The translations under genes and the position numbers were made by a program. The notes beneath the pieces are model-generated. The model saw only the letters and a program-made list of their open reading frames with translations, was not told the origin of the DNA and did no database searches. A stretch of 64,000 nucleotides of DNA, taken from Thiothrix litoralis (GTDB taxonomy: Bacteria; Pseudomonadota; Gammaproteobacteria; Thiotrichales; Thiotrichaceae). The stretch is taken from contig NZ_CP072801.1 in NCBI RefSeq assembly GCF_017901135.1, positions 372,001 through 436,000 of the forward strand, written 5' to 3'. How positions within the stretch are numbered: position 1 is the first letter of the stretch; the number at the start of each line of letters is the position of its first letter. Positions 1-64,000 of the stretch are shown piece by piece.

Positions 1-1
1 T

Positions 2-3000
2 TTGTTCCGCGCTGCCAGCATTGGCGACCGCGTATGGCTGGATGCCAATGGTGATGGTGTGCAGGATGCGGCGGAAACGACCAACCTTGCCAATGTCACG
101 ATTTTGCTGAAAGACAGCGCGGGTAATACCCTGCAAACCACCGAGACGGATGCCAATGGCGCATACCTGTTCAGTGGTCTGATGCCGGGTGTTTACAAGG
201 TTGACATTGATACTGCCGATGCTGATTTGGTCGGTTATACCCTGACCACCAGCAACGACCCGCACACTGTAACCCTAGCGGAAGGGCAGGTGTATGTGGA
301 TGCAGACTTCGGTTTCGTCAATTTTGCCAGTGTCGGTGATTTCGTGTGGGATGACCTGAATGGCAACGGGATTCAGGATAGTGGTGAACCGGGTATTGCG
401 GGCGTGACCGTGCGCTTGCTCGACAAGACCGGGGCGACGGTGATGGGCACGACCAGTACGGATGCCAGTGGGTTGTATCTGTTCTCTAACCTGACGCCGG
501 GCGATTATTTGCTGGAATTTGCCAAGCCGGAGGGCTACACAGGTTTTGTCAGTGCCGATAAAGGTGCGGATGAGGCCAAGGATTCCGATGCTGATGTGGC
601 AACCGGGCGTACTGCCATGTTTACCTTGGCAGGCGGTACGAATTTGCGTGATAAGGATGCGGGTTTGTATAAAGCTGCCAGCTTGGGCGATTTGTTGTGG
701 TTCGATGCCAATGGCAACGGGGTGCAGGATGCTGCGGAAACCGGAGTGGTCGGTGCAACTGTGACCTTGACAGGTACACGCGGTGATGGCGTCGCGATGG
801 CGTCTAGCAGTACAGCAACCGATGCCAGCGGGAACTACCGTTTCGAGGGCTTGTATCCGGGGGCTTACACCGTAACCTTTGGCTTGCCAGCAGGCATGAG
901 CTTTACCAGCCAGAATCAGGGCGCGGATGATGCCAAAGACAGCGATGTCGCCAGTGACGGCATTGCCACGGCTACGCTGAAGTCCGGTGACAGCAACCTG
1001 ACGCTGGATGCGGGTGTTTTGCCCGCTTCCGTAGCAGGCCGTATCTGGATCGACAACAACACCCCGAATGCCGTGGATGATGGTGTGGAAGACGGCGTGG
1101 TAGGTGTGACGGTTAACCTGATCGACACCAAAACCGGCGCTGTGGTAGCAACCACCACCACGGGCGCGGATGGTTTGTATAACTTCCCTGGCGTATTGCC
1201 GGGCAGCTATCAGGTGCAAGTGCTGGAGCCTGCCAATATGGGCTTCGTCAAGCAAGACCAGGGTGGCGATGACACCAAGGACAGCGACGTTACTGTTACC
1301 GATGGCAAGAGCCATACCTTCACCGTTGCCTCTGGCGATGCCGTGAAAGATGTGGATGCTGGCATTGAGCCAGGCGCATTGGGCGATCACGTCTGGTTGG
1401 ATAAAAACGGCAATAACCTGCAAGACAGCGGCGAACCGGGTGTGGCCAATGTCACGGTCAATTTGCTGGATGGCAGCGGTACGGTCGTTGCTACCCAACT
1501 GACTGACGCGACAGGTTTCTATAACTTTGCGGCGGTATTGCCGGGTACTTACACCGTGCAATTCGTACCGCCTGCGGGCATGACCTTGGTCACAGCCAAT
1601 CTGGGGACGGATGACACGATTGATTCCGACCCCGGTGTGGATGGCAAAATTGCTGTCACCGTGGTTTCTGGCGTCGGTAATCAAACCGTGGATGCGGGGA
1701 TTGTGCCTGCCAAACTGGGTGATGTCGTGTGGCTGGATCAGGATGGCGACGGTACACAAGGTGCGTCTGAACCTGCTGTGGTGGGCATGACTGTCCACTT
1801 GCTGGACAAAGATGGCAATCCGGTACTGGATGCGGGGGGGAATGCCGTCACCGCTATCACCGACAAGGCTGGCAAGTACGAGTTCATTGTGCTGCCGGGT
1901 GAATACCGGGTTGGCTTTGTGCTGCCTGCGGGGGCTGCTTTCACCAAGCTGGATCAGGGCAGCAATGATGCGGCGGACTCTGATGCAGATTTGGCTACTG
2001 GCCTGACACCTGCACTGACTTTGGTTTCTGGCGATGTGAACCTGACGCAGGATGCAGGTCTGGCCCTGTCGACGGTTTCGGGTTACGTGCTGGAAGACCG
2101 TAATGCCAATGGCGTGCAGGATTCGGGCGAACCGGGTATTGCCGGTGTTAGCATTACGCTGGTCGGCAATGATGTGTTCGGCAATCCGGTGACGGCAACA
2201 ACCAGCACCAATGCGGATGGTTTGTACAGCTTCAGTGTACCACCGGGTACTTACACCCTGACTGAAACCAATCCGGCAGATTACCTCTCTAGCGCTAGTA
2301 AAGCGGGTTCTGCATCGGGCGCGGCGATTGTGGATGAAGATGAAGTCACCACGCCCGCGCCGGGCGGGGCTGCTTCCGAGCATAACGATTTCCTCGACTA
2401 CCGTTTGGGCAGTATTGCTGGGCAAGTGCGCGACGATGTGAACTATAACGGCGTGCTGACCGATGCCGACAAGGGCATTGCGGGGATTACCGTTACCTTG
2501 TTTACCGATCCGAATGGGGATGGTGATCCGGCGGATGGCGTCAGCGTGACAACGGCGACGACTGACAGCGCGGGCAACTACCTATTCAGCAACCTGAAAC
2601 CGGGCAACTACGTGGTTGTGGAAACCGATTTCGCTGAATGGCAATCGACGGCTGATACTCAGGGTGCAAACGACAATCGTGTGCCAGTGGTATTGGCTTC
2701 CGCACAACACAGTACGGGCAATGATTTCCTGGATGCCAAGCAAAAAGGCAGCCTCAGCGGGGTTGTCTGGACAGACAGCAATACCGATGGCGTGCGTGAT
2801 GTGGGGGAAAACTCTATTCCGGGCGCAACCGTTACCGTGTTGGATGCGAGTGGCACGGTGGTGGCAACCTTGACGACTGATGTGGATGGCGCATACAAAG
2901 CCGACAATCTGCCACCTGGCACATACGTGGTTAAGGTTGATCCTGCCAGCTTGCCCGCCGGAGTACAGCAGACGGCTGACCCGGATGCAGCTAAAGACCA

Positions 3001-6000
3001 TCAAACGACGGCCAATGTGAATCCGGGGGCGGAAACGTCCGGCTTAGACTTTGGTTATGTTGCGAGTGTCAGCCTCGGTGATCGTGCCTGGCATGACCTG
3101 AATGCCAACGGTGTACAGGATGCCGCAGAACCAGGTGTTGCCGGGGTCGTGGTGACATTGTTCCGTGATGCGAATGGTGATGGTATTCCAAGCGTTGATG
3201 AGCAGGTAAAAACCGTGCTGACCGGCGTGGATGGTGCCTACCAGTTCAGCGGGCTATTGCCACTGGATTACCTCGTGACCTTCAGCCAGCCTGCCAGTTA
3301 TCTGCGTAGTCTGAGCAATCAGGGGGCGGATGATTCCCTTGATTCCGACGCGGATGCCAACGGTCTGGTGGCAGTAAGCCTGAAAACCGGTTCTACCCTG
3401 ACGGTGGACGCGGGCTTCTATCGTCTGGGTAGTTTGGGTGATTACGTCTGGCTGGATGCCAATGACAACGGTGTGCAAGATGACGGCGAGCCAGTGATGG
3501 CTGGCGTGGCAGTGCAATTGCTGGATGGTGCAGGCACACAGCTTGCAACCACCACGACAGACGCTAGCGGTCATTACCTGTTCAAGGATTTGTCCCCTAC
3601 GACGTATACGGTCAAATTTGTTGCTCCGGCGGGTATGACGTTTACCACAGCAGACCAAGGCAGCGATGACGCGCTGGATTCGGATGCGGATAGCAACGGC
3701 TTGGCGATTGTTACCCTGACCTCGGGCGCAGACATCCGTACTGTAGATGCCGGGGTGAAACCTGCGTCTGTCACAGGCCGGGTGTGGATCGACAACAACA
3801 CCCCGAACGCGACCGACGATGGAGTGGAAAGCGGCGTGGTGGGCGTGACCGTGAACTTGATCGACACCCAAACCGGGGAAGTGGTCGCGACCACAACCAC
3901 CGGTGTGGATGGCGTTTACCAGTTTACCGGCGTATTACCGGGTGATTATCAGGTGCAAGTGATTGAACCTGCCAATATGGGCTTCGTCAAACAAGACCAA
4001 GGCGGTGATGACACCAAAGACAGCGACGTAACGGTTACGGATGGCAAGAGCCACACGTTTACCGTGACTTCGGGTCAGGTGGTGACGGATGTGGATGCGG
4101 GGATCGAACCGGGTTCACTCGGTGATCGTGTTTGGCTGGATCAAAACGGCAATAACCTGCAAGACAGCGGCGAACCGGGGGTGGCCAATGTCACAGTCAA
4201 CTTGCTGGATGGCAGCGGTACGGTGGTCGCTACCCAAATGACCGATGCGACCGGTTTCTATGACTTCGCGGCAGTATTGCCGGGTGATTACACGGTACAG
4301 TTTGTTGCCCCAGCGGGTATGAACTTGGTCACAGCCAATCTGGGCAGTGATGACACGATTGACTCTGATCCGGCAGCGGATGGCAAGGTCGCGGTCACGG
4401 TGGTTTCCGGTATCGGCAACCAGACCGTGGATGCGGGGGTTGTGCCTGCCAAACTGGGCGATTACGTCTGGCAAGACCTGAATGGCGACGGCAAGCAGGA
4501 TGCGGCTGAACCTGCGGTGGCAGGTGTTACCGTCAAGCTGCTGGACAAGGAGGGCAATCCGGTACTGGATGCGGGTGGCAATGCCCTTACCACGACGACC
4601 GACAAGGCTGGCAAGTACCAGTTCAGCGTATTGCCGGGCGAATACCGGGTGGGCTTCGAGCTGCCAGAGGGTGTGAAAGCGACCACGCTTGATCAAGGCG
4701 CTGATGATGCGGCGGATTCCGATGCTGACCCTGCAACTTTAATGACACCAGCGGTGACGCTGATCTCGGGTGCGCAAGACATCAGCCTCGATCTGGGGCT
4801 TGCACCTGCCACGATTACAGGTTACGTGATTGAAGACCTGAATGCCGATGGCAAGCTGGATGTAGGCGAAACCAGTCTCGCTGGCGTAACCATTACCCTG
4901 AGCGGTACGGATAGCTTCGGTGCGCCGGTGACGGCAACGACGACGACGGATAAGGATGGCTTGTATAGCTTCACCGTTCCGGCGGGTACTTACCGCCTGA
5001 AGGAAACCAACCCGGCGGATTACCTCTCCAGTGGCAGTCAGCCCGGTACGGCAACAGGCGCGGCAGTGGTGAATGCAGATGAATTAACCACTCCGACCGT
5101 CAGCGGTACAACGGCTGAACACAATGACTTCCTCGACTACCGTGTGGGCAGCATTGCCGGGCAAGTGCGTGACGATGCGAACTACAACGCAACCTTGACG
5201 GATGAGGAAGCAGGTATTCCGGGCGTTACCATGACCTTGTTACTGGATAATGTGGCTGTAGCAAAAACCGCGACCGACAGCGGCGGCAACTACCTGTTCA
5301 GCAACCTGAAACCGGGTAATTACGTGGTGGTGGAAACGGATCTGCCGAAATGGGATTCCACCGCCGATACGCAAGCGGATAATGACAATCGTGTGCCAGT
5401 GGTATTGGCTTCCGCACAACACAGTACGGGCAATGATTTCCTGGATGCCAAGCAAAAAGGCAGCCTCAGCGGGGTTGTCTGGACAGACAGCAATACCGAT
5501 GGCGTGCGTGATGTGGGGGAAAACTCTATTCCGGGCGCAACCGTTACCGTGTTGGATGCGAGTGGCACGGTGGTGGCAACCTTGACGACTGATGTGGATG
5601 GCGCATACAAAGCCGACAATCTGCCACCTGGCACATACGTGGTTAAGGTTGATCCTGCCAGCTTGCCCGCCGGAGTACAGCAGACGGCTGACCCGGATGC
5701 AGCTAAAGACCATCAAACGACGGCCAATGTGAATCCGGGGGCGGAAACGTCCGGCTTAGACTTTGGTTATGTTGCGAGTGTCAGCCTCGGTGATCGTGCC
5801 TGGCATGACCTGAATGCCAACGGTGTACAGGATGCCGCAGAACCAGGTGTTGCCGGGGTCGTGGTGACATTGTTCCGTGATGCGAATGGTGATGGTATTC
5901 CAAGCGTTGATGAGCAGGTAAAAACCGTGCTGACCGGCGTGGATGGTGCCTACCAGTTCAGCGGGCTATTGCCACTGGATTACCTCGTGACCTTCAGCCA

Positions 6001-9000
6001 GCCTGCCAGTTATCTGCGTAGTCTGAGCAATCAGGGGGCGGATGATTCCCTTGATTCCGACGCGGATGCCAACGGTCTGGTGGCAGTAAGCCTGAAAACC
6101 GGTTCTACCCTGACGGTGGACGCGGGCTTCTATCGTCTGGGTAGTTTGGGTGATTACGTCTGGCTGGATGCCAATGACAACGGTGTGCAAGATGACGGCG
6201 AGCCAGTGATGGCTGGCGTGGCAGTGCAATTGCTGGATGGTGCAGGCACACAGCTTGCAACCACCACGACAGACGCTAGCGGTCATTACCTGTTCAAGGA
6301 TTTGTCCCCTACGACGTATACGGTCAAATTTGTTGCTCCGGCGGGTATGACGTTTACCACAGCAGACCAAGGCAGCGATGACGCGCTGGATTCGGATGCG
6401 GATAGCAACGGCTTGGCGATTGTTACCCTGACCTCGGGCGCAGACATCCGTACTGTAGATGCCGGGGTGAAACCTGCGTCTGTCACAGGCCGGGTGTGGA
6501 TCGACAACAACACCCCGAACGCGACCGACGATGGAGTGGAAAGCGGCGTGGTGGGCGTGACCGTGAACTTGATCGACACCCAAACCGGGGAAGTGGTCGC
6601 GACCACAACCACCGGTGTGGATGGCGTTTACCAGTTTACCGGCGTATTACCGGGTGATTATCAGGTGCAAGTAATTGAACCTGCCAATATGGGCTTCGTC
6701 AAACAAGACCAAGGCGGTGATGACACCAAAGACAGCGACGTAACGGTTACGGATGGCAAGAGCCACACGTTTACCGTGACTTCGGGTCAGGTGGTGACGG
6801 ATGTGGATGCGGGGATCGAACCGGGTTCACTCGGTGATCGTGTTTGGCTGGATCAAAACGGCAATAACCTGCAAGACAGCGGCGAACCGGGGGTGGCCAA
6901 TGTCACAGTCAACTTGCTGGATGGCAGCGGTACGGTGGTCGCTACCCAAATGACCGATGCGACCGGTTTCTATGACTTCGCGGCAGTATTGCCGGGTGAT
7001 TACACGGTACAGTTTGTTGCCCCAGCGGGTATGAACTTGGTCACAGCCAATCTGGGCAGTGATGACACGATTGACTCTGATCCGGCAGCGGATGGCAAGG
7101 TCGCGGTCACGGTGGTTTCCGGTATCGGCAACCAGACCGTGGATGCGGGAGTTGTGCCTGCCAAACTGGGTGATTACGTCTGGCAAGACCTGAATGGCGA
7201 CGGCAAGCAGGATGCGGCAGAACCTGCGGTGGCAGGTGTTACCGTCAAGCTGCTGGACAAGGAGGGCAATCCAGTACTGGATGCAGGTGGCAATGCCCTT
7301 ATCACGACGACCGACAAGGCTGGCAAGTACCAGTTCAGCGTATTGCCGGGCGAATACCGGGTGGGCTTCGAGCTGCCAGAGGGTGTGAAAGCGACCACGC
7401 TTGATCAAGGCGCTGATGATGCGGCGGATTCCGATGCTGACCCTGCAACTTTAATGACACCAGCGGTCACGCTGATCTCGGGTGCGCAAGACATCAGCCT
7501 CGATCTGGGGCTTGCACCTGCCACGATTACAGGTTACGTGATTGAAGACCTGAATGCCGATGGCAAGCTGGATGTAGGCGAAACCAGTCTCGCTGGCGTA
7601 ACCATTACCCTGAGCGGTACGGATAGCTTCGGTGCGCCGGTGACGGCAACGACGACGACGGACAAGGATGGCTTGTATAGCTTCACCGTTCCGGCGGGTA
7701 CTTACCACCTGAAGGAAACCAACCCGGCAGATTACCTCTCCAGTGGCAGTCAGCCCGGTACGGCAACAGGCGCGGCAGTGGTGAATGCAGATGAATTAAC
7801 CACTCCGACCGTCAGCGGTACAACGGCTGAACACAATGACTTCCTCGACTACCGTGTGGGCAGCATTGCCGGGCAAGTGCGTGACGATGCGAACTACAAC
7901 GCAACCTTGACGGATGAGGAAGCAGGTATTCCGGGCGTTACCATGACCTTGTTACTGGATAATGTGGCTGTAGCAAAAACCGCGACCGACAGCGGCGGCA
8001 ACTACCTGTTCAGCAACCTGAAACCGGGTAATTACGTGGTGGTGGAAACGGATCTGCCGAAATGGGATTCCACCGCCGATACGCAAGCGGATAATGACAA
8101 CCGCGTGCCAGTGGTATTGGCTTCCGCACAACACAGTACGGGCAATGATTTCCTAGATGCGAAACAACAAGGCAGCCTCAGTGGTGTGGTGTGGACAGAT
8201 ACCAACAGCAACGGGGTACGCGATGCGGGTGAACCTGTGTTGGTGGGCGTCAGCGTGACGGTGCTGGATAACAGCGGTAACGTCGTGGCTACGCTGACGA
8301 CGGATGCGCAAGGTGCTTACACGGCTGTTGACCTGACACCGGGTACTTACACGGTGAAAGTTGACCCTGCTAGCTTGCCTGCGGGTTCACAGCAAACCGG
8401 CGACCCGGATGGTGTGAAAGATAACCAAAGCAGTGCCACCGTGTTGCCTTCGCAGGAAACCAGTGGTGTGAACTTCGGTTACGTGACGCTGATGTCACTC
8501 GGTGACCAGGCATGGCATGACTTGAACGCCAACGGGGTACAGGATGCGGATGAACCGGGTCTAGCCGGGGTAATGGTTGCCTTGTACCGTGATGCCAACG
8601 GCAATGGTCTTCCTGAAGCAGATGAGCAGTTGAAAGCCATGCTGACGGATAGCAAGGGTGCTTACCTGTTCAGCAATCTGTTGCCAGTGGATTACCTTGT
8701 TACCTTCAGCCAGCCGGATGGTTATCAACGCAGCCCGGCGAAGCAAGGCAGCGATGCCGCGCTGGATTCGGATGCGGATAGCAATGGTTTGGTCGTGGTG
8801 AACCTGAGCAACAGCCTGATGACGGTGGATGCCGGTTTCTACAAGTTGGGCAGCATCGGTGATTATGTGTGGCTGGATGCGAATGCCAATGGTATGCAAG
8901 ATGCGGATGAGCCTGCGATTACCGATATGACGGTGCAGTTGTTGGATAAGGCGGGAACATTGCTGGTCAGTACCCTCACGGATGCGGCGGGTCTGTACCA

Positions 9001-12000
9001 TTTCAATGCACTCGTGCCAGCGGATTACAGCGTCAAGTTTGTGGCACCGGAAGGCATTGTGTTTACCCAACAGGACAAGAGCACGGATGATACGCTGGAT
9101 TCGGATGCGGACGGCAATGGTCTGGTGGCAGTGACACTGGCCTCCGGGCAAGCCATTACCAGCGTGGATGCGGGTATCCTGCCAGCCGCGATCAGTGGGC
9201 GGGTGTGGATCGACCGTAACGCGAATGGTCTGGATGATGCTGCTACAGAACCGGGTGTGCCGGGGGTGCGCGTCAACTTGCTGGATGCGAAAACCGGCGC
9301 AGTAGTCGCGACCACGACCACGGGTGCGGAAGGCCAGTACAGCTTCACGGGCATTTTGTCGGGTGAATACCTGATCGAAACCGTGCAGCCTGCCAACATG
9401 GCGTTTGTTACCCCGAATCAGGGGGACGACGACACGCTGGATTCCGATGTGCAAGTAACGGATGGGCGTAGCCCGGTGTTTGTGCTGCATTCTGCCGACA
9501 GCGTGACCGATGTGGATGCGGGTATCCAACCGGGTGAACTGGGTGATCACGTCTGGCTCGACCAAAACAATAATGGTCTGCAAGACGCAGGTGAAGCGGG
9601 TATTGGTGGTATTACTGTCAACCTGTTGGATGGCAGCGCTAACACCGTGGCTACTCAGGTGACGGATGCGACCGGCTTCTATAACTTCACCGGGGTATTG
9701 CCGGGTGATTACAGTGTGCAGTTTGTGTTGCCGGAAAAGGCGCAATTCACCAGCACCGACCAAGGCGCGGATGATGAGCTGGATTCGGATGTGGATGCGG
9801 CGGGCAAAGTCGCGGTCACGGTCATTTCCAACGTCGGCAACCAGACGGTCGATGCGGGTATCAAGCCTGCACTGATCAGCGGTACGGTGCTGAGTGATGA
9901 TAATGCCAACGGTGTGCAAAACGATGCCGACAAACCGGTAGCGGGTGTCGTGGTGACACTGACCGGTACGGATGTGTTCGGTAATCCCGTGACGCTGTCA
10001 ACCACTACGGCTGCGGACGGTCAGTACAGCTTTGCCGTGCCACCGGGTACTTACGGCCTCAAGGAAACCAATCCGGCGGACACGGTTTCTACGGGAAGCG
10101 AAGCGGGTACGCAAGGCAGCACAGTTGTCGATGCGGATGAGATCAGCGTGGTCGTGACCAGTGGTCAGGCATCTGCCCAGAACGACTTCCTCGATTACTT
10201 GCCAGCGCGTCTGAGCGGTCAGGTGCGTAACGATCTGGATGGCAATGGTAATCTGCTGGATGCAGAAGACGGCATTCCGGGCGTCACCGTCAGTCTGTGG
10301 CTGGAGGGTGCACAAGTCGCTATGACCACCACGGATGCAAGCGGGCATTACGCTTTCGAGAACCTGAAACCGGGCACGTACAGTGTGCGGGAGGCTGACC
10401 TTGAAACGTGGGTGTCGACGGCAGATGTGGAAGGTGCTAACGACAACCAGATTGCGGTTACGCTGCAATCGGGCGATGACAAGCCAGCGCAGGATTTCCT
10501 TGATGTCCAGCCTGTGGCTGTGTCTGGTCAGGTGCGGTTTGATGACGACCGCGACGGTGATCTGGCTGATAACGAAACCGGTCTGTCGGGCGTGACTGTC
10601 AGTCTGTTTACTGACCCGAATGGGGATGGTAATCCAGACGATGGCAAGCCTGTGCAAATCGTGCAGACCGATGCGCAAGGCCATTACACCTTTGTCGATG
10701 TGCTGCCGGGTACGTATGTGATCGTGGAAACCGACCCATCCAGCTACCAGTCAACAGCGGATGTGGATAGCCCTAACGATAACCAGATATTGCTGACAGT
10801 ATTCTCGGCAACGCCTGACACGGGGAATGATTTCCTTGATGCCAGTGCCTTGGGTTCCTTGGGCGATGTGGTATGGCTGGATCAGAATAACGATTCCTTG
10901 CAAGACGGCACTGAGCCACCTGTTGCGGGTGTACCCGTGGTGTTGTCCGGTACGGATAGTGAAGGCAAACCGGTTAACCTGACCACCACGACGGATGCGG
11001 CGGGTAAATACTTGTTCGACAAATTGATGCCGGGTGTTTACACGCTTGAGTACCAGTTGCCGTTGGGGATGCGTTTGACCCTGCCGGATCAGGGGGGTAA
11101 TGAAGCGTTGGATTCTGACTCTGACATGCTGGAGCGTACCGTGACGGTGACGCTGACCGCCGGGGAACACAATCTGGATGTGGATGCCGGAGTACGCCCA
11201 GCGTCGGTCAATGGTTCCTTGTGGCAAGACACCAATGGTGACGGGCAACATAACAACGGTGAGCCAGCGTTGCCGGGTGTGACGGTGGCGCTGTTCAGTG
11301 ACCCGAATGGTGATGGCGATCCATCTGACGGTGTGCCTGTCGGTACGACGGTCACGAATCCTGACGGTGACTATGACTTTACGGGGCTGATGCCGGATGA
11401 TTACGTCATTGTGGTGACGCCGCCTGTTGATTACTTGCCAGTGCCTGCGGATCAGGGCGGTGATGATACGACGGATAGCGACATTCATCACACCCTGCGT
11501 TTGCCGATCAAGCTGGAATCGGGTGATACCTTCCACGTGGATGGCGGTTTCTACCAGTTGGGCAGCTTCGGCGACCGTATCTGGCTGGATCTGAACGGCA
11601 ATGGCAAGCAGGATGCGGAAGAGCCGGGTGTACGTGATGTCTCGCTGCTGTTGCTGGATGCCGCAGGCGAGCCGGTCATGAACCTGTTGAACCCGTCACA
11701 GCCTTACCGTCTGGTATCGGATGTGAACGGTGAATACCGCTTCTCCAACCTGTTGCCGGGGCAATACCAGGTGCAACTGGAAGGGCTGGATGGTTTCGTG
11801 CTGACCCAAACGGATGCGGGGACGGATGACACGCTTGACAGTGATGCCAATGCCAATGGGCGGATGGTTGCTAACGTTATGTCTGGTGCGCATAACCCGG
11901 AGGTGGATGCAGGTATTCTGCCAGCCAGTCTGACAGGTCGGGTATGGGTTGATTACAACAGCAGCAATTCACTGGATGACGGCATGTATGCTGAACCGGG

Positions 12001-15000
12001 TGCTGTCGGGATGGTGGTCAATCTGTTGGATAAGGATGGCAAACTGGTCGCCACCACGACGACCGGAACGGATGGCCTTTACAGCTTCAGCGGTATTTTG
12101 CCGGGGCAGTATCAGGTTGAATTCGTTACTCCAGCCAATATGACCCTGACGGCTGCGAATGTGGGCGACGATGATACGCTGGATTCGGATGCTGACCCGG
12201 CAACGGGGCGCACGGAACTGTTTACCATCACGTCCAGCACGGCGGTGAAGGACATTGACGCAGGTATCCAAGCCGGTGCGCTGGGCGACCGCGTGTGGGT
12301 GGATGTGAACGAAAACGGTGTGCAGGATACAGGCGAGCCGGGTGTGGCAGGTGTGAGTGTCAAGCTGATCGACAGCAATGACAAGGATGTTGCCTTGACC
12401 ACCACCGATGCCACGGGTTTCTACGCGTTCCGGGATGTTGTGCCGGGTACTTATACCGTGCAGTTCATGCTGGCAGATACCCTCAAACTGACCGCGCCGG
12501 ATCAGGGCGATGATGATGCTATGGACTCGGATGCTGACCCCGTAACGGGCAAGGCGACGGTGCTGGTAGGCTCTGGCGTATCGGCTAATCAGACAGTGGA
12601 TGCGGGTATCCTGCCTGCGAAACTGGGTGATTATGTCTGGCTGGATGCTAACCGTAACGGCGTGCAGGATGCCGATGAAACGCCGTTGGCGAATGTGATT
12701 GTGTTGTTGCTGGATGCGCAAGGTGAACACGTTGCCACCACCCAGACCGACAAGGATGGCAAATACCAGTTCAGCGTGCCACCGGGTCAGTACAGCGTGC
12801 AGGTGATGTCGCTGGAAAGCAGCTTTGCCGCCGCGCATCAGGGTGACAATACCGCGCTGGATTCGGATGTGGATGCGACGGGTATGATGCCACTGACCAC
12901 GTTTGCCTCAGGCAGCGTGACTACTGAGCTGGATGCGGGGATTTTGCCAGCGTCACTGAGCGGTAAAGTGGTCAACGATGTGTGGGCGAACGGGACACTG
13001 GAGCCAACGGATGGTGGCATTGCCAACGTGACGGTGAGCATCAGCGGTACGGATAGCTTTGGCAATACGCTTAGCATGGTGACGACAACGGGGGCGGATG
13101 GCAGTTACCAGTTCATCCTGCCACCGGGCACGTATACCGTGACGGAAAGCCAGCCAGAGGGTCATGTATCCACGGGCAGCATGGCGGGTTCCAACGATGG
13201 CACCGTCATCAGCGATGATGAAGTGAGCATTGTGCTGGTCAGCAATGATCAGGTGGAAGGGGTTAGCTTCCTCGACTATGAACCGGCGTCTTACGTGGTG
13301 CTGAGTGGTACGGTGCTGGATGACCATAACCACAACGCTCAGGCGGATACGGCTGAGTTGGGTATTGCTGAGGTGAGCGTAACCTTGTTCACTGACCCGA
13401 ATGGCGATGGCGACCCGACGGATGGTACGGCGGTGCAAACGGTGCTGACGGACAGCAGCGGTCACTTCACCTTCGACGGTGTGCCAGCAGGGCAATACGT
13501 GGTAGTGGAAAAAGATCCGCCTAACTACGAGTCGACTGCTGACAATGGCGGGGAAAACGATAACCGTGTGCCAGTGACGCTGGTTTCCGGGCAAGTGACC
13601 ACCAAGCCGTTGTTCCTTGATGCGCAGCCGCAAGGCAGTCTGAGTGGCTATGTGTTGTTCGATACGGACAATAATGGCAGCTTTGAGGATGCTGATAATG
13701 GTCTGGAAGGCGTTAATGTCATGCTGTTCAGTGATCCGAATGGCGACGGCAACCCGGATGATGGCGAGCGTCTGGATGCTGTACTGACCGATGCAAGCGG
13801 GCATTACGTATTCATCAATGTCATTACGGGTAACTGGGTGGTCGTCGCTGTCGACAAGCCGGGGTATGTTTCCACCGCCGATGTGGCACTGGATAACGAT
13901 AACCGTATCCCAGTCGTCGTGGCAGCAACGGATGGTGCGACGCAATGCCGTTTACCGGATGCTACGGCAAGTTGTACCGGCCTCAACTTCCTGGATGGTC
14001 AGCTTAATAGTGGTATCCAGTTGTTGAAAACTGCTTACCAAGGCCATGATGGTGGTGCGAAGTGCGGGACGGATGCTGCCAAGTCAGAGCTGACGCTGGT
14101 TGACATCGACAAGGACAAGCGTGAAAACGTGACGTACTGTTTCGAGGTGACGAACACGGGCGACAACTGGCTGACACAGGTGGCTGTGATAGATGAAACC
14201 CTTGGCCTGACTACCGACAAGCTGAAACCGTTGGGTACAGTGCCTGCTATCCTTGCGCCGCAAGGCAAGGATGCCAATGCCCGTATCCGTTACTACTACG
14301 AGCATGAAATCACCGCCGGTATCATCAACAAGGCCAGCGTTACTGCCCGGCCGGTGCTGGAAGATGGCACGCTACTGGATGGTGCGCTTGATGCTACCAG
14401 CAACAGTTCGGTGAATATCCGCTTTGTGTTTGACCCGCCTACGGCTCTCAAGACGGTTACACCAGCCGGTGAACAGGTGATGTTGTGGCAAATGGTATGG
14501 ATCAACAGCAGCAGTGATAACGTCGCCGGGGTGGAAATCTATGACGGTGTGCCGGAAGGTACGCACTACGCAGCGATGCAAGCGGGTGCGAATGTCAGCC
14601 CTGATGGGGTTTACTGTGAAGCACGGGGTACGTCGGTCACGGCTACCTGCCGCTACGAAGCGCCGAGTCAGGACTTCCCACGCGGTCGGGTATTCTGGTC
14701 AGGAACGATTGGCTCGGATGCTGGTAATACGACTGAGCAGGTTGCTGCCAACGAAGTGGTGATCCGCTTCTACAGCGCACTCGATAAAGTAGGTGATCAG
14801 CGAACCATTACCAACCAAGCACATTCAAGCTGGGATTTGAATGGAGACGGTCAGCCGGAATACACCGATGTCATGACTGACAATGGTGATACCGACGCGA
14901 CAGGCGATAGCACCAGTATCTCGCTGGGTTCCCCGTTACAAATCCCGACCTTGGGTGAATGGGCACTGTGGTTGTTGAGCTTCCTGATGGTGTTGGTAGC

Positions 15001-15037
15001 CTTTGGCTACCGGCGCAAGGGGGGAGGGTATCGCTAA
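2..15037 (+). CDS. Giant SdrD-B-repeat surface protein with IPTL-CTERM anchor (5' end outside window)
   Basis: Partial: the frame is open to the left window edge, so the N-terminus and signal peptide are missing. The visible 5,011 residues are almost entirely SdrD-B-like beta-sandwich modules of about 110 residues. I count about 41 by their opening motif ([AG]S[LV]GDxVWxDxNxNGxQDxxEPGxxGVxV) and the central YxFxxLxPGxY; many carry acidic DQGxDDxxDSD loops, probably Ca2+-binding. From about residue 4668 a cysteine-containing DUF11-like region follows. The last 31 residues (4981-5011) are an IPTL-CTERM signal: IPTLGEW, a hydrophobic helix, then basic YRRKGGGYR. Proteins of this family are exported and held at the cell surface; IPTL-CTERM proteins are thought to be processed by exosortase H. 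Likely an adhesin or matrix protein of a filamentous bacterium (inference). A strong terminator follows the stop. Confidence 0.93.
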   Translation: MFRAASIGDRVWLDANGDGVQDAAETTNLANVTILLKDSAGNTLQTTETDANGAYLFSGLMPGVYKVDIDTADADLVGYTLTTSNDPHTVTLAEGQVYVDADFGFVNFASVGDFVWDDLNGNGIQDSGEPGIAGVTVRLLDKTGATVMGTTSTDASGLYLFSNLTPGDYLLEFAKPEGYTGFVSADKGADEAKDSDADVATGRTAMFTLAGGTNLRDKDAGLYKAASLGDLLWFDANGNGVQDAAETGVVGATVTLTGTRGDGVAMASSSTATDASGNYRFEGLYPGAYTVTFGLPAGMSFTSQNQGADDAKDSDVASDGIATATLKSGDSNLTLDAGVLPASVAGRIWIDNNTPNAVDDGVEDGVVGVTVNLIDTKTGAVVATTTTGADGLYNFPGVLPGSYQVQVLEPANMGFVKQDQGGDDTKDSDVTVTDGKSHTFTVASGDAVKDVDAGIEPGALGDHVWLDKNGNNLQDSGEPGVANVTVNLLDGSGTVVATQLTDATGFYNFAAVLPGTYTVQFVPPAGMTLVTANLGTDDTIDSDPGVDGKIAVTVVSGVGNQTVDAGIVPAKLGDVVWLDQDGDGTQGASEPAVVGMTVHLLDKDGNPVLDAGGNAVTAITDKAGKYEFIVLPGEYRVGFVLPAGAAFTKLDQGSNDAADSDADLATGLTPALTLVSGDVNLTQDAGLALSTVSGYVLEDRNANGVQDSGEPGIAGVSITLVGNDVFGNPVTATTSTNADGLYSFSVPPGTYTLTETNPADYLSSASKAGSASGAAIVDEDEVTTPAPGGAASEHNDFLDYRLGSIAGQVRDDVNYNGVLTDADKGIAGITVTLFTDPNGDGDPADGVSVTTATTDSAGNYLFSNLKPGNYVVVETDFAEWQSTADTQGANDNRVPVVLASAQHSTGNDFLDAKQKGSLSGVVWTDSNTDGVRDVGENSIPGATVTVLDASGTVVATLTTDVDGAYKADNLPPGTYVVKVDPASLPAGVQQTADPDAAKDHQTTANVNPGAETSGLDFGYVASVSLGDRAWHDLNANGVQDAAEPGVAGVVVTLFRDANGDGIPSVDEQVKTVLTGVDGAYQFSGLLPLDYLVTFSQPASYLRSLSNQGADDSLDSDADANGLVAVSLKTGSTLTVDAGFYRLGSLGDYVWLDANDNGVQDDGEPVMAGVAVQLLDGAGTQLATTTTDASGHYLFKDLSPTTYTVKFVAPAGMTFTTADQGSDDALDSDADSNGLAIVTLTSGADIRTVDAGVKPASVTGRVWIDNNTPNATDDGVESGVVGVTVNLIDTQTGEVVATTTTGVDGVYQFTGVLPGDYQVQVIEPANMGFVKQDQGGDDTKDSDVTVTDGKSHTFTVTSGQVVTDVDAGIEPGSLGDRVWLDQNGNNLQDSGEPGVANVTVNLLDGSGTVVATQMTDATGFYDFAAVLPGDYTVQFVAPAGMNLVTANLGSDDTIDSDPAADGKVAVTVVSGIGNQTVDAGVVPAKLGDYVWQDLNGDGKQDAAEPAVAGVTVKLLDKEGNPVLDAGGNALTTTTDKAGKYQFSVLPGEYRVGFELPEGVKATTLDQGADDAADSDADPATLMTPAVTLISGAQDISLDLGLAPATITGYVIEDLNADGKLDVGETSLAGVTITLSGTDSFGAPVTATTTTDKDGLYSFTVPAGTYRLKETNPADYLSSGSQPGTATGAAVVNADELTTPTVSGTTAEHNDFLDYRVGSIAGQVRDDANYNATLTDEEAGIPGVTMTLLLDNVAVAKTATDSGGNYLFSNLKPGNYVVVETDLPKWDSTADTQADNDNRVPVVLASAQHSTGNDFLDAKQKGSLSGVVWTDSNTDGVRDVGENSIPGATVTVLDASGTVVATLTTDVDGAYKADNLPPGTYVVKVDPASLPAGVQQTADPDAAKDHQTTANVNPGAETSGLDFGYVASVSLGDRAWHDLNANGVQDAAEPGVAGVVVTLFRDANGDGIPSVDEQVKTVLTGVDGAYQFSGLLPLDYLVTFSQPASYLRSLSNQGADDSLDSDADANGLVAVSLKTGSTLTVDAGFYRLGSLGDYVWLDANDNGVQDDGEPVMAGVAVQLLDGAGTQLATTTTDASGHYLFKDLSPTTYTVKFVAPAGMTFTTADQGSDDALDSDADSNGLAIVTLTSGADIRTVDAGVKPASVTGRVWIDNNTPNATDDGVESGVVGVTVNLIDTQTGEVVATTTTGVDGVYQFTGVLPGDYQVQVIEPANMGFVKQDQGGDDTKDSDVTVTDGKSHTFTVTSGQVVTDVDAGIEPGSLGDRVWLDQNGNNLQDSGEPGVANVTVNLLDGSGTVVATQMTDATGFYDFAAVLPGDYTVQFVAPAGMNLVTANLGSDDTIDSDPAADGKVAVTVVSGIGNQTVDAGVVPAKLGDYVWQDLNGDGKQDAAEPAVAGVTVKLLDKEGNPVLDAGGNALITTTDKAGKYQFSVLPGEYRVGFELPEGVKATTLDQGADDAADSDADPATLMTPAVTLISGAQDISLDLGLAPATITGYVIEDLNADGKLDVGETSLAGVTITLSGTDSFGAPVTATTTTDKDGLYSFTVPAGTYHLKETNPADYLSSGSQPGTATGAAVVNADELTTPTVSGTTAEHNDFLDYRVGSIAGQVRDDANYNATLTDEEAGIPGVTMTLLLDNVAVAKTATDSGGNYLFSNLKPGNYVVVETDLPKWDSTADTQADNDNRVPVVLASAQHSTGNDFLDAKQQGSLSGVVWTDTNSNGVRDAGEPVLVGVSVTVLDNSGNVVATLTTDAQGAYTAVDLTPGTYTVKVDPASLPAGSQQTGDPDGVKDNQSSATVLPSQETSGVNFGYVTLMSLGDQAWHDLNANGVQDADEPGLAGVMVALYRDANGNGLPEADEQLKAMLTDSKGAYLFSNLLPVDYLVTFSQPDGYQRSPAKQGSDAALDSDADSNGLVVVNLSNSLMTVDAGFYKLGSIGDYVWLDANANGMQDADEPAITDMTVQLLDKAGTLLVSTLTDAAGLYHFNALVPADYSVKFVAPEGIVFTQQDKSTDDTLDSDADGNGLVAVTLASGQAITSVDAGILPAAISGRVWIDRNANGLDDAATEPGVPGVRVNLLDAKTGAVVATTTTGAEGQYSFTGILSGEYLIETVQPANMAFVTPNQGDDDTLDSDVQVTDGRSPVFVLHSADSVTDVDAGIQPGELGDHVWLDQNNNGLQDAGEAGIGGITVNLLDGSANTVATQVTDATGFYNFTGVLPGDYSVQFVLPEKAQFTSTDQGADDELDSDVDAAGKVAVTVISNVGNQTVDAGIKPALISGTVLSDDNANGVQNDADKPVAGVVVTLTGTDVFGNPVTLSTTTAADGQYSFAVPPGTYGLKETNPADTVSTGSEAGTQGSTVVDADEISVVVTSGQASAQNDFLDYLPARLSGQVRNDLDGNGNLLDAEDGIPGVTVSLWLEGAQVAMTTTDASGHYAFENLKPGTYSVREADLETWVSTADVEGANDNQIAVTLQSGDDKPAQDFLDVQPVAVSGQVRFDDDRDGDLADNETGLSGVTVSLFTDPNGDGNPDDGKPVQIVQTDAQGHYTFVDVLPGTYVIVETDPSSYQSTADVDSPNDNQILLTVFSATPDTGNDFLDASALGSLGDVVWLDQNNDSLQDGTEPPVAGVPVVLSGTDSEGKPVNLTTTTDAAGKYLFDKLMPGVYTLEYQLPLGMRLTLPDQGGNEALDSDSDMLERTVTVTLTAGEHNLDVDAGVRPASVNGSLWQDTNGDGQHNNGEPALPGVTVALFSDPNGDGDPSDGVPVGTTVTNPDGDYDFTGLMPDDYVIVVTPPVDYLPVPADQGGDDTTDSDIHHTLRLPIKLESGDTFHVDGGFYQLGSFGDRIWLDLNGNGKQDAEEPGVRDVSLLLLDAAGEPVMNLLNPSQPYRLVSDVNGEYRFSNLLPGQYQVQLEGLDGFVLTQTDAGTDDTLDSDANANGRMVANVMSGAHNPEVDAGILPASLTGRVWVDYNSSNSLDDGMYAEPGAVGMVVNLLDKDGKLVATTTTGTDGLYSFSGILPGQYQVEFVTPANMTLTAANVGDDDTLDSDADPATGRTELFTITSSTAVKDIDAGIQAGALGDRVWVDVNENGVQDTGEPGVAGVSVKLIDSNDKDVALTTTDATGFYAFRDVVPGTYTVQFMLADTLKLTAPDQGDDDAMDSDADPVTGKATVLVGSGVSANQTVDAGILPAKLGDYVWLDANRNGVQDADETPLANVIVLLLDAQGEHVATTQTDKDGKYQFSVPPGQYSVQVMSLESSFAAAHQGDNTALDSDVDATGMMPLTTFASGSVTTELDAGILPASLSGKVVNDVWANGTLEPTDGGIANVTVSISGTDSFGNTLSMVTTTGADGSYQFILPPGTYTVTESQPEGHVSTGSMAGSNDGTVISDDEVSIVLVSNDQVEGVSFLDYEPASYVVLSGTVLDDHNHNAQADTAELGIAEVSVTLFTDPNGDGDPTDGTAVQTVLTDSSGHFTFDGVPAGQYVVVEKDPPNYESTADNGGENDNRVPVTLVSGQVTTKPLFLDAQPQGSLSGYVLFDTDNNGSFEDADNGLEGVNVMLFSDPNGDGNPDDGERLDAVLTDASGHYVFINVITGNWVVVAVDKPGYVSTADVALDNDNRIPVVVAATDGATQCRLPDATASCTGLNFLDGQLNSGIQLLKTAYQGHDGGAKCGTDAAKSELTLVDIDKDKRENVTYCFEVTNTGDNWLTQVAVIDETLGLTTDKLKPLGTVPAILAPQGKDANARIRYYYEHEITAGIINKASVTARPVLEDGTLLDGALDATSNSSVNIRFVFDPPTALKTVTPAGEQVMLWQMVWINSSSDNVAGVEIYDGVPEGTHYAAMQAGANVSPDGVYCEARGTSVTATCRYEAPSQDFPRGRVFWSGTIGSDAGNTTEQVAANEVVIRFYSALDKVGDQRTITNQAHSSWDLNGDGQPEYTDVMTDNGDTDATGDSTSISLGSPLQIPTLGEWALWLLSFLMVLVAFGYRRKGGGYR
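2672..5383 (+). repeat. Copy 1 of a 2,712-bp tandem repeat inside the giant surface protein gene
   Basis: Direct repeat of 2,712 bp (904 codons, eight SdrD-B modules), in frame and immediately followed by copy 2 at an offset of exactly 2,712. Its right end is bounded by the same sequence that starts the unit (GACAATCGTGTGCC at 2672 and 5384). Confidence 0.95.
5384..8095 (+). repeat. Copy 2 of the 2,712-bp tandem repeat
   Basis: Nearly identical to copy 1. I found about eleven substitutions, all in the part matching 3960-5020 of copy 1, two of them changing the protein (Thr to Ile, Arg to His). A short, more diverged third start (8096 to about 8160) continues into the next modules. The identity over the first about 1.3 kb indicates a recent duplication or ongoing gene conversion. 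Confidence 0.95.
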
Positions 15038-15061
15038 GTTGGTGATGATTGGCTGAAAAGC

Positions 15062-15090
15062 AAAAGGGGCGGAATATTCCGCCCCTTTTT
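15062..15090 (+). terminator. Rho-independent terminator after the giant gene
   Basis: A perfect palindrome (GGGGCGG AAT ATT CCGCCCC, extended by flanking A/T pairs) followed by T5, 25 nt after the stop codon. The A-run on its left side means it could also serve the convergent gene at 15123. Confidence 0.9.
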
Positions 15091-15122
15091 ATTACCGGGA
15101 AGCCGTTATTTCCGGGAAAGCG

Positions 15123-15731
15123 TTAAATGCCCCACAACGCAACAAAGCTTACCAACCCGATAGCCAGAATGCTGTAAAGCTCAATGGCACGCCCTCTGCC
15201 GACGGGTAATAAGGCAGAACGTACCCCGGTTTTGGTTTCCACAAAGCGGATATTATCCAAATCATCCAGCAATAAATGCAGCAAGTAACTGGCGCTGGAT
15301 GCTAAAAATGCTGGTATTGCCGCCGCAGCACCTACGGTCAAATAAGCAACCCACGCCACACCCAGCGATAAACAGACGGCTGCAATGACTGAATGTGTAT
15401 GCCCGCCACGTTTCATGATCTGGCTCAACACTTCCCAGAAGCGCGACACCATGAACGAAGCGACGGGGATTGCCAGCAACAAATCCGTTGGGCGGTAAAC
15501 AAACTGGATGCTAGGAACTAGCACGGCAGCAAGGCGGCTAAGGCGCTGTACCATGCGGAAACTGCTGGAATGGGTATTATCAATGTCGGGTAATAAGCCG
15601 CCGACATAACCACTTAGCGCGGTGACGCCGATGACTTCCCAACCCAGTTCTGGTGCGATGATGGATGAAATGGCGGCGGCGCCAACGCCGGTTGCTGCTG
15701 CTGCCAGATGGTACGTGCTGCACTCTGTCAT
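15123..15731 (-). CDS. YdjM-like membrane-bound metal-dependent hydrolase family protein
   Basis: 202-residue integral membrane protein of the DUF457/YdjM family (annotated as LexA-regulated membrane-bound metal-dependent hydrolases; exact role unknown). It shows several hydrophobic helices and the family's metal-site residues: an early His (TYHLAAA), the LLPDIDNTHS motif, GGHTHS and HLLLDDLD. An upstream in-frame codon at 15782 would add 17 residues, but the ATG at 15731 has a GGGG ribosome-binding site about 10 nt upstream and starts where the family normally does, so it is preferred. It stands alone, convergent with the giant gene. No LexA box was recognised upstream. Confidence 0.8.
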   Translation of the reverse strand: MTECSTYHLAAAATGVGAAAISSIIAPELGWEVIGVTALSGYVGGLLPDIDNTHSSSFRMVQRLSRLAAVLVPSIQFVYRPTDLLLAIPVASFMVSRFWEVLSQIMKRGGHTHSVIAAVCLSLGVAWVAYLTVGAAAAIPAFLASSASYLLHLLLDDLDNIRFVETKTGVRSALLPVGRGRAIELYSILAIGLVSFVALWGI

Positions 15732-16126
15732 GATGCTTGCCCCTATATAATTGTCTATTTTTGTTTCGCCGAATGCTTTCAATGCTTTATGTCCGTGCCC
15801 ACGTTCATGAAGCAGTTTGTTGTTTATACTTAGAAAGATTAGGCCGGATAAGTTCCGGCCATCTTCATCCCCTTTATTTATTTAATGTGCTGCCAGCGGG
15901 GAATAGGCGCACCTTTCTCCTAGCGATTGATTCTTTCAGGTGACTTAGTGATGCCCGCGAAAAAAGAGGGGGAGACGAGCTCCCCCATTCGGGCTTTTGC
16001 GTCGGGTTGACACTATAATTTTTATGATAATGTTGATTAATCTTATAACAACCAAGCTGAATGGGAGATAAATGATCAACATGAAAAGGGCTGCAAGGGT
16101 TTTTGAATAGCGCTACAATCACACCC
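15732..16126. other. 395-bp intergenic region between the divergent ydjM-like gene and aroC
   Basis: No convincing gene. It holds a GGCCGGA/TCCGGCC hairpin at 15842-15860, a minus-strand terminator-like hairpin at 15960-15986, an A/T-rich stretch at 16012-16050 that probably carries promoter sequence for aroC, and a 12-codon mini-ORF at 16072-16110 with a GGGAG ribosome-binding site. Confidence 0.5.
15960..15986 (-). terminator. Possible rho-independent terminator on the minus strand
   Basis: On the minus strand a GGGGGAG/CTCCCCC stem (7 bp, 5-nt loop) is followed by TCTTTTTT. No minus-strand gene is seen upstream of it, so it may end an unrecognised small transcript or be incidental. Confidence 0.4.
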
Positions 16127-17224
16127 ATGTCAGGAAATAGCTTTGGAAAACTGTTTACCGTGACCTCCTTCGGTGAGAGTCATGGACCCGCAATCGGTTG
16201 CATCGTAGATGGCTGCCCGCCCGGACTCGCCCTCACGGAAGCCGATATTCAAATTGACCTGGATCGGCGTAAGCCGGGGCAGAGTCGCCACACCACTCAA
16301 CGGCGCGAAGCCGATGAGGTGCAAATCCTTTCTGGCGTGTTCGAGGGTAAAACCACGGGCACGACCATTGCGCTGATCATCCATAACACCGATCAGCGCT
16401 CCAAGGATTACGGCGACATCATGGATCGCTTCCGCCCCGGTCATGCCGATTACACGTATTACAAAAAATACGGCTTCCGCGATTACCGTGGTGGTGGGCG
16501 TTCCTCGGCGCGGGAAACCGCGATGCGAGTCGCGGCCGGGTCGATTGCCAAGAAGTGGTTATTTGAGCGTTACGGCGTCGTGATTCGCGGCTACCTCTCG
16601 CAACTTGGCCCCATCGTCGCGGAAACGCTGGATTGGGATGAAATCGCCAATAACCCATTCTTCTGCCCGGATGCCAGCAAAGTACAGCCGATGGAAGATT
16701 ACATGGATGCCTTGCGCAAGGAAGGCAATTCCGTCGGGGCGAAAATTACCACGGTAGCGTCCCATGTGCCGCCGGGTTGGGGCGAGCCAATTTTCGACCG
16801 GCTGGATGCGGACATTGCCCATGCGATGATGTCGATCAATGCCGCCAAAGGTGTGGAAATCGGTGCCGGTTTCGACTGCGTGGCGCAAAAAGGCACGGAG
16901 CACCGTGATGAAATCACCATGCAAGGTTTCTTGAGCAATCATGCGGGCGGGATTCTGGGTGGGATTTCTTCGGGGCAGGAAGTCATCGTGCATACCGCCT
17001 TCAAACCCACTTCGAGTATGCGTCTGCCGGGGCGCACGGTGAATCTGGACGGCGAAGCGGTGGAAGTGATTACCAAAGGCCGCCATGACCCCTGCGTTGG
17101 CATTCGGGCGACACCGATTTGCGAAGCCATGCTGGCGATTACGCTGATGGATCATGCGTTGCGGCATCGGGCGCAAAATGCGGATGTCACGACCGATTTA
17201 CCGGATATTCCTGCGTCGCCTTGA
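16127..17224 (+). CDS. aroC: Chorismate synthase
   Basis: Converts 5-enolpyruvylshikimate-3-phosphate to chorismate, the last shikimate-pathway step, using reduced FMN; cytoplasmic. 365 residues, the normal length. Signatures: N-terminal [16 protein letters not shown] with the active-site His, [17 protein letters not shown], the [10 protein letters not shown] loop and the C-terminal [19 protein letters not shown] at 16127 matches the conserved family start; a TTG eight codons upstream (16103) is better placed for an AAGGG ribosome-binding site but would add residues the family lacks. First gene of a tightly packed plus-strand run; its stop overlaps the probable TTG start of the next gene. Confidence 0.97.
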
Positions 17225-18408
17225 AACTAACGTCTGCTGATACTGTTGCCACGAAGCCGCCTTATGGGCGGCTTTCGGTTTTCTACTTCGTCTATTTTGC
17301 CGCCTTGGGCGTGTTCGTGCCGTATTGGACGGTATACCTGAAAAAGGTTGCCGGGTTTTCGCCTGCCCAGATCGGTGAGTTGATGGCGGTGTTCATGGCA
17401 ACCAAAATCGTTGCACCGTTCATTTGGGGGTGGTTGGCGGATCATACCGGGGAACGTTTACGCATTATCCGGGTGGCAAGCCTGCTGGCGGTGGTGTGTT
17501 TCGCCGGGGTGTATTGGCAGCAAAGTTTTGGCTGGATGGCTTTGGTGATGGCGGGTTTTGGGTTTTTCTGGAATGCGTCATTGCCGCAATTTGAAGCGCT
17601 GACCTTGAATCATTTGGGGCGCGATATTGGGCGTTATAGCCGGATTCGGCTGTGGGGTTCAGTTGGTTTCATCGTGATGGTGGCAAGTTTGCCCAACGTG
17701 CTGGAACGTTACGGTATTGCGCTGGCAGTGGATGCGATTTTGCTGCTGTTCATGGGGATTTGGCTGACGACATGGTTGGTGCAGGACAAACCCCACGCGA
17801 CACACACGGTACAATCCAGCCGTTTGCGTGAGGTATTGCGCCAACCGACGGTGTGGGTATTGCTGCTGGCGTGTGCCTTGCAACAGGCCAGCCACGGGGC
17901 GTATTACACCTTTTTCAGCATTTATCTGGAAGATCACGGTTATTCGCGTAACTTCACCGGCTGGATGTGGGCGCTGGGCGTGATGGCTGAAGTGGCCTTG
18001 TTCTGGATGATGCACGGTTTGATTGAGCGTTTCGGGGCGGCGCGGTTGTTTGTGCTGGCGATGTTTTTGACCGGGGTGCGCTGGCTGGTGCTGGGGACGT
18101 GGGTGGATAATATGCCCATCCTGATGCTGTCACAGTTGTTTCATGCGGCGACTTACGGGCTGTTTCATGCTTCGGCAATTCACTTGATCCACTACCAGTT
18201 TCCGGGGAAATTGCAGGGCAGGGGGCAAGCCTTGTATTCCGGCCTGAGTTACGGGGCAGGCGGCGCAGTTGGTAGCTTGCTGAGTGGTTATGCTTGGGAA
18301 TACTGGGGGGCGGCGGATACGTTTTATATAGCAACCCTGATTGTGGGTGTGGGCTGGATACTGGCTTTGATTTACGTGCGGGAGGATACCCATGTTACCC
18401 ATCACTGA
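17221..18408 (+). CDS. MFS transporter, HcaT/phenylpropionate-permease-like
   Basis: 395-residue, 12-helix major facilitator of the MFS_1-like/HcaT group ([26 protein letters not shown] start; GxLADxxGERLRxI loop between helices 2 and 3; [13 protein letters not shown] in the middle). The substrate cannot be told from sequence; the group is named for aromatic-acid uptake but is widely distributed. The homologous region begins right after a TTG at 17221, which overlaps the aroC stop as TTGA, so this start is chosen over a longer frame reaching back inside aroC. Overlaps birA by 17 nt at its end, suggesting translational coupling. Confidence 0.85.
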
Positions 18409-19177
18409 GCCGTTGCAGGCTAGCGAAATTCGCCGTCAATTGGATAGCGCGACGCTGCTGGCCTTGAACGATATCCACGTATTCCCGGAATTGGACTCCA
18501 CCAACCGTTGGGCTTTGCAGCAAGGTGTATGCGGTGATGTGTGTCTGGCGGAACAGCAAAGCGCCGGGCGGGGCAGACGTGGGCGGCAATGGCAATCACC
18601 GTCCGGTGTGAATGTGTACCTGTCCGTGCGTTGGTGTTTCACCCCTGTGCCGGAACATTTACCGCTGTTGAGTTTGGTAACAGGCTTGGCTGTGGCGGAG
18701 GCACTCGAAGATTGTGCGATTCACGGCCATGGCCTGAAATGGCCGAACGATGTGTACTATGATGGAAAGAAGCTCGGTGGTATCTTGCTGGAAGCCGTCG
18801 GTTCACTGGAGCAGGTGGTGATTGGTATTGGCCTGAACGTTAATATGTTGCCGGAAGCCGGGGCGGAGATTGACCAGCCGTGGACGAGCCTGCAACAGAT
18901 TGCCGGTAAACCTGTGGAGCGTAATGTATTGGTGTCTGCTGTATTGCAACGCTTACTCAAACGCTTGAGGGGTTTTTCCCGGCTGGATATGGCACAATTC
19001 CAGACAGATTGGCAGCAACGTGATGTGCTGTTGGGGCGTCAAGTGCAAGCCTTAAGTGGGACAGAAGTGTTGCTAGGGCTTGCGTCAGGCATCAACAATC
19101 AGGGACAATTAATAATTGAATTTAATGATGGATCAATAAAAAATCTGTCGTCAGCGGATGTATCGGTACGGATGTAA
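18392..19177 (+). CDS. birA: Biotin--[acetyl-CoA-carboxylase] ligase
   Basis: Activates biotin with ATP and attaches it to the biotin carboxyl carrier protein of acetyl-CoA carboxylase. 261 residues with the catalytic core: DSTNRWA, the biotinyl-AMP loop GRGRRGRQW, LKWPNDVYYDGKKLGGIL and GIGLNVN, then a C-terminal SH3-like domain. The N-terminal helix-turn-helix of E. coli BirA is absent, so it is probably a monofunctional ligase rather than a repressor. ATG has a good GGAGG site. Followed by coaX with a 1-nt overlap (TAATG), the usual neighbour in gammaproteobacteria. Confidence 0.95.
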   Translation: MLPITEPLQASEIRRQLDSATLLALNDIHVFPELDSTNRWALQQGVCGDVCLAEQQSAGRGRRGRQWQSPSGVNVYLSVRWCFTPVPEHLPLLSLVTGLAVAEALEDCAIHGHGLKWPNDVYYDGKKLGGILLEAVGSLEQVVIGIGLNVNMLPEAGAEIDQPWTSLQQIAGKPVERNVLVSAVLQRLLKRLRGFSRLDMAQFQTDWQQRDVLLGRQVQALSGTEVLLGLASGINNQGQLIIEFNDGSIKNLSSADVSVRM

Positions 19178-19935
19178 TGGTTTTGCTGGTAGATGCAGGC
19201 AACTCACGCCTGAAATGGTCGGAGCTTGGTGCTGCGGGTAATCCTTCTGCCCAGCAGGCGCTCGCCTATGGGGATCGCCCCGCGCTGGCCAGCGTTATCG
19301 ACTTGCTGGATGCTTACCCGACTGTCGGGCATATTACCCTCGTGCATGTTTTGACTCAGCTCTTTGCCGATAGTGTGCAGGAAGCCTGTGATCAGCGTGG
19401 CATTCAGTTGCATAGCGTGCGCTCGGTAGCGCGGGCTTACGGCATTACCAATGGCTATCAAAACCCCGCAGCCTTGGGTGCTGACCGTTTTGTGGGTCTG
19501 GTGGCTGCGCATCATCAGGCTAATGGATTCGCCAGCATTGTGATTGATTGCGGCACCGCGATTACGGTGGATGCGGTGGAAAGCGACGGGCGGCATTTGG
19601 GTGGGCTGATCCTGCCCGGTTTGCAACTATCCGCCGATGCCCTGATTGCCCGAGCGCAAGGCCGCTTGAGCTTGTCCTTTGAACACCCCGGTATTTTTGC
19701 GGATAGCACCGACAGAGCCATTGGCAGCGGTTGCCTGTTTGGGATAGTGGGGGCGATCGAGGGGATTTGCGCCCGGATGCAGCACCGCATGTCTGCCCCG
19801 TTGGTGCGGGTATTGACGGGTGGTGATGCGGAACATCTGCGCCCGTGGTTGCAGGGTGATTATCAGGTGCAGCCTGATTTGTTGATGCACGGGCTAAGTT
19901 ACATTACGGAGCAGACAGCATGTACCAGTTGTTGA
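19177..19935 (+). CDS. coaX: Type III pantothenate kinase
   Basis: Phosphorylates pantothenate, the first step of coenzyme A synthesis; CoaX enzymes need a monovalent cation and are not inhibited by CoA. 252 residues with the ASKHA-fold motifs: N-terminal VDAGNSRLKW, PAALGADRFVGLVAA, IVIDCGTAITVDAV and the C-terminal LTGGDAEHL. Start ATG overlaps the birA stop by one base; the end overlaps the SPOR-protein gene by 16 nt. The coupling of birA and coaX links two vitamin-cofactor steps. Confidence 0.96.
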   Translation: MVLLVDAGNSRLKWSELGAAGNPSAQQALAYGDRPALASVIDLLDAYPTVGHITLVHVLTQLFADSVQEACDQRGIQLHSVRSVARAYGITNGYQNPAALGADRFVGLVAAHHQANGFASIVIDCGTAITVDAVESDGRHLGGLILPGLQLSADALIARAQGRLSLSFEHPGIFADSTDRAIGSGCLFGIVGAIEGICARMQHRMSAPLVRVLTGGDAEHLRPWLQGDYQVQPDLLMHGLSYITEQTACTSC

Positions 19936-20564
19936 TTGCGCTGCTGTTCCTGAATGTGTCGGCACTGACCTGGACGGCGGTATTAGCCCCGTCTAAACAG
20001 GCATTTCAGCCTGTACTGGTGGAACCCACGATTCCGGCGCTGGAATTGCGTCAGGATGTGGATGAAGTGGTTTACCGCAGCACGTCCTCCAAGACGCAAA
20101 GCAGTTGTTATACCATTGGCCCTTATAATAGCGAAAAAGCCGCACAACAGGTGGCGGGCAAGGTGCGGGGCTTTGGGTTGGCGGTTAATATTCGTCACAT
20201 GAAAAGCATGGAAACACTGAACTTTTTTGTCTACATCCCGCCTGCGACTGAGTATGTTCAGGCTGAAAAAATGGCGCGGGATATTGCTCAAAATGATGTG
20301 CAGGATGTGAAAATTATCCCTGATGGCCCTTATCAAAACGCGATTGCCTTGGGGTTTTTCAATAACTTGAACAAGGCGAAACGCCACGCCGAATACATCC
20401 GCTACCTTGGCTATGACGCTCGTTACACGGAACAACAAGCGCCCCGTGAAGTTTTCTGGGTCGATTATGACGAACCTTTCGGCAGCAATACCCCGGTGCA
20501 GGCGTGGAGTGCCGCTGTCGATGCCACGTCTGAAGTACAACGGATTCCCCGTTCCTGCCGCTAA
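19920..20564 (+). CDS. SPOR-domain-like protein downstream of coaX
   Basis: 214 residues: an N-terminal hydrophobic segment (residues 1-24, a signal anchor), then a periplasmic part. Residues about 60-145 resemble a SPOR fold: SSCYTIGPYNSEKAAQQVAGKV, FFVYIPP, then AIALGFFNNLNKAKRHAEYIRYLGYDA. SPOR domains bind denuded peptidoglycan at division sites. A SPOR protein next to birA-coaX is a recurring gammaproteobacterial arrangement. Start ATG at 19920 has a CGGAG site inside coaX. The exact role is unknown; similarity to characterised SPOR proteins is weak. Confidence 0.75.
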   Translation: MYQLLIALLFLNVSALTWTAVLAPSKQAFQPVLVEPTIPALELRQDVDEVVYRSTSSKTQSSCYTIGPYNSEKAAQQVAGKVRGFGLAVNIRHMKSMETLNFFVYIPPATEYVQAEKMARDIAQNDVQDVKIIPDGPYQNAIALGFFNNLNKAKRHAEYIRYLGYDARYTEQQAPREVFWVDYDEPFGSNTPVQAWSAAVDATSEVQRIPRSCR

Positions 20565-20678
20565 TCTCCGCTTCGTCAGAAAAATTTGACCGGGCGTGAT
20601 AATCCCAAGCAATACCGCTATTTCTCACCTATATAAATGCCTTGGGTAGTGTTTTCCTTGCGTGAGGTGGGGTGTTTT

Positions 20679-21029
20679 ATGGTCAAAGTTGAAGCGTCAA
20701 GCTATAAATCGTGGCAACAGGTGTTGTTCTGGGTGGGTTGGCTGTCATTGCTGATACCGGGTTATTTCATCAGCTACGGGTTTTCGCTGGTGGGTTCGTT
20801 GGTGTTAAGTGGTTACAACGAAACCGTGGATTTGGTGCTGGTGCTGATCATGGGCACGGCACTGATTGAGTTGTTGCTGATCGGGATTTATACCTTGACC
20901 CGTTACTGGTTTCATGAATCTTCATTTAGGCGTTTGGTGGCATGGTTAGTATTGGGGGCAGCGGGTATTCCACTGGCAGCCTTGCTGGGTTGTGTCTATG
21001 CTTATGCAAAACTTAACCTGTATCTGTAG
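20679..21029 (+). CDS. Small integral membrane protein of unknown function
   Basis: 116 residues with three predicted membrane segments (about 14-40, 48-68, 84-108). The ATG at 20679 is preceded by GAGGTGGGG, a strong ribosome-binding site; an upstream in-frame codon at 20637 has none. No family recognised. Separated by 114 bp from the SPOR gene and by 21 bp from the LprI-like gene, so it may be co-transcribed with the latter. Confidence 0.65.
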   Translation: MVKVEASSYKSWQQVLFWVGWLSLLIPGYFISYGFSLVGSLVLSGYNETVDLVLVLIMGTALIELLLIGIYTLTRYWFHESSFRRLVAWLVLGAAGIPLAALLGCVYAYAKLNLYL

Positions 21030-21050
21030 CTCTTTTCGGGAGAAATCATC

Positions 21051-21467
21051 ATGCGTCAGTTCATACTGTTTGCCTTCGCTTTCGCGTTGATATTGCCCGT
21101 GCAAGCCAAGGATGTGAAAAATACCATCGACCTGAGTACTGAGAGTTGCCTCAATACCAACGATTCCACCGCCGGGATGCTGGAATGTTTCACCCGTGCA
21201 GAACAGGAGTGGGATACCGAACTCAACCGTGTTTACAAGGCGTTGCAAAGCAAACTCAAACCGGCAGGGCAGGATGCGCTGAAACAGGCGCAACGGGCGT
21301 GGATAACGCAACGTGACAAGGAATTCGAGCTGATCAATGCCATCCACGGGCAAATGGATGGGACGATGTGGATCGCGGTGATGGCCAGTAAACGCAACGA
21401 TGTTGTTAAAGCACGGGCGGAAGCCTTGCAAGCCTATATTGACCTGATGGTAGAGGGCGGGCGCTAA
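21051..21467 (+). CDS. LprI/DUF1311-family secreted protein
   Basis: 138 residues. Signal peptide at 1-19 (ending PVQA), then a DUF1311 domain, the family named for the mycobacterial lysozyme inhibitor LprI: a cysteine pair (ESC...LEC), the helix LNRVYKALQSKL and the QRAWITQRDKEFE motif. Probably periplasmic. Whether it inhibits lysozyme here is unknown. ATG preceded by GGGAGAAATC. Only 9 bp separate its stop from the end of the convergent corA gene. Confidence 0.85.
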   Translation: MRQFILFAFAFALILPVQAKDVKNTIDLSTESCLNTNDSTAGMLECFTRAEQEWDTELNRVYKALQSKLKPAGQDALKQAQRAWITQRDKEFELINAIHGQMDGTMWIAVMASKRNDVVKARAEALQAYIDLMVEGGR

Positions 21468-21476
21468 GGCATTGGC

Positions 21477-22532
21477 TTACAGCCATTTGCGCCGTTTGAA
21501 CGCAATCAACATGCCGATAGCGAGCGCGATCATGATGCCCCATACGCCGAAATAGCCGTATTGCCAGTGCAACTCTGGCATATGGGTGAAATTCATCCCG
21601 TATACCCCGACGATAAAGGTTAACGGGATGAAAATCGTCGCAATCACCGTCAAGACGCGCATGATGTCATTCATACGGTTGCTGAGGCTAGAAAGGTAAA
21701 TGTCCAACATTCCGCTAAGCATTTCGCGGTAAGTTTCGATCAGGTCAATGATTTGCACCGCATGGTCGTAACAGTCACTGAAATACGGGCGCAGGGTTTC
21801 ATCGACCAGTTCCCCGTCGTGCTGGATCAGGCGGCTGATGACCTCTCGCTGCGGCCACAGTGCGCGGCGCAACAGTAACAAATCGCGCTTGAGCTGGTGC
21901 AAAGTGTTGAGGATGCGTTTGTCAGGGTTTTCCAGTACCCGCTCTTCCAGATCTTCGATTTGCTCACCAAGGTCTTCCAGCAGAGGAAAGCCGGAGTCGA
22001 TCACCACATCCACCAGCGTATACAGCAAATATTCCACCCCACGGCTACGGATGCGCCCGAAACCTTGTCGCAAGCGTTCCCGCACTGGCTCAAACGCCTT
22101 GCCATCACCGCTGCAAAAGCTCAGCAAGTGTCCTTTACCGACGAACAGGCTGACTTGTTCCAGCAGGATTTCATCGCCTACCAGATGCGGCAGGTTGAGG
22201 ATCAGAAAAGCATGGTGCTCGGTAAAGTCGATCTTGGGGCGCTGCCCGCTGTTGAGCACATCTTCCAGCGCGAGTGGATGCAGGCCGAAAGTTTCGCCCA
22301 GCTCGCGGATAGCTGTGGGGTCATTCACACCTGTGACATCCAGCCAGTCAACGTATGCGTTTTGTTGCGCGATGCGGCATTGTTCCGGGGTAGGCGACAG
22401 GGTTTCGCTGAACTGACTATCGCTGTATTCCAGTAGGGAAATGCGGGTGGCATTAGCGGTTTCAGCACCATGACGGGACAGGGTTCCCGGTGGTGTGCCC
22501 GGTGGGTGGTAACGTTTGCCGAAAGTTTCCAT
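21477..22532 (-). CDS. corA: CorA-family Mg2+/Co2+ transporter
   Basis: 351-residue inner-membrane divalent-cation channel. A long cytoplasmic alpha/beta domain (VDWLDVTG, LHPLALEDVLNSGQRPKI) is followed by the stalk helix and two C-terminal helices; the signature YGMNF closes the first, and the protein ends in basic RRK as usual. The ATG at 22532 has a CAGGGA site; a longer frame to 22583 would reach into the divergent promoter region and lacks such a site. Divergent from the ABC exporter operon with about 90 bp between starts. Confidence 0.93.
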   Translation of the reverse strand: METFGKRYHPPGTPPGTLSRHGAETANATRISLLEYSDSQFSETLSPTPEQCRIAQQNAYVDWLDVTGVNDPTAIRELGETFGLHPLALEDVLNSGQRPKIDFTEHHAFLILNLPHLVGDEILLEQVSLFVGKGHLLSFCSGDGKAFEPVRERLRQGFGRIRSRGVEYLLYTLVDVVIDSGFPLLEDLGEQIEDLEERVLENPDKRILNTLHQLKRDLLLLRRALWPQREVISRLIQHDGELVDETLRPYFSDCYDHAVQIIDLIETYREMLSGMLDIYLSSLSNRMNDIMRVLTVIATIFIPLTFIVGVYGMNFTHMPELHWQYGYFGVWGIMIALAIGMLIAFKRRKWL

Positions 22533-22622
22533 GTGATTCCCTGTGAATGCTGATTTATGACGGGGATCATAGCGCAATTGCACGCAAGGGCTACAATGCT
22601 AAGTATGTTTACGGAGTTCCTC

Positions 22623-23570
22623 ATGAAAGTCCCCATCCTCTTGCTGCTCGCCTGCCTGCCGCTGTTGCCAGCTTGTCAGGAAAGCACTACCAATACCCTG
22701 CAAGGCTACGTCGAAGGCGAATACGTACACCTCGCCGCTCCATTTGCCGGAACGCTGCAAACCCTCGCCGTACAACGCGGGGCGCAAGTCAAACAGGGCG
22801 ACCCCGCCTTTACCCTCGAACAGCAGAACGAAACCGCCGCCCGCCAAGGCGCCACCGACCGCTTGCACGCTGCCGAAGCGCAACTTGCCGATCTGCAATC
22901 CGGCAAACGCCCGCAGGAACTGCAAGTGATTCGCGCCCAACTCACACAGGCACAAGCCGCCGCACAGCTTTCCGCGACCGAATTACAGCGCGTCGAACGT
23001 CTGGTCAAAGGCCGTTTCATTTCCAGTGACCAGCTCGACACCGCCCGCACCAACGACAAGCTTAATCAGGCCAAAATCACCGAATTACAGGCACAATTGA
23101 GTGTCGCCGAACTCGCCGCCCGCCCGGATGCGTTGAAAGTCGCCGAAGCCAATGTCGCTGCCGCCCGCGCTACCCTGCAACAAGCCGACTGGCAACTTGC
23201 ACAGAAAACCGTCACCGCTACCCGCAATGGTTTGGTCAACGACACCTATTACCAGCAGGGCGAATGGGTTCCTGCTGGCAGCCCGGTGCTCAGCATCCTG
23301 CCGCCCGAAAACCGCAAAGTGCGCTTTTTCATCCCCGAACCACAACTTGGCAGCCTGCAAACCGGCCAAACCGTACAAGTTAGTTGCGACGGTTGCGGCG
23401 ACTCCATTCCCATGAAAATTAGCTACATTTCCCCGCAAGCCGAATACACCCCACCCGTCATCTACAGCAAGGATTCGCGTGAAAAACTGGTCGTGATGGT
23501 GGAAGCCGTGCCGAATGCAGCAGATGCAACCCGCTTAAAGGTTGGGCAGCCAGTGGATGTAACCCCATGA
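22623..23570 (+). CDS. HlyD/YbhG-type periplasmic adaptor lipoprotein
   Basis: 315 residues. Lipoprotein signal peptide (LLLLACLPLLPAC, lipobox LPAC at about residue 18), then the split lipoyl/barrel-sandwich domain (YVEGEYVHLAAPFAGTLQTLAVQRGAQVKQGD ... TVTATRNGLVNDTYYQQGEWVPAGSP) on either side of a long alpha-helical hairpin (about 75-195). It bridges an inner-membrane ABC-2 exporter to an outer-membrane channel. Start ATG 22623 has a GGAG site. Its last four bases overlap the ATPase gene (ATGA). The organisation matches YbhG-YbhF-YbhS-type exporters, but with one permease rather than two. Confidence 0.88.
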   Translation: MKVPILLLLACLPLLPACQESTTNTLQGYVEGEYVHLAAPFAGTLQTLAVQRGAQVKQGDPAFTLEQQNETAARQGATDRLHAAEAQLADLQSGKRPQELQVIRAQLTQAQAAAQLSATELQRVERLVKGRFISSDQLDTARTNDKLNQAKITELQAQLSVAELAARPDALKVAEANVAAARATLQQADWQLAQKTVTATRNGLVNDTYYQQGEWVPAGSPVLSILPPENRKVRFFIPEPQLGSLQTGQTVQVSCDGCGDSIPMKISYISPQAEYTPPVIYSKDSREKLVVMVEAVPNAADATRLKVGQPVDVTP

Positions 23571-24496
23571 CCCTCGCCATTGACGTGCGTGGCCTAAACA
23601 AACACTTCGGCGACAAACACGTCGTGCAGGACCTTTCGCTGCAAGTCAAACAAGGTGAAATCTTCGGCTTCCTCGGCCCCAACGGCAGCGGCAAAACCAC
23701 CTCTATCCGCATGTTGTGCGGCCTGCTCACCCCTGATAGCGGCGAAGGCCAATGCCTCGGCTACGACGTGATCCGCGAAACCGCCGCCATCAAGCGCCGC
23801 GTCGGCTACATGACCCAACGCTTTTCGCTGTGGGAAGACCTCACCATTCGCGAAAACCTCGATTTCATCGCCCGCATGTACGGCATGAAAAACCGCAAGC
23901 AGGCCGTCAACGAGGTGCTGGTCAAACTGGGTCTGGAAGAACGCCGCAACCAGCTCGCAGGCGCACTCTCCGGGGGGTGGAAACAACGCCTCGCCCTCGC
24001 CGCCTGCATGATGCACGAACCGCAACTGCTGCTGCTCGACGAACCCACCGCAGGCGTCGACCCCGCCGCCCGCCGCGATTTCTGGGATGAAATCCACCAA
24101 CTCGCCGCACAAGGCATCTCGGTACTGGTTTCCACCCACTACATGGACGAAGCCGAACGCTGCCACAAACTTGCCTACATCGCCCGAGGCAAACTGCTGA
24201 TTACTGGCACGATCAAGGAAGTGATTGCCAGCCAGCAACTGGTGGCGTGGGAGGTCAGCGGTGACAACGGCTTGCAAGACCTCGCCGAACAATTACGCGC
24301 CTTGCCCGCAGTGGAGCAAGTCACCGCCTTTGGCAGCCGCCTGCACATTATCGGCAACGACGCGACGGCGCTGGCAGCAGCCTTACAGCCCTTCCGCCAG
24401 CAAGCCGGTTTCCAGTGGGAAAAGATCGACGCCGGGCTGGAAGACGTGTTTATCAGCCTGATGGAGAGGAACATCCGCCAGCAGGAGGCCGCATGA
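23567..24496 (+). CDS. ABC-2 exporter ATP-binding protein
   Basis: 309 residues. Complete nucleotide-binding domain: Walker A GPNGSGKTT, Q-loop YMTQRFSLWEDLT, signature LSGGWKQRL (Trp and Lys at positions often Gln), Walker B LLLLDEPTAGVDP, H-loop STHYMDEAERC. The last about 90 residues form the C-terminal domain seen in drug/lipid-type ABC-2 ATPases (YadG, half of YbhF). It powers the adjacent permease. Overlaps both neighbours by 4 nt, so the three genes are translationally coupled. Confidence 0.93.
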   Translation: MTLAIDVRGLNKHFGDKHVVQDLSLQVKQGEIFGFLGPNGSGKTTSIRMLCGLLTPDSGEGQCLGYDVIRETAAIKRRVGYMTQRFSLWEDLTIRENLDFIARMYGMKNRKQAVNEVLVKLGLEERRNQLAGALSGGWKQRLALAACMMHEPQLLLLDEPTAGVDPAARRDFWDEIHQLAAQGISVLVSTHYMDEAERCHKLAYIARGKLLITGTIKEVIASQQLVAWEVSGDNGLQDLAEQLRALPAVEQVTAFGSRLHIIGNDATALAAALQPFRQQAGFQWEKIDAGLEDVFISLMERNIRQQEAA

Positions 24497-25629
24497 CGTT
24501 TGGCGCATCTTTCGCCCGTCTGTGGGGCATCGCCCTGAAGGAGCTCATCCAGTTGAGCCGTGACCGGCTAACTTTTGGCATGATCGTCGGCATTCCCATC
24601 ATGCAATTGCTGCTGTTCGGTTTCGCGATTAACTCTGACCCCAAACACCTGCCGACTGCGATCAATGTGCAGGACAACAGCGTGTTTAGCCGCACTTTTA
24701 TCCGTAGTCTGGAAAACACGGGCTATTTCCAGATCGTGCAGCAAGTGCACAGCGAAGCGGAAGCTGATCGGCTGTTGGCAGAAGGCAAAGTACAGTTCGT
24801 GGTCAATATCCCGCCCGATTTCTCGCACCAACTGGTACGCGGCGAACGCCCGGCGATCCTGCTGGAAGCGGATGCGACTGACCCAGCAGCGACCAGCAAT
24901 GCATTGGCTTCGTTAGTGACGGTGGGGCAATCAGTGCTCAACCGCGACCTGAGCGGGTCGTTGGCGAAATTGCGCCCCACCGATGCGCCGTTTGAGGTGC
25001 GCGTCCACCGCCGTTACAACCCGGAAGGCGTTACTCAGTACAATATCGTGCCGGGGCTGATGGGGGTGATCCTGACCATGACGATGGTGCTGATGACCGG
25101 GTTGGCGATGACCCGCGAGCGCGAACGCGGCACTTTCGAGAATTTGCTGGCGACTCCGGCGAAACCGTTGGAGGTGATGGTGGGCAAGATTGTGCCTTAC
25201 ATCATGATCGGGCTGGTGCAAATGACGCTGATTTTGCTGGCAGCCAAGTTCATTTTCGCCGTGCCATTTCAGGGCAGTCTGGTGCTGCTGTACGCGGTGT
25301 CGCTGCTGTTCATCGCCGCCAACCTGACGCTGGGGATGACGTTTTCTACCATTGCGCGTAACCAGTTGCAGGCGATGCAGATGACCTTCTTTTTCTTCCT
25401 GCCGTCGATTTTACTGTCGGGATTTATGTTCCCATTTCGGGGGATGCCAGAATGGGCGCAGGTCATTGGCAATGTGCTGCCGCTGACGCATTTCCTGCGG
25501 CTGGTGCGCGGGATTCTGCTCAAGGGCAACAATATGTATGAAATGTGGCCGCATGTATGGCCGATATTGCTGTTTACGCTGGTGATCGTGGCGCTTGGTG
25601 CAAAATTCTACAAACGCACGTTGGATTAA
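24493..25629 (+). CDS. ABC-2 exporter permease (YbhS/YhhJ-like)
   Basis: 378-residue inner-membrane permease. One N-terminal helix, a large periplasmic domain (about 45-180, with INVQDNS and the VNIPPDFSHQL pattern typical of YbhS/YbhR), then five C-terminal helices with VPGLMGVILTMTMVLMTGLAMTRERERGTFENLL and LPLTHFLRLVRGI. Start ATG 24493 overlaps the ATPase stop (ATGA). Substrate unknown; relatives export drugs or hydrophobic compounds. Confidence 0.92.
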   Translation: MTFGASFARLWGIALKELIQLSRDRLTFGMIVGIPIMQLLLFGFAINSDPKHLPTAINVQDNSVFSRTFIRSLENTGYFQIVQQVHSEAEADRLLAEGKVQFVVNIPPDFSHQLVRGERPAILLEADATDPAATSNALASLVTVGQSVLNRDLSGSLAKLRPTDAPFEVRVHRRYNPEGVTQYNIVPGLMGVILTMTMVLMTGLAMTRERERGTFENLLATPAKPLEVMVGKIVPYIMIGLVQMTLILLAAKFIFAVPFQGSLVLLYAVSLLFIAANLTLGMTFSTIARNQLQAMQMTFFFFLPSILLSGFMFPFRGMPEWAQVIGNVLPLTHFLRLVRGILLKGNNMYEMWPHVWPILLFTLVIVALGAKFYKRTLD

Positions 25630-25772
25630 GATTTATTTTAATAAAAAAAGACAAATGTCATGTTTTTTACGATAAATGGTCTATATTTATAGATAAGCGG
25701 CTTTCATTCTCATTAAATATATAACACCTGATGGTCGTGAGCTTAATCTGATACCAACCCTGGAGAAGGAAC

Positions 25773-27554
25773 ATGGCTAATGAAGAATGGGGAAAACCCG
25801 ACGGGCATTCAGAGCCTGTCATACTACCTGATGATTTTCATGGAAAATCCAAAGAGAAATTCGGCAAACTCAAACACGCGGATGTAAGTTTCGAGCGTTA
25901 TCTGGCGCATGAAACAGCCGAATTCCAGCGTCAACAAGCGTTGGAACATAACCCTGAATTGCAATACAAGCCGAAGTGCGGGGCAATGACACCGTGCGGC
26001 AACGGCGATTTCGAGAAAGCCCTCGACGTGACGCAATGGCATGGGGCGTATGGCTCATTGCCACTGAATATTAACAGTCTCACCGCAGGGATTATGGGCG
26101 GAGCAATTACCGCTCCTAACTCACATCAAACCTGGGTCAGTGCGGGCACAGACCCTAATGTTGGCATATCCACCACCGCACAGGGTTCTCCAGGTGCAGT
26201 ACGGATTGGTAATGCTGTCGCGGGGTTTGGCTGTGAACTGCTATCCAAAACCTTCGTGGTGACTCCTGCTGTCAGCACGATCAACTTTTGGTATGCGGTC
26301 GTGCTTCAGAATCCCGCCGGTCATCCACCCAGTGACCAGCCTTTCTTTCAGGTAAGGGTGACTGCCGGTGGCAGTGTAGTACCAGGTGCGTTTGACTTTG
26401 GTGGCGGCTCGGATACCCTGATTGCCGATAGCACCAACCCGTTCTTCCAGACAACCACGGTGGGTTCCGAGAAGATTGTCTATAAGGATTGGAGTTGCGC
26501 CCAAATCAACCTGACAAGCCAGATCGGACAAGTCGTGACGGTTGAGTTCATCACCGCCGATTGTGGCTATGGTGCGCACTGGGGTTATGCCTACCTTGAT
26601 AATTTCTGCGGAGACTGTTGCGGTTCATGGAATCTCACTTACGACTGTGAGAACAGTACACATTGTGGCTCGGGTCAAGTGTGTTTCGATTATGAACTGC
26701 CTACCGTCAACAAGCTGACTGGCAGTGTTACCATCACGCTTGATCTTTACCAGAATGGCGTCGTGGTAGGAAACCTGAGCAGTGGCGTGCTGACTAGCGG
26801 AACCTCCTATTGCTTCGCCATTACGCCTGTATTGTTGGCGGGGATGAATGCCAGTCTGGGCGGCTTTGATTTTGTCGCGACGGGGCATTTTGCTATCGGC
26901 AGTACCTCTTTGGGAACCATGCTGGTCGGTGCTGCGCCAGACGGTATTGATGTCGGCAAAAACAATGATTATCAGATTGCCTGCAAAAGCTGTATGGATA
27001 TAAGGCACGAGCAGGAAGCTTACCTGCACAAGCAGTGCGCGGGTAAATACAATCTGCTGCCATCCATCCATTGCGATTGTCCAGATGCGGAACCTCTGCC
27101 TCCTGATGATTGCCATTGCGACTGTACGCCGGTCACGCTGCCTGAGCTGGTGCCGTGTATCTCCGTCAAATGGGGTGACAGCCGTTGCGACCGTCTGGAG
27201 ACAAACGACGTTGAGGTTTTATGCGTTACGGTCTGTAACTGTTATTCCAATGTAACGTTTAACAGCCTCTCGATCGGGCATATCGGCGTGACGGACATGG
27301 CGGGGAACCCTGTGCCGCTGTTGCCGGATGGTACACCTTCCGTGCAAATCTTCCCGTCTGGCCCCATTTGTTTCGGGAGCCTCGGCCCTTGCAAAAGTCC
27401 GAACCAACCCAGTTGCGTGTCAAGGGAGTTGGTGTTGTACACACGCGGGGCAATAGGGCAGGACTACCGTTTGTCCTTCGATGGCATTTGCTTCTCCATC
27501 CTCCACCATGTTGAGGTAGAGAAGTGCTTTGTGATCAACCTGTGCCAAGATTGA
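25773..27554 (+). CDS. Cysteine-rich protein of unknown function
   Basis: 593 residues, not recognised. About 31 cysteines, concentrated in clusters such as FCGDCCG, HCDCP, DCHCDC and CVTVCNC. There is no signal peptide or membrane segment. Residues 1-65 are charged and helical; 75-285 look like a beta-sandwich (FWYAVVLQNP, QPFFQVRV, HWGYAYLDNFCG), similar in style to extracellular carbohydrate-binding or adhesion domains; a second cysteine-rich beta region fills 290-420 and a third 460-593. The start has a strong GGAGAAGGAAC site after 140 bp of A/T-rich DNA, so it is probably a single-gene unit. Could be a surface protein exported by a signal-peptide-independent route; this is inference. 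Confidence 0.8.
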   Translation: MANEEWGKPDGHSEPVILPDDFHGKSKEKFGKLKHADVSFERYLAHETAEFQRQQALEHNPELQYKPKCGAMTPCGNGDFEKALDVTQWHGAYGSLPLNINSLTAGIMGGAITAPNSHQTWVSAGTDPNVGISTTAQGSPGAVRIGNAVAGFGCELLSKTFVVTPAVSTINFWYAVVLQNPAGHPPSDQPFFQVRVTAGGSVVPGAFDFGGGSDTLIADSTNPFFQTTTVGSEKIVYKDWSCAQINLTSQIGQVVTVEFITADCGYGAHWGYAYLDNFCGDCCGSWNLTYDCENSTHCGSGQVCFDYELPTVNKLTGSVTITLDLYQNGVVVGNLSSGVLTSGTSYCFAITPVLLAGMNASLGGFDFVATGHFAIGSTSLGTMLVGAAPDGIDVGKNNDYQIACKSCMDIRHEQEAYLHKQCAGKYNLLPSIHCDCPDAEPLPPDDCHCDCTPVTLPELVPCISVKWGDSRCDRLETNDVEVLCVTVCNCYSNVTFNSLSIGHIGVTDMAGNPVPLLPDGTPSVQIFPSGPICFGSLGPCKSPNQPSCVSRELVLYTRGAIGQDYRLSFDGICFSILHHVEVEKCFVINLCQD

Positions 27555-27575
27555 TGGCTTGAGGGTATTGGGAAA

Positions 27576-27602
27576 CATGCCCTGGCGATGAGTCAGGGCA
27601 TG
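27576..27602 (+). terminator. Stem-loop after the cysteine-rich gene
   Basis: A perfect 9-bp stem (CATGCCCTG / CAGGGCATG) with a 9-nt loop, 22 nt after the stop. There is no U-run, so it may be a 3'-end-stabilising hairpin or a weak terminator. Confidence 0.45.
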
Positions 27603-27843
27603 ACTGCGTTGCCAAACAAGGCGGCTGCAATATTTTCTGCCAAAAATCAGCACTGGGAATTGTTATACTCTGGGGAAAACCAACGTGAGCAATAGCCAGA
27701 ACCATGACCCAGCACAGCAGACCTCTCAAGTTGCCGATTGGCATTCAGGACTTTGCCGACATTCGCGAAGAGGGCTACCTGTATGTGGTTGACATCCTCC
27801 CCTCCCTGAAGGAAGGGGATTCCTACTGCATTCAGCTAGATAG

Positions 27844-29672
27844 TGTCTGACCGGAAACCCTAAAACCCTTTTCCGATCAAGATGCTACGCCCGTTTTCCT
27901 TGCCCTAAGATTTCCCGGAAGCAGGCCAGAAAGCTGCAAAAGCGCCCAAAATAGGGCAAAATAGGGCATCCATCCGCCAAACTTCGCAGGAGACACACGA
28001 TGCGTGAAGTGATCGCCCGCCAACTTCGCCTGGGTCACGCTGACATCGGCAGGCTGACCTTCAACCCACGTTCGCGGGACGACATCCCGCAGGTGTTGCA
28101 AGGGCTGCAATACATTTATGTGACAGACGAACTGCGTGAGGCGGTGTTTGCGGTGCTGGAAAAGCGGGTTCCGGCGGAGGTGGACGCCAGCCGTGGACGC
28201 CCCGGCATGGATCTGTGGAATGCGCTGGTGCTGGCGACATTGCGGGTGAACCTGAACTGGGACTATGACCGGCTGCTGGAGATGGCGAACCAGCACCGCA
28301 GCATCCGTCAGATGCTGGGGCATGGTTTCTGGGATGATGACGATGAGTACAAGCTGCAAACGGTCAAGGACAACGCCGCTCTGGTGGACGAAGCCAGCCT
28401 GCAACGCATCAACCAGTTGGTGGTGGAGGCCGGTCACAAGCTGCTAAAAAAAAAGCCGCGCCGCTGAGCGCCCGTTGTGACTCCTTCGTGGTGGAAAGCA
28501 ACATCCACTACCCGACCGACATCAACCTGTTGTACGACGCGGTGCGTTGTTCGGTGCGCACGGTGGCCGATTGGTGTGAAGGGCACGGCGACAGCCGCTG
28601 GCGGCAATGGCAGTACAATCTCCGCCAGGTGAAGAAAGCCTGCCGTCATGCGCAGAAGCTCAAGCACTCCAGCTCCCAAGACCCGGACAAGCAGGCCACC
28701 CGGCAACAGGCCATCCGTGACGCCCACCACACCTACCTGGGCCTGTGCGCCGCGCTGTTGTCGAAAGTGGAGGAAACGGTGGCTGACCTGCCCCTCAGCC
28801 TGCTGGACAGCCGGTCGGGCAACGACCTCCAGCGCTGGCTGGGGTACGGGTGGCATCAGGTTGACCTGGTGCGGCGGCGGGTGCTGGACGGGGAAACCAT
28901 CCCCACGGCGACAAGATCTTCTCCCTCTTCGAGGATTACAGCGAATGGCTCAGCAAGGGCAAAGCCGGTGTGCCGGTGGAGCTGGGCCTGAACGTGTGCG
29001 TGATGGAATCGGCTGACGGCTTCATCCTCCACCACCAAGTGATGCAACACTGCCCCGACAGTGAGATTGCCGTGACCATGGTTAAGCAAGCCAAAGCGCT
29101 GTTCCCCTCCCTGAGCGCGTGCAGCTTTGACAAGGGGTTCCACTCACCGGCCAGACCAGCGCGAACTGGCCGAACTGCTCGACCGGGTGGTGTTGCCGAA
29201 AAAGGCCGCTGGAGCCAGGCGGACACTGCCCGTGAAACCGACCCGGCGTTTGTCCAGGCCAGACGCCAGCACTCAGCGGTGGAATCCGGCATCAACGCAC
29301 TGGAAGTCCATGGGCTGGACTATTGCCCCGACCGGGGGCTGGAACGCTTCAAGCGCTATGTGGCACTGGCGGTGGTGGGCAGGAACCTGCAAAAGGTCGG
29401 GGCCATTTTACAGGCCAGGGCGTTGGAGGCCTTGCAGAAGGATGAACGCCGACGACAGCGCCAAGCCGCCTGAACCACCCCACAACGCCGACCGATGAGG
29501 GAAAATGCCGGGAAGGCAGGGCAGCCCCTGCACCGAAGGCAAGCCTGCGCTGCCAGCCATGCCTTGAAACCCAGCGTTTTACCCTCGTGCTTGCCAGAAG
29601 GTGGCGGGGAAAACGGCTGCATGGACTAAAATTGGGCACTCGTGGCGGCAGGAAGGCTTTTTCGGTCAGACA
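27844..29672 (+). mobile_element. ISNCY-like insertion sequence (1,829 bp) with 8-bp target duplication
   Basis: Terminal inverted repeats begin TGTCTGACCG at both ends. An exact 8-bp target duplication CTAGATAG flanks it (27836-27843 and 29673-29680), which proves insertion into the older tnpB element. It carries one transposase reading frame, now broken. The transposase resembles the ISDol1-type ISNCY group (NIHYPTDINLLYDAV, a long helical middle, FDKGFHSP); the family assignment is from memory of that pattern. Confidence 0.88.
28000..29473 (+). pseudogene. ISNCY-like transposase, frameshifted
   Basis: The start ATG at 28000 has an AGGAG site. Frame 1 runs to a TGA just after an A9 tract (28446-28454); the continuation VVESNIHYPTDINLLYDA lies in the -1 frame, which may be programmed frameshifting or transcript slippage. 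A second shift near 28903 looks like loss of one C in ATCCCCACGG: the restored reading is GETIPHGDKIFSLFEDYSEW. Two further compensating shifts near 29150 and 29205 put the QRELAELLDRVVLPKK stretch in another frame from the flanking SFDKGFHSP and GRWSQADTARE. At least three shifts are ordinary mutations, so this copy is probably dead. The C-terminal part contains HSAVESGINALEVHGLD, with a likely catalytic Glu. Confidence 0.85.
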
Positions 29673-30880
29673 CTAGATAGCTGACTGACTTCGGCGAGTT
29701 CCTGCTTCATCGAGAGGCGTAATGCCCCATCTCCACAGGCTAACAAGCGGTGTCCCCGCTCTTTGACATTGATCGCGCCGACCACATCGGCGTTATTTTC
29801 GTAGCCACATTCCACACACGCAAACACCGCTTGGCTCTGGCGGTTATCCGCCGACACATGCCCGCAACCGGGGCAGGTTTGGCTGGTGTACTGCGGCGGC
29901 ACCGCAAACAGCATTCCGCCATTCCATGTCGTCTTGTAGTCCAACTGCCGACGGAATTCCCCCCAACCTTGGTCAAGGATGGCTTTGTTTAAGCCCGACT
30001 TTGCCGCCACGTTCTTGCCGGGGTTTTCTGCCGTGCCTGCCGCTGATTTTGACATATTGCCTACCTGCAAGTCTTCGACGAACACTACCGCGTGGTTTTG
30101 GCTGATTGTATTCGTGGCTTTGTGCAGGAAATCGCAGCGGGTATAGGCGATTTTCGCGTGAAGTTTTTGGACGCGGGCTTTCGCCTTTTTCCAATTATTG
30201 CTGAACTTTTGTTTATGCGCCATGCGCCGTTGGTATTTGGCAAGCTTGGCTTGTGTTGTCTTGAAGCTGTTGAGCGGGGCAATGTAGCTGCCATCCGAGA
30301 ACGTGGCAAAACGGGCGATGCCCAAGTCGATGCCGATGCTCGTGGTGGCGGTGGGGGTTGGCTGCTCCACTTCCCGTTGGGTTTGGATGCTGACAAACCA
30401 TTTGCCGCCCTTGCCGGACACGGTGACATTGCGTAATTCACCCAACACCTCGCGGCTGTTACGGTAGCGTATCCAGCCCAGTTTGGGCAGGAAAAGGCGA
30501 TTGTTACGCTGATCGAGTTTGATTTGTTTAGGGTCGGGATAGCGGAAATTGTTGCCGCTGCCTTTGCGCTTGAAGCGAGGAAAATCGGCACGTTTGGCGA
30601 AGAAGTTTTGGTAGGCCTTGTCCAAGTCCTTTAGTGCGTGCTGCAACGCCTGTGAGGGGGAATCCTTTAGCCACGTCTGCCCCGCTTCGCGTTTCCAAAC
30701 GGGCAGGTTGGCTGCCATGGCCACGTAACCGATGAACTTTTCACCCGCAGCATGGTTGGCTTGCTGCAACGCTAACGCTTTGTTGTAAACAAAGCGGCAC
30801 GATCCCGCGTAACGGCGTAGGTTGCGCTGTTGCTCGCCGGTGGGCTTCAGTTCGTATTTAAAGGCTTGGCGTCGTTGCAT
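29666..30880 (-). CDS. tnpB: TnpB, RNA-guided nuclease of an IS605-type element
   Basis: 404 residues from the ATG at 30880 (MQRRQAFKYEL), the normal size. TnpB proteins are compact omega-RNA-guided DNA nucleases related to Cas12. The helical/WED N-terminus (RRYAGSCRFVYNKAL, PRFKRKG) leads to a split RuvC domain: GIDLGIARFATF (Asp), VVFVEDLQVGNM (Glu) and NADVVGAINVKERG (Asp), with the zinc ribbon CPGCG...CVECG between the last two. All catalytic residues are present. The IS inserted in the last codons supplies a new stop (TGA at 29666-29668): the protein ends SQLSSV instead of the reconstructed SQLSS, so it is intact, but its right end and predicted omega-RNA 3' part are now 1.8 kb away. Confidence 0.93.
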   Translation of the reverse strand: MQRRQAFKYELKPTGEQQRNLRRYAGSCRFVYNKALALQQANHAAGEKFIGYVAMAANLPVWKREAGQTWLKDSPSQALQHALKDLDKAYQNFFAKRADFPRFKRKGSGNNFRYPDPKQIKLDQRNNRLFLPKLGWIRYRNSREVLGELRNVTVSGKGGKWFVSIQTQREVEQPTPTATTSIGIDLGIARFATFSDGSYIAPLNSFKTTQAKLAKYQRRMAHKQKFSNNWKKAKARVQKLHAKIAYTRCDFLHKATNTISQNHAVVFVEDLQVGNMSKSAAGTAENPGKNVAAKSGLNKAILDQGWGEFRRQLDYKTTWNGGMLFAVPPQYTSQTCPGCGHVSADNRQSQAVFACVECGYENNADVVGAINVKERGHRLLACGDGALRLSMKQELAEVSQLSSV

Positions 30881-31518
30881 GAGGTTAAGGATAGGTTGAA
30901 ATCTCTGCCTTGTGCGCCTGAATCCACCGTAAATGCGGGTTTCAGCCGACAAACGGAAGAGGCGCAGCGATGCTGCCCTCGCTCTGCATCCTCGCCCTGA
31001 AGGACGAGGTTTTACGCGAAAGACGGATAAAACGGCGACGATTTTCGATCTGCTGACCACAGGCAAGTATTACTTTTTATCGCGTCCGCGCCGTTTCGGC
31101 AAGTCGCTGACACTTTCGGTGATCAAGTATCTTTACGGTGGGCGGCGTGATTTGTTTACGGGCTTGTCGATCGAGCCGCAGTGGGACTGGAACAAAACGC
31201 ATCCGGTGCTGCATATTTCGTTCAGTGATATTGGTTACAAGACCTTGGGGCTGGAAGCAGCAATGCTCTCCGAATTGCAGTGACTCAGTGCAAAATGGGG
31301 TATTGAACTGCGTGAAGCAGGCATTGCCCGCCAGTTTCGTGAACTGTTACGTGGTGGTCAGCTCGTTCATTCATCAAGCATAGCTCAGACCGTGGCAGTT
31401 GCAAGCCCGTGAACAGTTACCTTGAGGACTTGTCTATAAGGAGATGGTGATAGCCATGTTTAGTGGAACTGTTGCGGGTGCAATTGCAGCACTTGTTGGA
31501 CGAGCAGGAACAGCAAGC

Positions 31519-31696
31519 ATGACTACACAACTCGACCGCTACGATTGGCAAATTCTCCGCATCCTGCAAGACAACGGGAGCATCAGCAATCAGGATTTGG
31601 CTGACAGCATCGGCCTTTCGCCCTCGCCCTGCCTGCGCCGGGTACGCATTCTGGAAGAAGCTGGTTTCATCACCGGCTACCGGGCGTTGCTGGCGA
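31519..31696 (+). pseudogene. Lrp/AsnC-family regulator, N-terminal fragment only
   Basis: About 58 codons encode a clear Lrp-type helix-turn-helix (LDRYDWQILRILQDNG, NQDLADSIGLSPSPCLRRVRILEEAGFITGYRALL). Homology stops at about 31693, where the frame runs into the antisense of dctM's 3' end; the ligand-sensing RAM domain is missing. An open frame continues to 31782 but encodes unrelated residues. The break lies within a few bases of the dctM stop, pointing to a deletion or rearrangement junction. Confidence 0.85.
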
Positions 31697-33292
31697 TCAT
31701 TTCTCAAACTGGAAATTCAGTTCGTTACTGTCTTTCTTGGCTGGCTCCGGCGTTTTTGCTGGCTCCTGCCCATCCAGACTGAACTGCAATTCGTTGCTAC
31801 CTGAGCCTGAACTTGCGGCGGGTTTATTGCTTTCCATCTGGAAATTGATTTCCTGTCCTTGTGGAATGGCCGCATGGCTCTTATCCATCAACGCAGTCAC
31901 CAAACCCGGCGAGAACATCACGATCAGCGTCATGATCATTTGCAAGCCTACCCACGGCAACGCACCCCAGTAAATGTCGCTGCTTTTCACCTCTTTCGGT
32001 GCAACCCCACGCAAATAGAACAGTGCAAACCCGAACGGTGGATGCATGAACGAGGTCTGGATATTCACGCTCAAAGTAATCCCGAACCAGATTAATGCCC
32101 CAGTCGCCGCCGCCTGTTCATTGCCGCCGAAACTCGCCAGCAATACGGGCGTGAGAATCTTCTGCGCGACAGGTGCAAGCAAAGGCACGAGGATGAACAC
32201 AATCTCAAAAAAGTCGAGGAAGAACGCGAGGAAGAAGATGAACAGGTTGACGATCAGCATGAAACTCATCCAGCCGCCGGGTAAATCCGAGAACAGACTT
32301 TCGACCCAGTGACCACCATCCACGCCCTGAAACACTACCGAAAACGTGGTTGCACCAATCAGGATGAACACCACCATCGAGGTAATACGGGCGGTATTTT
32401 TGTAAGCCTGTTTAATCAGGCTCCACCATTCCGCCGTACCACCGAGTTGTTGGCGACGCATAAAGGCTAGAAACACCGCACCCATTGCGCCCATCGCACC
32501 GGATTCGGTCGGAGTAGCAATGCCCAGCATGATCGTGCCCAGCACCAGAAAAATCAGCACAGCGGTGGGAATAATGCCGCGCAAGGCTTTTTTCCACAGT
32601 GCCGAACCCTTCAGAGTAATCTCGCTTTCAGGAATCCCCGGCAACCAAGCTGGTTTAATGCGGGTAAGGAAAAACGTGTAGAGCATGAACAGGCTGATTT
32701 GCATGAGTGCTGGAATCCACGCGCCCAGGTACATGCTGCCCACATCCGCACTCGCCGTCGGTGTTTTCAACTGGTCGGCAAGGATAATCAGTACCAAGGA
32801 TGGCGGCACAATTTGCGCAATCGTCCCCGAAGCTGCCAGCACCCCGGTGGTGTAACGCATGTTGTAACCGTAACGCATCATCACCGGCAGTGAAATCATC
32901 GCCATAGCGATCACTTGCGCTGCCACCGTGCCAGTAATCGCACCCAGTACGAAGCTCACCAGAATCACCGAATAGCCTAAGCCACCGCGCACGCGCCCGA
33001 ACAATTGCCCCATCGAATCGAGCATGTCTTCGGCGAGACGGCTGCGTTCCAGCACCGCGCCCATAAAGGTGAAAAACGGTATCGCCAATAGCAATTCATT
33101 CGCGATGACGCTACCAAAAATCCGCTGCGGAATCGCTTGCAAAAACGACAGCGTGAAAAAGCCCATTTCAATCGAAATGAAGCCAAAAAATAGCCCGACC
33201 GCCATCAGTGAAAAGGCTACGGGGAAGCCGACCAGCATGAATAAAACCAGCCCGCCGAACATTAGCAGCGGCATCATTTCCAGTGTAATCAT
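31697..33292 (-). CDS. dctM: TRAP transporter large permease
   Basis: 531-residue, 12-plus-helix inner-membrane subunit that drives solute uptake with the Na+ or H+ gradient. Family features: N-terminal LLMFGGLVLFMLVGFPVAFSLM, FFTFMGAVLERSRLAEDML, GTVAAQVIAMAMISLPVMMRYGYN, GTIAQIVPPSLVLIILAD, IATPTESGAMGAMGA. It is longer than usual: a hydrophilic C-terminal tail of about 55 residues carries three related motifs (EINFQME, ELQFSLD, ELNFQFE) in a Pro/Ser/Lys-rich stretch. Start overlaps the dctQ stop by 4 nt (ATGA). The tail ends exactly at the junction with the truncated Lrp gene. Confidence 0.95.
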   Translation of the reverse strand: MITLEMMPLLMFGGLVLFMLVGFPVAFSLMAVGLFFGFISIEMGFFTLSFLQAIPQRIFGSVIANELLLAIPFFTFMGAVLERSRLAEDMLDSMGQLFGRVRGGLGYSVILVSFVLGAITGTVAAQVIAMAMISLPVMMRYGYNMRYTTGVLAASGTIAQIVPPSLVLIILADQLKTPTASADVGSMYLGAWIPALMQISLFMLYTFFLTRIKPAWLPGIPESEITLKGSALWKKALRGIIPTAVLIFLVLGTIMLGIATPTESGAMGAMGAVFLAFMRRQQLGGTAEWWSLIKQAYKNTARITSMVVFILIGATTFSVVFQGVDGGHWVESLFSDLPGGWMSFMLIVNLFIFFLAFFLDFFEIVFILVPLLAPVAQKILTPVLLASFGGNEQAAATGALIWFGITLSVNIQTSFMHPPFGFALFYLRGVAPKEVKSSDIYWGALPWVGLQMIMTLIVMFSPGLVTALMDKSHAAIPQGQEINFQMESNKPAASSGSGSNELQFSLDGQEPAKTPEPAKKDSNELNFQFEK

Positions 33293-33825
33293 TGCTCTGG
33301 CCTCTCGTAATGGGTATCAAGCTGAATATCGCCTTTGAGTGCGGCGAAGCGTTTCACCAGTTCCGACAAGCCTTGCAATACCAGCATGAAAAAGCCCAGC
33401 GGCAGGATGAATTTGATCGGGTAACGGGGTAAGCCACCGGCATTGCTGGAGTGTTCCAGAATGTCCCACGAGGGTAAAAATAGCGTGCTCCATGACAGCC
33501 ATGCGAATAAGGCGCAGGCAGGTAGCAGGAAAACCACCAGCCCGAAAATGTCGATCCACAAGCGGGCGCGATCGGAGACATTGCCGTAAATGATGTCGAC
33601 GCGCACATGTCCGTTTTGTTGGAGTGTGTAAGACGTGCCCAGCATCACGGCTGCACCAAACAGATACCACTGCAATTCCAGTGGCCAGTTATTGCTGAGG
33701 TCAAAGCCATAGCGGAGCAGGGCATTGCCAGCACTGACCACACAGGCGAGCAAGATGAGCACATTGGCAAGTTGCCCAAACCAGCGATTGACGGTGTCAA
33801 CGGCATGAGAAAATGTTAGTAGCAT
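33289..33825 (-). CDS. dctQ: TRAP transporter small permease
   Basis: 178-residue, four-helix subunit that pairs with DctM. Typical pattern: VDTVNRWFGQLANVLILLACVVSAGNALLRY, then NNWPLELQWYLFGAAVMLGTSYTLQQNGHVRVDI, and a C-terminal LPLGFFMLVLQGLSELVKRF. The ATG at 33825 is chosen: a longer frame (to 33879) would translate a palindromic repeat element (SPLAGEG), which is not part of the family. Coupled to dctM by an ATGA overlap. Confidence 0.93.
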   Translation of the reverse strand: MLLTFSHAVDTVNRWFGQLANVLILLACVVSAGNALLRYGFDLSNNWPLELQWYLFGAAVMLGTSYTLQQNGHVRVDIIYGNVSDRARLWIDIFGLVVFLLPACALFAWLSWSTLFLPSWDILEHSSNAGGLPRYPIKFILPLGFFMLVLQGLSELVKRFAALKGDIQLDTHYERPEQ

Positions 33826-33831
33826 GGTGAA

Positions 33832-33882
33832 GAATACCCCCATCCCCAGCCCTTCCCCCGCAAGGGGTGAAGGGAGCAAGAG
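33832..33882. repeat. REP-like palindromic element between dctP and dctQ
   Basis: Contains CCCTTC-CCCC-GCAA-GGGG-t-GAAGGG (33850-33874), a 10-bp stem with one bulge and a GCAA loop. On the minus strand it reads as the common proteobacterial intergenic palindrome whose translation is SPLAGEG. Its position inside the dctP-Q-M transcript suggests it stabilises or partly separates the abundant dctP message from the permease genes (inference). Confidence 0.7.
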
Positions 33883-33888
33883 GTTTAA

Positions 33889-34995
33889 TTACAGCTTCTT
33901 GGCGAAGGCGAACTTGGCGTAGGATTGTTCCGCTACGCTGAACCATTGCGCTTGGTTATTGCGGAACACTTTCCAGTCGTCGTAAATCTTTTTGAACTTG
34001 GGGTTGGCCTTGGATTCTTCTTCGTAAGTTTCCACGGTGGCTTTAAAGCAAGCCTCCATGATTTCGTCGCTGAACTGGCGCAGTTTCACATCGCCTTGCA
34101 ACAGGTTGGCGAGGGCTTGCGGGTTGTTGGCGTCGTACTTGGCCTGCATGTCGTTGTGCGCTTGTTGGCAAGCAGCTTCCCATGCCGCTTTGTACGGCTC
34201 GGGCAGTTTTTCCCACTGTTCCTTATTGACGTAGAAGGACATTTGCGGGCCTGCTTCCCACCAGCCGGGGGTGTAGTAGTTTTTGACGATTTTGGCGAAA
34301 CCCAGTTTTTCGTCGTCGTAAGGGCCTACCCATTCGGCAGCGTCAATCGTGCCTTTCTCCAGTGCGGGGTAAATGTCGCCACCGGGCAATTGTTGTGGCA
34401 CGACACCCAACTTGCTGAGTACGCGCCCGGCAAAACCACCGACGCGGAATTTCAAGCCTTCCAGATCCTTGACGGTGTTGATTTCCTTGTTGAACCAGCC
34501 GCCCATTTGTGTGCCAGTATTGCCGCCCATGAAGTTGACGACGTTGTATTCGGCGAACAGTTCGCGCATCAGTTTCATGCCGTTACCGTGCAACATCCAT
34601 GCTGTTTGCTGGCGCGAAGTCAGGCCGAAGGGCACGGCGCAATCAAACGCTAATGCGGGGTTTTTGCCGAAGTAATAGTAAGAAGCGGTGTGTCCGGCTT
34701 CGACGGTGCCGTTCTGGATGGCATCGAGCACTTGCAGGCCGGGGACGATCTCGCCTGCTGCAAATATTTTGACGGTGAATTTACCACCCGTGATTTTATC
34801 AAGCGTCGCTGCGAGTATGTCGGATGCACCGTAAATGGTGTCGAGCGATTTAGGGAAACTGGAGGTCAAGCGCCAGGTAACCGTGGGTAAGTCAGCCGAT
34901 TTGGCGTCATCGGCGGCAAGCAGGGTGGCTGGAGCAGCAGCGCCAAGGGTTGCGGCGCTGATAGCTGCTTGTTTCAGGAATGAACGGCGTTCCAT
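33889..34995 (-). CDS. dctP: TRAP transporter substrate-binding protein, DctP/TakP-like
   Basis: 368-residue periplasmic receptor that hands solute to DctQM. The N-terminus MERRSFLKQAA followed by a hydrophobic stretch is a Tat-type signal (RRxFLK). Family features: WRLTSSFPKSLDTIYGASDILA, the conserved arginine in LKFRVGGFAGRVL that binds the substrate carboxylate, and LPGGDIYPALEKGTIDAAEWVGPYDDEKLGF. The last pattern is typical of TakP-like receptors for 2-oxo acids or lactate, so an organic monocarboxylate is the likely ligand (inference). First gene of the dctPQM operon. Confidence 0.93.
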   Translation of the reverse strand: MERRSFLKQAAISAATLGAAAPATLLAADDAKSADLPTVTWRLTSSFPKSLDTIYGASDILAATLDKITGGKFTVKIFAAGEIVPGLQVLDAIQNGTVEAGHTASYYYFGKNPALAFDCAVPFGLTSRQQTAWMLHGNGMKLMRELFAEYNVVNFMGGNTGTQMGGWFNKEINTVKDLEGLKFRVGGFAGRVLSKLGVVPQQLPGGDIYPALEKGTIDAAEWVGPYDDEKLGFAKIVKNYYTPGWWEAGPQMSFYVNKEQWEKLPEPYKAAWEAACQQAHNDMQAKYDANNPQALANLLQGDVKLRQFSDEIMEACFKATVETYEEESKANPKFKKIYDDWKVFRNNQAQWFSVAEQSYAKFAFAKKL

Positions 34996-35042
34996 AGTAT
35001 CTCCTTTCTCTCGTTAGTAGTGCAAGGCATGAGTGTAGCGCA

Positions 35043-35048
35043 TATAAT
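35043..35048 (+). promoter_or_regulatory. Probable -10 element of argG
   Basis: A perfect TATAAT, 33 nt before the argG start and in the divergent spacer with dctP. The matching -35 (about 35020-35025) is poor, so the promoter may need an activator. Confidence 0.5.
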
Positions 35049-35081
35049 GCCCCGTTTCGATTATCATACGGGAACACAGAC

Positions 35082-36302
35082 ATGACGCAATCAGTCAAGA
35101 AAGTCGTGCTGGCCTACTCAGGCGGGCTGGATACTTCCATCATCGTCAAGTGGCTGCAAGAAGTTTACGGGTGCGAAATCGTCACCTTCACTGCTGACAT
35201 CGGTCAGGGCGAAGAGGTCGAGCCAGCACGTGCCAAAGCTTTGGCGATGGGCATCAAGCCAGAAGAGATCTTCATTGAAGATTTGCGTGAAGAATTCGTG
35301 CGCGATTACGTGTTCCCGATGTTCCGCGCCAACACCATTTACGAAGGCGAATACCTGCTGGGTACATCCATTGCCCGCCCATTGATTGCCAAGCGTTTGA
35401 TTGAAATCGCCAATGCAACCGGCGCGGATGCGATTTCCCACGGTGCGACCGGCAAAGGCAATGACCAGGTACGTTTCGAGTTGGGTGCGTATGCACTGAA
35501 ACCGGGTGTGAAAGTGATTGCGCCGTGGCGCGAATGGGACATGAATTCCCGCGAAGCCCTGATGCAGTACGCCGAAAAGCACAATATTCCGGTCGACTTC
35601 AAGAAGGCAGGCAAGAAATCCCCGTATTCAATGGATGCCAACCTGCTGCACATTTCCTACGAAGGCGGTCCACTGGAAGACCCGTGGTTTGAAGCCGAAG
35701 AAGACATGTGGCGTTGGAGTGTTTCCCCGGAAACTGCCCCAGACAAACCTACTTACGTCGAAATCACCTTCCGCAACGGTGACGCAGTAGCGCTGGATGG
35801 CGTAGAAATGTCACCTGCCACGATTCTGGAAACCCTGAATAAAGTGGGCGGTGCAAACGGTATCGGTCGTCTGGATCTGGTCGAAAACCGTTACGTCGGT
35901 ATGAAATCACGCGGCTGCTACGAAACCCCCGGCGGCACAATCCTGTTGCCTGCGCACCGTGCGATTGAATCCCTGACGCTTGACCGCGAAGTGGCGCACC
36001 TGAAAGACAGTCTGATGCCTAAATATGCCGAACTGGTCTACAACGGCTACTGGTGGAGTCCTGAGCGTGAAATGATGCAGAAAATGATCGACGCATCTCA
36101 GACACACGTCAACGGCGTGGTTCGCATGAAACTGTACAAAGGTGCTGTCACGGTCGCCGGGCGTAAATCGGACGACAGCCTGTTTGACGCGGCTATTGCC
36201 ACCTTTGACGACGACGGCGGTGCATACAACCAGAAAGATGCAGAAGGCTTCATCAAGCTGAATGCACTGCGTCTGCGCATTGCTGCGGTAAAAGGCCGTT
36301 AA
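35082..36302 (+). CDS. argG: Argininosuccinate synthase
   Basis: Joins citrulline and aspartate with ATP to give argininosuccinate in arginine synthesis; cytoplasmic. 406 residues of the standard short (non-E. coli) type. The N-type ATP pyrophosphatase P-loop AYSGGLDTS is at 10-18; further markers are [37 protein letters not shown] and [10 protein letters not shown]. Start ATG 35082. The next gene, slyX, begins 4 bp after its stop, so the two may share a transcript. Confidence 0.98.
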
Positions 36303-36306
36303 TCTC

Positions 36307-36510
36307 GTGGATGCACGTTTGGAAAAGCTGGAACTCCTGTTCATGGAACAGGAGCAAACCCTTGAAGCCTTGAGCCGCCAGATTTACCTGCAACAGCAGG
36401 ACATCACGCGGGCGTTATTGGAAATCGAGCGTCTCAATGAAAAGCTCAAATCCATTACCCCGTCTGCGGTCGGCAGTCAGGCCGATGAAACCCCGCCGCC
36501 GCATTATTGA
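36307..36510 (+). CDS. slyX: SlyX-family coiled-coil protein
   Basis: 67 residues: a short two-stranded coiled coil (RLEKLELLFMEQEQTLEALSRQ, then TRALLEIERLNEKLKSI) and the family's C-terminal PPPHY. Function of SlyX is unknown. GTG start at 36307; the preceding AAAGG is about 11 nt upstream, inside the end of argG. Its stop overlaps rsmJ by one base (TGATG). Confidence 0.88.
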   Translation: MDARLEKLELLFMEQEQTLEALSRQIYLQQQDITRALLEIERLNEKLKSITPSAVGSQADETPPPHY

Positions 36511-37190
36511 TGCTTGAGCGTTACCGGTTAGTCCAAACGCCGCAACGGCTGGAACTACACGACACCCACGATCCCAAAGTGGGTGCCGTTTATGTCGATT
36601 TTGTCGAAGGCAAAGCCCAACATCGCCGCAAGTTTGGCGGTGGCAAGGGTCAAGATATTGCCAAAGCCATTGGGCTTCATAAATTCAAACATCCCCATGT
36701 GATTGATGCTACCGCCGGGTTGGGGCGGGAATCCTTCGTGCTAGCCACGCTAGGCTGTACCGTGACCTTGCTGGAACGTTCCCCGATTGTTCACGCACTG
36801 CTGGCTGATGGTCTCAAACGCGCCCTTGCCAGCGATGACAGTGAGGCCGTTGATATTGCCAGCCGTATGACCTTGTATCTGGCAGATGCACACGTATGGC
36901 TGGGTGCAATGCCTGTAAACGATGTGCCTGATGTAGTTTACCTCGATCCTATGTTTCCAGAGCGGCAAAAGTCTGCGCTGGTGCAGAAAGAAATGCGTTT
37001 TTTTCACGAAGTGGTGGGCGCGGATGAGGATAGCGATGCGTTACTTGAACTGGCCTGTCAGCACGCCAAACGCAGGGTGGTAGTTAAGCGCCCGCGCCAT
37101 GCTCCCGAGCTGGAAGGTTGTAAACCCGCTTTCGTGATTGCTGGGAAAGCGGTGCGTTATGATGTGTATCTAGGGAAAGCAGCTACGTAA
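36510..37190 (+). CDS. rsmJ: 16S rRNA (guanine1516-N2)-methyltransferase
   Basis: 226 residues. SAM-dependent methyltransferase that modifies G1516 near the decoding region of 16S rRNA. Family signatures: VDFVEGKAQHRRKFGGGKGQDIAKAIG, the SAM-binding motif IDATAGLGRESFVLA, LLERSP, and the catalytic VYLDPMFPERQKSALVQKEM. ATG at 36510 overlaps the slyX stop by one base and is preferred over the TTG immediately before it. Compact coupling suggests co-expression with slyX. Confidence 0.94.
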   Translation: MLERYRLVQTPQRLELHDTHDPKVGAVYVDFVEGKAQHRRKFGGGKGQDIAKAIGLHKFKHPHVIDATAGLGRESFVLATLGCTVTLLERSPIVHALLADGLKRALASDDSEAVDIASRMTLYLADAHVWLGAMPVNDVPDVVYLDPMFPERQKSALVQKEMRFFHEVVGADEDSDALLELACQHAKRRVVVKRPRHAPELEGCKPAFVIAGKAVRYDVYLGKAAT

Positions 37191-37291
37191 AAATACGGCC
37201 ATTAATAATAAAATACCAAACCATGCCATGATTCTGAGAATGACCCGGTATAATTGACGTCTTTCATGTGTATTCATAAGGTTAACTAGTT

Positions 37292-37681
37292 GTGGAAAAA
37301 AATCATTTTCTGCTAATCGGCAGCTTGTCTGGAATGCTCGCAGTCATTCTGGGGGCATTCGGCGCACATGGGCTGGAAAAGCTGGTGGATGCCAAGATGT
37401 TGCAACGTTTTCATACGGGTGTCGAGTACCAGTTTTATCATTCATTGGCTTTATTATTGATAAGCATATTGTATAAATTAATAAGAAATAAGTATGTTAT
37501 GTTTGCTGGCTATGCATTCCTGTTAGGCATGGTTTTGTTTTCAGGAAGCCTTTATGCTTATGTTTTAACGGGTGTTAAGGGGTTTGCCATGGTCACTCCC
37601 CTCGGCGGGCTAAGCTTCATGATAGGCTGGGCGTTACTGGCTTTTTCATCAAGAAATTTTACACATACAGAGAAAATATAG
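37292..37681 (+). CDS. DUF423 (YgdD-like) membrane protein
   Basis: 129 residues with four membrane segments and the DUF423 hallmark GAFGAHGLEKLVDAKMLQRFHTGVEYQFYHSLALLL. Function unknown; family members are small inner-membrane proteins. GTG start at 37292 with AAGG 10 nt upstream. Local base composition in the middle of the gene is richer in A/T than its neighbours. Confidence 0.87.
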   Translation: MEKNHFLLIGSLSGMLAVILGAFGAHGLEKLVDAKMLQRFHTGVEYQFYHSLALLLISILYKLIRNKYVMFAGYAFLLGMVLFSGSLYAYVLTGVKGFAMVTPLGGLSFMIGWALLAFSSRNFTHTEKI

Positions 37682-37824
37682 GATAAAGTTATTTCTTATT
37701 GGTATCAATTGAGTTAAGCTTTTTTCAGAGCAAGTGCTGGTCTAGTCGGTGTCACAATAAAATGCAGAAGCAAGCCCTATGCTAACTGGCTAATTTTGGT
37801 TAGGTTGTCCTTGGAATTATCACC

Positions 37825-38577
37825 ATGAACTATACACCCTTCAAATTTTTCGGTAAAAATTCACGTGGACGGGATTTTGTCGTCGGCGATATTCATGGTT
37901 CTTTCAAAGCACTTGAGCAACTTTTGCAGCGAATCAACTTCAACCCGGACTGCGACCGTGTGTTTTCAGTCGGTGATTTGATCGACCGTGGTGCTGAATC
38001 TCACCGTGTGATTGAGTTTTTGAACTATCCTTGGTTTCATTCGATTATGGGCAACCATGAGCGGATGCTGCTGGACTCGGAATTTAACGAGCAGGTGCTG
38101 GAGAATTGGACTCGCTATAACGGTGGGGCTTGGTGGAAGCAGGTGCCTGAACACATTCGCCCGCGTATCCGCAAAGTGTTGGCGAATCTGCCATTGGCTT
38201 TCGAGGTATCCACGGCAGTAGGGCATATCGGCATTGTCCATGCAGATATTCCTACCGGTATTCCCTGGCATAAATTTATCCGCTTGCTGGATGCTGACCC
38301 GGACATGGAAGAATATGCGTTGTGGTCACGCAACCGCTACAAGCATTTCAAAATGCTTGGGCGGACTGTGCCAGTGGAAGGTATTGATCTGGTGGTGTTT
38401 GGGCATACGCCCGTGAGCAAACCGCTGCATACCGCCAACTTCTACTACATCGACACCGGTGCTTCATTGCTGGATGATAAGGCATTGGGAAAATTGACGC
38501 TGTTGCAGATTCACCCTGTAATGGAGTTGCATCAGTTTGATGTACGGACTGAAAAACGCGAAAGTATCCCTGCTTAA
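37825..38577 (+). CDS. Serine/threonine-type metallophosphatase (lambda PP/PrpA-like)
   Basis: 250 residues. Calcineurin-like phosphoesterase fold with the dimetal signatures GDIHGSF (about 22-28), VGDLIDRGAES and MGNHERML, then IVHADIP and FGHTPV. Close in pattern to the bacteriophage lambda and PrpA/PrpB protein phosphatases. Probably a cytoplasmic Mn2+-dependent phosphatase acting on phosphoproteins; substrate unknown. The 143-bp upstream spacer contains an inverted CTAAC/GTTAG pair just before the start. Confidence 0.88.
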   Translation: MNYTPFKFFGKNSRGRDFVVGDIHGSFKALEQLLQRINFNPDCDRVFSVGDLIDRGAESHRVIEFLNYPWFHSIMGNHERMLLDSEFNEQVLENWTRYNGGAWWKQVPEHIRPRIRKVLANLPLAFEVSTAVGHIGIVHADIPTGIPWHKFIRLLDADPDMEEYALWSRNRYKHFKMLGRTVPVEGIDLVVFGHTPVSKPLHTANFYYIDTGASLLDDKALGKLTLLQIHPVMELHQFDVRTEKRESIPA

Positions 38578-38591
38578 GTCAGCAGGGGCAG

Positions 38592-38619
38592 GTAGGGGCA
38601 AATCATTATTCGCCCCTAC
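38592..38619. terminator. Bidirectional hairpin between the phosphatase gene and iscR
   Basis: GTAGGGGC / GCCCCTAC, 8-bp stem extended through A-C mismatch to AAT/ATT, between convergent genes. The U-run is short on either side. Confidence 0.6.
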
Positions 38620-38625
38620 TGTTTG

Positions 38626-39138
38626 TTAACAAGCCACACCTACTATGGTTGCACCAGCACCAATGGTTGGGCGTGGTGGAAACATGGTAGCAATTCGGCT
38701 GGCTATCGTGTCCTGACGGCGCGACACTTCCCGAATCTCAGGGCGATTGATGAAGCTCGCCAGCGTGAGATTATCCAGAAATTCGTACAAACGCCCGCTC
38801 AAATCTTCCCATAATTGGTGGGTTAAGCACTTTTCGCCGCCATGGCAATCCTTGCTACCTAAGCAACGGGTAACGTCAATGTTCTCATCGACTGCGTTGA
38901 TAATTTCCGCAATACTGATCTGGCTGGACGGGCGGCCTAAACGATAACCACCACCGGGGCCACGCACACCTTCTACCAAACCTTCTTTACGCAATTTTGC
39001 AAAGAGCTGTTCGAGATAGGACAGGGAAATGCCTTGGCATTGTGAAATATCGGCTAGCGTGACGGGACCCTGATGATCATGAATGGCCAGATCCATCATG
39101 GCAGTGACCGCGTATCGACCTTTTGTTGACAGTTTCAT
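38626..39138 (-). CDS. iscR: Fe-S cluster regulator IscR
   Basis: 170 residues. Rrf2-family transcription factor that senses Fe-S status through a [2Fe-2S] cluster. Winged-helix region [18 protein letters not shown] ... [28 protein letters not shown] is followed by the ligands Cys92, Cys98, Cys104 and His107 (RCLGSKDC...KCLTH), at the same numbers as in E. coli. The C-terminus is longer than needed for the core. Unusually, iscS-iscU do not follow: the downstream neighbour is a convergent phosphatase gene, so iscR is a single-gene unit here. A candidate IscR operator lies upstream. Confidence 0.95.
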
Positions 39139-39171
39139 GGGTATACTCCTTGGCAGTACGACTGCTTGTTA

Positions 39172-39195
39172 ATTCCCGACTGAATTACTTGGTAT
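39172..39195 (-). promoter_or_regulatory. Candidate IscR type-1 operator upstream of iscR
   Basis: On the minus strand ATACC...CAGTCGGGAAT matches the right half of the E. coli type-1 consensus (YAGTCRRSTAT) at ten of eleven positions and the outer left half (ATASY); the inner left half is poor and one base short. It lies 34 nt before the ATG, as expected for autoregulation. Confidence 0.5.
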
Positions 39196-39306
39196 CTTAA
39201 GTAAACCCAGTGTTCTAGTCAAGAATATTTGCACCTAAAAGTTATACGAAATGTTAACAATAATAGAAGTTGTGTAAAGGCATTGTATGCTTTTTAAGGA
39301 AAAGTT

Positions 39307-39783
39307 CTACAAAAAATTTTCGTTTTCATGGTCGTAAGCGAAGCAATGGCCTTGTCGCCGTAAATAATTTGTCCACTTGTACAGGAATCGGTTCATTCGC
39401 CAGCGACACAGCAGCATGGTGTCGAGTTCCTTGCCCCAGTATTGTACAACCTCATCGGTAAGCCGACAGCGATGGCTAATAACTTCGGCTTGACGTGAAT
39501 CGTGATAGACCCGGATCAGCATGTCAGGGCGGTTATCCTTAGCGCCGCTGTATTCATTGAACAAGTATGTCAGCATCAGCGTGGTGGTGTGGCGTGAATG
39601 TTCAATGACATGGGCAGCTACTGGAATCCCGTTGGCAACCCTCGATACCGAGGCTTCTGGCAATATACGGATGTCACCGCACAACAGACGCAACTGGATA
39701 TAATTTATTTCGTACATTTCCATGAGTGCCGCGAAAGATTTAGGCAGTGGTGAGAAGCTGGTGGGTTGTTCTTTAACTAACAT
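39307..39783 (-). CDS. DUF1249 (YqiB-like) protein
   Basis: 158 residues. Matches the DUF1249/YqiB family: MxEINYIQLRLL near the N-terminus, IEHSRHTTTLMLTYLF, MLIRVYHDSRQAEVIS and the C-terminal RWRMNRFLYKWTNYLRRQGH. Function unknown. Divergent from pgm with about 90 bp between starts. Confidence 0.85.
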   Translation of the reverse strand: MLVKEQPTSFSPLPKSFAALMEMYEINYIQLRLLCGDIRILPEASVSRVANGIPVAAHVIEHSRHTTTLMLTYLFNEYSGAKDNRPDMLIRVYHDSRQAEVISHRCRLTDEVVQYWGKELDTMLLCRWRMNRFLYKWTNYLRRQGHCFAYDHENENFL

Positions 39784-39847
39784 AAATCCATAATGGGTTG
39801 GTAATGTGTGCGGCTGCCATGCTGTGCAGAAAGAACCTTGATCCTAA

Positions 39848-42638
<2,791 letters not shown>

Positions 42639-42639
42639 A

Positions 42640-43680
42640 TCATTCAACCGTAATCAGGGCAGCGCCTGCCACCGGTTCGCGCAGGTAGCCAATGGCTTGT
42701 AAATCCAGCCCCGCATCACGACAGATCATCAGGAAATCAGCCTCACCCGCTGGGTCAACCGCCACGAGCAAGCCGCCGCTGGTTTGCGGGTCACAGATGA
42801 TTTGCCGCTGGCGTTCTGTCATGTCGCCCAGCGCATAGCCGTAGCTGTCGAAATTGCGTTGTGCGCCGCCGGGTGAGCAATTCAGTTCCAGATATTGCGG
42901 GATGTGTGGCAATACAGGCACTTGCGCGAATTGGATCACCGCTTGCAAGTGGCTGCCTTCGCACATTTCGCGTAAATGCCCACCGAGGCCAAAGCCGGTC
43001 ACGTCGGTCAAGGCGGTGACGCTGGCCATTTCACCGAATTGCGCCCCGATGGTATTCATGCGGCACATGGTGTCGATGGCAAGATTAGTGTGTTCCGGCA
43101 ACAAGACTTTACGCTTTTGAGCGGTGGTGAGAATACCGATACCAAGGGGTTTGGTGAGATACAGCTTGCAACCAGCGGTGGCAGTGCTGTTTTGTTTGAG
43201 GTGACGGGTCTGGACAATGCCGGTGACAGCCAGCCCGAAAATGGGTTCTGGGGCGTCGATGCTGTGTCCGCCTGCGAGTGGAATACCGGCATCCTGACAA
43301 GCTTTACGCCCGCCTTCGACCACTTCACGCCCGATTTCTGGTGGCAGTTTGTCGAGTGGCCAGCCGAAAATCGCAATCGCCATGATGGGTTTGCCGCCCA
43401 TGGCGTACACATCGCTGATGGCGTTGGTGGCGGCAATCCGCCCGAAAGTGAACGGGTCATCGACGATCGGCATGAAAAAATCGGTGGTGCTGATGACCGC
43501 CGTGCCATTGCCCAGATCGTAAACGGCAGCATCATCGCGGGAACTGTTGCCGACTAACAGGGCATCGCACACATCCGGCGGCAGTTGGCTGTGCAGGATG
43601 ACATCGAGGACGGCGGGGGAAATCTTGCAGCCACAACCGGAGCCGTGGCTGTATTCGGTCATGCGGATGGGGGTATCCAT
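42640..43680 (-). CDS. selD: Selenide, water dikinase (selenophosphate synthetase)
   Basis: 346 residues. Makes selenophosphate from selenide and ATP. The N-terminus [12 protein letters not shown] contains the catalytic pair Cys16 and Lys19 (equivalent to E. coli Cys17, Lys20), so this is the cysteine rather than selenocysteine form. Also [47 protein letters not shown] 43680 is chosen over a TTG three codons upstream; AAGGA lies about 10 nt before it. No selA or selB is in the window, so selenouridine may be its only use here (inference). Confidence 0.97.
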
Positions 43681-43720
43681 GCGGGGCAATCCTTGTTGGG
43701 GGAAAGCTCCTGATGATACA

Positions 43721-44704
43721 TCAGACCCCTTGACCCGTCAGCACGATGCGCACGGTATCGAGCAGAATCCGCACATCCATCCAGAAATTCTGGTGTTTGA
43801 TGTAGTAAATGTCATGGCGGTGCTTATGCATGGCGTCTTCCACAGAAGCGCCATAGGTATAGCGTACCTGTGCCAGACCGGTCACGCCCGGTTTGACCGT
43901 GTGGCGGAAACGGTAGAAAGGAATCTGTTTTTCCAAATCGTGGATAAACACTTCGCGTTCCGGGCGTGGGCCAACGATGGACATTTCGCCTTTCAGCACA
44001 TTGAGCAGTTGTGGCAATTCATCAATGCGGGTTTTGCGGATGAAATTACCTACCCGTGTAATGCGGCTGTCATTTTTGGATGCCCAACGTGCTCCGTCTT
44101 TTTCAGCATCCACACACATGGAGCGGAATTTGAAAATGCTGAATTCCTGATTGAACAGGCCAGTGCGGCGTTGCTGAAAAAAGACTGGTCCCGGTGATTC
44201 CAGTTTGATGGCAAGTGCGGTGAGCAACCAGATGGGTAAGGACAGGGTTAGCAGTAGCAGAGACATACCCACGTCCAGCAGGCGTTTCTGCCACTGGTAG
44301 GGGGCTGGTGTCCGTTGCCGCTGGCTATTTTCCAGCAAATAATCGGCGTGTAGCAGTTCGGTTTCGACAAAGTTGAGGCGCTTGTCCAAATGATCGAGAA
44401 GTGCTTCTACCCGTGCACCTGCACTGGCAGCATTCACCAAAAAGTTGAGTTGTGTGTCATCCAGATCAGAAATTTTGCAGAAACACAGGGTTTTATCGCG
44501 GTAGTCGCGGATGCCGTAATGATTCACGATATGAGGAATATTGTTGCGTTTCAGTACCTCAGCAATGGATGCCACATCATTTTCAGGTGTGTACACATAC
44601 AGCAGGTTGGTGCTGTTTGCTTGAGCTTTAGGTGAATAGCTGGAGCTTCCTTCCAAAGGAAAAACGTCTGTTGTCAAACGGAATGCGAGGCTGTTATCTG
44701 ACAT
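43721..44704 (-). CDS. Polyprenyl-phosphate sugar-1-phosphate transferase (WcaJ-like)
   Basis: 327 residues. N-terminal part (1-140) is soluble and unrecognised; a hydrophobic helix at about 155-180 leads into the bacterial sugar transferase domain (PF02397): [80 protein letters not shown]. Such enzymes start exopolysaccharide or O-unit assembly on undecaprenyl phosphate at the inner membrane. No other polysaccharide genes are nearby. ATG 44704 has a GGAG site; a longer frame to 44833 has none. Confidence 0.87.
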
Positions 44705-44891
44705 AGTGTTTGCTCCACAAAGACCTTGTGTGAAATTTATTCCCCACAGGTCATTATTTTTAATATTGGGTTGCAAAAGTTTGTTATTGCTTGATAACAC
44801 TATGCGACTGACGTGAGAGAGCCTCAACGCCACGGCTTACGACCGACGCTATTTAGCTGATGAAGTGTTTAATCAGGAAAAATAATGGGGA

Positions 44892-46112
44892 TTAATGCAT
44901 GATTTGTGACATGCCGCCCATGACCGGGAGCATGATGGAAAGGACAATCAGGGTGACAATGCCGCCCATGACCAGGATTAAACCGGGTTCGAGCAGGCTG
45001 AGCATGGTGGAAATTTTCGCTTGAACTTCGCGTTCTTGCTGGATGGCGGCACGTTCCAGCATTTCATCGAGTTTACCGCTGCCTTCGCCGCTGGCAATCA
45101 GGTAAACCATCATCGGCGGGAAGTAGCCGGAACGTTCCAGCGCTTTGTGGATGGGCATCCCTTCACGGACTTTTTCGGCAGATTCCAGTACCGATTCGCG
45201 CATGGGGATATTGATGACGACTTCAGCGGAAATTTTCATGGCATCGAGTACGGTGACGCCGCTGCTGCTGAGGATGCTGAAAGTGCGAGCAAAGTTTTCG
45301 GTATTAATGCCGCGAGCGATGCGCCCAACGATGGGCAGGCGTAGTACCAGCTTGTGGTAACGGCGTTTCCAGAGGGGGCGTTGTAAGAGCCAGACGATAC
45401 CCGCAATCAACAGGATAATGCCGATCAGCAAGGTCAGGCCGTGGTTTTGCAGGAATTCGCTGGCAGCAATCAACATGCGGGTCAGCAGCGGCAGCTCAAT
45501 GTCGAGCGTGGCAAAGGCTTCCACCACCTTGGGGACGACGAAGCGCAACAGGGCAGAGACCACCCCGATAGCCACCAGCAGCAAGATCATCGGGTAAGCC
45601 AGTGCAGCGGTGACTTTTTGCTGGTTGTGTTGGCGGTTTTCGGTGTAATCCGCCAGCCGTTCCAATACTTCGGACAAATGCCCGGATTGTTCACCCGCGC
45701 CGACGGTGGCGCGGTACAGCACCGGGAATGCACTGGGAAACTGCCCCAGCGAGCCTGCGAGTGTATGGCCTTCCATCACCCGTGAGCGGATGGCGGAGAA
45801 AATGCGCCGTGAGGAATTGCGTTCGGTTTGGCGTACCACCGCGCCGAGGGCTTCTTCAATCGGCGAACCGGCGCGTACCAGCGTTGCCAATTGGCGGGTC
45901 ATCAGCGCAAGGTCTGCCGGGTTCAAGCGCCCGCCGCCGAAGAGTGAGCGGCTTTCGGACTTTTTTTGCTTTTGGGCGACTTCGTTGATTTCCAGCGGGA
46001 TCAGGTCGCCGTTGCGTAACAGTTGCCTGACCTGACGCGGGGTATCCGCTTCCATAATGCCGCGTTCTTCTTTTCCGGCAGCATTGAGGGCAAGGTATTC
46101 AAACGCTGGCAC
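44892..46112 (-). CDS. gspF: Type II secretion inner-membrane platform protein GspF
   Basis: 406 residues. Two T2SSF domains (about 70-190 and 272-395) with three membrane helices; N-terminal MPAFEYLALNAAGKEERGIMEAD, LALMTRQLATLVRAGSPIEEAL, FARTFSILSSSGVTVLDAM, and the C-terminal LLEPGLILVMGGIVTLIVLSIMLP. It anchors the assembly ATPase under the pseudopilus. Last gene of gspD-E-F, two bases after gspE. Confidence 0.96.
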   Translation of the reverse strand: MPAFEYLALNAAGKEERGIMEADTPRQVRQLLRNGDLIPLEINEVAQKQKKSESRSLFGGGRLNPADLALMTRQLATLVRAGSPIEEALGAVVRQTERNSSRRIFSAIRSRVMEGHTLAGSLGQFPSAFPVLYRATVGAGEQSGHLSEVLERLADYTENRQHNQQKVTAALAYPMILLLVAIGVVSALLRFVVPKVVEAFATLDIELPLLTRMLIAASEFLQNHGLTLLIGIILLIAGIVWLLQRPLWKRRYHKLVLRLPIVGRIARGINTENFARTFSILSSSGVTVLDAMKISAEVVINIPMRESVLESAEKVREGMPIHKALERSGYFPPMMVYLIASGEGSGKLDEMLERAAIQQEREVQAKISTMLSLLEPGLILVMGGIVTLIVLSIMLPVMGGMSQIMH

Positions 46113-46114
46113 GG

Positions 46115-47629
46115 TTAGGCATCCTCACGGGTGACGCGCAGCACTTCATCCAGTGAGGTGCGGCCTTCCAGCACCAGACGGATACCGTCTTCGCGGATGC
46201 TGGGGCTGTGTTGGCGGGCGTAGGCTTCCAGTTGCATTTCGCTTTTATGGTCGTGGATCATCTGGCGCAGGCCATCATCCAGCGCCACCAGCTCGTAAAT
46301 GCCGAGACGCCCGACAAAGCCCCGGTGGTTACAGGCGGGGCAGCCTACTGGCTTGTAAAGGATGGGCGGGGGAGAGCGATTGTCTGCCCGCAGGATTTTC
46401 ATTTCACCATCATCGGCCGTGGCGGGGTGTTTGCATTCCGGGCAGAGCAGGCGTACCAGACGTTGCGCGACAACACCCAGCAAGCTGGAGGCGAGCAGGT
46501 AAGGTTCCACGCCCATGTCCTGCAAGCGGGTAACAGCGCCCACGGCAGTATTGGTATGCAGGGTGGAAAACACCAAGTGCCCCGTCAAACTGGCTTGCAC
46601 GGCGATTTCAGCAGTTTCCAGGTCGCGGATTTCACCGACCATTACCACGTCCGGGTCTTGGCGTAAAATGGCACGCAAGCCACGTGCAAAGGTCATGTCG
46701 ACTTTGGCATTCACTTGGGTTTGCCCGATACCGTCGATGTAGTATTCGATCGGGTCTTCCACGGTGAGAATATTGCGGCGCTGGTCGTTCAAATGGGTGA
46801 GGCCAGCGTACAGCGTGGTGGTTTTCCCCGAACCTGTCGGGCCTGTGACCAGAATAATGCCGTGCGGCTTTTCGATCAGCAGTTGCAGGCGGTCGTAAAT
46901 TTTCGGGTCCATGCCCAAATGCGACAGATTCAAGCGTCCGGCTTGTTTATCCAGCAAACGCAACACCACCCGTTCGGTGTGACCGGAGGGCAGGGTGGAT
47001 ACCCGCACGTCGACCCCGCGCCCGGCGACGCGCAGGGAAATGCGTCCGTCTTGCGGCAGGCGTTTTTCGGCAATGTCCAGCCGCGCCATGACCTTGATGC
47101 GCGAAATGATCACCGGGGCAAGTTTGCGCGGTGGCTCAATGATTTCACGCAAGATACCGTCGACCCGCATCCGCACCGACATACGGGTTTCAAAGGTTTC
47201 GATGTGGATGTCGGATGCGCTTTCCTTGACGGCCTGCGTCAACAGCGCATTGATCAGACGGATAATGGGGGCATCGTCTTCGGATTCCAGCAAGTCTTCC
47301 GGCTCGGGCAGGGAACCGGCAATGTCCTGCAAATCGGCATCGTCGCCGATGTCCTGCATCATGGATGCACCCACCTGACTGCGGTCATAGTGCGCTGCCA
47401 ACAGGCGGTCAAAGGTTGCGTTATCCACCGACTGGAACTGTAAGGCGGCACCACTGAGGCGTTGCACTTCTGCCAAGGCCAAGGGTGTGACCCCGGTACG
47501 GCACAATACCTGCGGATGTTGCCCGCTGGTTTGCAGCAAGACACCGTGGCGTTTGGCAAAGCTGTAAGGCAGGCTCAGTGGTGCTACCACGGCTTCTTCC
47601 GGGAGGGCTAGTGCATCCTTGCTACTCAT
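46115..47629 (-). CDS. gspE: Type II secretion ATPase GspE
   Basis: 504 residues. Cytoplasmic hexameric ATPase that drives pseudopilus assembly. N1E domain, then Walker A GPTGSGKTTTLY (263-274), Asp box VEDPIEYYIDGIGQTQVN, Walker B DPDVVMVGEIRDLETAEIA, His box STLHTNTAVGAVTRL, and the zinc motif CPECKHPA...CPACNHRG typical of GspE. Start ATG overlaps the gspD stop by 4 nt (ATGA). Confidence 0.97.
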   Translation of the reverse strand: MSSKDALALPEEAVVAPLSLPYSFAKRHGVLLQTSGQHPQVLCRTGVTPLALAEVQRLSGAALQFQSVDNATFDRLLAAHYDRSQVGASMMQDIGDDADLQDIAGSLPEPEDLLESEDDAPIIRLINALLTQAVKESASDIHIETFETRMSVRMRVDGILREIIEPPRKLAPVIISRIKVMARLDIAEKRLPQDGRISLRVAGRGVDVRVSTLPSGHTERVVLRLLDKQAGRLNLSHLGMDPKIYDRLQLLIEKPHGIILVTGPTGSGKTTTLYAGLTHLNDQRRNILTVEDPIEYYIDGIGQTQVNAKVDMTFARGLRAILRQDPDVVMVGEIRDLETAEIAVQASLTGHLVFSTLHTNTAVGAVTRLQDMGVEPYLLASSLLGVVAQRLVRLLCPECKHPATADDGEMKILRADNRSPPPILYKPVGCPACNHRGFVGRLGIYELVALDDGLRQMIHDHKSEMQLEAYARQHSPSIREDGIRLVLEGRTSLDEVLRVTREDA

Positions 47630-49701
47630 AAAATCCCATTACAGAAGGGGTCTGCCTTGTTGCATTTACTTTGTACAGCCTTTTTTACAGGCTGTTTTAC
47701 TGGCGGTGCTGGCGGGTTATGCAAGCTGTCGGCTGTGCCATTGGTGACGCGGCTCATGTCCGGTGGCAGGGTGGAAGGGCCTTCGGATAAGCGCCCGCCG
47801 CGTTGCAATATCTTGCTGCGCTGCTGCTGCTGTTGCATGGTCTGGTATTTCTGGCGAGTGTAGGCGTCGGCTGATTTGCCATCCGGCAAAATGATCGGGT
47901 GAATGAATACCATCAGGTTGTTTTTGGTTTTGTTGGTGGTGTTGTTGCGGAACACGCTGCCAATAATCGGGATGTCGCCCAGCAACGGCACCTTGCTTTC
48001 GGAATCCCGGTAGTTGTCTTCGATCAAGCCACCTAACACCAGAATCTGACCATCTTCTACCATCACATTGGTGCTGATTTTACGCTTGTTGGTGATCAAG
48101 TCAGCCGCCCCCGTACTGCTGGAGGCGACATTGGATGTTTCCTGATCAATTTTTAGGTTTACGGTATTGCCCCGGTTGATTTGTGGGGTGATTTTGAAGG
48201 TCAGGCCGACATCCTTGCGCTCAATGGTGGTGAAGGGGTTGGTGGTGTCGTTGGCAGCACTGGTTGATTGACCTGTAATGAAGGGCACTTCCTGACCGAC
48301 CGTGATTTCGGCTTCCTCATTATCCAGTGTTACCAAGGTTGGGGTGGAAAGGATATTGGTGGCGGCATCGCCTTTCAGGGCATCTACAATGACACCGAAA
48401 CTGTCATTTCCGCCACCCAGCAACAAGCCGTTGGGAATGGTGGGGATGGAGCTGGCGGAGATGCTGCCATATAGCCCTGCCAGCGTACTCAGGCCGGTGC
48501 CAAAGTTGCTATAGCCCGCCCCGCTGCTGCCGTTGGCGAGCAAGGCTGCGCCCAGTTGGTTGGAAAGGTCGGTAGACACTTCGGCAATGACGGCTTCAAC
48601 CATGACTTGGGCGCGGCGGCGGTCAAGTTGGTTGATGACGGCAATCATGTTTTTCTGCAAAGTGGGTGGGCCGCTGATAATGATGGAGTTGCTGCTTTTA
48701 TCGGCTAATACTTTAATATCTGTAGAGCTGCTGCCTTGAGATGCGCCAGCGCCAGCGACACCCACTGCCGCCCCGGTGGAGTCGTAGCTGCCTGCGCTGT
48801 AGCGTTGCAGGTTAGGGGCAACGCCATTGAGGACACTTACCACGTCTTCCGCTTTGGCGTAGCGGAGCTGGATGACTCGGGTATCACCTTCGATAGCGCG
48901 TTTGACATCCAGTTTGGTAATGGCGCTTTTCATGCGTTCACGGGTTTGTTTGTCACCAGAAATCAGCACACTGTTGGTGCGTTCGTCGGCGGATACTTTG
49001 CCGCTGGTGGACATGGCCACGCTACCTGCTGCGCCTGCCCCGCCTGCCATCAAGCCTTGCAGGGTAGAGGCAACTTGTGAAGCAACCGCGTAATCCAGCG
49101 GAACCAGTTCAAAGTCTTCGTTGTTGGGTTTATCAATATTGCTGATGACATCCAGCAGGCGCTCCACGTTTTGCGCTTTGCCCTTGATAACCAAGGAATT
49201 GCTGGCTTGATTGGGCAGGATACTGGTTTCACCTTGCCCGCTTAAGGGCATCAGGGTCTGGATCGCGGTATTGACCGGGATGTAATCCAGATTAACAACC
49301 TGGGTAATGGTTGCATCGGAATCGCTTTCCCGTGCATCAGCTACCAGTGGGGCAACGTTGCCGCGAGCCTTGCCAACCGGGACAATTTTGATCAGGTTGC
49401 CGGATTCCACCGCTTCGTAACCGTGCACCTGCAACACTGAGAGGAAGGCTTCATACAGGCCATCCTTATCCAGGCCGCGCCCAGAAATGAAGGTCACTTT
49501 GCCGCGCACTTGTTGGTCGACGATGAAGTTTTTCCCGGTCGATTTGGCTACGATGTCAATTAACTGACGAATTTCGGTGTCTTGCAAATTGATGCGGGTT
49601 GCATCTTCAGCCCGCAAGCCCGCAGAGGTTGTCAGCAGCCACAGTGAGCAAGCAATAGCACTGGTGGTCAGCAAGGATTTGAGATTGTTATGCGATTTCA
49701 T
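47626..49701 (-). CDS. gspD: Type II secretion outer-membrane secretin GspD
   Basis: 691 residues. Signal peptide ends near residue 31 (AGLRA). Four N-domains: INLQDTEIRQLIDIVAKSTGKNFIVD, then three repeats with the pattern VxxLDxxxxQVMVEAVIAEV and SLVIKGKAQNVERLLDVI; a glycine-rich insert precedes the secretin domain (ILSTPTLVTLDNEEAEITVGQEVPFITGQ, VEDGQILVLGGLIEDN, VPLLGDIPIIGSVFR). The C-terminal about 75 residues are basic and proline-rich, ending in a Cys pair (SKCNKADPFCNGIL). It forms the pore through which folded proteins leave. gspC and gspG-N are not adjacent. Confidence 0.97.
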   Translation of the reverse strand: MKSHNNLKSLLTTSAIACSLWLLTTSAGLRAEDATRINLQDTEIRQLIDIVAKSTGKNFIVDQQVRGKVTFISGRGLDKDGLYEAFLSVLQVHGYEAVESGNLIKIVPVGKARGNVAPLVADARESDSDATITQVVNLDYIPVNTAIQTLMPLSGQGETSILPNQASNSLVIKGKAQNVERLLDVISNIDKPNNEDFELVPLDYAVASQVASTLQGLMAGGAGAAGSVAMSTSGKVSADERTNSVLISGDKQTRERMKSAITKLDVKRAIEGDTRVIQLRYAKAEDVVSVLNGVAPNLQRYSAGSYDSTGAAVGVAGAGASQGSSSTDIKVLADKSSNSIIISGPPTLQKNMIAVINQLDRRRAQVMVEAVIAEVSTDLSNQLGAALLANGSSGAGYSNFGTGLSTLAGLYGSISASSIPTIPNGLLLGGGNDSFGVIVDALKGDAATNILSTPTLVTLDNEEAEITVGQEVPFITGQSTSAANDTTNPFTTIERKDVGLTFKITPQINRGNTVNLKIDQETSNVASSSTGAADLITNKRKISTNVMVEDGQILVLGGLIEDNYRDSESKVPLLGDIPIIGSVFRNNTTNKTKNNLMVFIHPIILPDGKSADAYTRQKYQTMQQQQQRSKILQRGGRLSEGPSTLPPDMSRVTNGTADSLHNPPAPPVKQPVKKAVQSKCNKADPFCNGIL

Positions 49702-49886
49702 GAAAAACCTGTTATCTGTTTCATTGTCGGCTGGGTCAGCGCAGGCAATAGTTGTGCGTGATGATGCATTAGATAATTTAGAATATCCAGCGTATTTAGA
49801 GCGATGGTAATGTCCAGATGTTCCACAAGTCGCCTTTCAGTGTTTATACTACAGCGGTTTTTTAGCTTTGTGAGAAGGTTTCCAGC

Positions 49887-51125
49887 ATGAATCTGATTTC
49901 GCCATTCAAAGGGCTGCGCCCTGCACCGGGTCGGGCTAGCGAGGTGATTGCGCCGCCGTATGATGTCCTGAATTCTGCCGAAGCGCGGGAGCGGGCTGAT
50001 GGCAAGCCGTGGAGTTTTTTGCATATTTCCAAGCCGGAAATTGATCTGCCGGAAAATACTGACCCTTATAGTGCGGACGTGTACGCCAAGGCAGCAGAAA
50101 ATCTGGCACGTATCCGCGAAGCGGGGTTGCTGGTGCGCGATGAGCAGCCTTGTTACTACGCTTACCGCCTGATTATGGATGGGCATTCGCAAACGGGTTT
50201 GGTAGCAGGCGCGTCGGTGGCCGATTACGATACCAACCGTATTCGCAAGCATGAGTTTACCCGCCCGGTGAAAGAAGATGACCGGGTGCGCCAGATAGAT
50301 GCAGTCAATGCGCAAACGGGCCCTGTGTTGTTGGCCTACCCAGATGCACCGGCTGTGGATGCGATTTTAGCGGCTGCGGCACAAGGTGAACCGGCGTTGG
50401 ATGTGACGGCGGATGATGGTATTCAGCATACCCTGTGGGTGATTGATAATGCCGAGAGCATTGCGCAATTGACCGCTGCGTTTAATGCGATGCACGCGCT
50501 GTATATCGCGGATGGGCATCACCGCTCTGCTGCGGCTTCACGTATTGCGAAAATGCGTCATGAGCAACAGGGGAGTGCGGGTGTTGCGCCGTGGGATTTC
50601 TTCCTGTCGGTCATTTTCCCGGCGCATCAGATGAAAATCTTTGACTACAACCGTGTGATCAAGGATTTGCACGGCATGGAACCTTCGCAGTTCCTCGCGG
50701 CAGTCGAAGAGCATTTCACGTTGGAACCTTCTGCCACGCCCGTCAAGCCTGCCGAGCCGGGTACGTTTGGGATGTATATGGACGGGCAGTGGTTCAAGCT
50801 GACCCTGAACCCGGCGCTGATGCCGAATGATGATCCGGTAGCGCGTCTGGATGTCAGCCGTCTGGCGCGTTACCTGATCGAACCTGTGTTGGGTATCAGT
50901 GACCCGCGCCGCGATGATCGTATTGACTTCGTGGGCGGTATTCGGGGTTTGGCAGGGCTGGAAAAGCGCGTCAATAGCGGTGAAATGGCGGTGGCTTTCT
51001 CGCTGTATGCCACCAGTATGCAAGACCTGATGTCGGTGGCGGATAACAATGATGTGATGCCGCCTAAATCAACGTGGTTTGAACCCAAACTGGCGGATGG
51101 CGTGGTGTCTTACTTGCTGGATTAA
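49887..51125 (+). CDS. DUF1015 family protein
   Basis: 412 residues, cytoplasmic. Full-length DUF1015: N-terminal SPFKGLRPAPGRASEVIAPPYDVL, FLHISKPEIDLP, IRKHEFTRPVKEDDRV, the conserved YIADGHHRSAAASRIAKM and FFLSVIFPAHQMKIFDYNRVIKDL. Biochemical role is not established for the family. Preceded by TATACT about 40 nt upstream (49843-49848) as a likely -10, and an AGAAGG site. Single-gene unit. Confidence 0.9.
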   Translation: MNLISPFKGLRPAPGRASEVIAPPYDVLNSAEARERADGKPWSFLHISKPEIDLPENTDPYSADVYAKAAENLARIREAGLLVRDEQPCYYAYRLIMDGHSQTGLVAGASVADYDTNRIRKHEFTRPVKEDDRVRQIDAVNAQTGPVLLAYPDAPAVDAILAAAAQGEPALDVTADDGIQHTLWVIDNAESIAQLTAAFNAMHALYIADGHHRSAAASRIAKMRHEQQGSAGVAPWDFFLSVIFPAHQMKIFDYNRVIKDLHGMEPSQFLAAVEEHFTLEPSATPVKPAEPGTFGMYMDGQWFKLTLNPALMPNDDPVARLDVSRLARYLIEPVLGISDPRRDDRIDFVGGIRGLAGLEKRVNSGEMAVAFSLYATSMQDLMSVADNNDVMPPKSTWFEPKLADGVVSYLLD

Positions 51126-51220
51126 TGCTGTAGGGCAGGCTCCTGTGCCTGCCCTGCTGGTTGGGCTAAATTCGCCCATCCTGTTGCTGTATATCAGGGG
51201 GTGCTTATATACTCATCGGC

Positions 51221-51973
51221 ATGAAACATACCAATACCAATACCAAGAGCAAATCAGCGCAACCAGTCAACGTCGGTCTCGACCTGTTCGGCAATGCTAT
51301 CCCTGAGGTGAGGTCTGCCTTGGTTGATGGCACGGGCAAATCCTTGCAGATTGTTAAACGTCATGACATGGTGCTCAAGCTCAATCCTAAACGTATCCGT
51401 GCTGCTGCGCGGGTAAAAACACCCTCCAGTTTGAGTTTGTTAGGGCGATTGATGCCTTGGCGAGCTACGCCTGAAGTGCTTCCGGTGGATGGTGTCAGCG
51501 AACGGCTGGAGCAGGCTTTCAAGCGCTTGCATCAGGAATTCAACGCACGCGAACAACAACTCGAAGACAAAATCCAAGCACTACAGCAAGTACAGCAAAG
51601 CCTGGCGGCGGTAAAAACCAAAAAACGGCGTTGGTTGTTGCCGGTGCTGTTGATGGCGGGCGCTGCGGGCGGTTACATGATGGTCATCATGAGCAGTATG
51701 CAGAGTTCCATGATTGCCATGTCGGGTAATATCAATACCATGAACGGTCACATGGGCGCGATGGCGGTTGATACTCAGGCGATGTCACAGAATACCCAAG
51801 CCATGAACCAGTCTATGTATTACATGAATAACAATGTAGCTTCCATGAGTGGCAATATGTCGCAGATGAACCAAAACGTCGGCACACTGGCGCAAGCGGC
51901 GGCTCCGATGGGTGAGGCAGCGGCGACGGTTAGCCCTTTCATGAAAATGTTCAAATCTGTCATGCCGTTTTAG
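51221..51973 (+). CDS. Single-pass membrane protein with a methionine heptad-repeat C-terminus
   Basis: 250 residues, not recognised. Residues 1-90 are basic and disordered; 92-130 form a coiled coil (ERLEQAFKRLHQEFNAREQQLEDKIQ); a membrane helix spans about 138-157. After it, nine consecutive heptads carry Met at the same position (160, 167, 174, 181, 188, 195, 202, 209, 216), with Met, Ile, Val or Thr four residues later, in a Asn/Ser/Gln-rich background. That is a coiled coil with a methionine core; about 20 of the last 98 residues are Met. Topology (KKRR before the helix) puts it in the periplasm. Metal binding or a structural role are both possible. Ends overlapping convergent lepB by 4 bp. 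Confidence 0.78.
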   Translation: MKHTNTNTKSKSAQPVNVGLDLFGNAIPEVRSALVDGTGKSLQIVKRHDMVLKLNPKRIRAAARVKTPSSLSLLGRLMPWRATPEVLPVDGVSERLEQAFKRLHQEFNAREQQLEDKIQALQQVQQSLAAVKTKKRRWLLPVLLMAGAAGGYMMVIMSSMQSSMIAMSGNINTMNGHMGAMAVDTQAMSQNTQAMNQSMYYMNNNVASMSGNMSQMNQNVGTLAQAAAPMGEAAATVSPFMKMFKSVMPF

Positions 51974-52887
51974 CGTAACAGCTTGCCTATCCGTTCCCAG
52001 CGCACGCGGTTGCCTTGGGCGGAAAACCAGACTTGTCGCGCTTTTCCGACCACATCCTGCAAGGGAACCGTGCCGAAAAAGCGCGAATCATTACTATCCG
52101 TTCGATTATCTCCCATCATAAACACCTGCCCCGGCGGGACGCGCAATTTAGTTTGCGGCAATTGCAGCTTGCTGTTGTTCCAGAAAACCTGCCAACGGGT
52201 TTTGCTGTCGGTTTCTGTTACCAGCAAGCCATTGGCAAGCGGGGTGGTGCGTAAGAGCAACGGTTTGCCATTGATCGAAACCTCTGCCCCCTTGATGCTG
52301 ATTTGATCCCCCGGCAAACCGATCACGCGCTTGATGTAGTAAGTGCTGCGCTCGTTGGGGTAGACGAATATCGCAATATCACCTCGCGCCAGCGCCTGTT
52401 TTGCCCCCACCCGGTTGTAACGTTTATCCGCAAATATCAGGTCATATTTCATGACATTCGGCTCCATGCTGGACGAAGGCACAAGCATGGCTTCGACCAA
52501 TTGTTGGCGAATTTGTGCGGTGAGCAAGGGGAAGGTGATGCTGCACACCAATAGCACCAGCAGGTAAGTTCCGGCGTTCTGCCAGCTTTTGGGGACGTAA
52601 GCCTGCTGGCGGCGGGCGCTACGGAAGGCATCGCTTATACCGTAAAACCATAGCGCAATCAGCACCAATAAGCCGCTGAGTAAGGCAGGTAACGTCCAGC
52701 TAACCGGCAGGTACAGCGCCACTATCGCCATAGCGGGAATGGTTAAGAAGGCAAAGATCAGCAGTAACCATAGCGCCTTGTGTGGTTCGCCGTTATAAAG
52801 TTGCCCAAACCCCGGCAAGATGGCCGACATGAGGAGAGCGCGAAGCGGCTTGCGCGGTTGGATGGCGGGTGTGGGCGTGGTTAGCAT
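51970..52887 (-). CDS. lepB: Signal peptidase I
   Basis: 305 residues. Removes signal peptides from exported proteins at the periplasmic face of the inner membrane. Catalytic Ser140 in MLVPSSSMEP and Lys186 in YYIKRVIGLPGD; later boxes VFMMGDNRTDSNDSRFFG. The N-terminus is unusual: instead of one or two helices it has about four hydrophobic segments (16-128), including SAILPGFGQLYNGEPHKAL, a motif of small TM2-like membrane proteins. It looks like such a domain fused to the peptidase. Confidence 0.93.
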   Translation of the reverse strand: MLTTPTPAIQPRKPLRALLMSAILPGFGQLYNGEPHKALWLLLIFAFLTIPAMAIVALYLPVSWTLPALLSGLLVLIALWFYGISDAFRSARRQQAYVPKSWQNAGTYLLVLLVCSITFPLLTAQIRQQLVEAMLVPSSSMEPNVMKYDLIFADKRYNRVGAKQALARGDIAIFVYPNERSTYYIKRVIGLPGDQISIKGAEVSINGKPLLLRTTPLANGLLVTETDSKTRWQVFWNNSKLQLPQTKLRVPPGQVFMMGDNRTDSNDSRFFGTVPLQDVVGKARQVWFSAQGNRVRWERIGKLLR

Positions 52888-52997
52888 GGTGGGTTCCTGT
52901 ATTTTTCGGGTGAGTGTATACAGGGGTAAAGAAAAAAGTGGCTGTTTTGTGGATGGATGTAATAATTTGACTGATTTTTTTCAAAAATGACTTCATC

Positions 52998-54209
52998 ATG
53001 CAAGAAATTGTCCCGCTTCCCCCTTGGTTCGCCCTACCCGAACCTCACCCCATCGACCACGCTACCGTCATCGGCGGCGGCATTGCTGGTTGCCAGATTG
53101 CCCATGCCTTGGCAAAACGCGGCTGGCAAGTCACGCTACTGGAACGCCATGCCCGCCTCGCCACCGAAGCCTCCGGCAACCGCGCGGGTGTGCTCACCCC
53201 GAAAATGACAGCGGAACCGGGTTGGGGTGAAACCTTTTACCGCCAATGCTTTGTGTATGCTATCCAGCAAATCCGCGAACTGGAGGCCGCGGGGCAAGTG
53301 ATCGAGTGGGCGCAGTGCGGGGCGTTACAACTGGCGCATGAGCCGCGTGAAGCAGCGCGTCAACAAGCCTTGCGTGAACGTGATCTGCCGCCGGATTTCA
53401 TCCAGATACTGGATCAACAAGCGGCTTCGGCCGTCGCGGGCATTCCGCTGCCAACGGGGGCAAGTTATTTCCCGCAAGCCGGTTGGGTGAACCCAGCAAG
53501 CCTGTGCGCGGCGTTGGTGGCACACCCGCAGATCGAAGTGCGTACCCTGACCCATGCCACCCGCTTACCATCAACAGGTATCACCATCATTGCCAGCGGG
53601 CGTGAGGCGGATCAGTTGGCGGAAACCGCTTTCCTGCCCTTTTTGCCGGTCATGGGGCAAACCAGCCGTGCGGTTGCCAGCGCTGCGAGTGCCTTGCTGA
53701 AAACCACTTTAGGGCACGAAGGCTACCTGACGCCTGCTATCGCCGGGCAGCATATTTTCGGGGCAACTTTTGTGCGTCATGTGCGTGATGCGGTGTTGGA
53801 TGACGCGGCGGACGTTACCAACTTCCAGCAGCTTGCCCAGCATCTGCCCGACTTCGCCCGAAGTTTGGTTGCTGAGCGTAGTCGAAGCATCGAGGGAAGC
53901 CACGCAGCTATCCGCATGACCACACCCGACCGTTACCCGGTGGTTGGTGCTTTGCCGGATGTGGACTTTTTTCGCCAAGCCTACGCTGATTTGCGGCACG
54001 GTCGCGCCAGCCAGGGCTTTCCACAGGCGCACTATCAGCAGGGTGTGTTTGTGATGGCGGGGTTTGGCTCACGCGGGCTGACCACCAGCGGTTGGTGTGC
54101 GGATTTGCTGGCAGCCATCATCGGTGGGGAGCCATTGCCAGCAGAGGTGACTTTATATGGGCAGTTGCACCCGGCGCGTTTCCTGATCCGTCAGCTTAAG
54201 CGCGGGTAG
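52998..54209 (+). CDS. FAD-dependent tRNA-modifying oxidoreductase, MnmC C-terminal-domain type
   Basis: 403 residues. FAD-binding GGGIAGCQIAHALAKRGWQVTLLERH and LATEASGNRAGVLTPKM match the oxidoreductase half of MnmC, which removes the carboxymethyl group of cmnm5(s2)U34 in tRNA; the methyltransferase half is absent. C-terminal MTTPDRYPVVGALPDVD and GVFVMAGFGSRGLTTSGWCADLLAAII support this. A general FAD amino-acid oxidase is the alternative. Residues about 291-301 (VAERSRSIEG) are encoded by a REP-like palindrome inserted in frame. Ribosome-binding site is weak. Confidence 0.8.
   Translation: MQEIVPLPPWFALPEPHPIDHATVIGGGIAGCQIAHALAKRGWQVTLLERHARLATEASGNRAGVLTPKMTAEPGWGETFYRQCFVYAIQQIRELEAAGQVIEWAQCGALQLAHEPREAARQQALRERDLPPDFIQILDQQAASAVAGIPLPTGASYFPQAGWVNPASLCAALVAHPQIEVRTLTHATRLPSTGITIIASGREADQLAETAFLPFLPVMGQTSRAVASAASALLKTTLGHEGYLTPAIAGQHIFGATFVRHVRDAVLDDAADVTNFQQLAQHLPDFARSLVAERSRSIEGSHAAIRMTTPDRYPVVGALPDVDFFRQAYADLRHGRASQGFPQAHYQQGVFVMAGFGSRGLTTSGWCADLLAAIIGGEPLPAEVTLYGQLHPARFLIRQLKRG
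53871..53893 (+). repeat. REP-like element inside the mnmC-type coding sequence
   Basis: GCTGAGCGTAGTCGAAGC plus CATCGAGGG is the dispersed palindromic sequence seen in many proteobacterial genomes, normally between genes. Here it is read in frame as AERSRSIEG. Confidence 0.65.
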
Positions 54210-54218
54210 GAAGTACCT

Positions 54219-54238
54219 CCCTTCGGCTTCGCTCAGGG
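54219..54238. repeat. REP-like element at the convergent gene boundary
   Basis: CCCTTCGGC TTCGCTCAGGG, an imperfect palindrome related to the copy at 53871. It sits just after the oxidoreductase stop and overlaps the end of the convergent gene at 54233, and could act as a terminator-like hairpin. Confidence 0.55.
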
Positions 54239-54667
54239 GGCGGGAGTGGGGCGTAGTTTGTTGATTTCGGCATCCAATACCTGATTTGTTTCATCACCTT
54301 GTTTGAGTGTCTGTTGCAGGTGGGTATTTTCCTGCTCCAACGTTTGTACTTGTTGTAAGACTTTTTGTAGGGACTGGCGGATGGCGTCGTAATGGCTGCG
54401 TTCTGATGGGGTGAGTTTGGCAAGCTCATCGGGTGTTAGTGCTGGTGCTGATAAGGCGCTGACAGTGGGGGATACCGGTGCGGCTTCCTTTGCGGGTTCG
54501 GGCGTTACCCGTGTGGGCGGTGGCGCTTTGAATGGGCTGGTGAAACCCACTGGCGTCTGCACGGGTGGTGGCTGTGGCGTGGGGTTCAGGTATAGCATAG
54601 CGCCACCAGCGCCCAGCATGATGGTCGCTAGTATGCCAACAACCGTGATGGGATCTTTATTGGGCAT
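54233..54667 (-). CDS. Small membrane-anchored coiled-coil protein, function unknown
   Basis: 144 residues. A hydrophobic helix (about 7-26, ITVVGILATIMLGAGGAMLYL), a proline-rich linker (27-75) and a C-terminal coiled coil (about 90-135, LQQVQTLEQENTHLQQTLKQ). The ATG at 54667 lies inside the last codons of the upstream gene (11-nt overlap), so the pair is probably one operon. No family recognised. Its 3' end overlaps a REP-like sequence. Confidence 0.7.
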   Translation of the reverse strand: MPNKDPITVVGILATIMLGAGGAMLYLNPTPQPPPVQTPVGFTSPFKAPPPTRVTPEPAKEAAPVSPTVSALSAPALTPDELAKLTPSERSHYDAIRQSLQKVLQQVQTLEQENTHLQQTLKQGDETNQVLDAEINKLRPTPAP

Positions 54668-55100
54668 GGGTAAACAGCTTTTGCCACCAGTGGCGGCGGT
54701 TAGTAGGTTGCGGGAAGGCGGCAGGCAGGTTGATCGGTGGTATTTGGGAAAATATCCAGCCCGGCAACGGCGGGTTGCCACTAGAGCCGCAGGTAGAACC
54801 CAAGTTGTTGGGGTCAAAGACTTTAATGTAGGTGGGCTGTTGCAGGTTGTCGACGTAAACAATGCCGCAGTAATCTTCATCGTGTTCGCGGTGTAACAGC
54901 TCATCCAGCTCGCGCACGATATTGCTCAGGCTATCGCTGGTTTGGGTGGTGGTGGGGGGATTTTCACCGACGGCATAGACGTACCAACTGTCAGTGGGGG
55001 TTGCCAGAACTTTTTCCCACAAGGCATCCAGTTGAGGCCAGCGCAGTACGCCGGAAAATGAGCCGCGAAAGGCTTGCAGAAAAGGGTGTGTTTCGCTCAT
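54657..55100 (-). CDS. Conserved-type hypothetical protein
   Basis: 147 residues, soluble, no signal peptide. N-terminal HPFLQAFRGSFSGVLRWPQLDALWEKV, then WYVYAVGENPP, a helix LSNIVRELDELLHREHDEDYCGIVYVD, and a proline-rich C-terminus. It reads like an uncharacterised family but I cannot name it. ATG 55100 is preferred; a TTG seven codons earlier also fits. Coupled to the membrane-anchored protein at 54233. Confidence 0.65.
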   Translation of the reverse strand: MSETHPFLQAFRGSFSGVLRWPQLDALWEKVLATPTDSWYVYAVGENPPTTTQTSDSLSNIVRELDELLHREHDEDYCGIVYVDNLQQPTYIKVFDPNNLGSTCGSSGNPPLPGWIFSQIPPINLPAAFPQPTNRRHWWQKLFTHAQ

Positions 55101-55289
55101 GTTATATTGGCTTAACGGCAAAAGTTAGCAGCATAATTCGCAGCGGGAGGATACTCAAGCACGAAGTGTTTTTTGGCGGGCACAATTGACATCGTTATAG
55201 GCGTCCATTACGATAATCGCCCATTGATATACTTCCAAAAAAATCAAGTTTTTAAAGTCCCTCATTCTAAAATCTAGGAGATGTTAGTC

Positions 55290-55937
55290 ATGAATAAAAT
55301 CACCATCAGTATTTCTGCCCTGTTTCTGGCGCTGGGTGTTCTGAGCGGTTGTGGCGAAAAGAAAGAAGAAGCGCCTAAAGCTGACGCTGCCCCGGCTGCT
55401 GAGCAAAAGCCAATGGAACAAGCAGCAGCACCCGCCGCTGAACAGGCCGCACCTGCTGAACAGGCTGCTCCTGAAGCAACCAGCAGTAACCCGATGACTG
55501 CGATGACGGATGCGGCGAACAATGCTGCAACTGCGATGGGCGATGCCGCTAAAGCAGCGGGTGATGCAGCCACTCAAGCGGCTGACTCTGCTACCCAAGC
55601 TGTTGATGATGCAGCTAAAGCTACTACTGAAGCGGTAAGCGACACAGCAGCTAAAGCGGCTGATGCCACTACGCAAGCGGTAGCGGATGTTACAGCACCC
55701 GATGGCGAGAAGATCTACAAAGGTTTGTGCTTCAGTTGCCACGACATGGGCGTTGCTGGCGCACCTAAGCTGGGCGACAAGGCGGCATGGGCGCCACGTA
55801 TCGCAACCGGTATGGATGCACTGCACGCTGCTTCCCTGAATGGCAAGAATGCTATGCCAGCCAAAGGCGGCAACCCGGCACTGTCTGATGCTGAAGTTGC
55901 AGCAGCAGTTGACTGGATGGTTGCCCAATCCAAGTAA
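55290..55937 (+). CDS. c5-type cytochrome lipoprotein with long Ala-rich linker
   Basis: 215 residues. Lipoprotein signal with lipobox VLSGC, then about 110 residues of alanine-rich, 11-residue-like repeats (AADSATQAVDDAAKATTEAV style) predicted as a long helix, and a C-terminal cytochrome c domain of about 85 residues: heme motif CFSCH, GAPKLGDKAAWAPRI, and MPAKGG with the likely Met ligand. The layout fits cytochrome c5 family electron carriers tethered to a membrane by a flexible or helical arm. Start ATG 55290 is 9 nt after AGGAG; the ATG at 55281 is too close to it. Confidence 0.9.
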   Translation: MNKITISISALFLALGVLSGCGEKKEEAPKADAAPAAEQKPMEQAAAPAAEQAAPAEQAAPEATSSNPMTAMTDAANNAATAMGDAAKAAGDAATQAADSATQAVDDAAKATTEAVSDTAAKAADATTQAVADVTAPDGEKIYKGLCFSCHDMGVAGAPKLGDKAAWAPRIATGMDALHAASLNGKNAMPAKGGNPALSDAEVAAAVDWMVAQSK

Positions 55938-55963
55938 TGACCGCTGTTATCTTCGGATGACAC

Positions 55964-55990
55964 AAAAAAGCCCCTTTAAGGGGCTTTTTT
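55964..55990. terminator. Bidirectional rho-independent terminator
   Basis: AAAAAAGCCCC TTTAA GGGGCTTTTTT between the convergent cytochrome gene and the gene at 56000; strong in both directions. Confidence 0.93.
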
Positions 55991-55999
55991 AGTTGGTTT

Positions 56000-56545
56000 T
56001 TAATTGGCAGGTACGGGTGTTGTTGACTGGCGCATTTGCTGCTGCACCTGACTAAAACTGGGCGCCAATGTTGCTGGCGGATAAGCATAGCCCGTCATCG
56101 TGGGGTTGTACCCATAGTTCGGGGCGTAGTAGGGCGTATAGCTAGGGTTGTAATAATTCCACGGGGCACTGTTGGTATAAGCGTTACTGTAGCCATACAA
56201 GTTGTTGTAACCTGAGCCATACGCATTCGTGTAACCGTATAGATTGGCATTGGTATCGCCCTGTCCGCTGCCATAGACATCAGATGCCATATCGGTGCTG
56301 CCTTTGCCCTTGAATGTCACGGCAAAATCGACTTGACCATCCGCATTGCCTTTAGCGCTTCCCTGACCACTGACATCACTTGTACCCGTGCCATACCCTT
56401 GGGCGTCGGCGTTGGTGCTTCCTTGAGCCGTTCCCGATGTCTGCCCGACACCACTGCCACTGTCGAAGCCTTCGAAAAATTCAGCGAAAACATTGCCATT
56501 GCTGATAAGCAACGTAATGGCACATAGTATTTCAGTATATTTCAT
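56000..56545 (-). CDS. Secreted low-complexity Gly/Tyr/Asn/Ser-rich protein
   Basis: 181 residues. Signal peptide 1-21 (ending NVFA). The mature part has two low-complexity zones: 28-95 rich in Gly, Ser, Thr, Asp and Gln (GSGxGQTSGTAQGS, VSGQGSAKGNADGQ) and 96-155 rich in Tyr, Asn, Gly (NLYGYTNAYGSGYNNLYGYSNAY, YAPNYGYNP). No cysteine in the mature part. Such Tyr/Gly/Asn composition is typical of sheath, matrix or amyloid-like surface proteins, but no family was recognised. Encoded convergent with the cytochrome gene. Confidence 0.72.
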   Translation of the reverse strand: MKYTEILCAITLLISNGNVFAEFFEGFDSGSGVGQTSGTAQGSTNADAQGYGTGTSDVSGQGSAKGNADGQVDFAVTFKGKGSTDMASDVYGSGQGDTNANLYGYTNAYGSGYNNLYGYSNAYTNSAPWNYYNPSYTPYYAPNYGYNPTMTGYAYPPATLAPSFSQVQQQMRQSTTPVPAN

Positions 56546-56721
56546 GGTTTTCCCCTCCCTAACGGTTTCATATTAAAGAGTATTCTTATTATCTTGCGCC
56601 GATTTTGATGTATGTCAAGCCTTACCGCTGATCAGGTAAATGTTTTTCATTTGATGGAACTACATGACAGCAGGCAAGTCAAACCGTATAATGAAAAGTC
56701 CAGCAGCTTTTGCAGGATTCC

Positions 56722-57086
56722 GGGGGCGACTTGGCTTCGACGTGGATCACAAAGTCTGGGGAGCATGTAGTGGATGTGGTGACCACTTAAACACTAGTCA
56801 CAAACAATAGTCGCAAACGACGACTCTTACGCTCTCGCCGCTTAATAACCGGTAGATAGCTGCCTGATCGCTACTGTGCTTATGCAGTACGAATATTCAG
56901 GCATCATCCAATCATAAGATCGTGCGGGAGGCTCGCCCAAGGCCAAACCACTAAACAGTATTGGGACAGCCTGTGAGCAGCCTGTCAGTTGGCGGCAATC
57001 GGGTTAAACAAACGACTGACTAAACATGTAGTAGCCTTCAGATGGAGGATTTGCGGACGCGGGTTCAATTCCCGCCGCCTCCACCA
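56722..57086 (+). ncRNA. ssrA: Transfer-messenger RNA (tmRNA)
   Basis: Rescues stalled ribosomes. The 5' GGGGGCGACTTGGCTTCGAC and 3' GGTTCAATTCCCGCCGCCTCCACCA pair as the tRNA-like acceptor and T arm, with the CCA encoded. The tag frame at 56813-56842 reads ANDDSYALAA and ends in TAA TAA, close to the E. coli tag. About 365 nt, one-piece form. Confidence 0.98.
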
Positions 57087-57093
57087 AATTATA

Positions 57094-57131
57094 ACCCCTT
57101 GATTTTTAAAGAAAAATTAAGGGGTTTTTTG
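57094..57131 (+). terminator. Terminator of ssrA
   Basis: ACCCCTTGATTTTT / AAAAATTAAGGGGT hairpin followed by T6; also faces the convergent yheT-like gene. Confidence 0.9.
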
Positions 57132-57135
57132 TTTT

Positions 57136-58098
57136 TTAACGTAACTGCATTTGCAACCACTCTATAATTCGCGTTTCTAACCAATACTCTGCTCGCCACG
57201 GCACACGCCCACTTACAAATCCCACATGCCCGCCGTGCGTTGTCAGTTCCAGCGTTACATCATCACTTAGCATAGCTTCTGTTGGTGCGGTACTGGGGTA
57301 CATAAACGGGTCATCTTGCGCATGGATAATCAGTGTCGGCGTCTGAATATTTTTCAGGAACTGCGCGGAGCTACTGCGAGTGTAATAGTCGTGCGCACCG
57401 TCAAAGCCATTCAACGTGGCGGTAATCTGGTCGTCGAAGTCAAAAATCGTACCCACGGTATTGATGTTGAGCGGTAAGGGGCTAGGCATCTGGCTGAATT
57501 TGTTGCGGTAGGCGGCTTTCAACTTGCCCGTCAGGTAACGTCCGTAAATCACCGAAAAACCTTTTTCCAACTTGCGGGCGCATTCCTCAAGCTGAAAGGG
57601 GATGGAAACTGCGACTACCGCTTTTAGCCCTGACTCCGCTTCCGTTTCCCCTGCGTATTTGAGGATCAGGTTGCCGCCGAGCGAGAAACCGACCGCCGCA
57701 TCTGCCTGCCTGCCCGTATTGCGCAGATGGGTAAGCACTTCCGCCACATCCGCCGTGCGACCCGAATGGTAGCTGCTGGCTAGCCGATTGGGTGTGCCGC
57801 TGCATCCGCGCAGGTGCATGAAGACGCTGGCGAACCCGGCTTTGTGCAAAGCGAGTAACAGGGTTTTGGCGTAATGCGATTCCAGCGAACCTTCCAGCCC
57901 GTGGATCACCAGCACCAGCGGCGAGTCGGGGCGCGGATGAAAGGCAAGATCGATGAAATCACCATCGGCGAGTTCTAAACGTTCGTGTTGCAACGGCAGT
58001 TGGGGGCGGCGGCGCAAGAATACCGGCCATAAGGTTTGTAGGTGGGGAGATTTGAGCCACCACGCGGGACGGAAAGTGGAGTTGATTTGTTTTGGCAT
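57136..58098 (-). CDS. YheT-family alpha/beta hydrolase
   Basis: 320 residues. Family start FRPAWWLKSPHLQTLWPVFLRR, DFIDLAF, oxyanion region LVIHGLEGSLESHYAKTL, FMHLRGCSGTPNR, nucleophile Ser in VGFSLGGNLILKYAGE, acid in IHAQDDPFMYP, His in THGGHVGFVSG. Likely a cytoplasmic esterase; the substrate of YheT proteins is not known. ATG 58098 is preferred to a TTG two codons before it. No ribosome-binding site is obvious. Confidence 0.92.
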   Translation of the reverse strand: MPKQINSTFRPAWWLKSPHLQTLWPVFLRRRPQLPLQHERLELADGDFIDLAFHPRPDSPLVLVIHGLEGSLESHYAKTLLLALHKAGFASVFMHLRGCSGTPNRLASSYHSGRTADVAEVLTHLRNTGRQADAAVGFSLGGNLILKYAGETEAESGLKAVVAVSIPFQLEECARKLEKGFSVIYGRYLTGKLKAAYRNKFSQMPSPLPLNINTVGTIFDFDDQITATLNGFDGAHDYYTRSSSAQFLKNIQTPTLIIHAQDDPFMYPSTAPTEAMLSDDVTLELTTHGGHVGFVSGRVPWRAEYWLETRIIEWLQMQLR

Positions 58099-58180
58099 AT
58101 GCAAGTCTATATTGTACGGATTATTTGTGTACGTTAAACTATTGGGATCAATTCAGTCAAACGAATACAGGAATGTCATC

Positions 58181-58450
58181 ATGGCAATTGCAGCAAACCG
58201 TATCGACATGCGTGTCAATGAACAGGTTAAACAGCTTGCGGAACGTGCAGCTAATGCATTGGGATGCACTGTCACGGAATACCTTGTGCGCCTTATTCAG
58301 CAAGATGCGCCAAAAGTTTTACGGGGTGAAACTGAAATCGTACTCAGTAATGCACAGTTTGACCGTTTTGCCGAGTTATGCAAACAAACGACGCCACCCA
58401 GTCCACGTATTAGGGAAGCTGCCCGCCGCCTTGATACCGAAGGATTTTGA
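58181..58450 (+). CDS. Type II antitoxin, TacA/DUF1778-like
   Basis: 89 residues. N-terminal ribbon-helix-helix (RIDMRVNEQVKQLAERAANALGCTVTEYLVRLI) that binds its own promoter, followed by VLSNAQFDRFAELC, the segment DUF1778 antitoxins use to block their GNAT toxin. AGGA lies 8 nt before the ATG. The toxin gene begins 3 bp after its stop. Forms a complete TacAT-type module with the next gene. Confidence 0.9.
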   Translation: MAIAANRIDMRVNEQVKQLAERAANALGCTVTEYLVRLIQQDAPKVLRGETEIVLSNAQFDRFAELCKQTTPPSPRIREAARRLDTEGF

Positions 58451-58452
58451 GC

Positions 58453-58965
58453 ATGGCATTTCACCAAACGGTTGAACGGGTGGATAAAGGCAAGCATGAC
58501 CTTAAGTTGTTTGATTGTGGCAAGCCGTCCATGAACCAGTTCCTGAGCCGCTTTGCTGCCAAACATGCCGAACTTGGCTTAAGCAGTACGTGGGTGTTGC
58601 TGGAAGATGTGCAGGCTGCCAAATTACCCGTTGCTGCGTATTACACGCTGGCTTCTGCTACGGCCAACAAATCCAGTCTGCCGACCTCGCAATCCTTGCC
58701 ACATTACCCGGTTCCGGTGGTGCTGTTGGCTCGGCTGGCTATCAACAGGCAACATCAAGGCAAAGGGCTGGGAGCGAAAATTCTCATCAGTGCTTTGCGT
58801 CATAGCGTGCAATTGATGGAGCAGGGTTTGCCCGCTTTTGGCCTGATCCTGGATGTGCTGGATGAGGATGCCTTGACGTTCTATCAGCGCTTTGATTTCT
58901 TTGAACCCTTGACTGACGATCCGATGCGGCTGTTTGTGGGGATGGGCAGGTTGCGGCAAGTATGA
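58453..58965 (+). CDS. GNAT-family toxin, TacT-like
   Basis: 170 residues. Acetyltransferase of the TacT group, which acetylates aminoacyl-tRNA and stops translation. Markers: the N-terminal FDCGKPSMNQFLSRFAAKHAELG, VAAYYTLASA, the acetyl-CoA loop RLAINRQHQGKGLGAKIL, and the C-terminal FYQRFDFFEPLTDDPMRLFV with the likely catalytic Tyr. ATG 58453 is chosen over a TTG two codons earlier that overlaps the antitoxin stop. Confidence 0.9.
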   Translation: MAFHQTVERVDKGKHDLKLFDCGKPSMNQFLSRFAAKHAELGLSSTWVLLEDVQAAKLPVAAYYTLASATANKSSLPTSQSLPHYPVPVVLLARLAINRQHQGKGLGAKILISALRHSVQLMEQGLPAFGLILDVLDEDALTFYQRFDFFEPLTDDPMRLFVGMGRLRQV

Positions 58966-59028
58966 TTTTACCGCTGGATAAATGCTATCCTTAACCCATC
59001 ATAAGCAAATCACCCATCCAGCCAGCCA

Positions 59029-60240
59029 ATGCAGCAGATTTTTATCAGTTACGCCCAAGACCAAGCGCACGGGCAACGCCTCGCCGAACAAGTGCAGCAG
59101 CAGTTGCACGGGGCGGGTTTTGCCGTGTTCCGCGATGTCAGCGGTGTGATTCCCGGCACAAAATGGGTGCACGAAATCGAACGCCAGTTGAAAGCCAGTG
59201 AGCTGGTGGTGCTGGTGGTCTCCGCTAAGGCATTGCATTCAGATTGGGTATTCGCCGAATTTGATATGGCGAAGGAGCACCAGATACCCATCATCCCGGT
59301 GTTTGCCGAAGCGCTGTCTGCACCGTTGTGGTTACGTCATCTCCAACGGCTGGATTTTTCCCGTGAAGCCGATTGGCAACGGTTGATGCAAGCGATCAGC
59401 AGCCATATCACGGTGCCGAGTCCGCAAGCTCCTTACTCACCTCCTGTCCCTGTGCTTGTTAAGCAGCAGCCTGATCTGGCGTGGGCAAATGCATCAGGTG
59501 ATGACCAATACGGGCGTTACGCCGATGTGGATGTAAAAGGCGTGATCCAGCGTTTTCGGTGGTTACAACCGGGCAAGTTCCTGATGGGGTCGCCGCAATC
59601 TGAGAAGGAGCGCAGTGATGATGAGGTTCAGCATGAAGTCACGCTGAGCCAAGGTTTTTGGCTGGCGGATACGGCTTGTACCCAAGCCTTGTGGCAAGCC
59701 GTGATGGGCAATAACCCCGCCGACTTTTCAGATGACCTGCGTAATCCGGTGGAGCAGGTGAGTTGGGATCATACGCAAGGTTTCATTCAACAGCTCAATG
59801 GGGTTGTGTCGGGTCTGAAAGCGAAGCTGCCAACCGAAGCGCAATGGGAATATGCCTGCCGTGCCGGAAGCACCTCGCCGTTTTCTTTTGGCACAAACAT
59901 TACACCCGAACAGGTCAATTACGATGGTAATTATCCGTATGCAGGTGGCAAAAAAGGTTTGTATCGGGAGAAAACCGTTCCGGTCAAATCGCTTCCAGCG
60001 AATCCGTGGGGCTTGTACGAAATGTACGGCAACGTCTGGGAATGGTGTCAGGATTGGTATGGTTCTTATCCGGCGGAGCCGGTCAGGAACCCGGAGGGTT
60101 CACAAACAGGCGTTCTGCGCGTCGTTCGCGGCGGTTCGTGGTACAGCGTCGGCTGGCTCGTGCGTTCTGCCATCCGTCGCAGGCTCGATCCCGCTAACCG
60201 TGACGACTTCATTGGCTTCCGGCTTGCCCTAGGTCATTGA
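59029..60240 (+). CDS. TIR domain fused to FGE/C-type-lectin-like domain; probable DGR target
   Basis: 403 residues. The TIR domain (about 1-125: IFISYAQDQAHGQRLAEQV, VSAKALHSDWVFAEFDMAK) has Glu77 in the place of the usual NADase glutamate. After a proline-rich linker, residues 165-403 form a formylglycine-generating-enzyme-like (CLec) fold: GKFLMGSPQSEKERSDDE, LPTEAQWEYACRAG, GNVWEWCQDWYG, RVVRGGSW, IGFRLALGH. The two catalytic cysteines of true FGE are missing, so it is a binding rather than a modifying domain. The C-terminal 35 codons have the composition of a DGR variable repeat (see that entry). Likely a defence sensor: ligand binding triggers TIR NAD+ cleavage (inference). Next to a TacAT pair. 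Confidence 0.9.
   Translation: MQQIFISYAQDQAHGQRLAEQVQQQLHGAGFAVFRDVSGVIPGTKWVHEIERQLKASELVVLVVSAKALHSDWVFAEFDMAKEHQIPIIPVFAEALSAPLWLRHLQRLDFSREADWQRLMQAISSHITVPSPQAPYSPPVPVLVKQQPDLAWANASGDDQYGRYADVDVKGVIQRFRWLQPGKFLMGSPQSEKERSDDEVQHEVTLSQGFWLADTACTQALWQAVMGNNPADFSDDLRNPVEQVSWDHTQGFIQQLNGVVSGLKAKLPTEAQWEYACRAGSTSPFSFGTNITPEQVNYDGNYPYAGGKKGLYREKTVPVKSLPANPWGLYEMYGNVWEWCQDWYGSYPAEPVRNPEGSQTGVLRVVRGGSWYSVGWLVRSAIRRRLDPANRDDFIGFRLALGH
60112..60236 (+). other. Candidate variable repeat (VR) of a diversity-generating retroelement
   Basis: Codons 372-394 of the TIR-FGE gene. At the positions that vary in FGE-type DGR targets, the codons are TAC, AGC, GTC (372-374), CTC (377), ATC (382), CGC (384), CTC (386), AAC (390), GAC, GAC, TTC (392-394): all eleven end in C, as if derived from AAC by changing only adenines. 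The invariant framework RGGSW, RSA, PANR and GFR is kept. CTC leucine is otherwise uncommon nearby, where CTG and TTG dominate. Boundaries are approximate; a template repeat was not found in the window. Confidence 0.7.
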
Positions 60241-60448
60241 GCTCAGGCCAGCAGGGCGGCGGAGCCGCAGCCGCCGGAGGCGGTACTCTTGCGCGGACGG
60301 GGATGGCGTGGGCAGGCGCGTCGCGGAGCAGCGCCAGACCATGACAGCACCGGGAGCGCCCGCCGCGTAGCGGTGGTGATTGCATCGCTGGCAAAACCTG
60401 TCTTTCCTCTATATCATCACACGTTTATATTCCCCACCGGAAGTACGC
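60241..60448. other. GC-rich spacer after the TIR-FGE gene
   Basis: No gene. A GGCGGC / GCCGCC hairpin (60255-60275, 9-nt loop) lies 15 nt after the stop, in the place where DGR targets often have an initiation-of-mutagenic-homing tract and hairpin. The spacer to about 60380 is far richer in G and C than the flanks; the last 70 bp return to normal composition before hisC. Confidence 0.5.
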
Positions 60449-61501
60449 ATGAGCCAATACTGGAGCAAACTGGTACACGATCTCGACCCGTATGTGCCGG
60501 GCGAGCAGCCCAAAGACCAGCGCTACGTCAAGCTGAACACCAACGAATGCCCGTACCCGCCTTCGCCCAACGCCTTGGCGGCGATCCACGCGGCAGCGGA
60601 TGAGCGCTTGCGCCTCTATCCCGACCCGAATGCGGATGAACTCAAGGATGCCATCGCCGACTACTACAGCGTCGAACGCGCCAATATCTTCGCCGGTAAC
60701 GGTTCGGATGAAGTGCTGGCACACGTTTTCTGCGGCCTGCTCAAGCACGATGCGCCACTGCTGTACCCGGACATCAGCTACAGCTTCTACCCGGTCTACG
60801 CCAACCTCTACCAGATTGAGGCGAAGCAAATTCCGCTGCGGGACGATTTCAGCCTGAACTTGAAGGATTTCAGCGGCAAAAACGGCGGCATTATCTTCCC
60901 CAACCCCAACGCGCCCACCAGCATGGCGGTCGGGCTGGATGTGATTGAAGCCTTGCTGCAAGCCAACCGCGATTCCGTGGTGGTGGTGGATGAAGCCTAC
61001 GTCGACTTCGGCGCAGAAACTGCGATTCCGCTGATAGCGAAGTATCCGAACCTATTGGTGGTACAAACCTTTTCCAAATCGCGATCCCTCGCCGGGTTGC
61101 GGGTTGGTTTTGCCGTTGGCCATCCTGACCTGATCAATGCATTAGAGCGAGTGAAAAATTCCTTCAACTCCTACCCACTCGGACGCATGGCGATTGCCGG
61201 GGCTGCGGCGGCGATGCGTGACAAGGAATACTTCGCGAGTACTTGCCAGCAAATCATCGCCACCCGTGAAATGACGGTGCAAAAACTCACCGAACTGGGT
61301 TTTAGCGTATTGCCCTCGGCGGCCAATTTCGTGTTTGCCCGCCCGCCCGCAGGCAATGCCGAAGCCCTGTATCTGGCATTGAAGCAGCGCGGCGTGCTGG
61401 TACGCTATTTCAACAAGCTGCGTATCAACGAATACTTGCGCATCACCATCGGTACGGATGATGAAATGAACACTTTCTTGCAAATACTTGCTGAACTATG
61501 A
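60449..61501 (+). CDS. hisC: Histidinol-phosphate aminotransferase
   Basis: 350 residues. PLP enzyme of histidine synthesis, converting imidazole-acetol phosphate to histidinol phosphate. Features: [68 protein letters not shown]-lysine in [45 protein letters not shown] 60449 starts the conserved protein; a frame to 60380 adds unrelated residues. Its stop overlaps the Nif3-like gene by 4 nt. Confidence 0.95.
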
Positions 61502-62253
61502 ACCTTTACACCTTAGAAACTTACCTCAATAAGCTGCTGAATATTGGCAAGTTCCGCGACTATGCGCCCAATGGTTTGCAGGTTGAGGGCAGGGCAGAAG
61601 TCACCCGGATTGTGACCGGCGTAACCGCTTCCCAAGCCTTGCTGGATGCCGCCGTCGAATACGGTGCAGATGCGGTCTTGGTGCATCACGGTTATTTCTG
61701 GAAAGGTGAATCACCCGTGATTCGGGGCATGAAAAAGCAGCGTATTGCCACCTTGATCCAGCATGACATCAGCTTACTGGGATACCATTTGCCGCTGGAT
61801 GCGCACCCGGAACTCGGCAATAACGCGCAACTCGCGATGTTATTGGGTATCCGCAACGAAGGGGTGATGGATGAGCGTGAGTTGCAAAGCGTGGGTAATA
61901 TCGGTTCGGTAAGCGAACCCGTGTCGCTGGCAGATTTCGGGCAGCAAGTGGCGACAGCCTTGGCGCGTGAACCCTTATTGATTGCGGGTGGCGAGCATCC
62001 AGTGCAGCGTATCGCTTGGTGTACCGGTGGGGCGCAAGGTTACATTCAGCAAGCCTTCGAGCTGGGTGCGGATACCTATTTGAGTGGCGAGATTTCCGAA
62101 CATACCGTGCATTTCGCCCGTGAAAACGGCATCCATTACATTGCTGCGGGGCATCACGCGACTGAGCGTTATGGCATAAAAGCACTCGGCAATCATTTGG
62201 CAGAGCAGTTTGGTTTGGAACATCGCTTTATCGATATCAATAACCCGGCATAA
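61498..62253 (+). CDS. Nif3/YbgI-like dinuclear metal protein
   Basis: 251 residues, the short (bacterial YbgI) form. Metal ligands: [22 protein letters not shown], the late [14 protein letters not shown] and [11 protein letters not shown]. It forms a hexameric toroid with a dimetal site; proposed as a GTP cyclohydrolase I type 2-like or DNA-metabolism protein, but the role is not settled. ATG overlaps hisC (ATGA), so the two are co-translated. Confidence 0.93.
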
Positions 62254-62313
62254 GTCAGGTTATTTTGTTTAGGTTTGTGCTATTATTGCCGCGCCTAGCT
62301 GGTAGGGCGGTGC

Positions 62314-62327
62314 ATTGACCTAAATCA
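62314..62327. promoter_or_regulatory. FNR/ANR-type box upstream of petA
   Basis: TTGACCTAAATCAA matches the FNR consensus TTGAT-N4-ATCAA at nine of ten defined bases. It lies about 205 bp before the petA start, in the 279-bp leader, so redox control of the bc1 operon is likely. Confidence 0.65.
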
Positions 62328-62405
62328 AACAGTCGGTTTTTTAGGGTTCACACTGCTCATTTATGCTTGATTTTAGAAGTGAGTTCGGACATTCTACATT
62401 GTCTT

Positions 62406-62419
62406 TTAGCATATGCTAA
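62406..62419. promoter_or_regulatory. 14-bp perfect palindrome in the petA leader
   Basis: TTAGCATATGCTAA, overlapping a possible -10 (TAATAT at 62417). Could be an operator for an unidentified regulator. Confidence 0.35.
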
Positions 62420-62532
62420 TATAGCCATGTTTGAGTCTATGGCTCAGAAATTTAACATTATTGCAAGCGTGTTTTGACAGTATTGCAGTAATGGTGCAGG
62501 TTAAGTTTTGAACATTTGGGAGAGTGCTTACG

Positions 62533-63135
62533 ATGGCAAATTCTGGAGTAGATAAAGGCCGTCGCCGCGTCCTGATTGCCGCCACATCAGTGGTAGGGGC
62601 AGCAGGGGTGGCAGCGGTTGCGGCTCCGTTCCTTAATTCATGGAATCCTAGTGCGCGGGCGCTTGCCGCTGGTGCACCGGTTGAGGTTTCTGTGACTAAG
62701 GCGGAGCCGGGTCAACAGATTCGTGTGGTTTGGCGCGGCAAGCCAGTGTGGCTGGTTAACCGTACCAAGGAAATGCTGGATGCGTTGGCGGGGTTGGAAG
62801 CGAGTCTGAAAGACCCGAATTCCGAAAATATCAAGCAGCAGCCAGAATATGCCAAGAATTTGGCACGTACCCGCGAGGGGAAAGAGCAATATCTGGTGCT
62901 GGTTGGTATTTGTACGCACTTGGGTTGTTCCCCGACGTACCGTCCTGAGTTGGCGCCGGCTGACTTGGGTGCAGATTGGAAAGGTGGTTGGTATTGCCCG
63001 TGCCACGGCTCTAAATTCGATCTGGCAGGTCGCGTTTTCAAGAACGTTCCAGCCGGGGCGAACCTTGAAGTACCTCCGTACTACTTCAAAGACGATAACA
63101 CTATCCTGATCGGTGAAGATGGAGGTAAAGCATAA
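62533..63135 (+). CDS. petA: Cytochrome bc1 complex Rieske iron-sulfur subunit
   Basis: 200 residues. Transfers electrons from ubiquinol to cytochrome c1 at the inner membrane. The N-terminal GRRRVLIAATSVVGAAGVAAVAAPF is a Tat-type signal anchor (RRR before a hydrophobic helix). The [2Fe-2S] ligands are in CTHLGCSP and CPCHGSKFD. ATG 62533 has GGGAGAG 12 nt upstream; an ATG three codons earlier is not used by the family. Overlaps petB by one base (TAATG). Confidence 0.97.
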   Translation: MANSGVDKGRRRVLIAATSVVGAAGVAAVAAPFLNSWNPSARALAAGAPVEVSVTKAEPGQQIRVVWRGKPVWLVNRTKEMLDALAGLEASLKDPNSENIKQQPEYAKNLARTREGKEQYLVLVGICTHLGCSPTYRPELAPADLGADWKGGWYCPCHGSKFDLAGRVFKNVPAGANLEVPPYYFKDDNTILIGEDGGKA

Positions 63136-64000
63136 TGGCAGAGCGTCCCGCACATAATTACAAGGGTTTCCTGGGTTGGGTCGAAGACCGCTTCCCCATG
63201 ATGGAAACTTGGCAAGCGCATTTGGCTGGTTACTATGCGCCTAAAAACTTCAATTTCTGGTATTTCTTCGGTTCACTGGCGATGCTGGTACTGGTTATCC
63301 AGATTTTCTCTGGCCTGTTCCTGGCCTTCCATTACAAGCCGGATACCGGTTTGGCGTTTGCTTCGGTTGAATACATCATGCGTGATGTGCCGGGTGGCTG
63401 GTTTATCCGCTACATGCACTCCACGGGCGCTTCTGCGTTCTTTATCGTGGTGTACCTGCACATGTTCCGTGCGCTGATTTACGGATCCTACAAAGGCAAG
63501 CGCGAACTGATCTGGTTGATCGGTATGGCGATTTATCTGGCGCTGATGGCAACAGCCTTCATGGGCTATTTGCTGCCTTGGGGTCAAATGTCTTACTGGG
63601 GTGCGCAGGTTATCATCAACCTGTTCAATACGATTCCGGTGATAGGTGAAGGTCTGTCTACCTGGATTCGTGGTGACTTCGTACTCGGTGATGCAACCCT
63701 GAACCGCTTCTTTGCGCTACACTTCTTCTTGCCTTCGCTGGTGCTGCCTGCATTGGTGTTTGTCCACATCGTGGCGCTGCACGCAGTCGGTTCCAATAAT
63801 CCTGACGGTGTTGAAATCAAGCAAGGCCCTAAAGGCAACCGTTGGAGCGAAACTGCCCCGACTGATGGTATTCCGTTCCACCCTTACTACTCTGTTAAAG
63901 ACATTCTGGGTGTGATCGTGTTCCTGATTGGCTTCTTCGCTATCCTGTTCTTTGTACCAGAAGGTGGCGGCTATTTCCTCGAACAGCCAAACTTTGAACC
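63135..64000 (+). CDS. petB: Cytochrome bc1 complex cytochrome b (3' end outside window)
   Basis: First 288 codons; the frame is open at the right edge. Eight-helix ubiquinol-oxidising subunit with two b hemes. Visible: FWYFFGSLAMLVLVIQIFSGLFLAF, heme His in YMHSTGASAFF and YLHMFR, TAFMGYLLPWGQMSYWGA, the second His pair in FFALHFFLPS and VHIVALHAVGSNNP. The PEGGGYFLE stretch follows at the edge. The cytochrome c1 gene petC presumably comes next. Confidence 0.97.
   Translation, partial: MAERPAHNYKGFLGWVEDRFPMMETWQAHLAGYYAPKNFNFWYFFGSLAMLVLVIQIFSGLFLAFHYKPDTGLAFASVEYIMRDVPGGWFIRYMHSTGASAFFIVVYLHMFRALIYGSYKGKRELIWLIGMAIYLALMATAFMGYLLPWGQMSYWGAQVIINLFNTIPVIGEGLSTWIRGDFVLGDATLNRFFALHFFLPSLVLPALVFVHIVALHAVGSNNPDGVEIKQGPKGNRWSETAPTDGIPFHPYYSVKDILGVIVFLIGFFAILFFVPEGGGYFLEQPNFE

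Follow-up and report, generated by a model that had tools for sequence, protein, structure and literature searches.

The question raised by this locus is whether a gene that joins a TIR domain to an FGE-type C-type-lectin domain in Thiothrix litoralis bears a repeat written by a diversity-generating retroelement (DGR), and whether the encoded protein can still be rewritten in this genome. The gene lies in a stretch of 64,000 nucleotides (the window; contig NZ_CP072801.1, positions 372,001 to 436,000), for which a reading made from the sequence alone (the sequence-only reading) had proposed a DGR-like variable repeat and an adaptable immune receptor. The features of the locus are collected in Table 1.

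Table 1. Coordinates of features at the TIR-FGE locus, as positions in the window
Feature	Position	Strand	Remarks
ORFs of a TacA-like antitoxin and a GNAT-type acetyltransferase, immediately 5′ of the TIR-FGE gene	58181..58965	+	association only
TIR-FGE gene, DGR target	59029..60240	+	403 aa; Pfam domains, structural relatives
Core of the variable repeat (VR), 116 nt	60114..60229	+	28 A and 88 non-A positions in the template repeat of congener G008
TAGGTC, putative VR-type 3′ boundary (initiation of mutagenic homing, IMH)	60230..60235	+	by position and by analogy with the available text of PMC3240598
Hairpin-like inverted repeat GCGGC-GGA-GCCGC, 3′ of the VR	60256..60268	+	
Second hairpin-like inverted repeat CCGCC-GGA-GGCGG	60271..60283	+	

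Results

The TIR-FGE gene and the hisC site

Pfam places a TIR_2 domain at residues 4–119 (E 1.3e-20) and an FGE-sulfatase/C-type-lectin domain at residues 178–400 (E 8.3e-44), so the fusion proposed from the sequence alone is borne out, and the Thiothrix-like host guessed at the same time is indeed the source of the DNA. Within the TIR domain, E77 of the motif SDWVFAE occupies what we take to be the position of the SARM1 catalytic Glu. The top solved relative of the protein is TvpA (2y3c), both by sequence (phmmer E 3.4e-22) and by fold (Foldseek E 5.3e-18, TM 0.71 on the target). The whole-protein model is of moderate quality (pLDDT 78.5, pTM 0.61), and the TIR part is present in 3 of the 20 rows of its alignment. 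TvpA is a variable protein of Treponema denticola and is a DGR target itself. PMC4891356 agrees with this assignment.

The TacA-GNAT pair and the TIR-FGE gene (58181-60240) stand between a hydrolase gene and hisC. In 7 of the 16 genus genomes nothing occupies this site, and the hydrolase gene directly abuts hisC (G004, G006, G008, G010, G012, G013, and G014). The site is a candidate defence hot spot. The genome nearest to that of T. litoralis (G000), G012 (hisC 97%), lacks both the pair and the TIR-FGE gene at the corresponding site, and the FGE gene left to it looks, by eye, frameshifted near the start. TIR-FGE orthologues adjoin hisC in G002 and G007, with 65% and 70% identity, respectively, across almost their entire length, while the copy at the hisC locus of G001 is broken and has no VR part. 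In a tree of hisC and downstream sequence, 1 of 13 inner branches was well supported, so that no number of independent losses is taken from it. Outside the genus, Leucothrix pacifica (L137) has a full-length relative, 51% identical over residues 1–403. The T. litoralis reading frame is open, and outside the VR its dN is well under dS, at 0.17 and 1.02 against G007 and 0.21 and 1.31 against G002, with dS near saturation in both comparisons.

The repeat of the hisC-adjacent orthologue of G007 (L240:121-1290) was missed by our VR search at E 1e-4. Its framework is unlike that of the window copy, as though different templates had served orthologous genes in the same position.

The variable repeat

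The VR sits at the 3′ end of the TIR-FGE gene. We searched the one-contig genome (4,284,843 bases) with a 138-nt repeat query and found three strong places, at 432112 (the window copy), 889179, and 891458, with the fourth-ranked match reaching an E value of 0.079 only. Of the two further repeats, 457–459 kb from the window copy, one terminates a 1031-aa FGE protein, encoded after genes for a MoxR-type AAA protein and a trypsin-like protein, and the other terminates an FGE protein of 297 aa. As reference we used the template repeat (TR) of congener G008, which is not a template of T. litoralis itself. Against this TR, the window VR is changed at 18 of 28 A positions and at 0 of 88 non-A positions (Fisher p 2.3e-14). 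The VR of the 1031-aa target gives the same counts (18/28 and 0/88, p 2.3e-14), and that of the 297-aa target is changed at 15 of 28 A and 0 of 88 non-A positions (p 1.4e-11). When the three VRs are compared with one another, 20 of 116 columns differ, every one of the 20 being A in the G008 TR, and the 84 A-site cells across the three hold 33 A, 30 G, 15 T, and 6 C.

The first description of the repeat had counted eleven hypervariable codons ending in C. The C endings hold, but the number is ten, since ten codons of the window VR align to TR AAC codons, all of them C-ending (TAC AGC GTC CTC CGC CTC AAC GAC GAC TTC, of which the codon of residue 390 is unchanged from the TR as AAC), and the remaining NNC codon of the block, that of residue 375, reads GGC both here and in the TR. 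Three TR codons that are not of the NNC form are also altered, again at adenines only (AAG to CTG, AGG to TGG, and ATA to ATT).

Upstream of the repeat, the three paralogue pairs of this genome share 48.8, 41.6, and 47.1% of third codon positions, whereas within the VR framework 38 of 38 third positions are identical in each pair. From this contrast we conclude that the three genes were all rewritten from a single template acting in trans. A chance run of NNC codons and plain gene conversion are both rejected by this comparison together with the adenine test. Two signs had been named in advance as telling against a DGR here: ordinary third-position variation in the segment, which is absent, and a genome with neither TR nor reverse transcriptase (RT), which is what we find below. 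The pattern of substitutions confirms that the 116-nt core, which lies in the FGE/C-type-lectin part of this TIR protein, is a true DGR variable repeat.

The 3′ boundary of the repeat also behaves as in a DGR. The boundary pentamer is AGGTC in 24 of the 25 VRs listed, whereas all 6 TRs listed have AGCTC, the sole VR without AGGTC being one from G001 (L098). As in the BPP-1 phage DGR, to judge from the available text of PMC3240598, the IMH-like boundary is followed by short inverted repeats. The two candidate hairpins of T. litoralis, which lie behind a cellular TIR target, have stems of 5 bp with 3-nt loops and so are shorter than the 7–10 bp (with 4-nt loops) of that phage family.

Loss of the cassette in T. 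litoralis

The intact arrangement is seen in G008. Two targets equivalent to those of T. litoralis, one encoding an FGE protein of 964 aa and the other a small FGE gene, flank a cassette in which an ORF with an HRDC domain (168 aa, Pfam E 1.4e-16) overlaps an RT ORF (363 aa from the first start), followed by a noncoding TR. The accessory gene is thus of the HRDC type, instead of the avd gene that had been expected. An SQ motif is the mark of DGR RTs; the G008 RT carries IGSLTSQ and YMDD, and the other RT classes listed from the genus carry QGxxxSP with xADD. With the G008 RT as query, we found no match to a DGR-type RT in the T. litoralis genome (4.28 Mb, one contig) at E values up to 10. As a positive control, the same query matches 10 of 16 genus genomes at E 0.001, and full-length, stop-free RT matches of at least 54% identity occur in five genomes (G008 itself, G005, G007 twice, G014, and G001). 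The T. litoralis assembly is rated 100% complete, and the RT absence rests on this one assembly.

The only PF00078 match in T. litoralis has the motifs QGAPTSP/YADD, and this RT (L001, 519 aa from ATG) was rejected as a DGR RT on its motif. It lies at 1.618 Mb (L020:8319-9878) beside what we read as WGR/SWIM-like genes, and similar RTs are found in several congeners.

No usable TR was found in this genome; what is left is a stub of 25 nt, 3 of them changed, at a distance of 457,873 bases from the end of the window VR. The stub belongs to the remains of a cassette at about 889.57-890.25 kb of the contig, between the two other targets. Here we find the start of an HRDC gene (28/33 nt match), a weak match to the RT end and TR leader, the TR stub itself (L019:10122-10146, 22/25), and the sequence that follows the TR (97/106). 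Beyond the HRDC start, no accessory gene was found at the old site in the comparison with congener HRDC cassettes. The search for a TR and a DGR RT that the sequence-only reading had called for therefore yields relics only, and neither its adaptable receptor nor an active DGR is supported for T. litoralis. Taken together, the comparisons show, as far as sequence can, one-template overwriting of distant genes and a deleted cassette.

Also in the scar region are genes for a BrnA antitoxin (E 5.5e-17) and a DUF559 protein (E 2.7e-39), together with a BrnT fragment (E 5.7e-8) that falls short of the profile cut-off. The BrnA gene and the shortened BrnT ORF (52 aa, matching positions 1–20 only of a 77-position profile) lie inside the deleted cassette (L019:9629-10034). 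An Rfam scan of L019 9000-11800 gave nothing at the gathering score.

The stub is changed at 3 of 19 non-A positions, all C to T, against 0 of 264 framework positions in the three VRs (p 0.0003), or 0 of 114 when VR third positions are used (p 0.0025). This contrast is weak, given so short a stub and the use of similarity to set its ends. It would mean either a recent loss, with the receptors maintained by selection, or a template that survived elsewhere for some time. Among 72,556 plasmid records none matched the TR region, and viral contigs gave no exact match to the repeat pattern. A plasmid or viral source was rejected on these results and on the RT relatives found on plasmids, which are less than 60% identical, the best about 36%.

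The repeat class and its cassettes in other genomes

VR-like matches at E 1e-4 are present in 12 of 16 genus genomes. The class-specific pattern, with at most 2 mismatches, occurs at 10 places in 6 of 63 family genomes (G008, G000, G003, G006, G012, and G015), and the sole copy among the 63 with all variable A intact is the G008 TR. No SQ-motif RT was found in the other five carriers, a few RT rows having been judged by search score alone. PF00078 has no match in G015 and one each in G000 and G006 (QGAPTSP), and the matches of G003 and G012 are of QGAILSP, QGSILSP, or QGAPTSP class or have no recognisable SQ motif. Each species is represented by one genome.

The sequence-only reading had noted reports of TIR-fused DGR targets in multicellular proteobacteria, and TIR-FGE proteins are targets in the congeners G008 and G007. 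The G008 TIR-FGE gene (contig 6) is changed at 18 of 28 A and 1 of 88 non-A positions relative to the TR on contig 5 and looks like a trans target, and a 551-aa TIR-FGE protein adjoining an RT in G007 gives 16/30 and 0/86. We applied the adenine test to 12 chosen VRs from five genomes, taking for every VR a single TR from the same genome as reference. Non-A changes number 0-1 in seven and 3 in two; the remaining three do not match the TR used, these being the hisC-adjacent TIR-FGE of G002 (13/89 non-A) and two VRs of G001 (29/84 and 32/84). The ill-fitting VRs may belong to other template classes or may have drifted.

Cassettes in various states of damage occur elsewhere. In G014, HRDC 1–154 abuts RT 959–999, and the other DGR of that genome is intact. 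G002 is without RT 495–774, G004 retains RT 21–464 in one locus, and G019 retains about 50 nt of the RT end. By eye, G004, G006, and G013 (L088, L089, and L217) share an HRDC stub of about 12 codons at the expected cassette position, and this stub enters GC-rich palindromic repeats flanking a DUF559-like ORF. G004 and G008 each have a second DGR-motif RT of 370 aa (34–35% identity). In G008, whose DGR is apparently intact, the VR of the small FGE target (L079:9471-9600) is one base short and the frame is shifted.

Discussion

We consider it very probable that the TIR-FGE protein of T. litoralis was once a hypermutable TIR sensor, diversified in trans and now frozen after loss of the cassette. 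An HRDC-RT-TR cassette about 458 kb away, between the two other FGE targets, would have diversified the TIR-FGE gene in trans by writing copies of one template, altered at its adenines, into each of the three genes. Later, the cassette would have been deleted in this lineage, so that the binding face is now fixed. From the identity of the domains, the FGE face would bind an invader ligand, and binding would switch on NAD+ cleavage by the TIR domain, so that the cell is stopped or killed; the specificity, though fixed, may still be useful.

A different fate for the three targets, that they are relics heading for loss and without present function, is possible though improbable. It would account for the sister genome G012, with no TIR-FGE gene at the corresponding site and an apparent frameshift in its remaining FGE gene, and for the broken G001 copy. 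In T. litoralis, however, all three targets keep open frames and unaltered frameworks, and the dN of the TIR-FGE gene outside the VR is far under dS, although that ratio averages over the time before the loss as well. Less likely still is that a DGR remains active on the TIR-FGE gene, with the TR and RT carried by a plasmid missing from the assembly or by other members of the population. Frameworks that match a congener TR throughout while the stub has changed speak for it, and the available text of Dore et al. (PMC10907252) describes strain variants with and without RT at one locus. Against this stand a complete contig with neither component, visible damage at the ancestral site, and plasmid records that give no TR region and only distant RTs. 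Ordinary gene conversion or selection on the binding face, with no retroelement, has next to no chance of explaining the repeats: FGE paralogues of one genome could recombine and ligand sites can vary fast, but the changes are confined to TR adenines in each of three copies, the corresponding site of a congener is occupied by an RT together with a noncoding TR, and VR and TR differ at a boundary base in DGR-like fashion.

The frozen-sensor reading places T. litoralis beside several known systems. In the available text of PMC10907252, Thiohalocapsa PB-PSB1, also a multicellular gammaproteobacterium, has DGR-diversified C-type-lectin/FGE domains, putative conflict-system targets with MoxR, trypsin, and TIR parts, trans targets served by a distant TR with a perfect non-adenine match, and degenerate loci with MITE-like repeats and without RT or TR. 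According to that text PB-PSB1 keeps one complete locus per DGR class, whereas T. litoralis retains no DGR-type RT, and the T. litoralis target consists of TIR and FGE alone (403 aa). The word Thiothrix is absent from the main text of that paper; literature searches joining diversity-generating retroelement with Thiothrix found no work, and Thiothrix with TIR domain and defense gave nothing except work on Prosthecochloris. In Treponema denticola, as far as the available text of PMC4891356 describes it, the DGR has an HRDC accessory gene, several gains or losses have been proposed, and strains without RT and TR have leftover FGE-like targets with adenine-site differences. The targets there are largely lipoproteins, whereas the T. 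litoralis target is fused to a TIR effector and the genome has a visible deletion scar with a TR stub, the intact state being shown by a congener. FGS/FGE domains and DGRs are also known in MoxR-vWA-VMAP ternary systems (Kaur et al. 2020, available text of PMC7159879), which the two other targets resemble in adjoining MoxR-type AAA and trypsin-like genes. The TIR-FGE gene, in contrast, stands apart from the MoxR locus, and no vWA or VMAP domain was matched by Pfam in the T. litoralis proteins examined.

The kind of system is thus already known, and what is added here is this member of it, with TIR fused directly to the target, a reach of 458 kb, and a deletion scar that can still be seen. Surveys that begin from the RT (Roux et al.) would overlook such targets. 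For the genus as a whole we offer a tentative proposal, which we hold to be possible but not probable, that a trans DGR diversifies TIR and conflict sensors and that lineages repeatedly delete the RT and TR and keep a useful variant as a fixed, heritable receptor; the template is gone in 5 of 6 genomes with the repeat class, and all three T. litoralis receptor frameworks are unchanged despite decay of the stub. A genus that holds both hypermutable and frozen TIR-FGE and MoxR-linked sensors would be a natural experiment on diversification versus fixed specificity.
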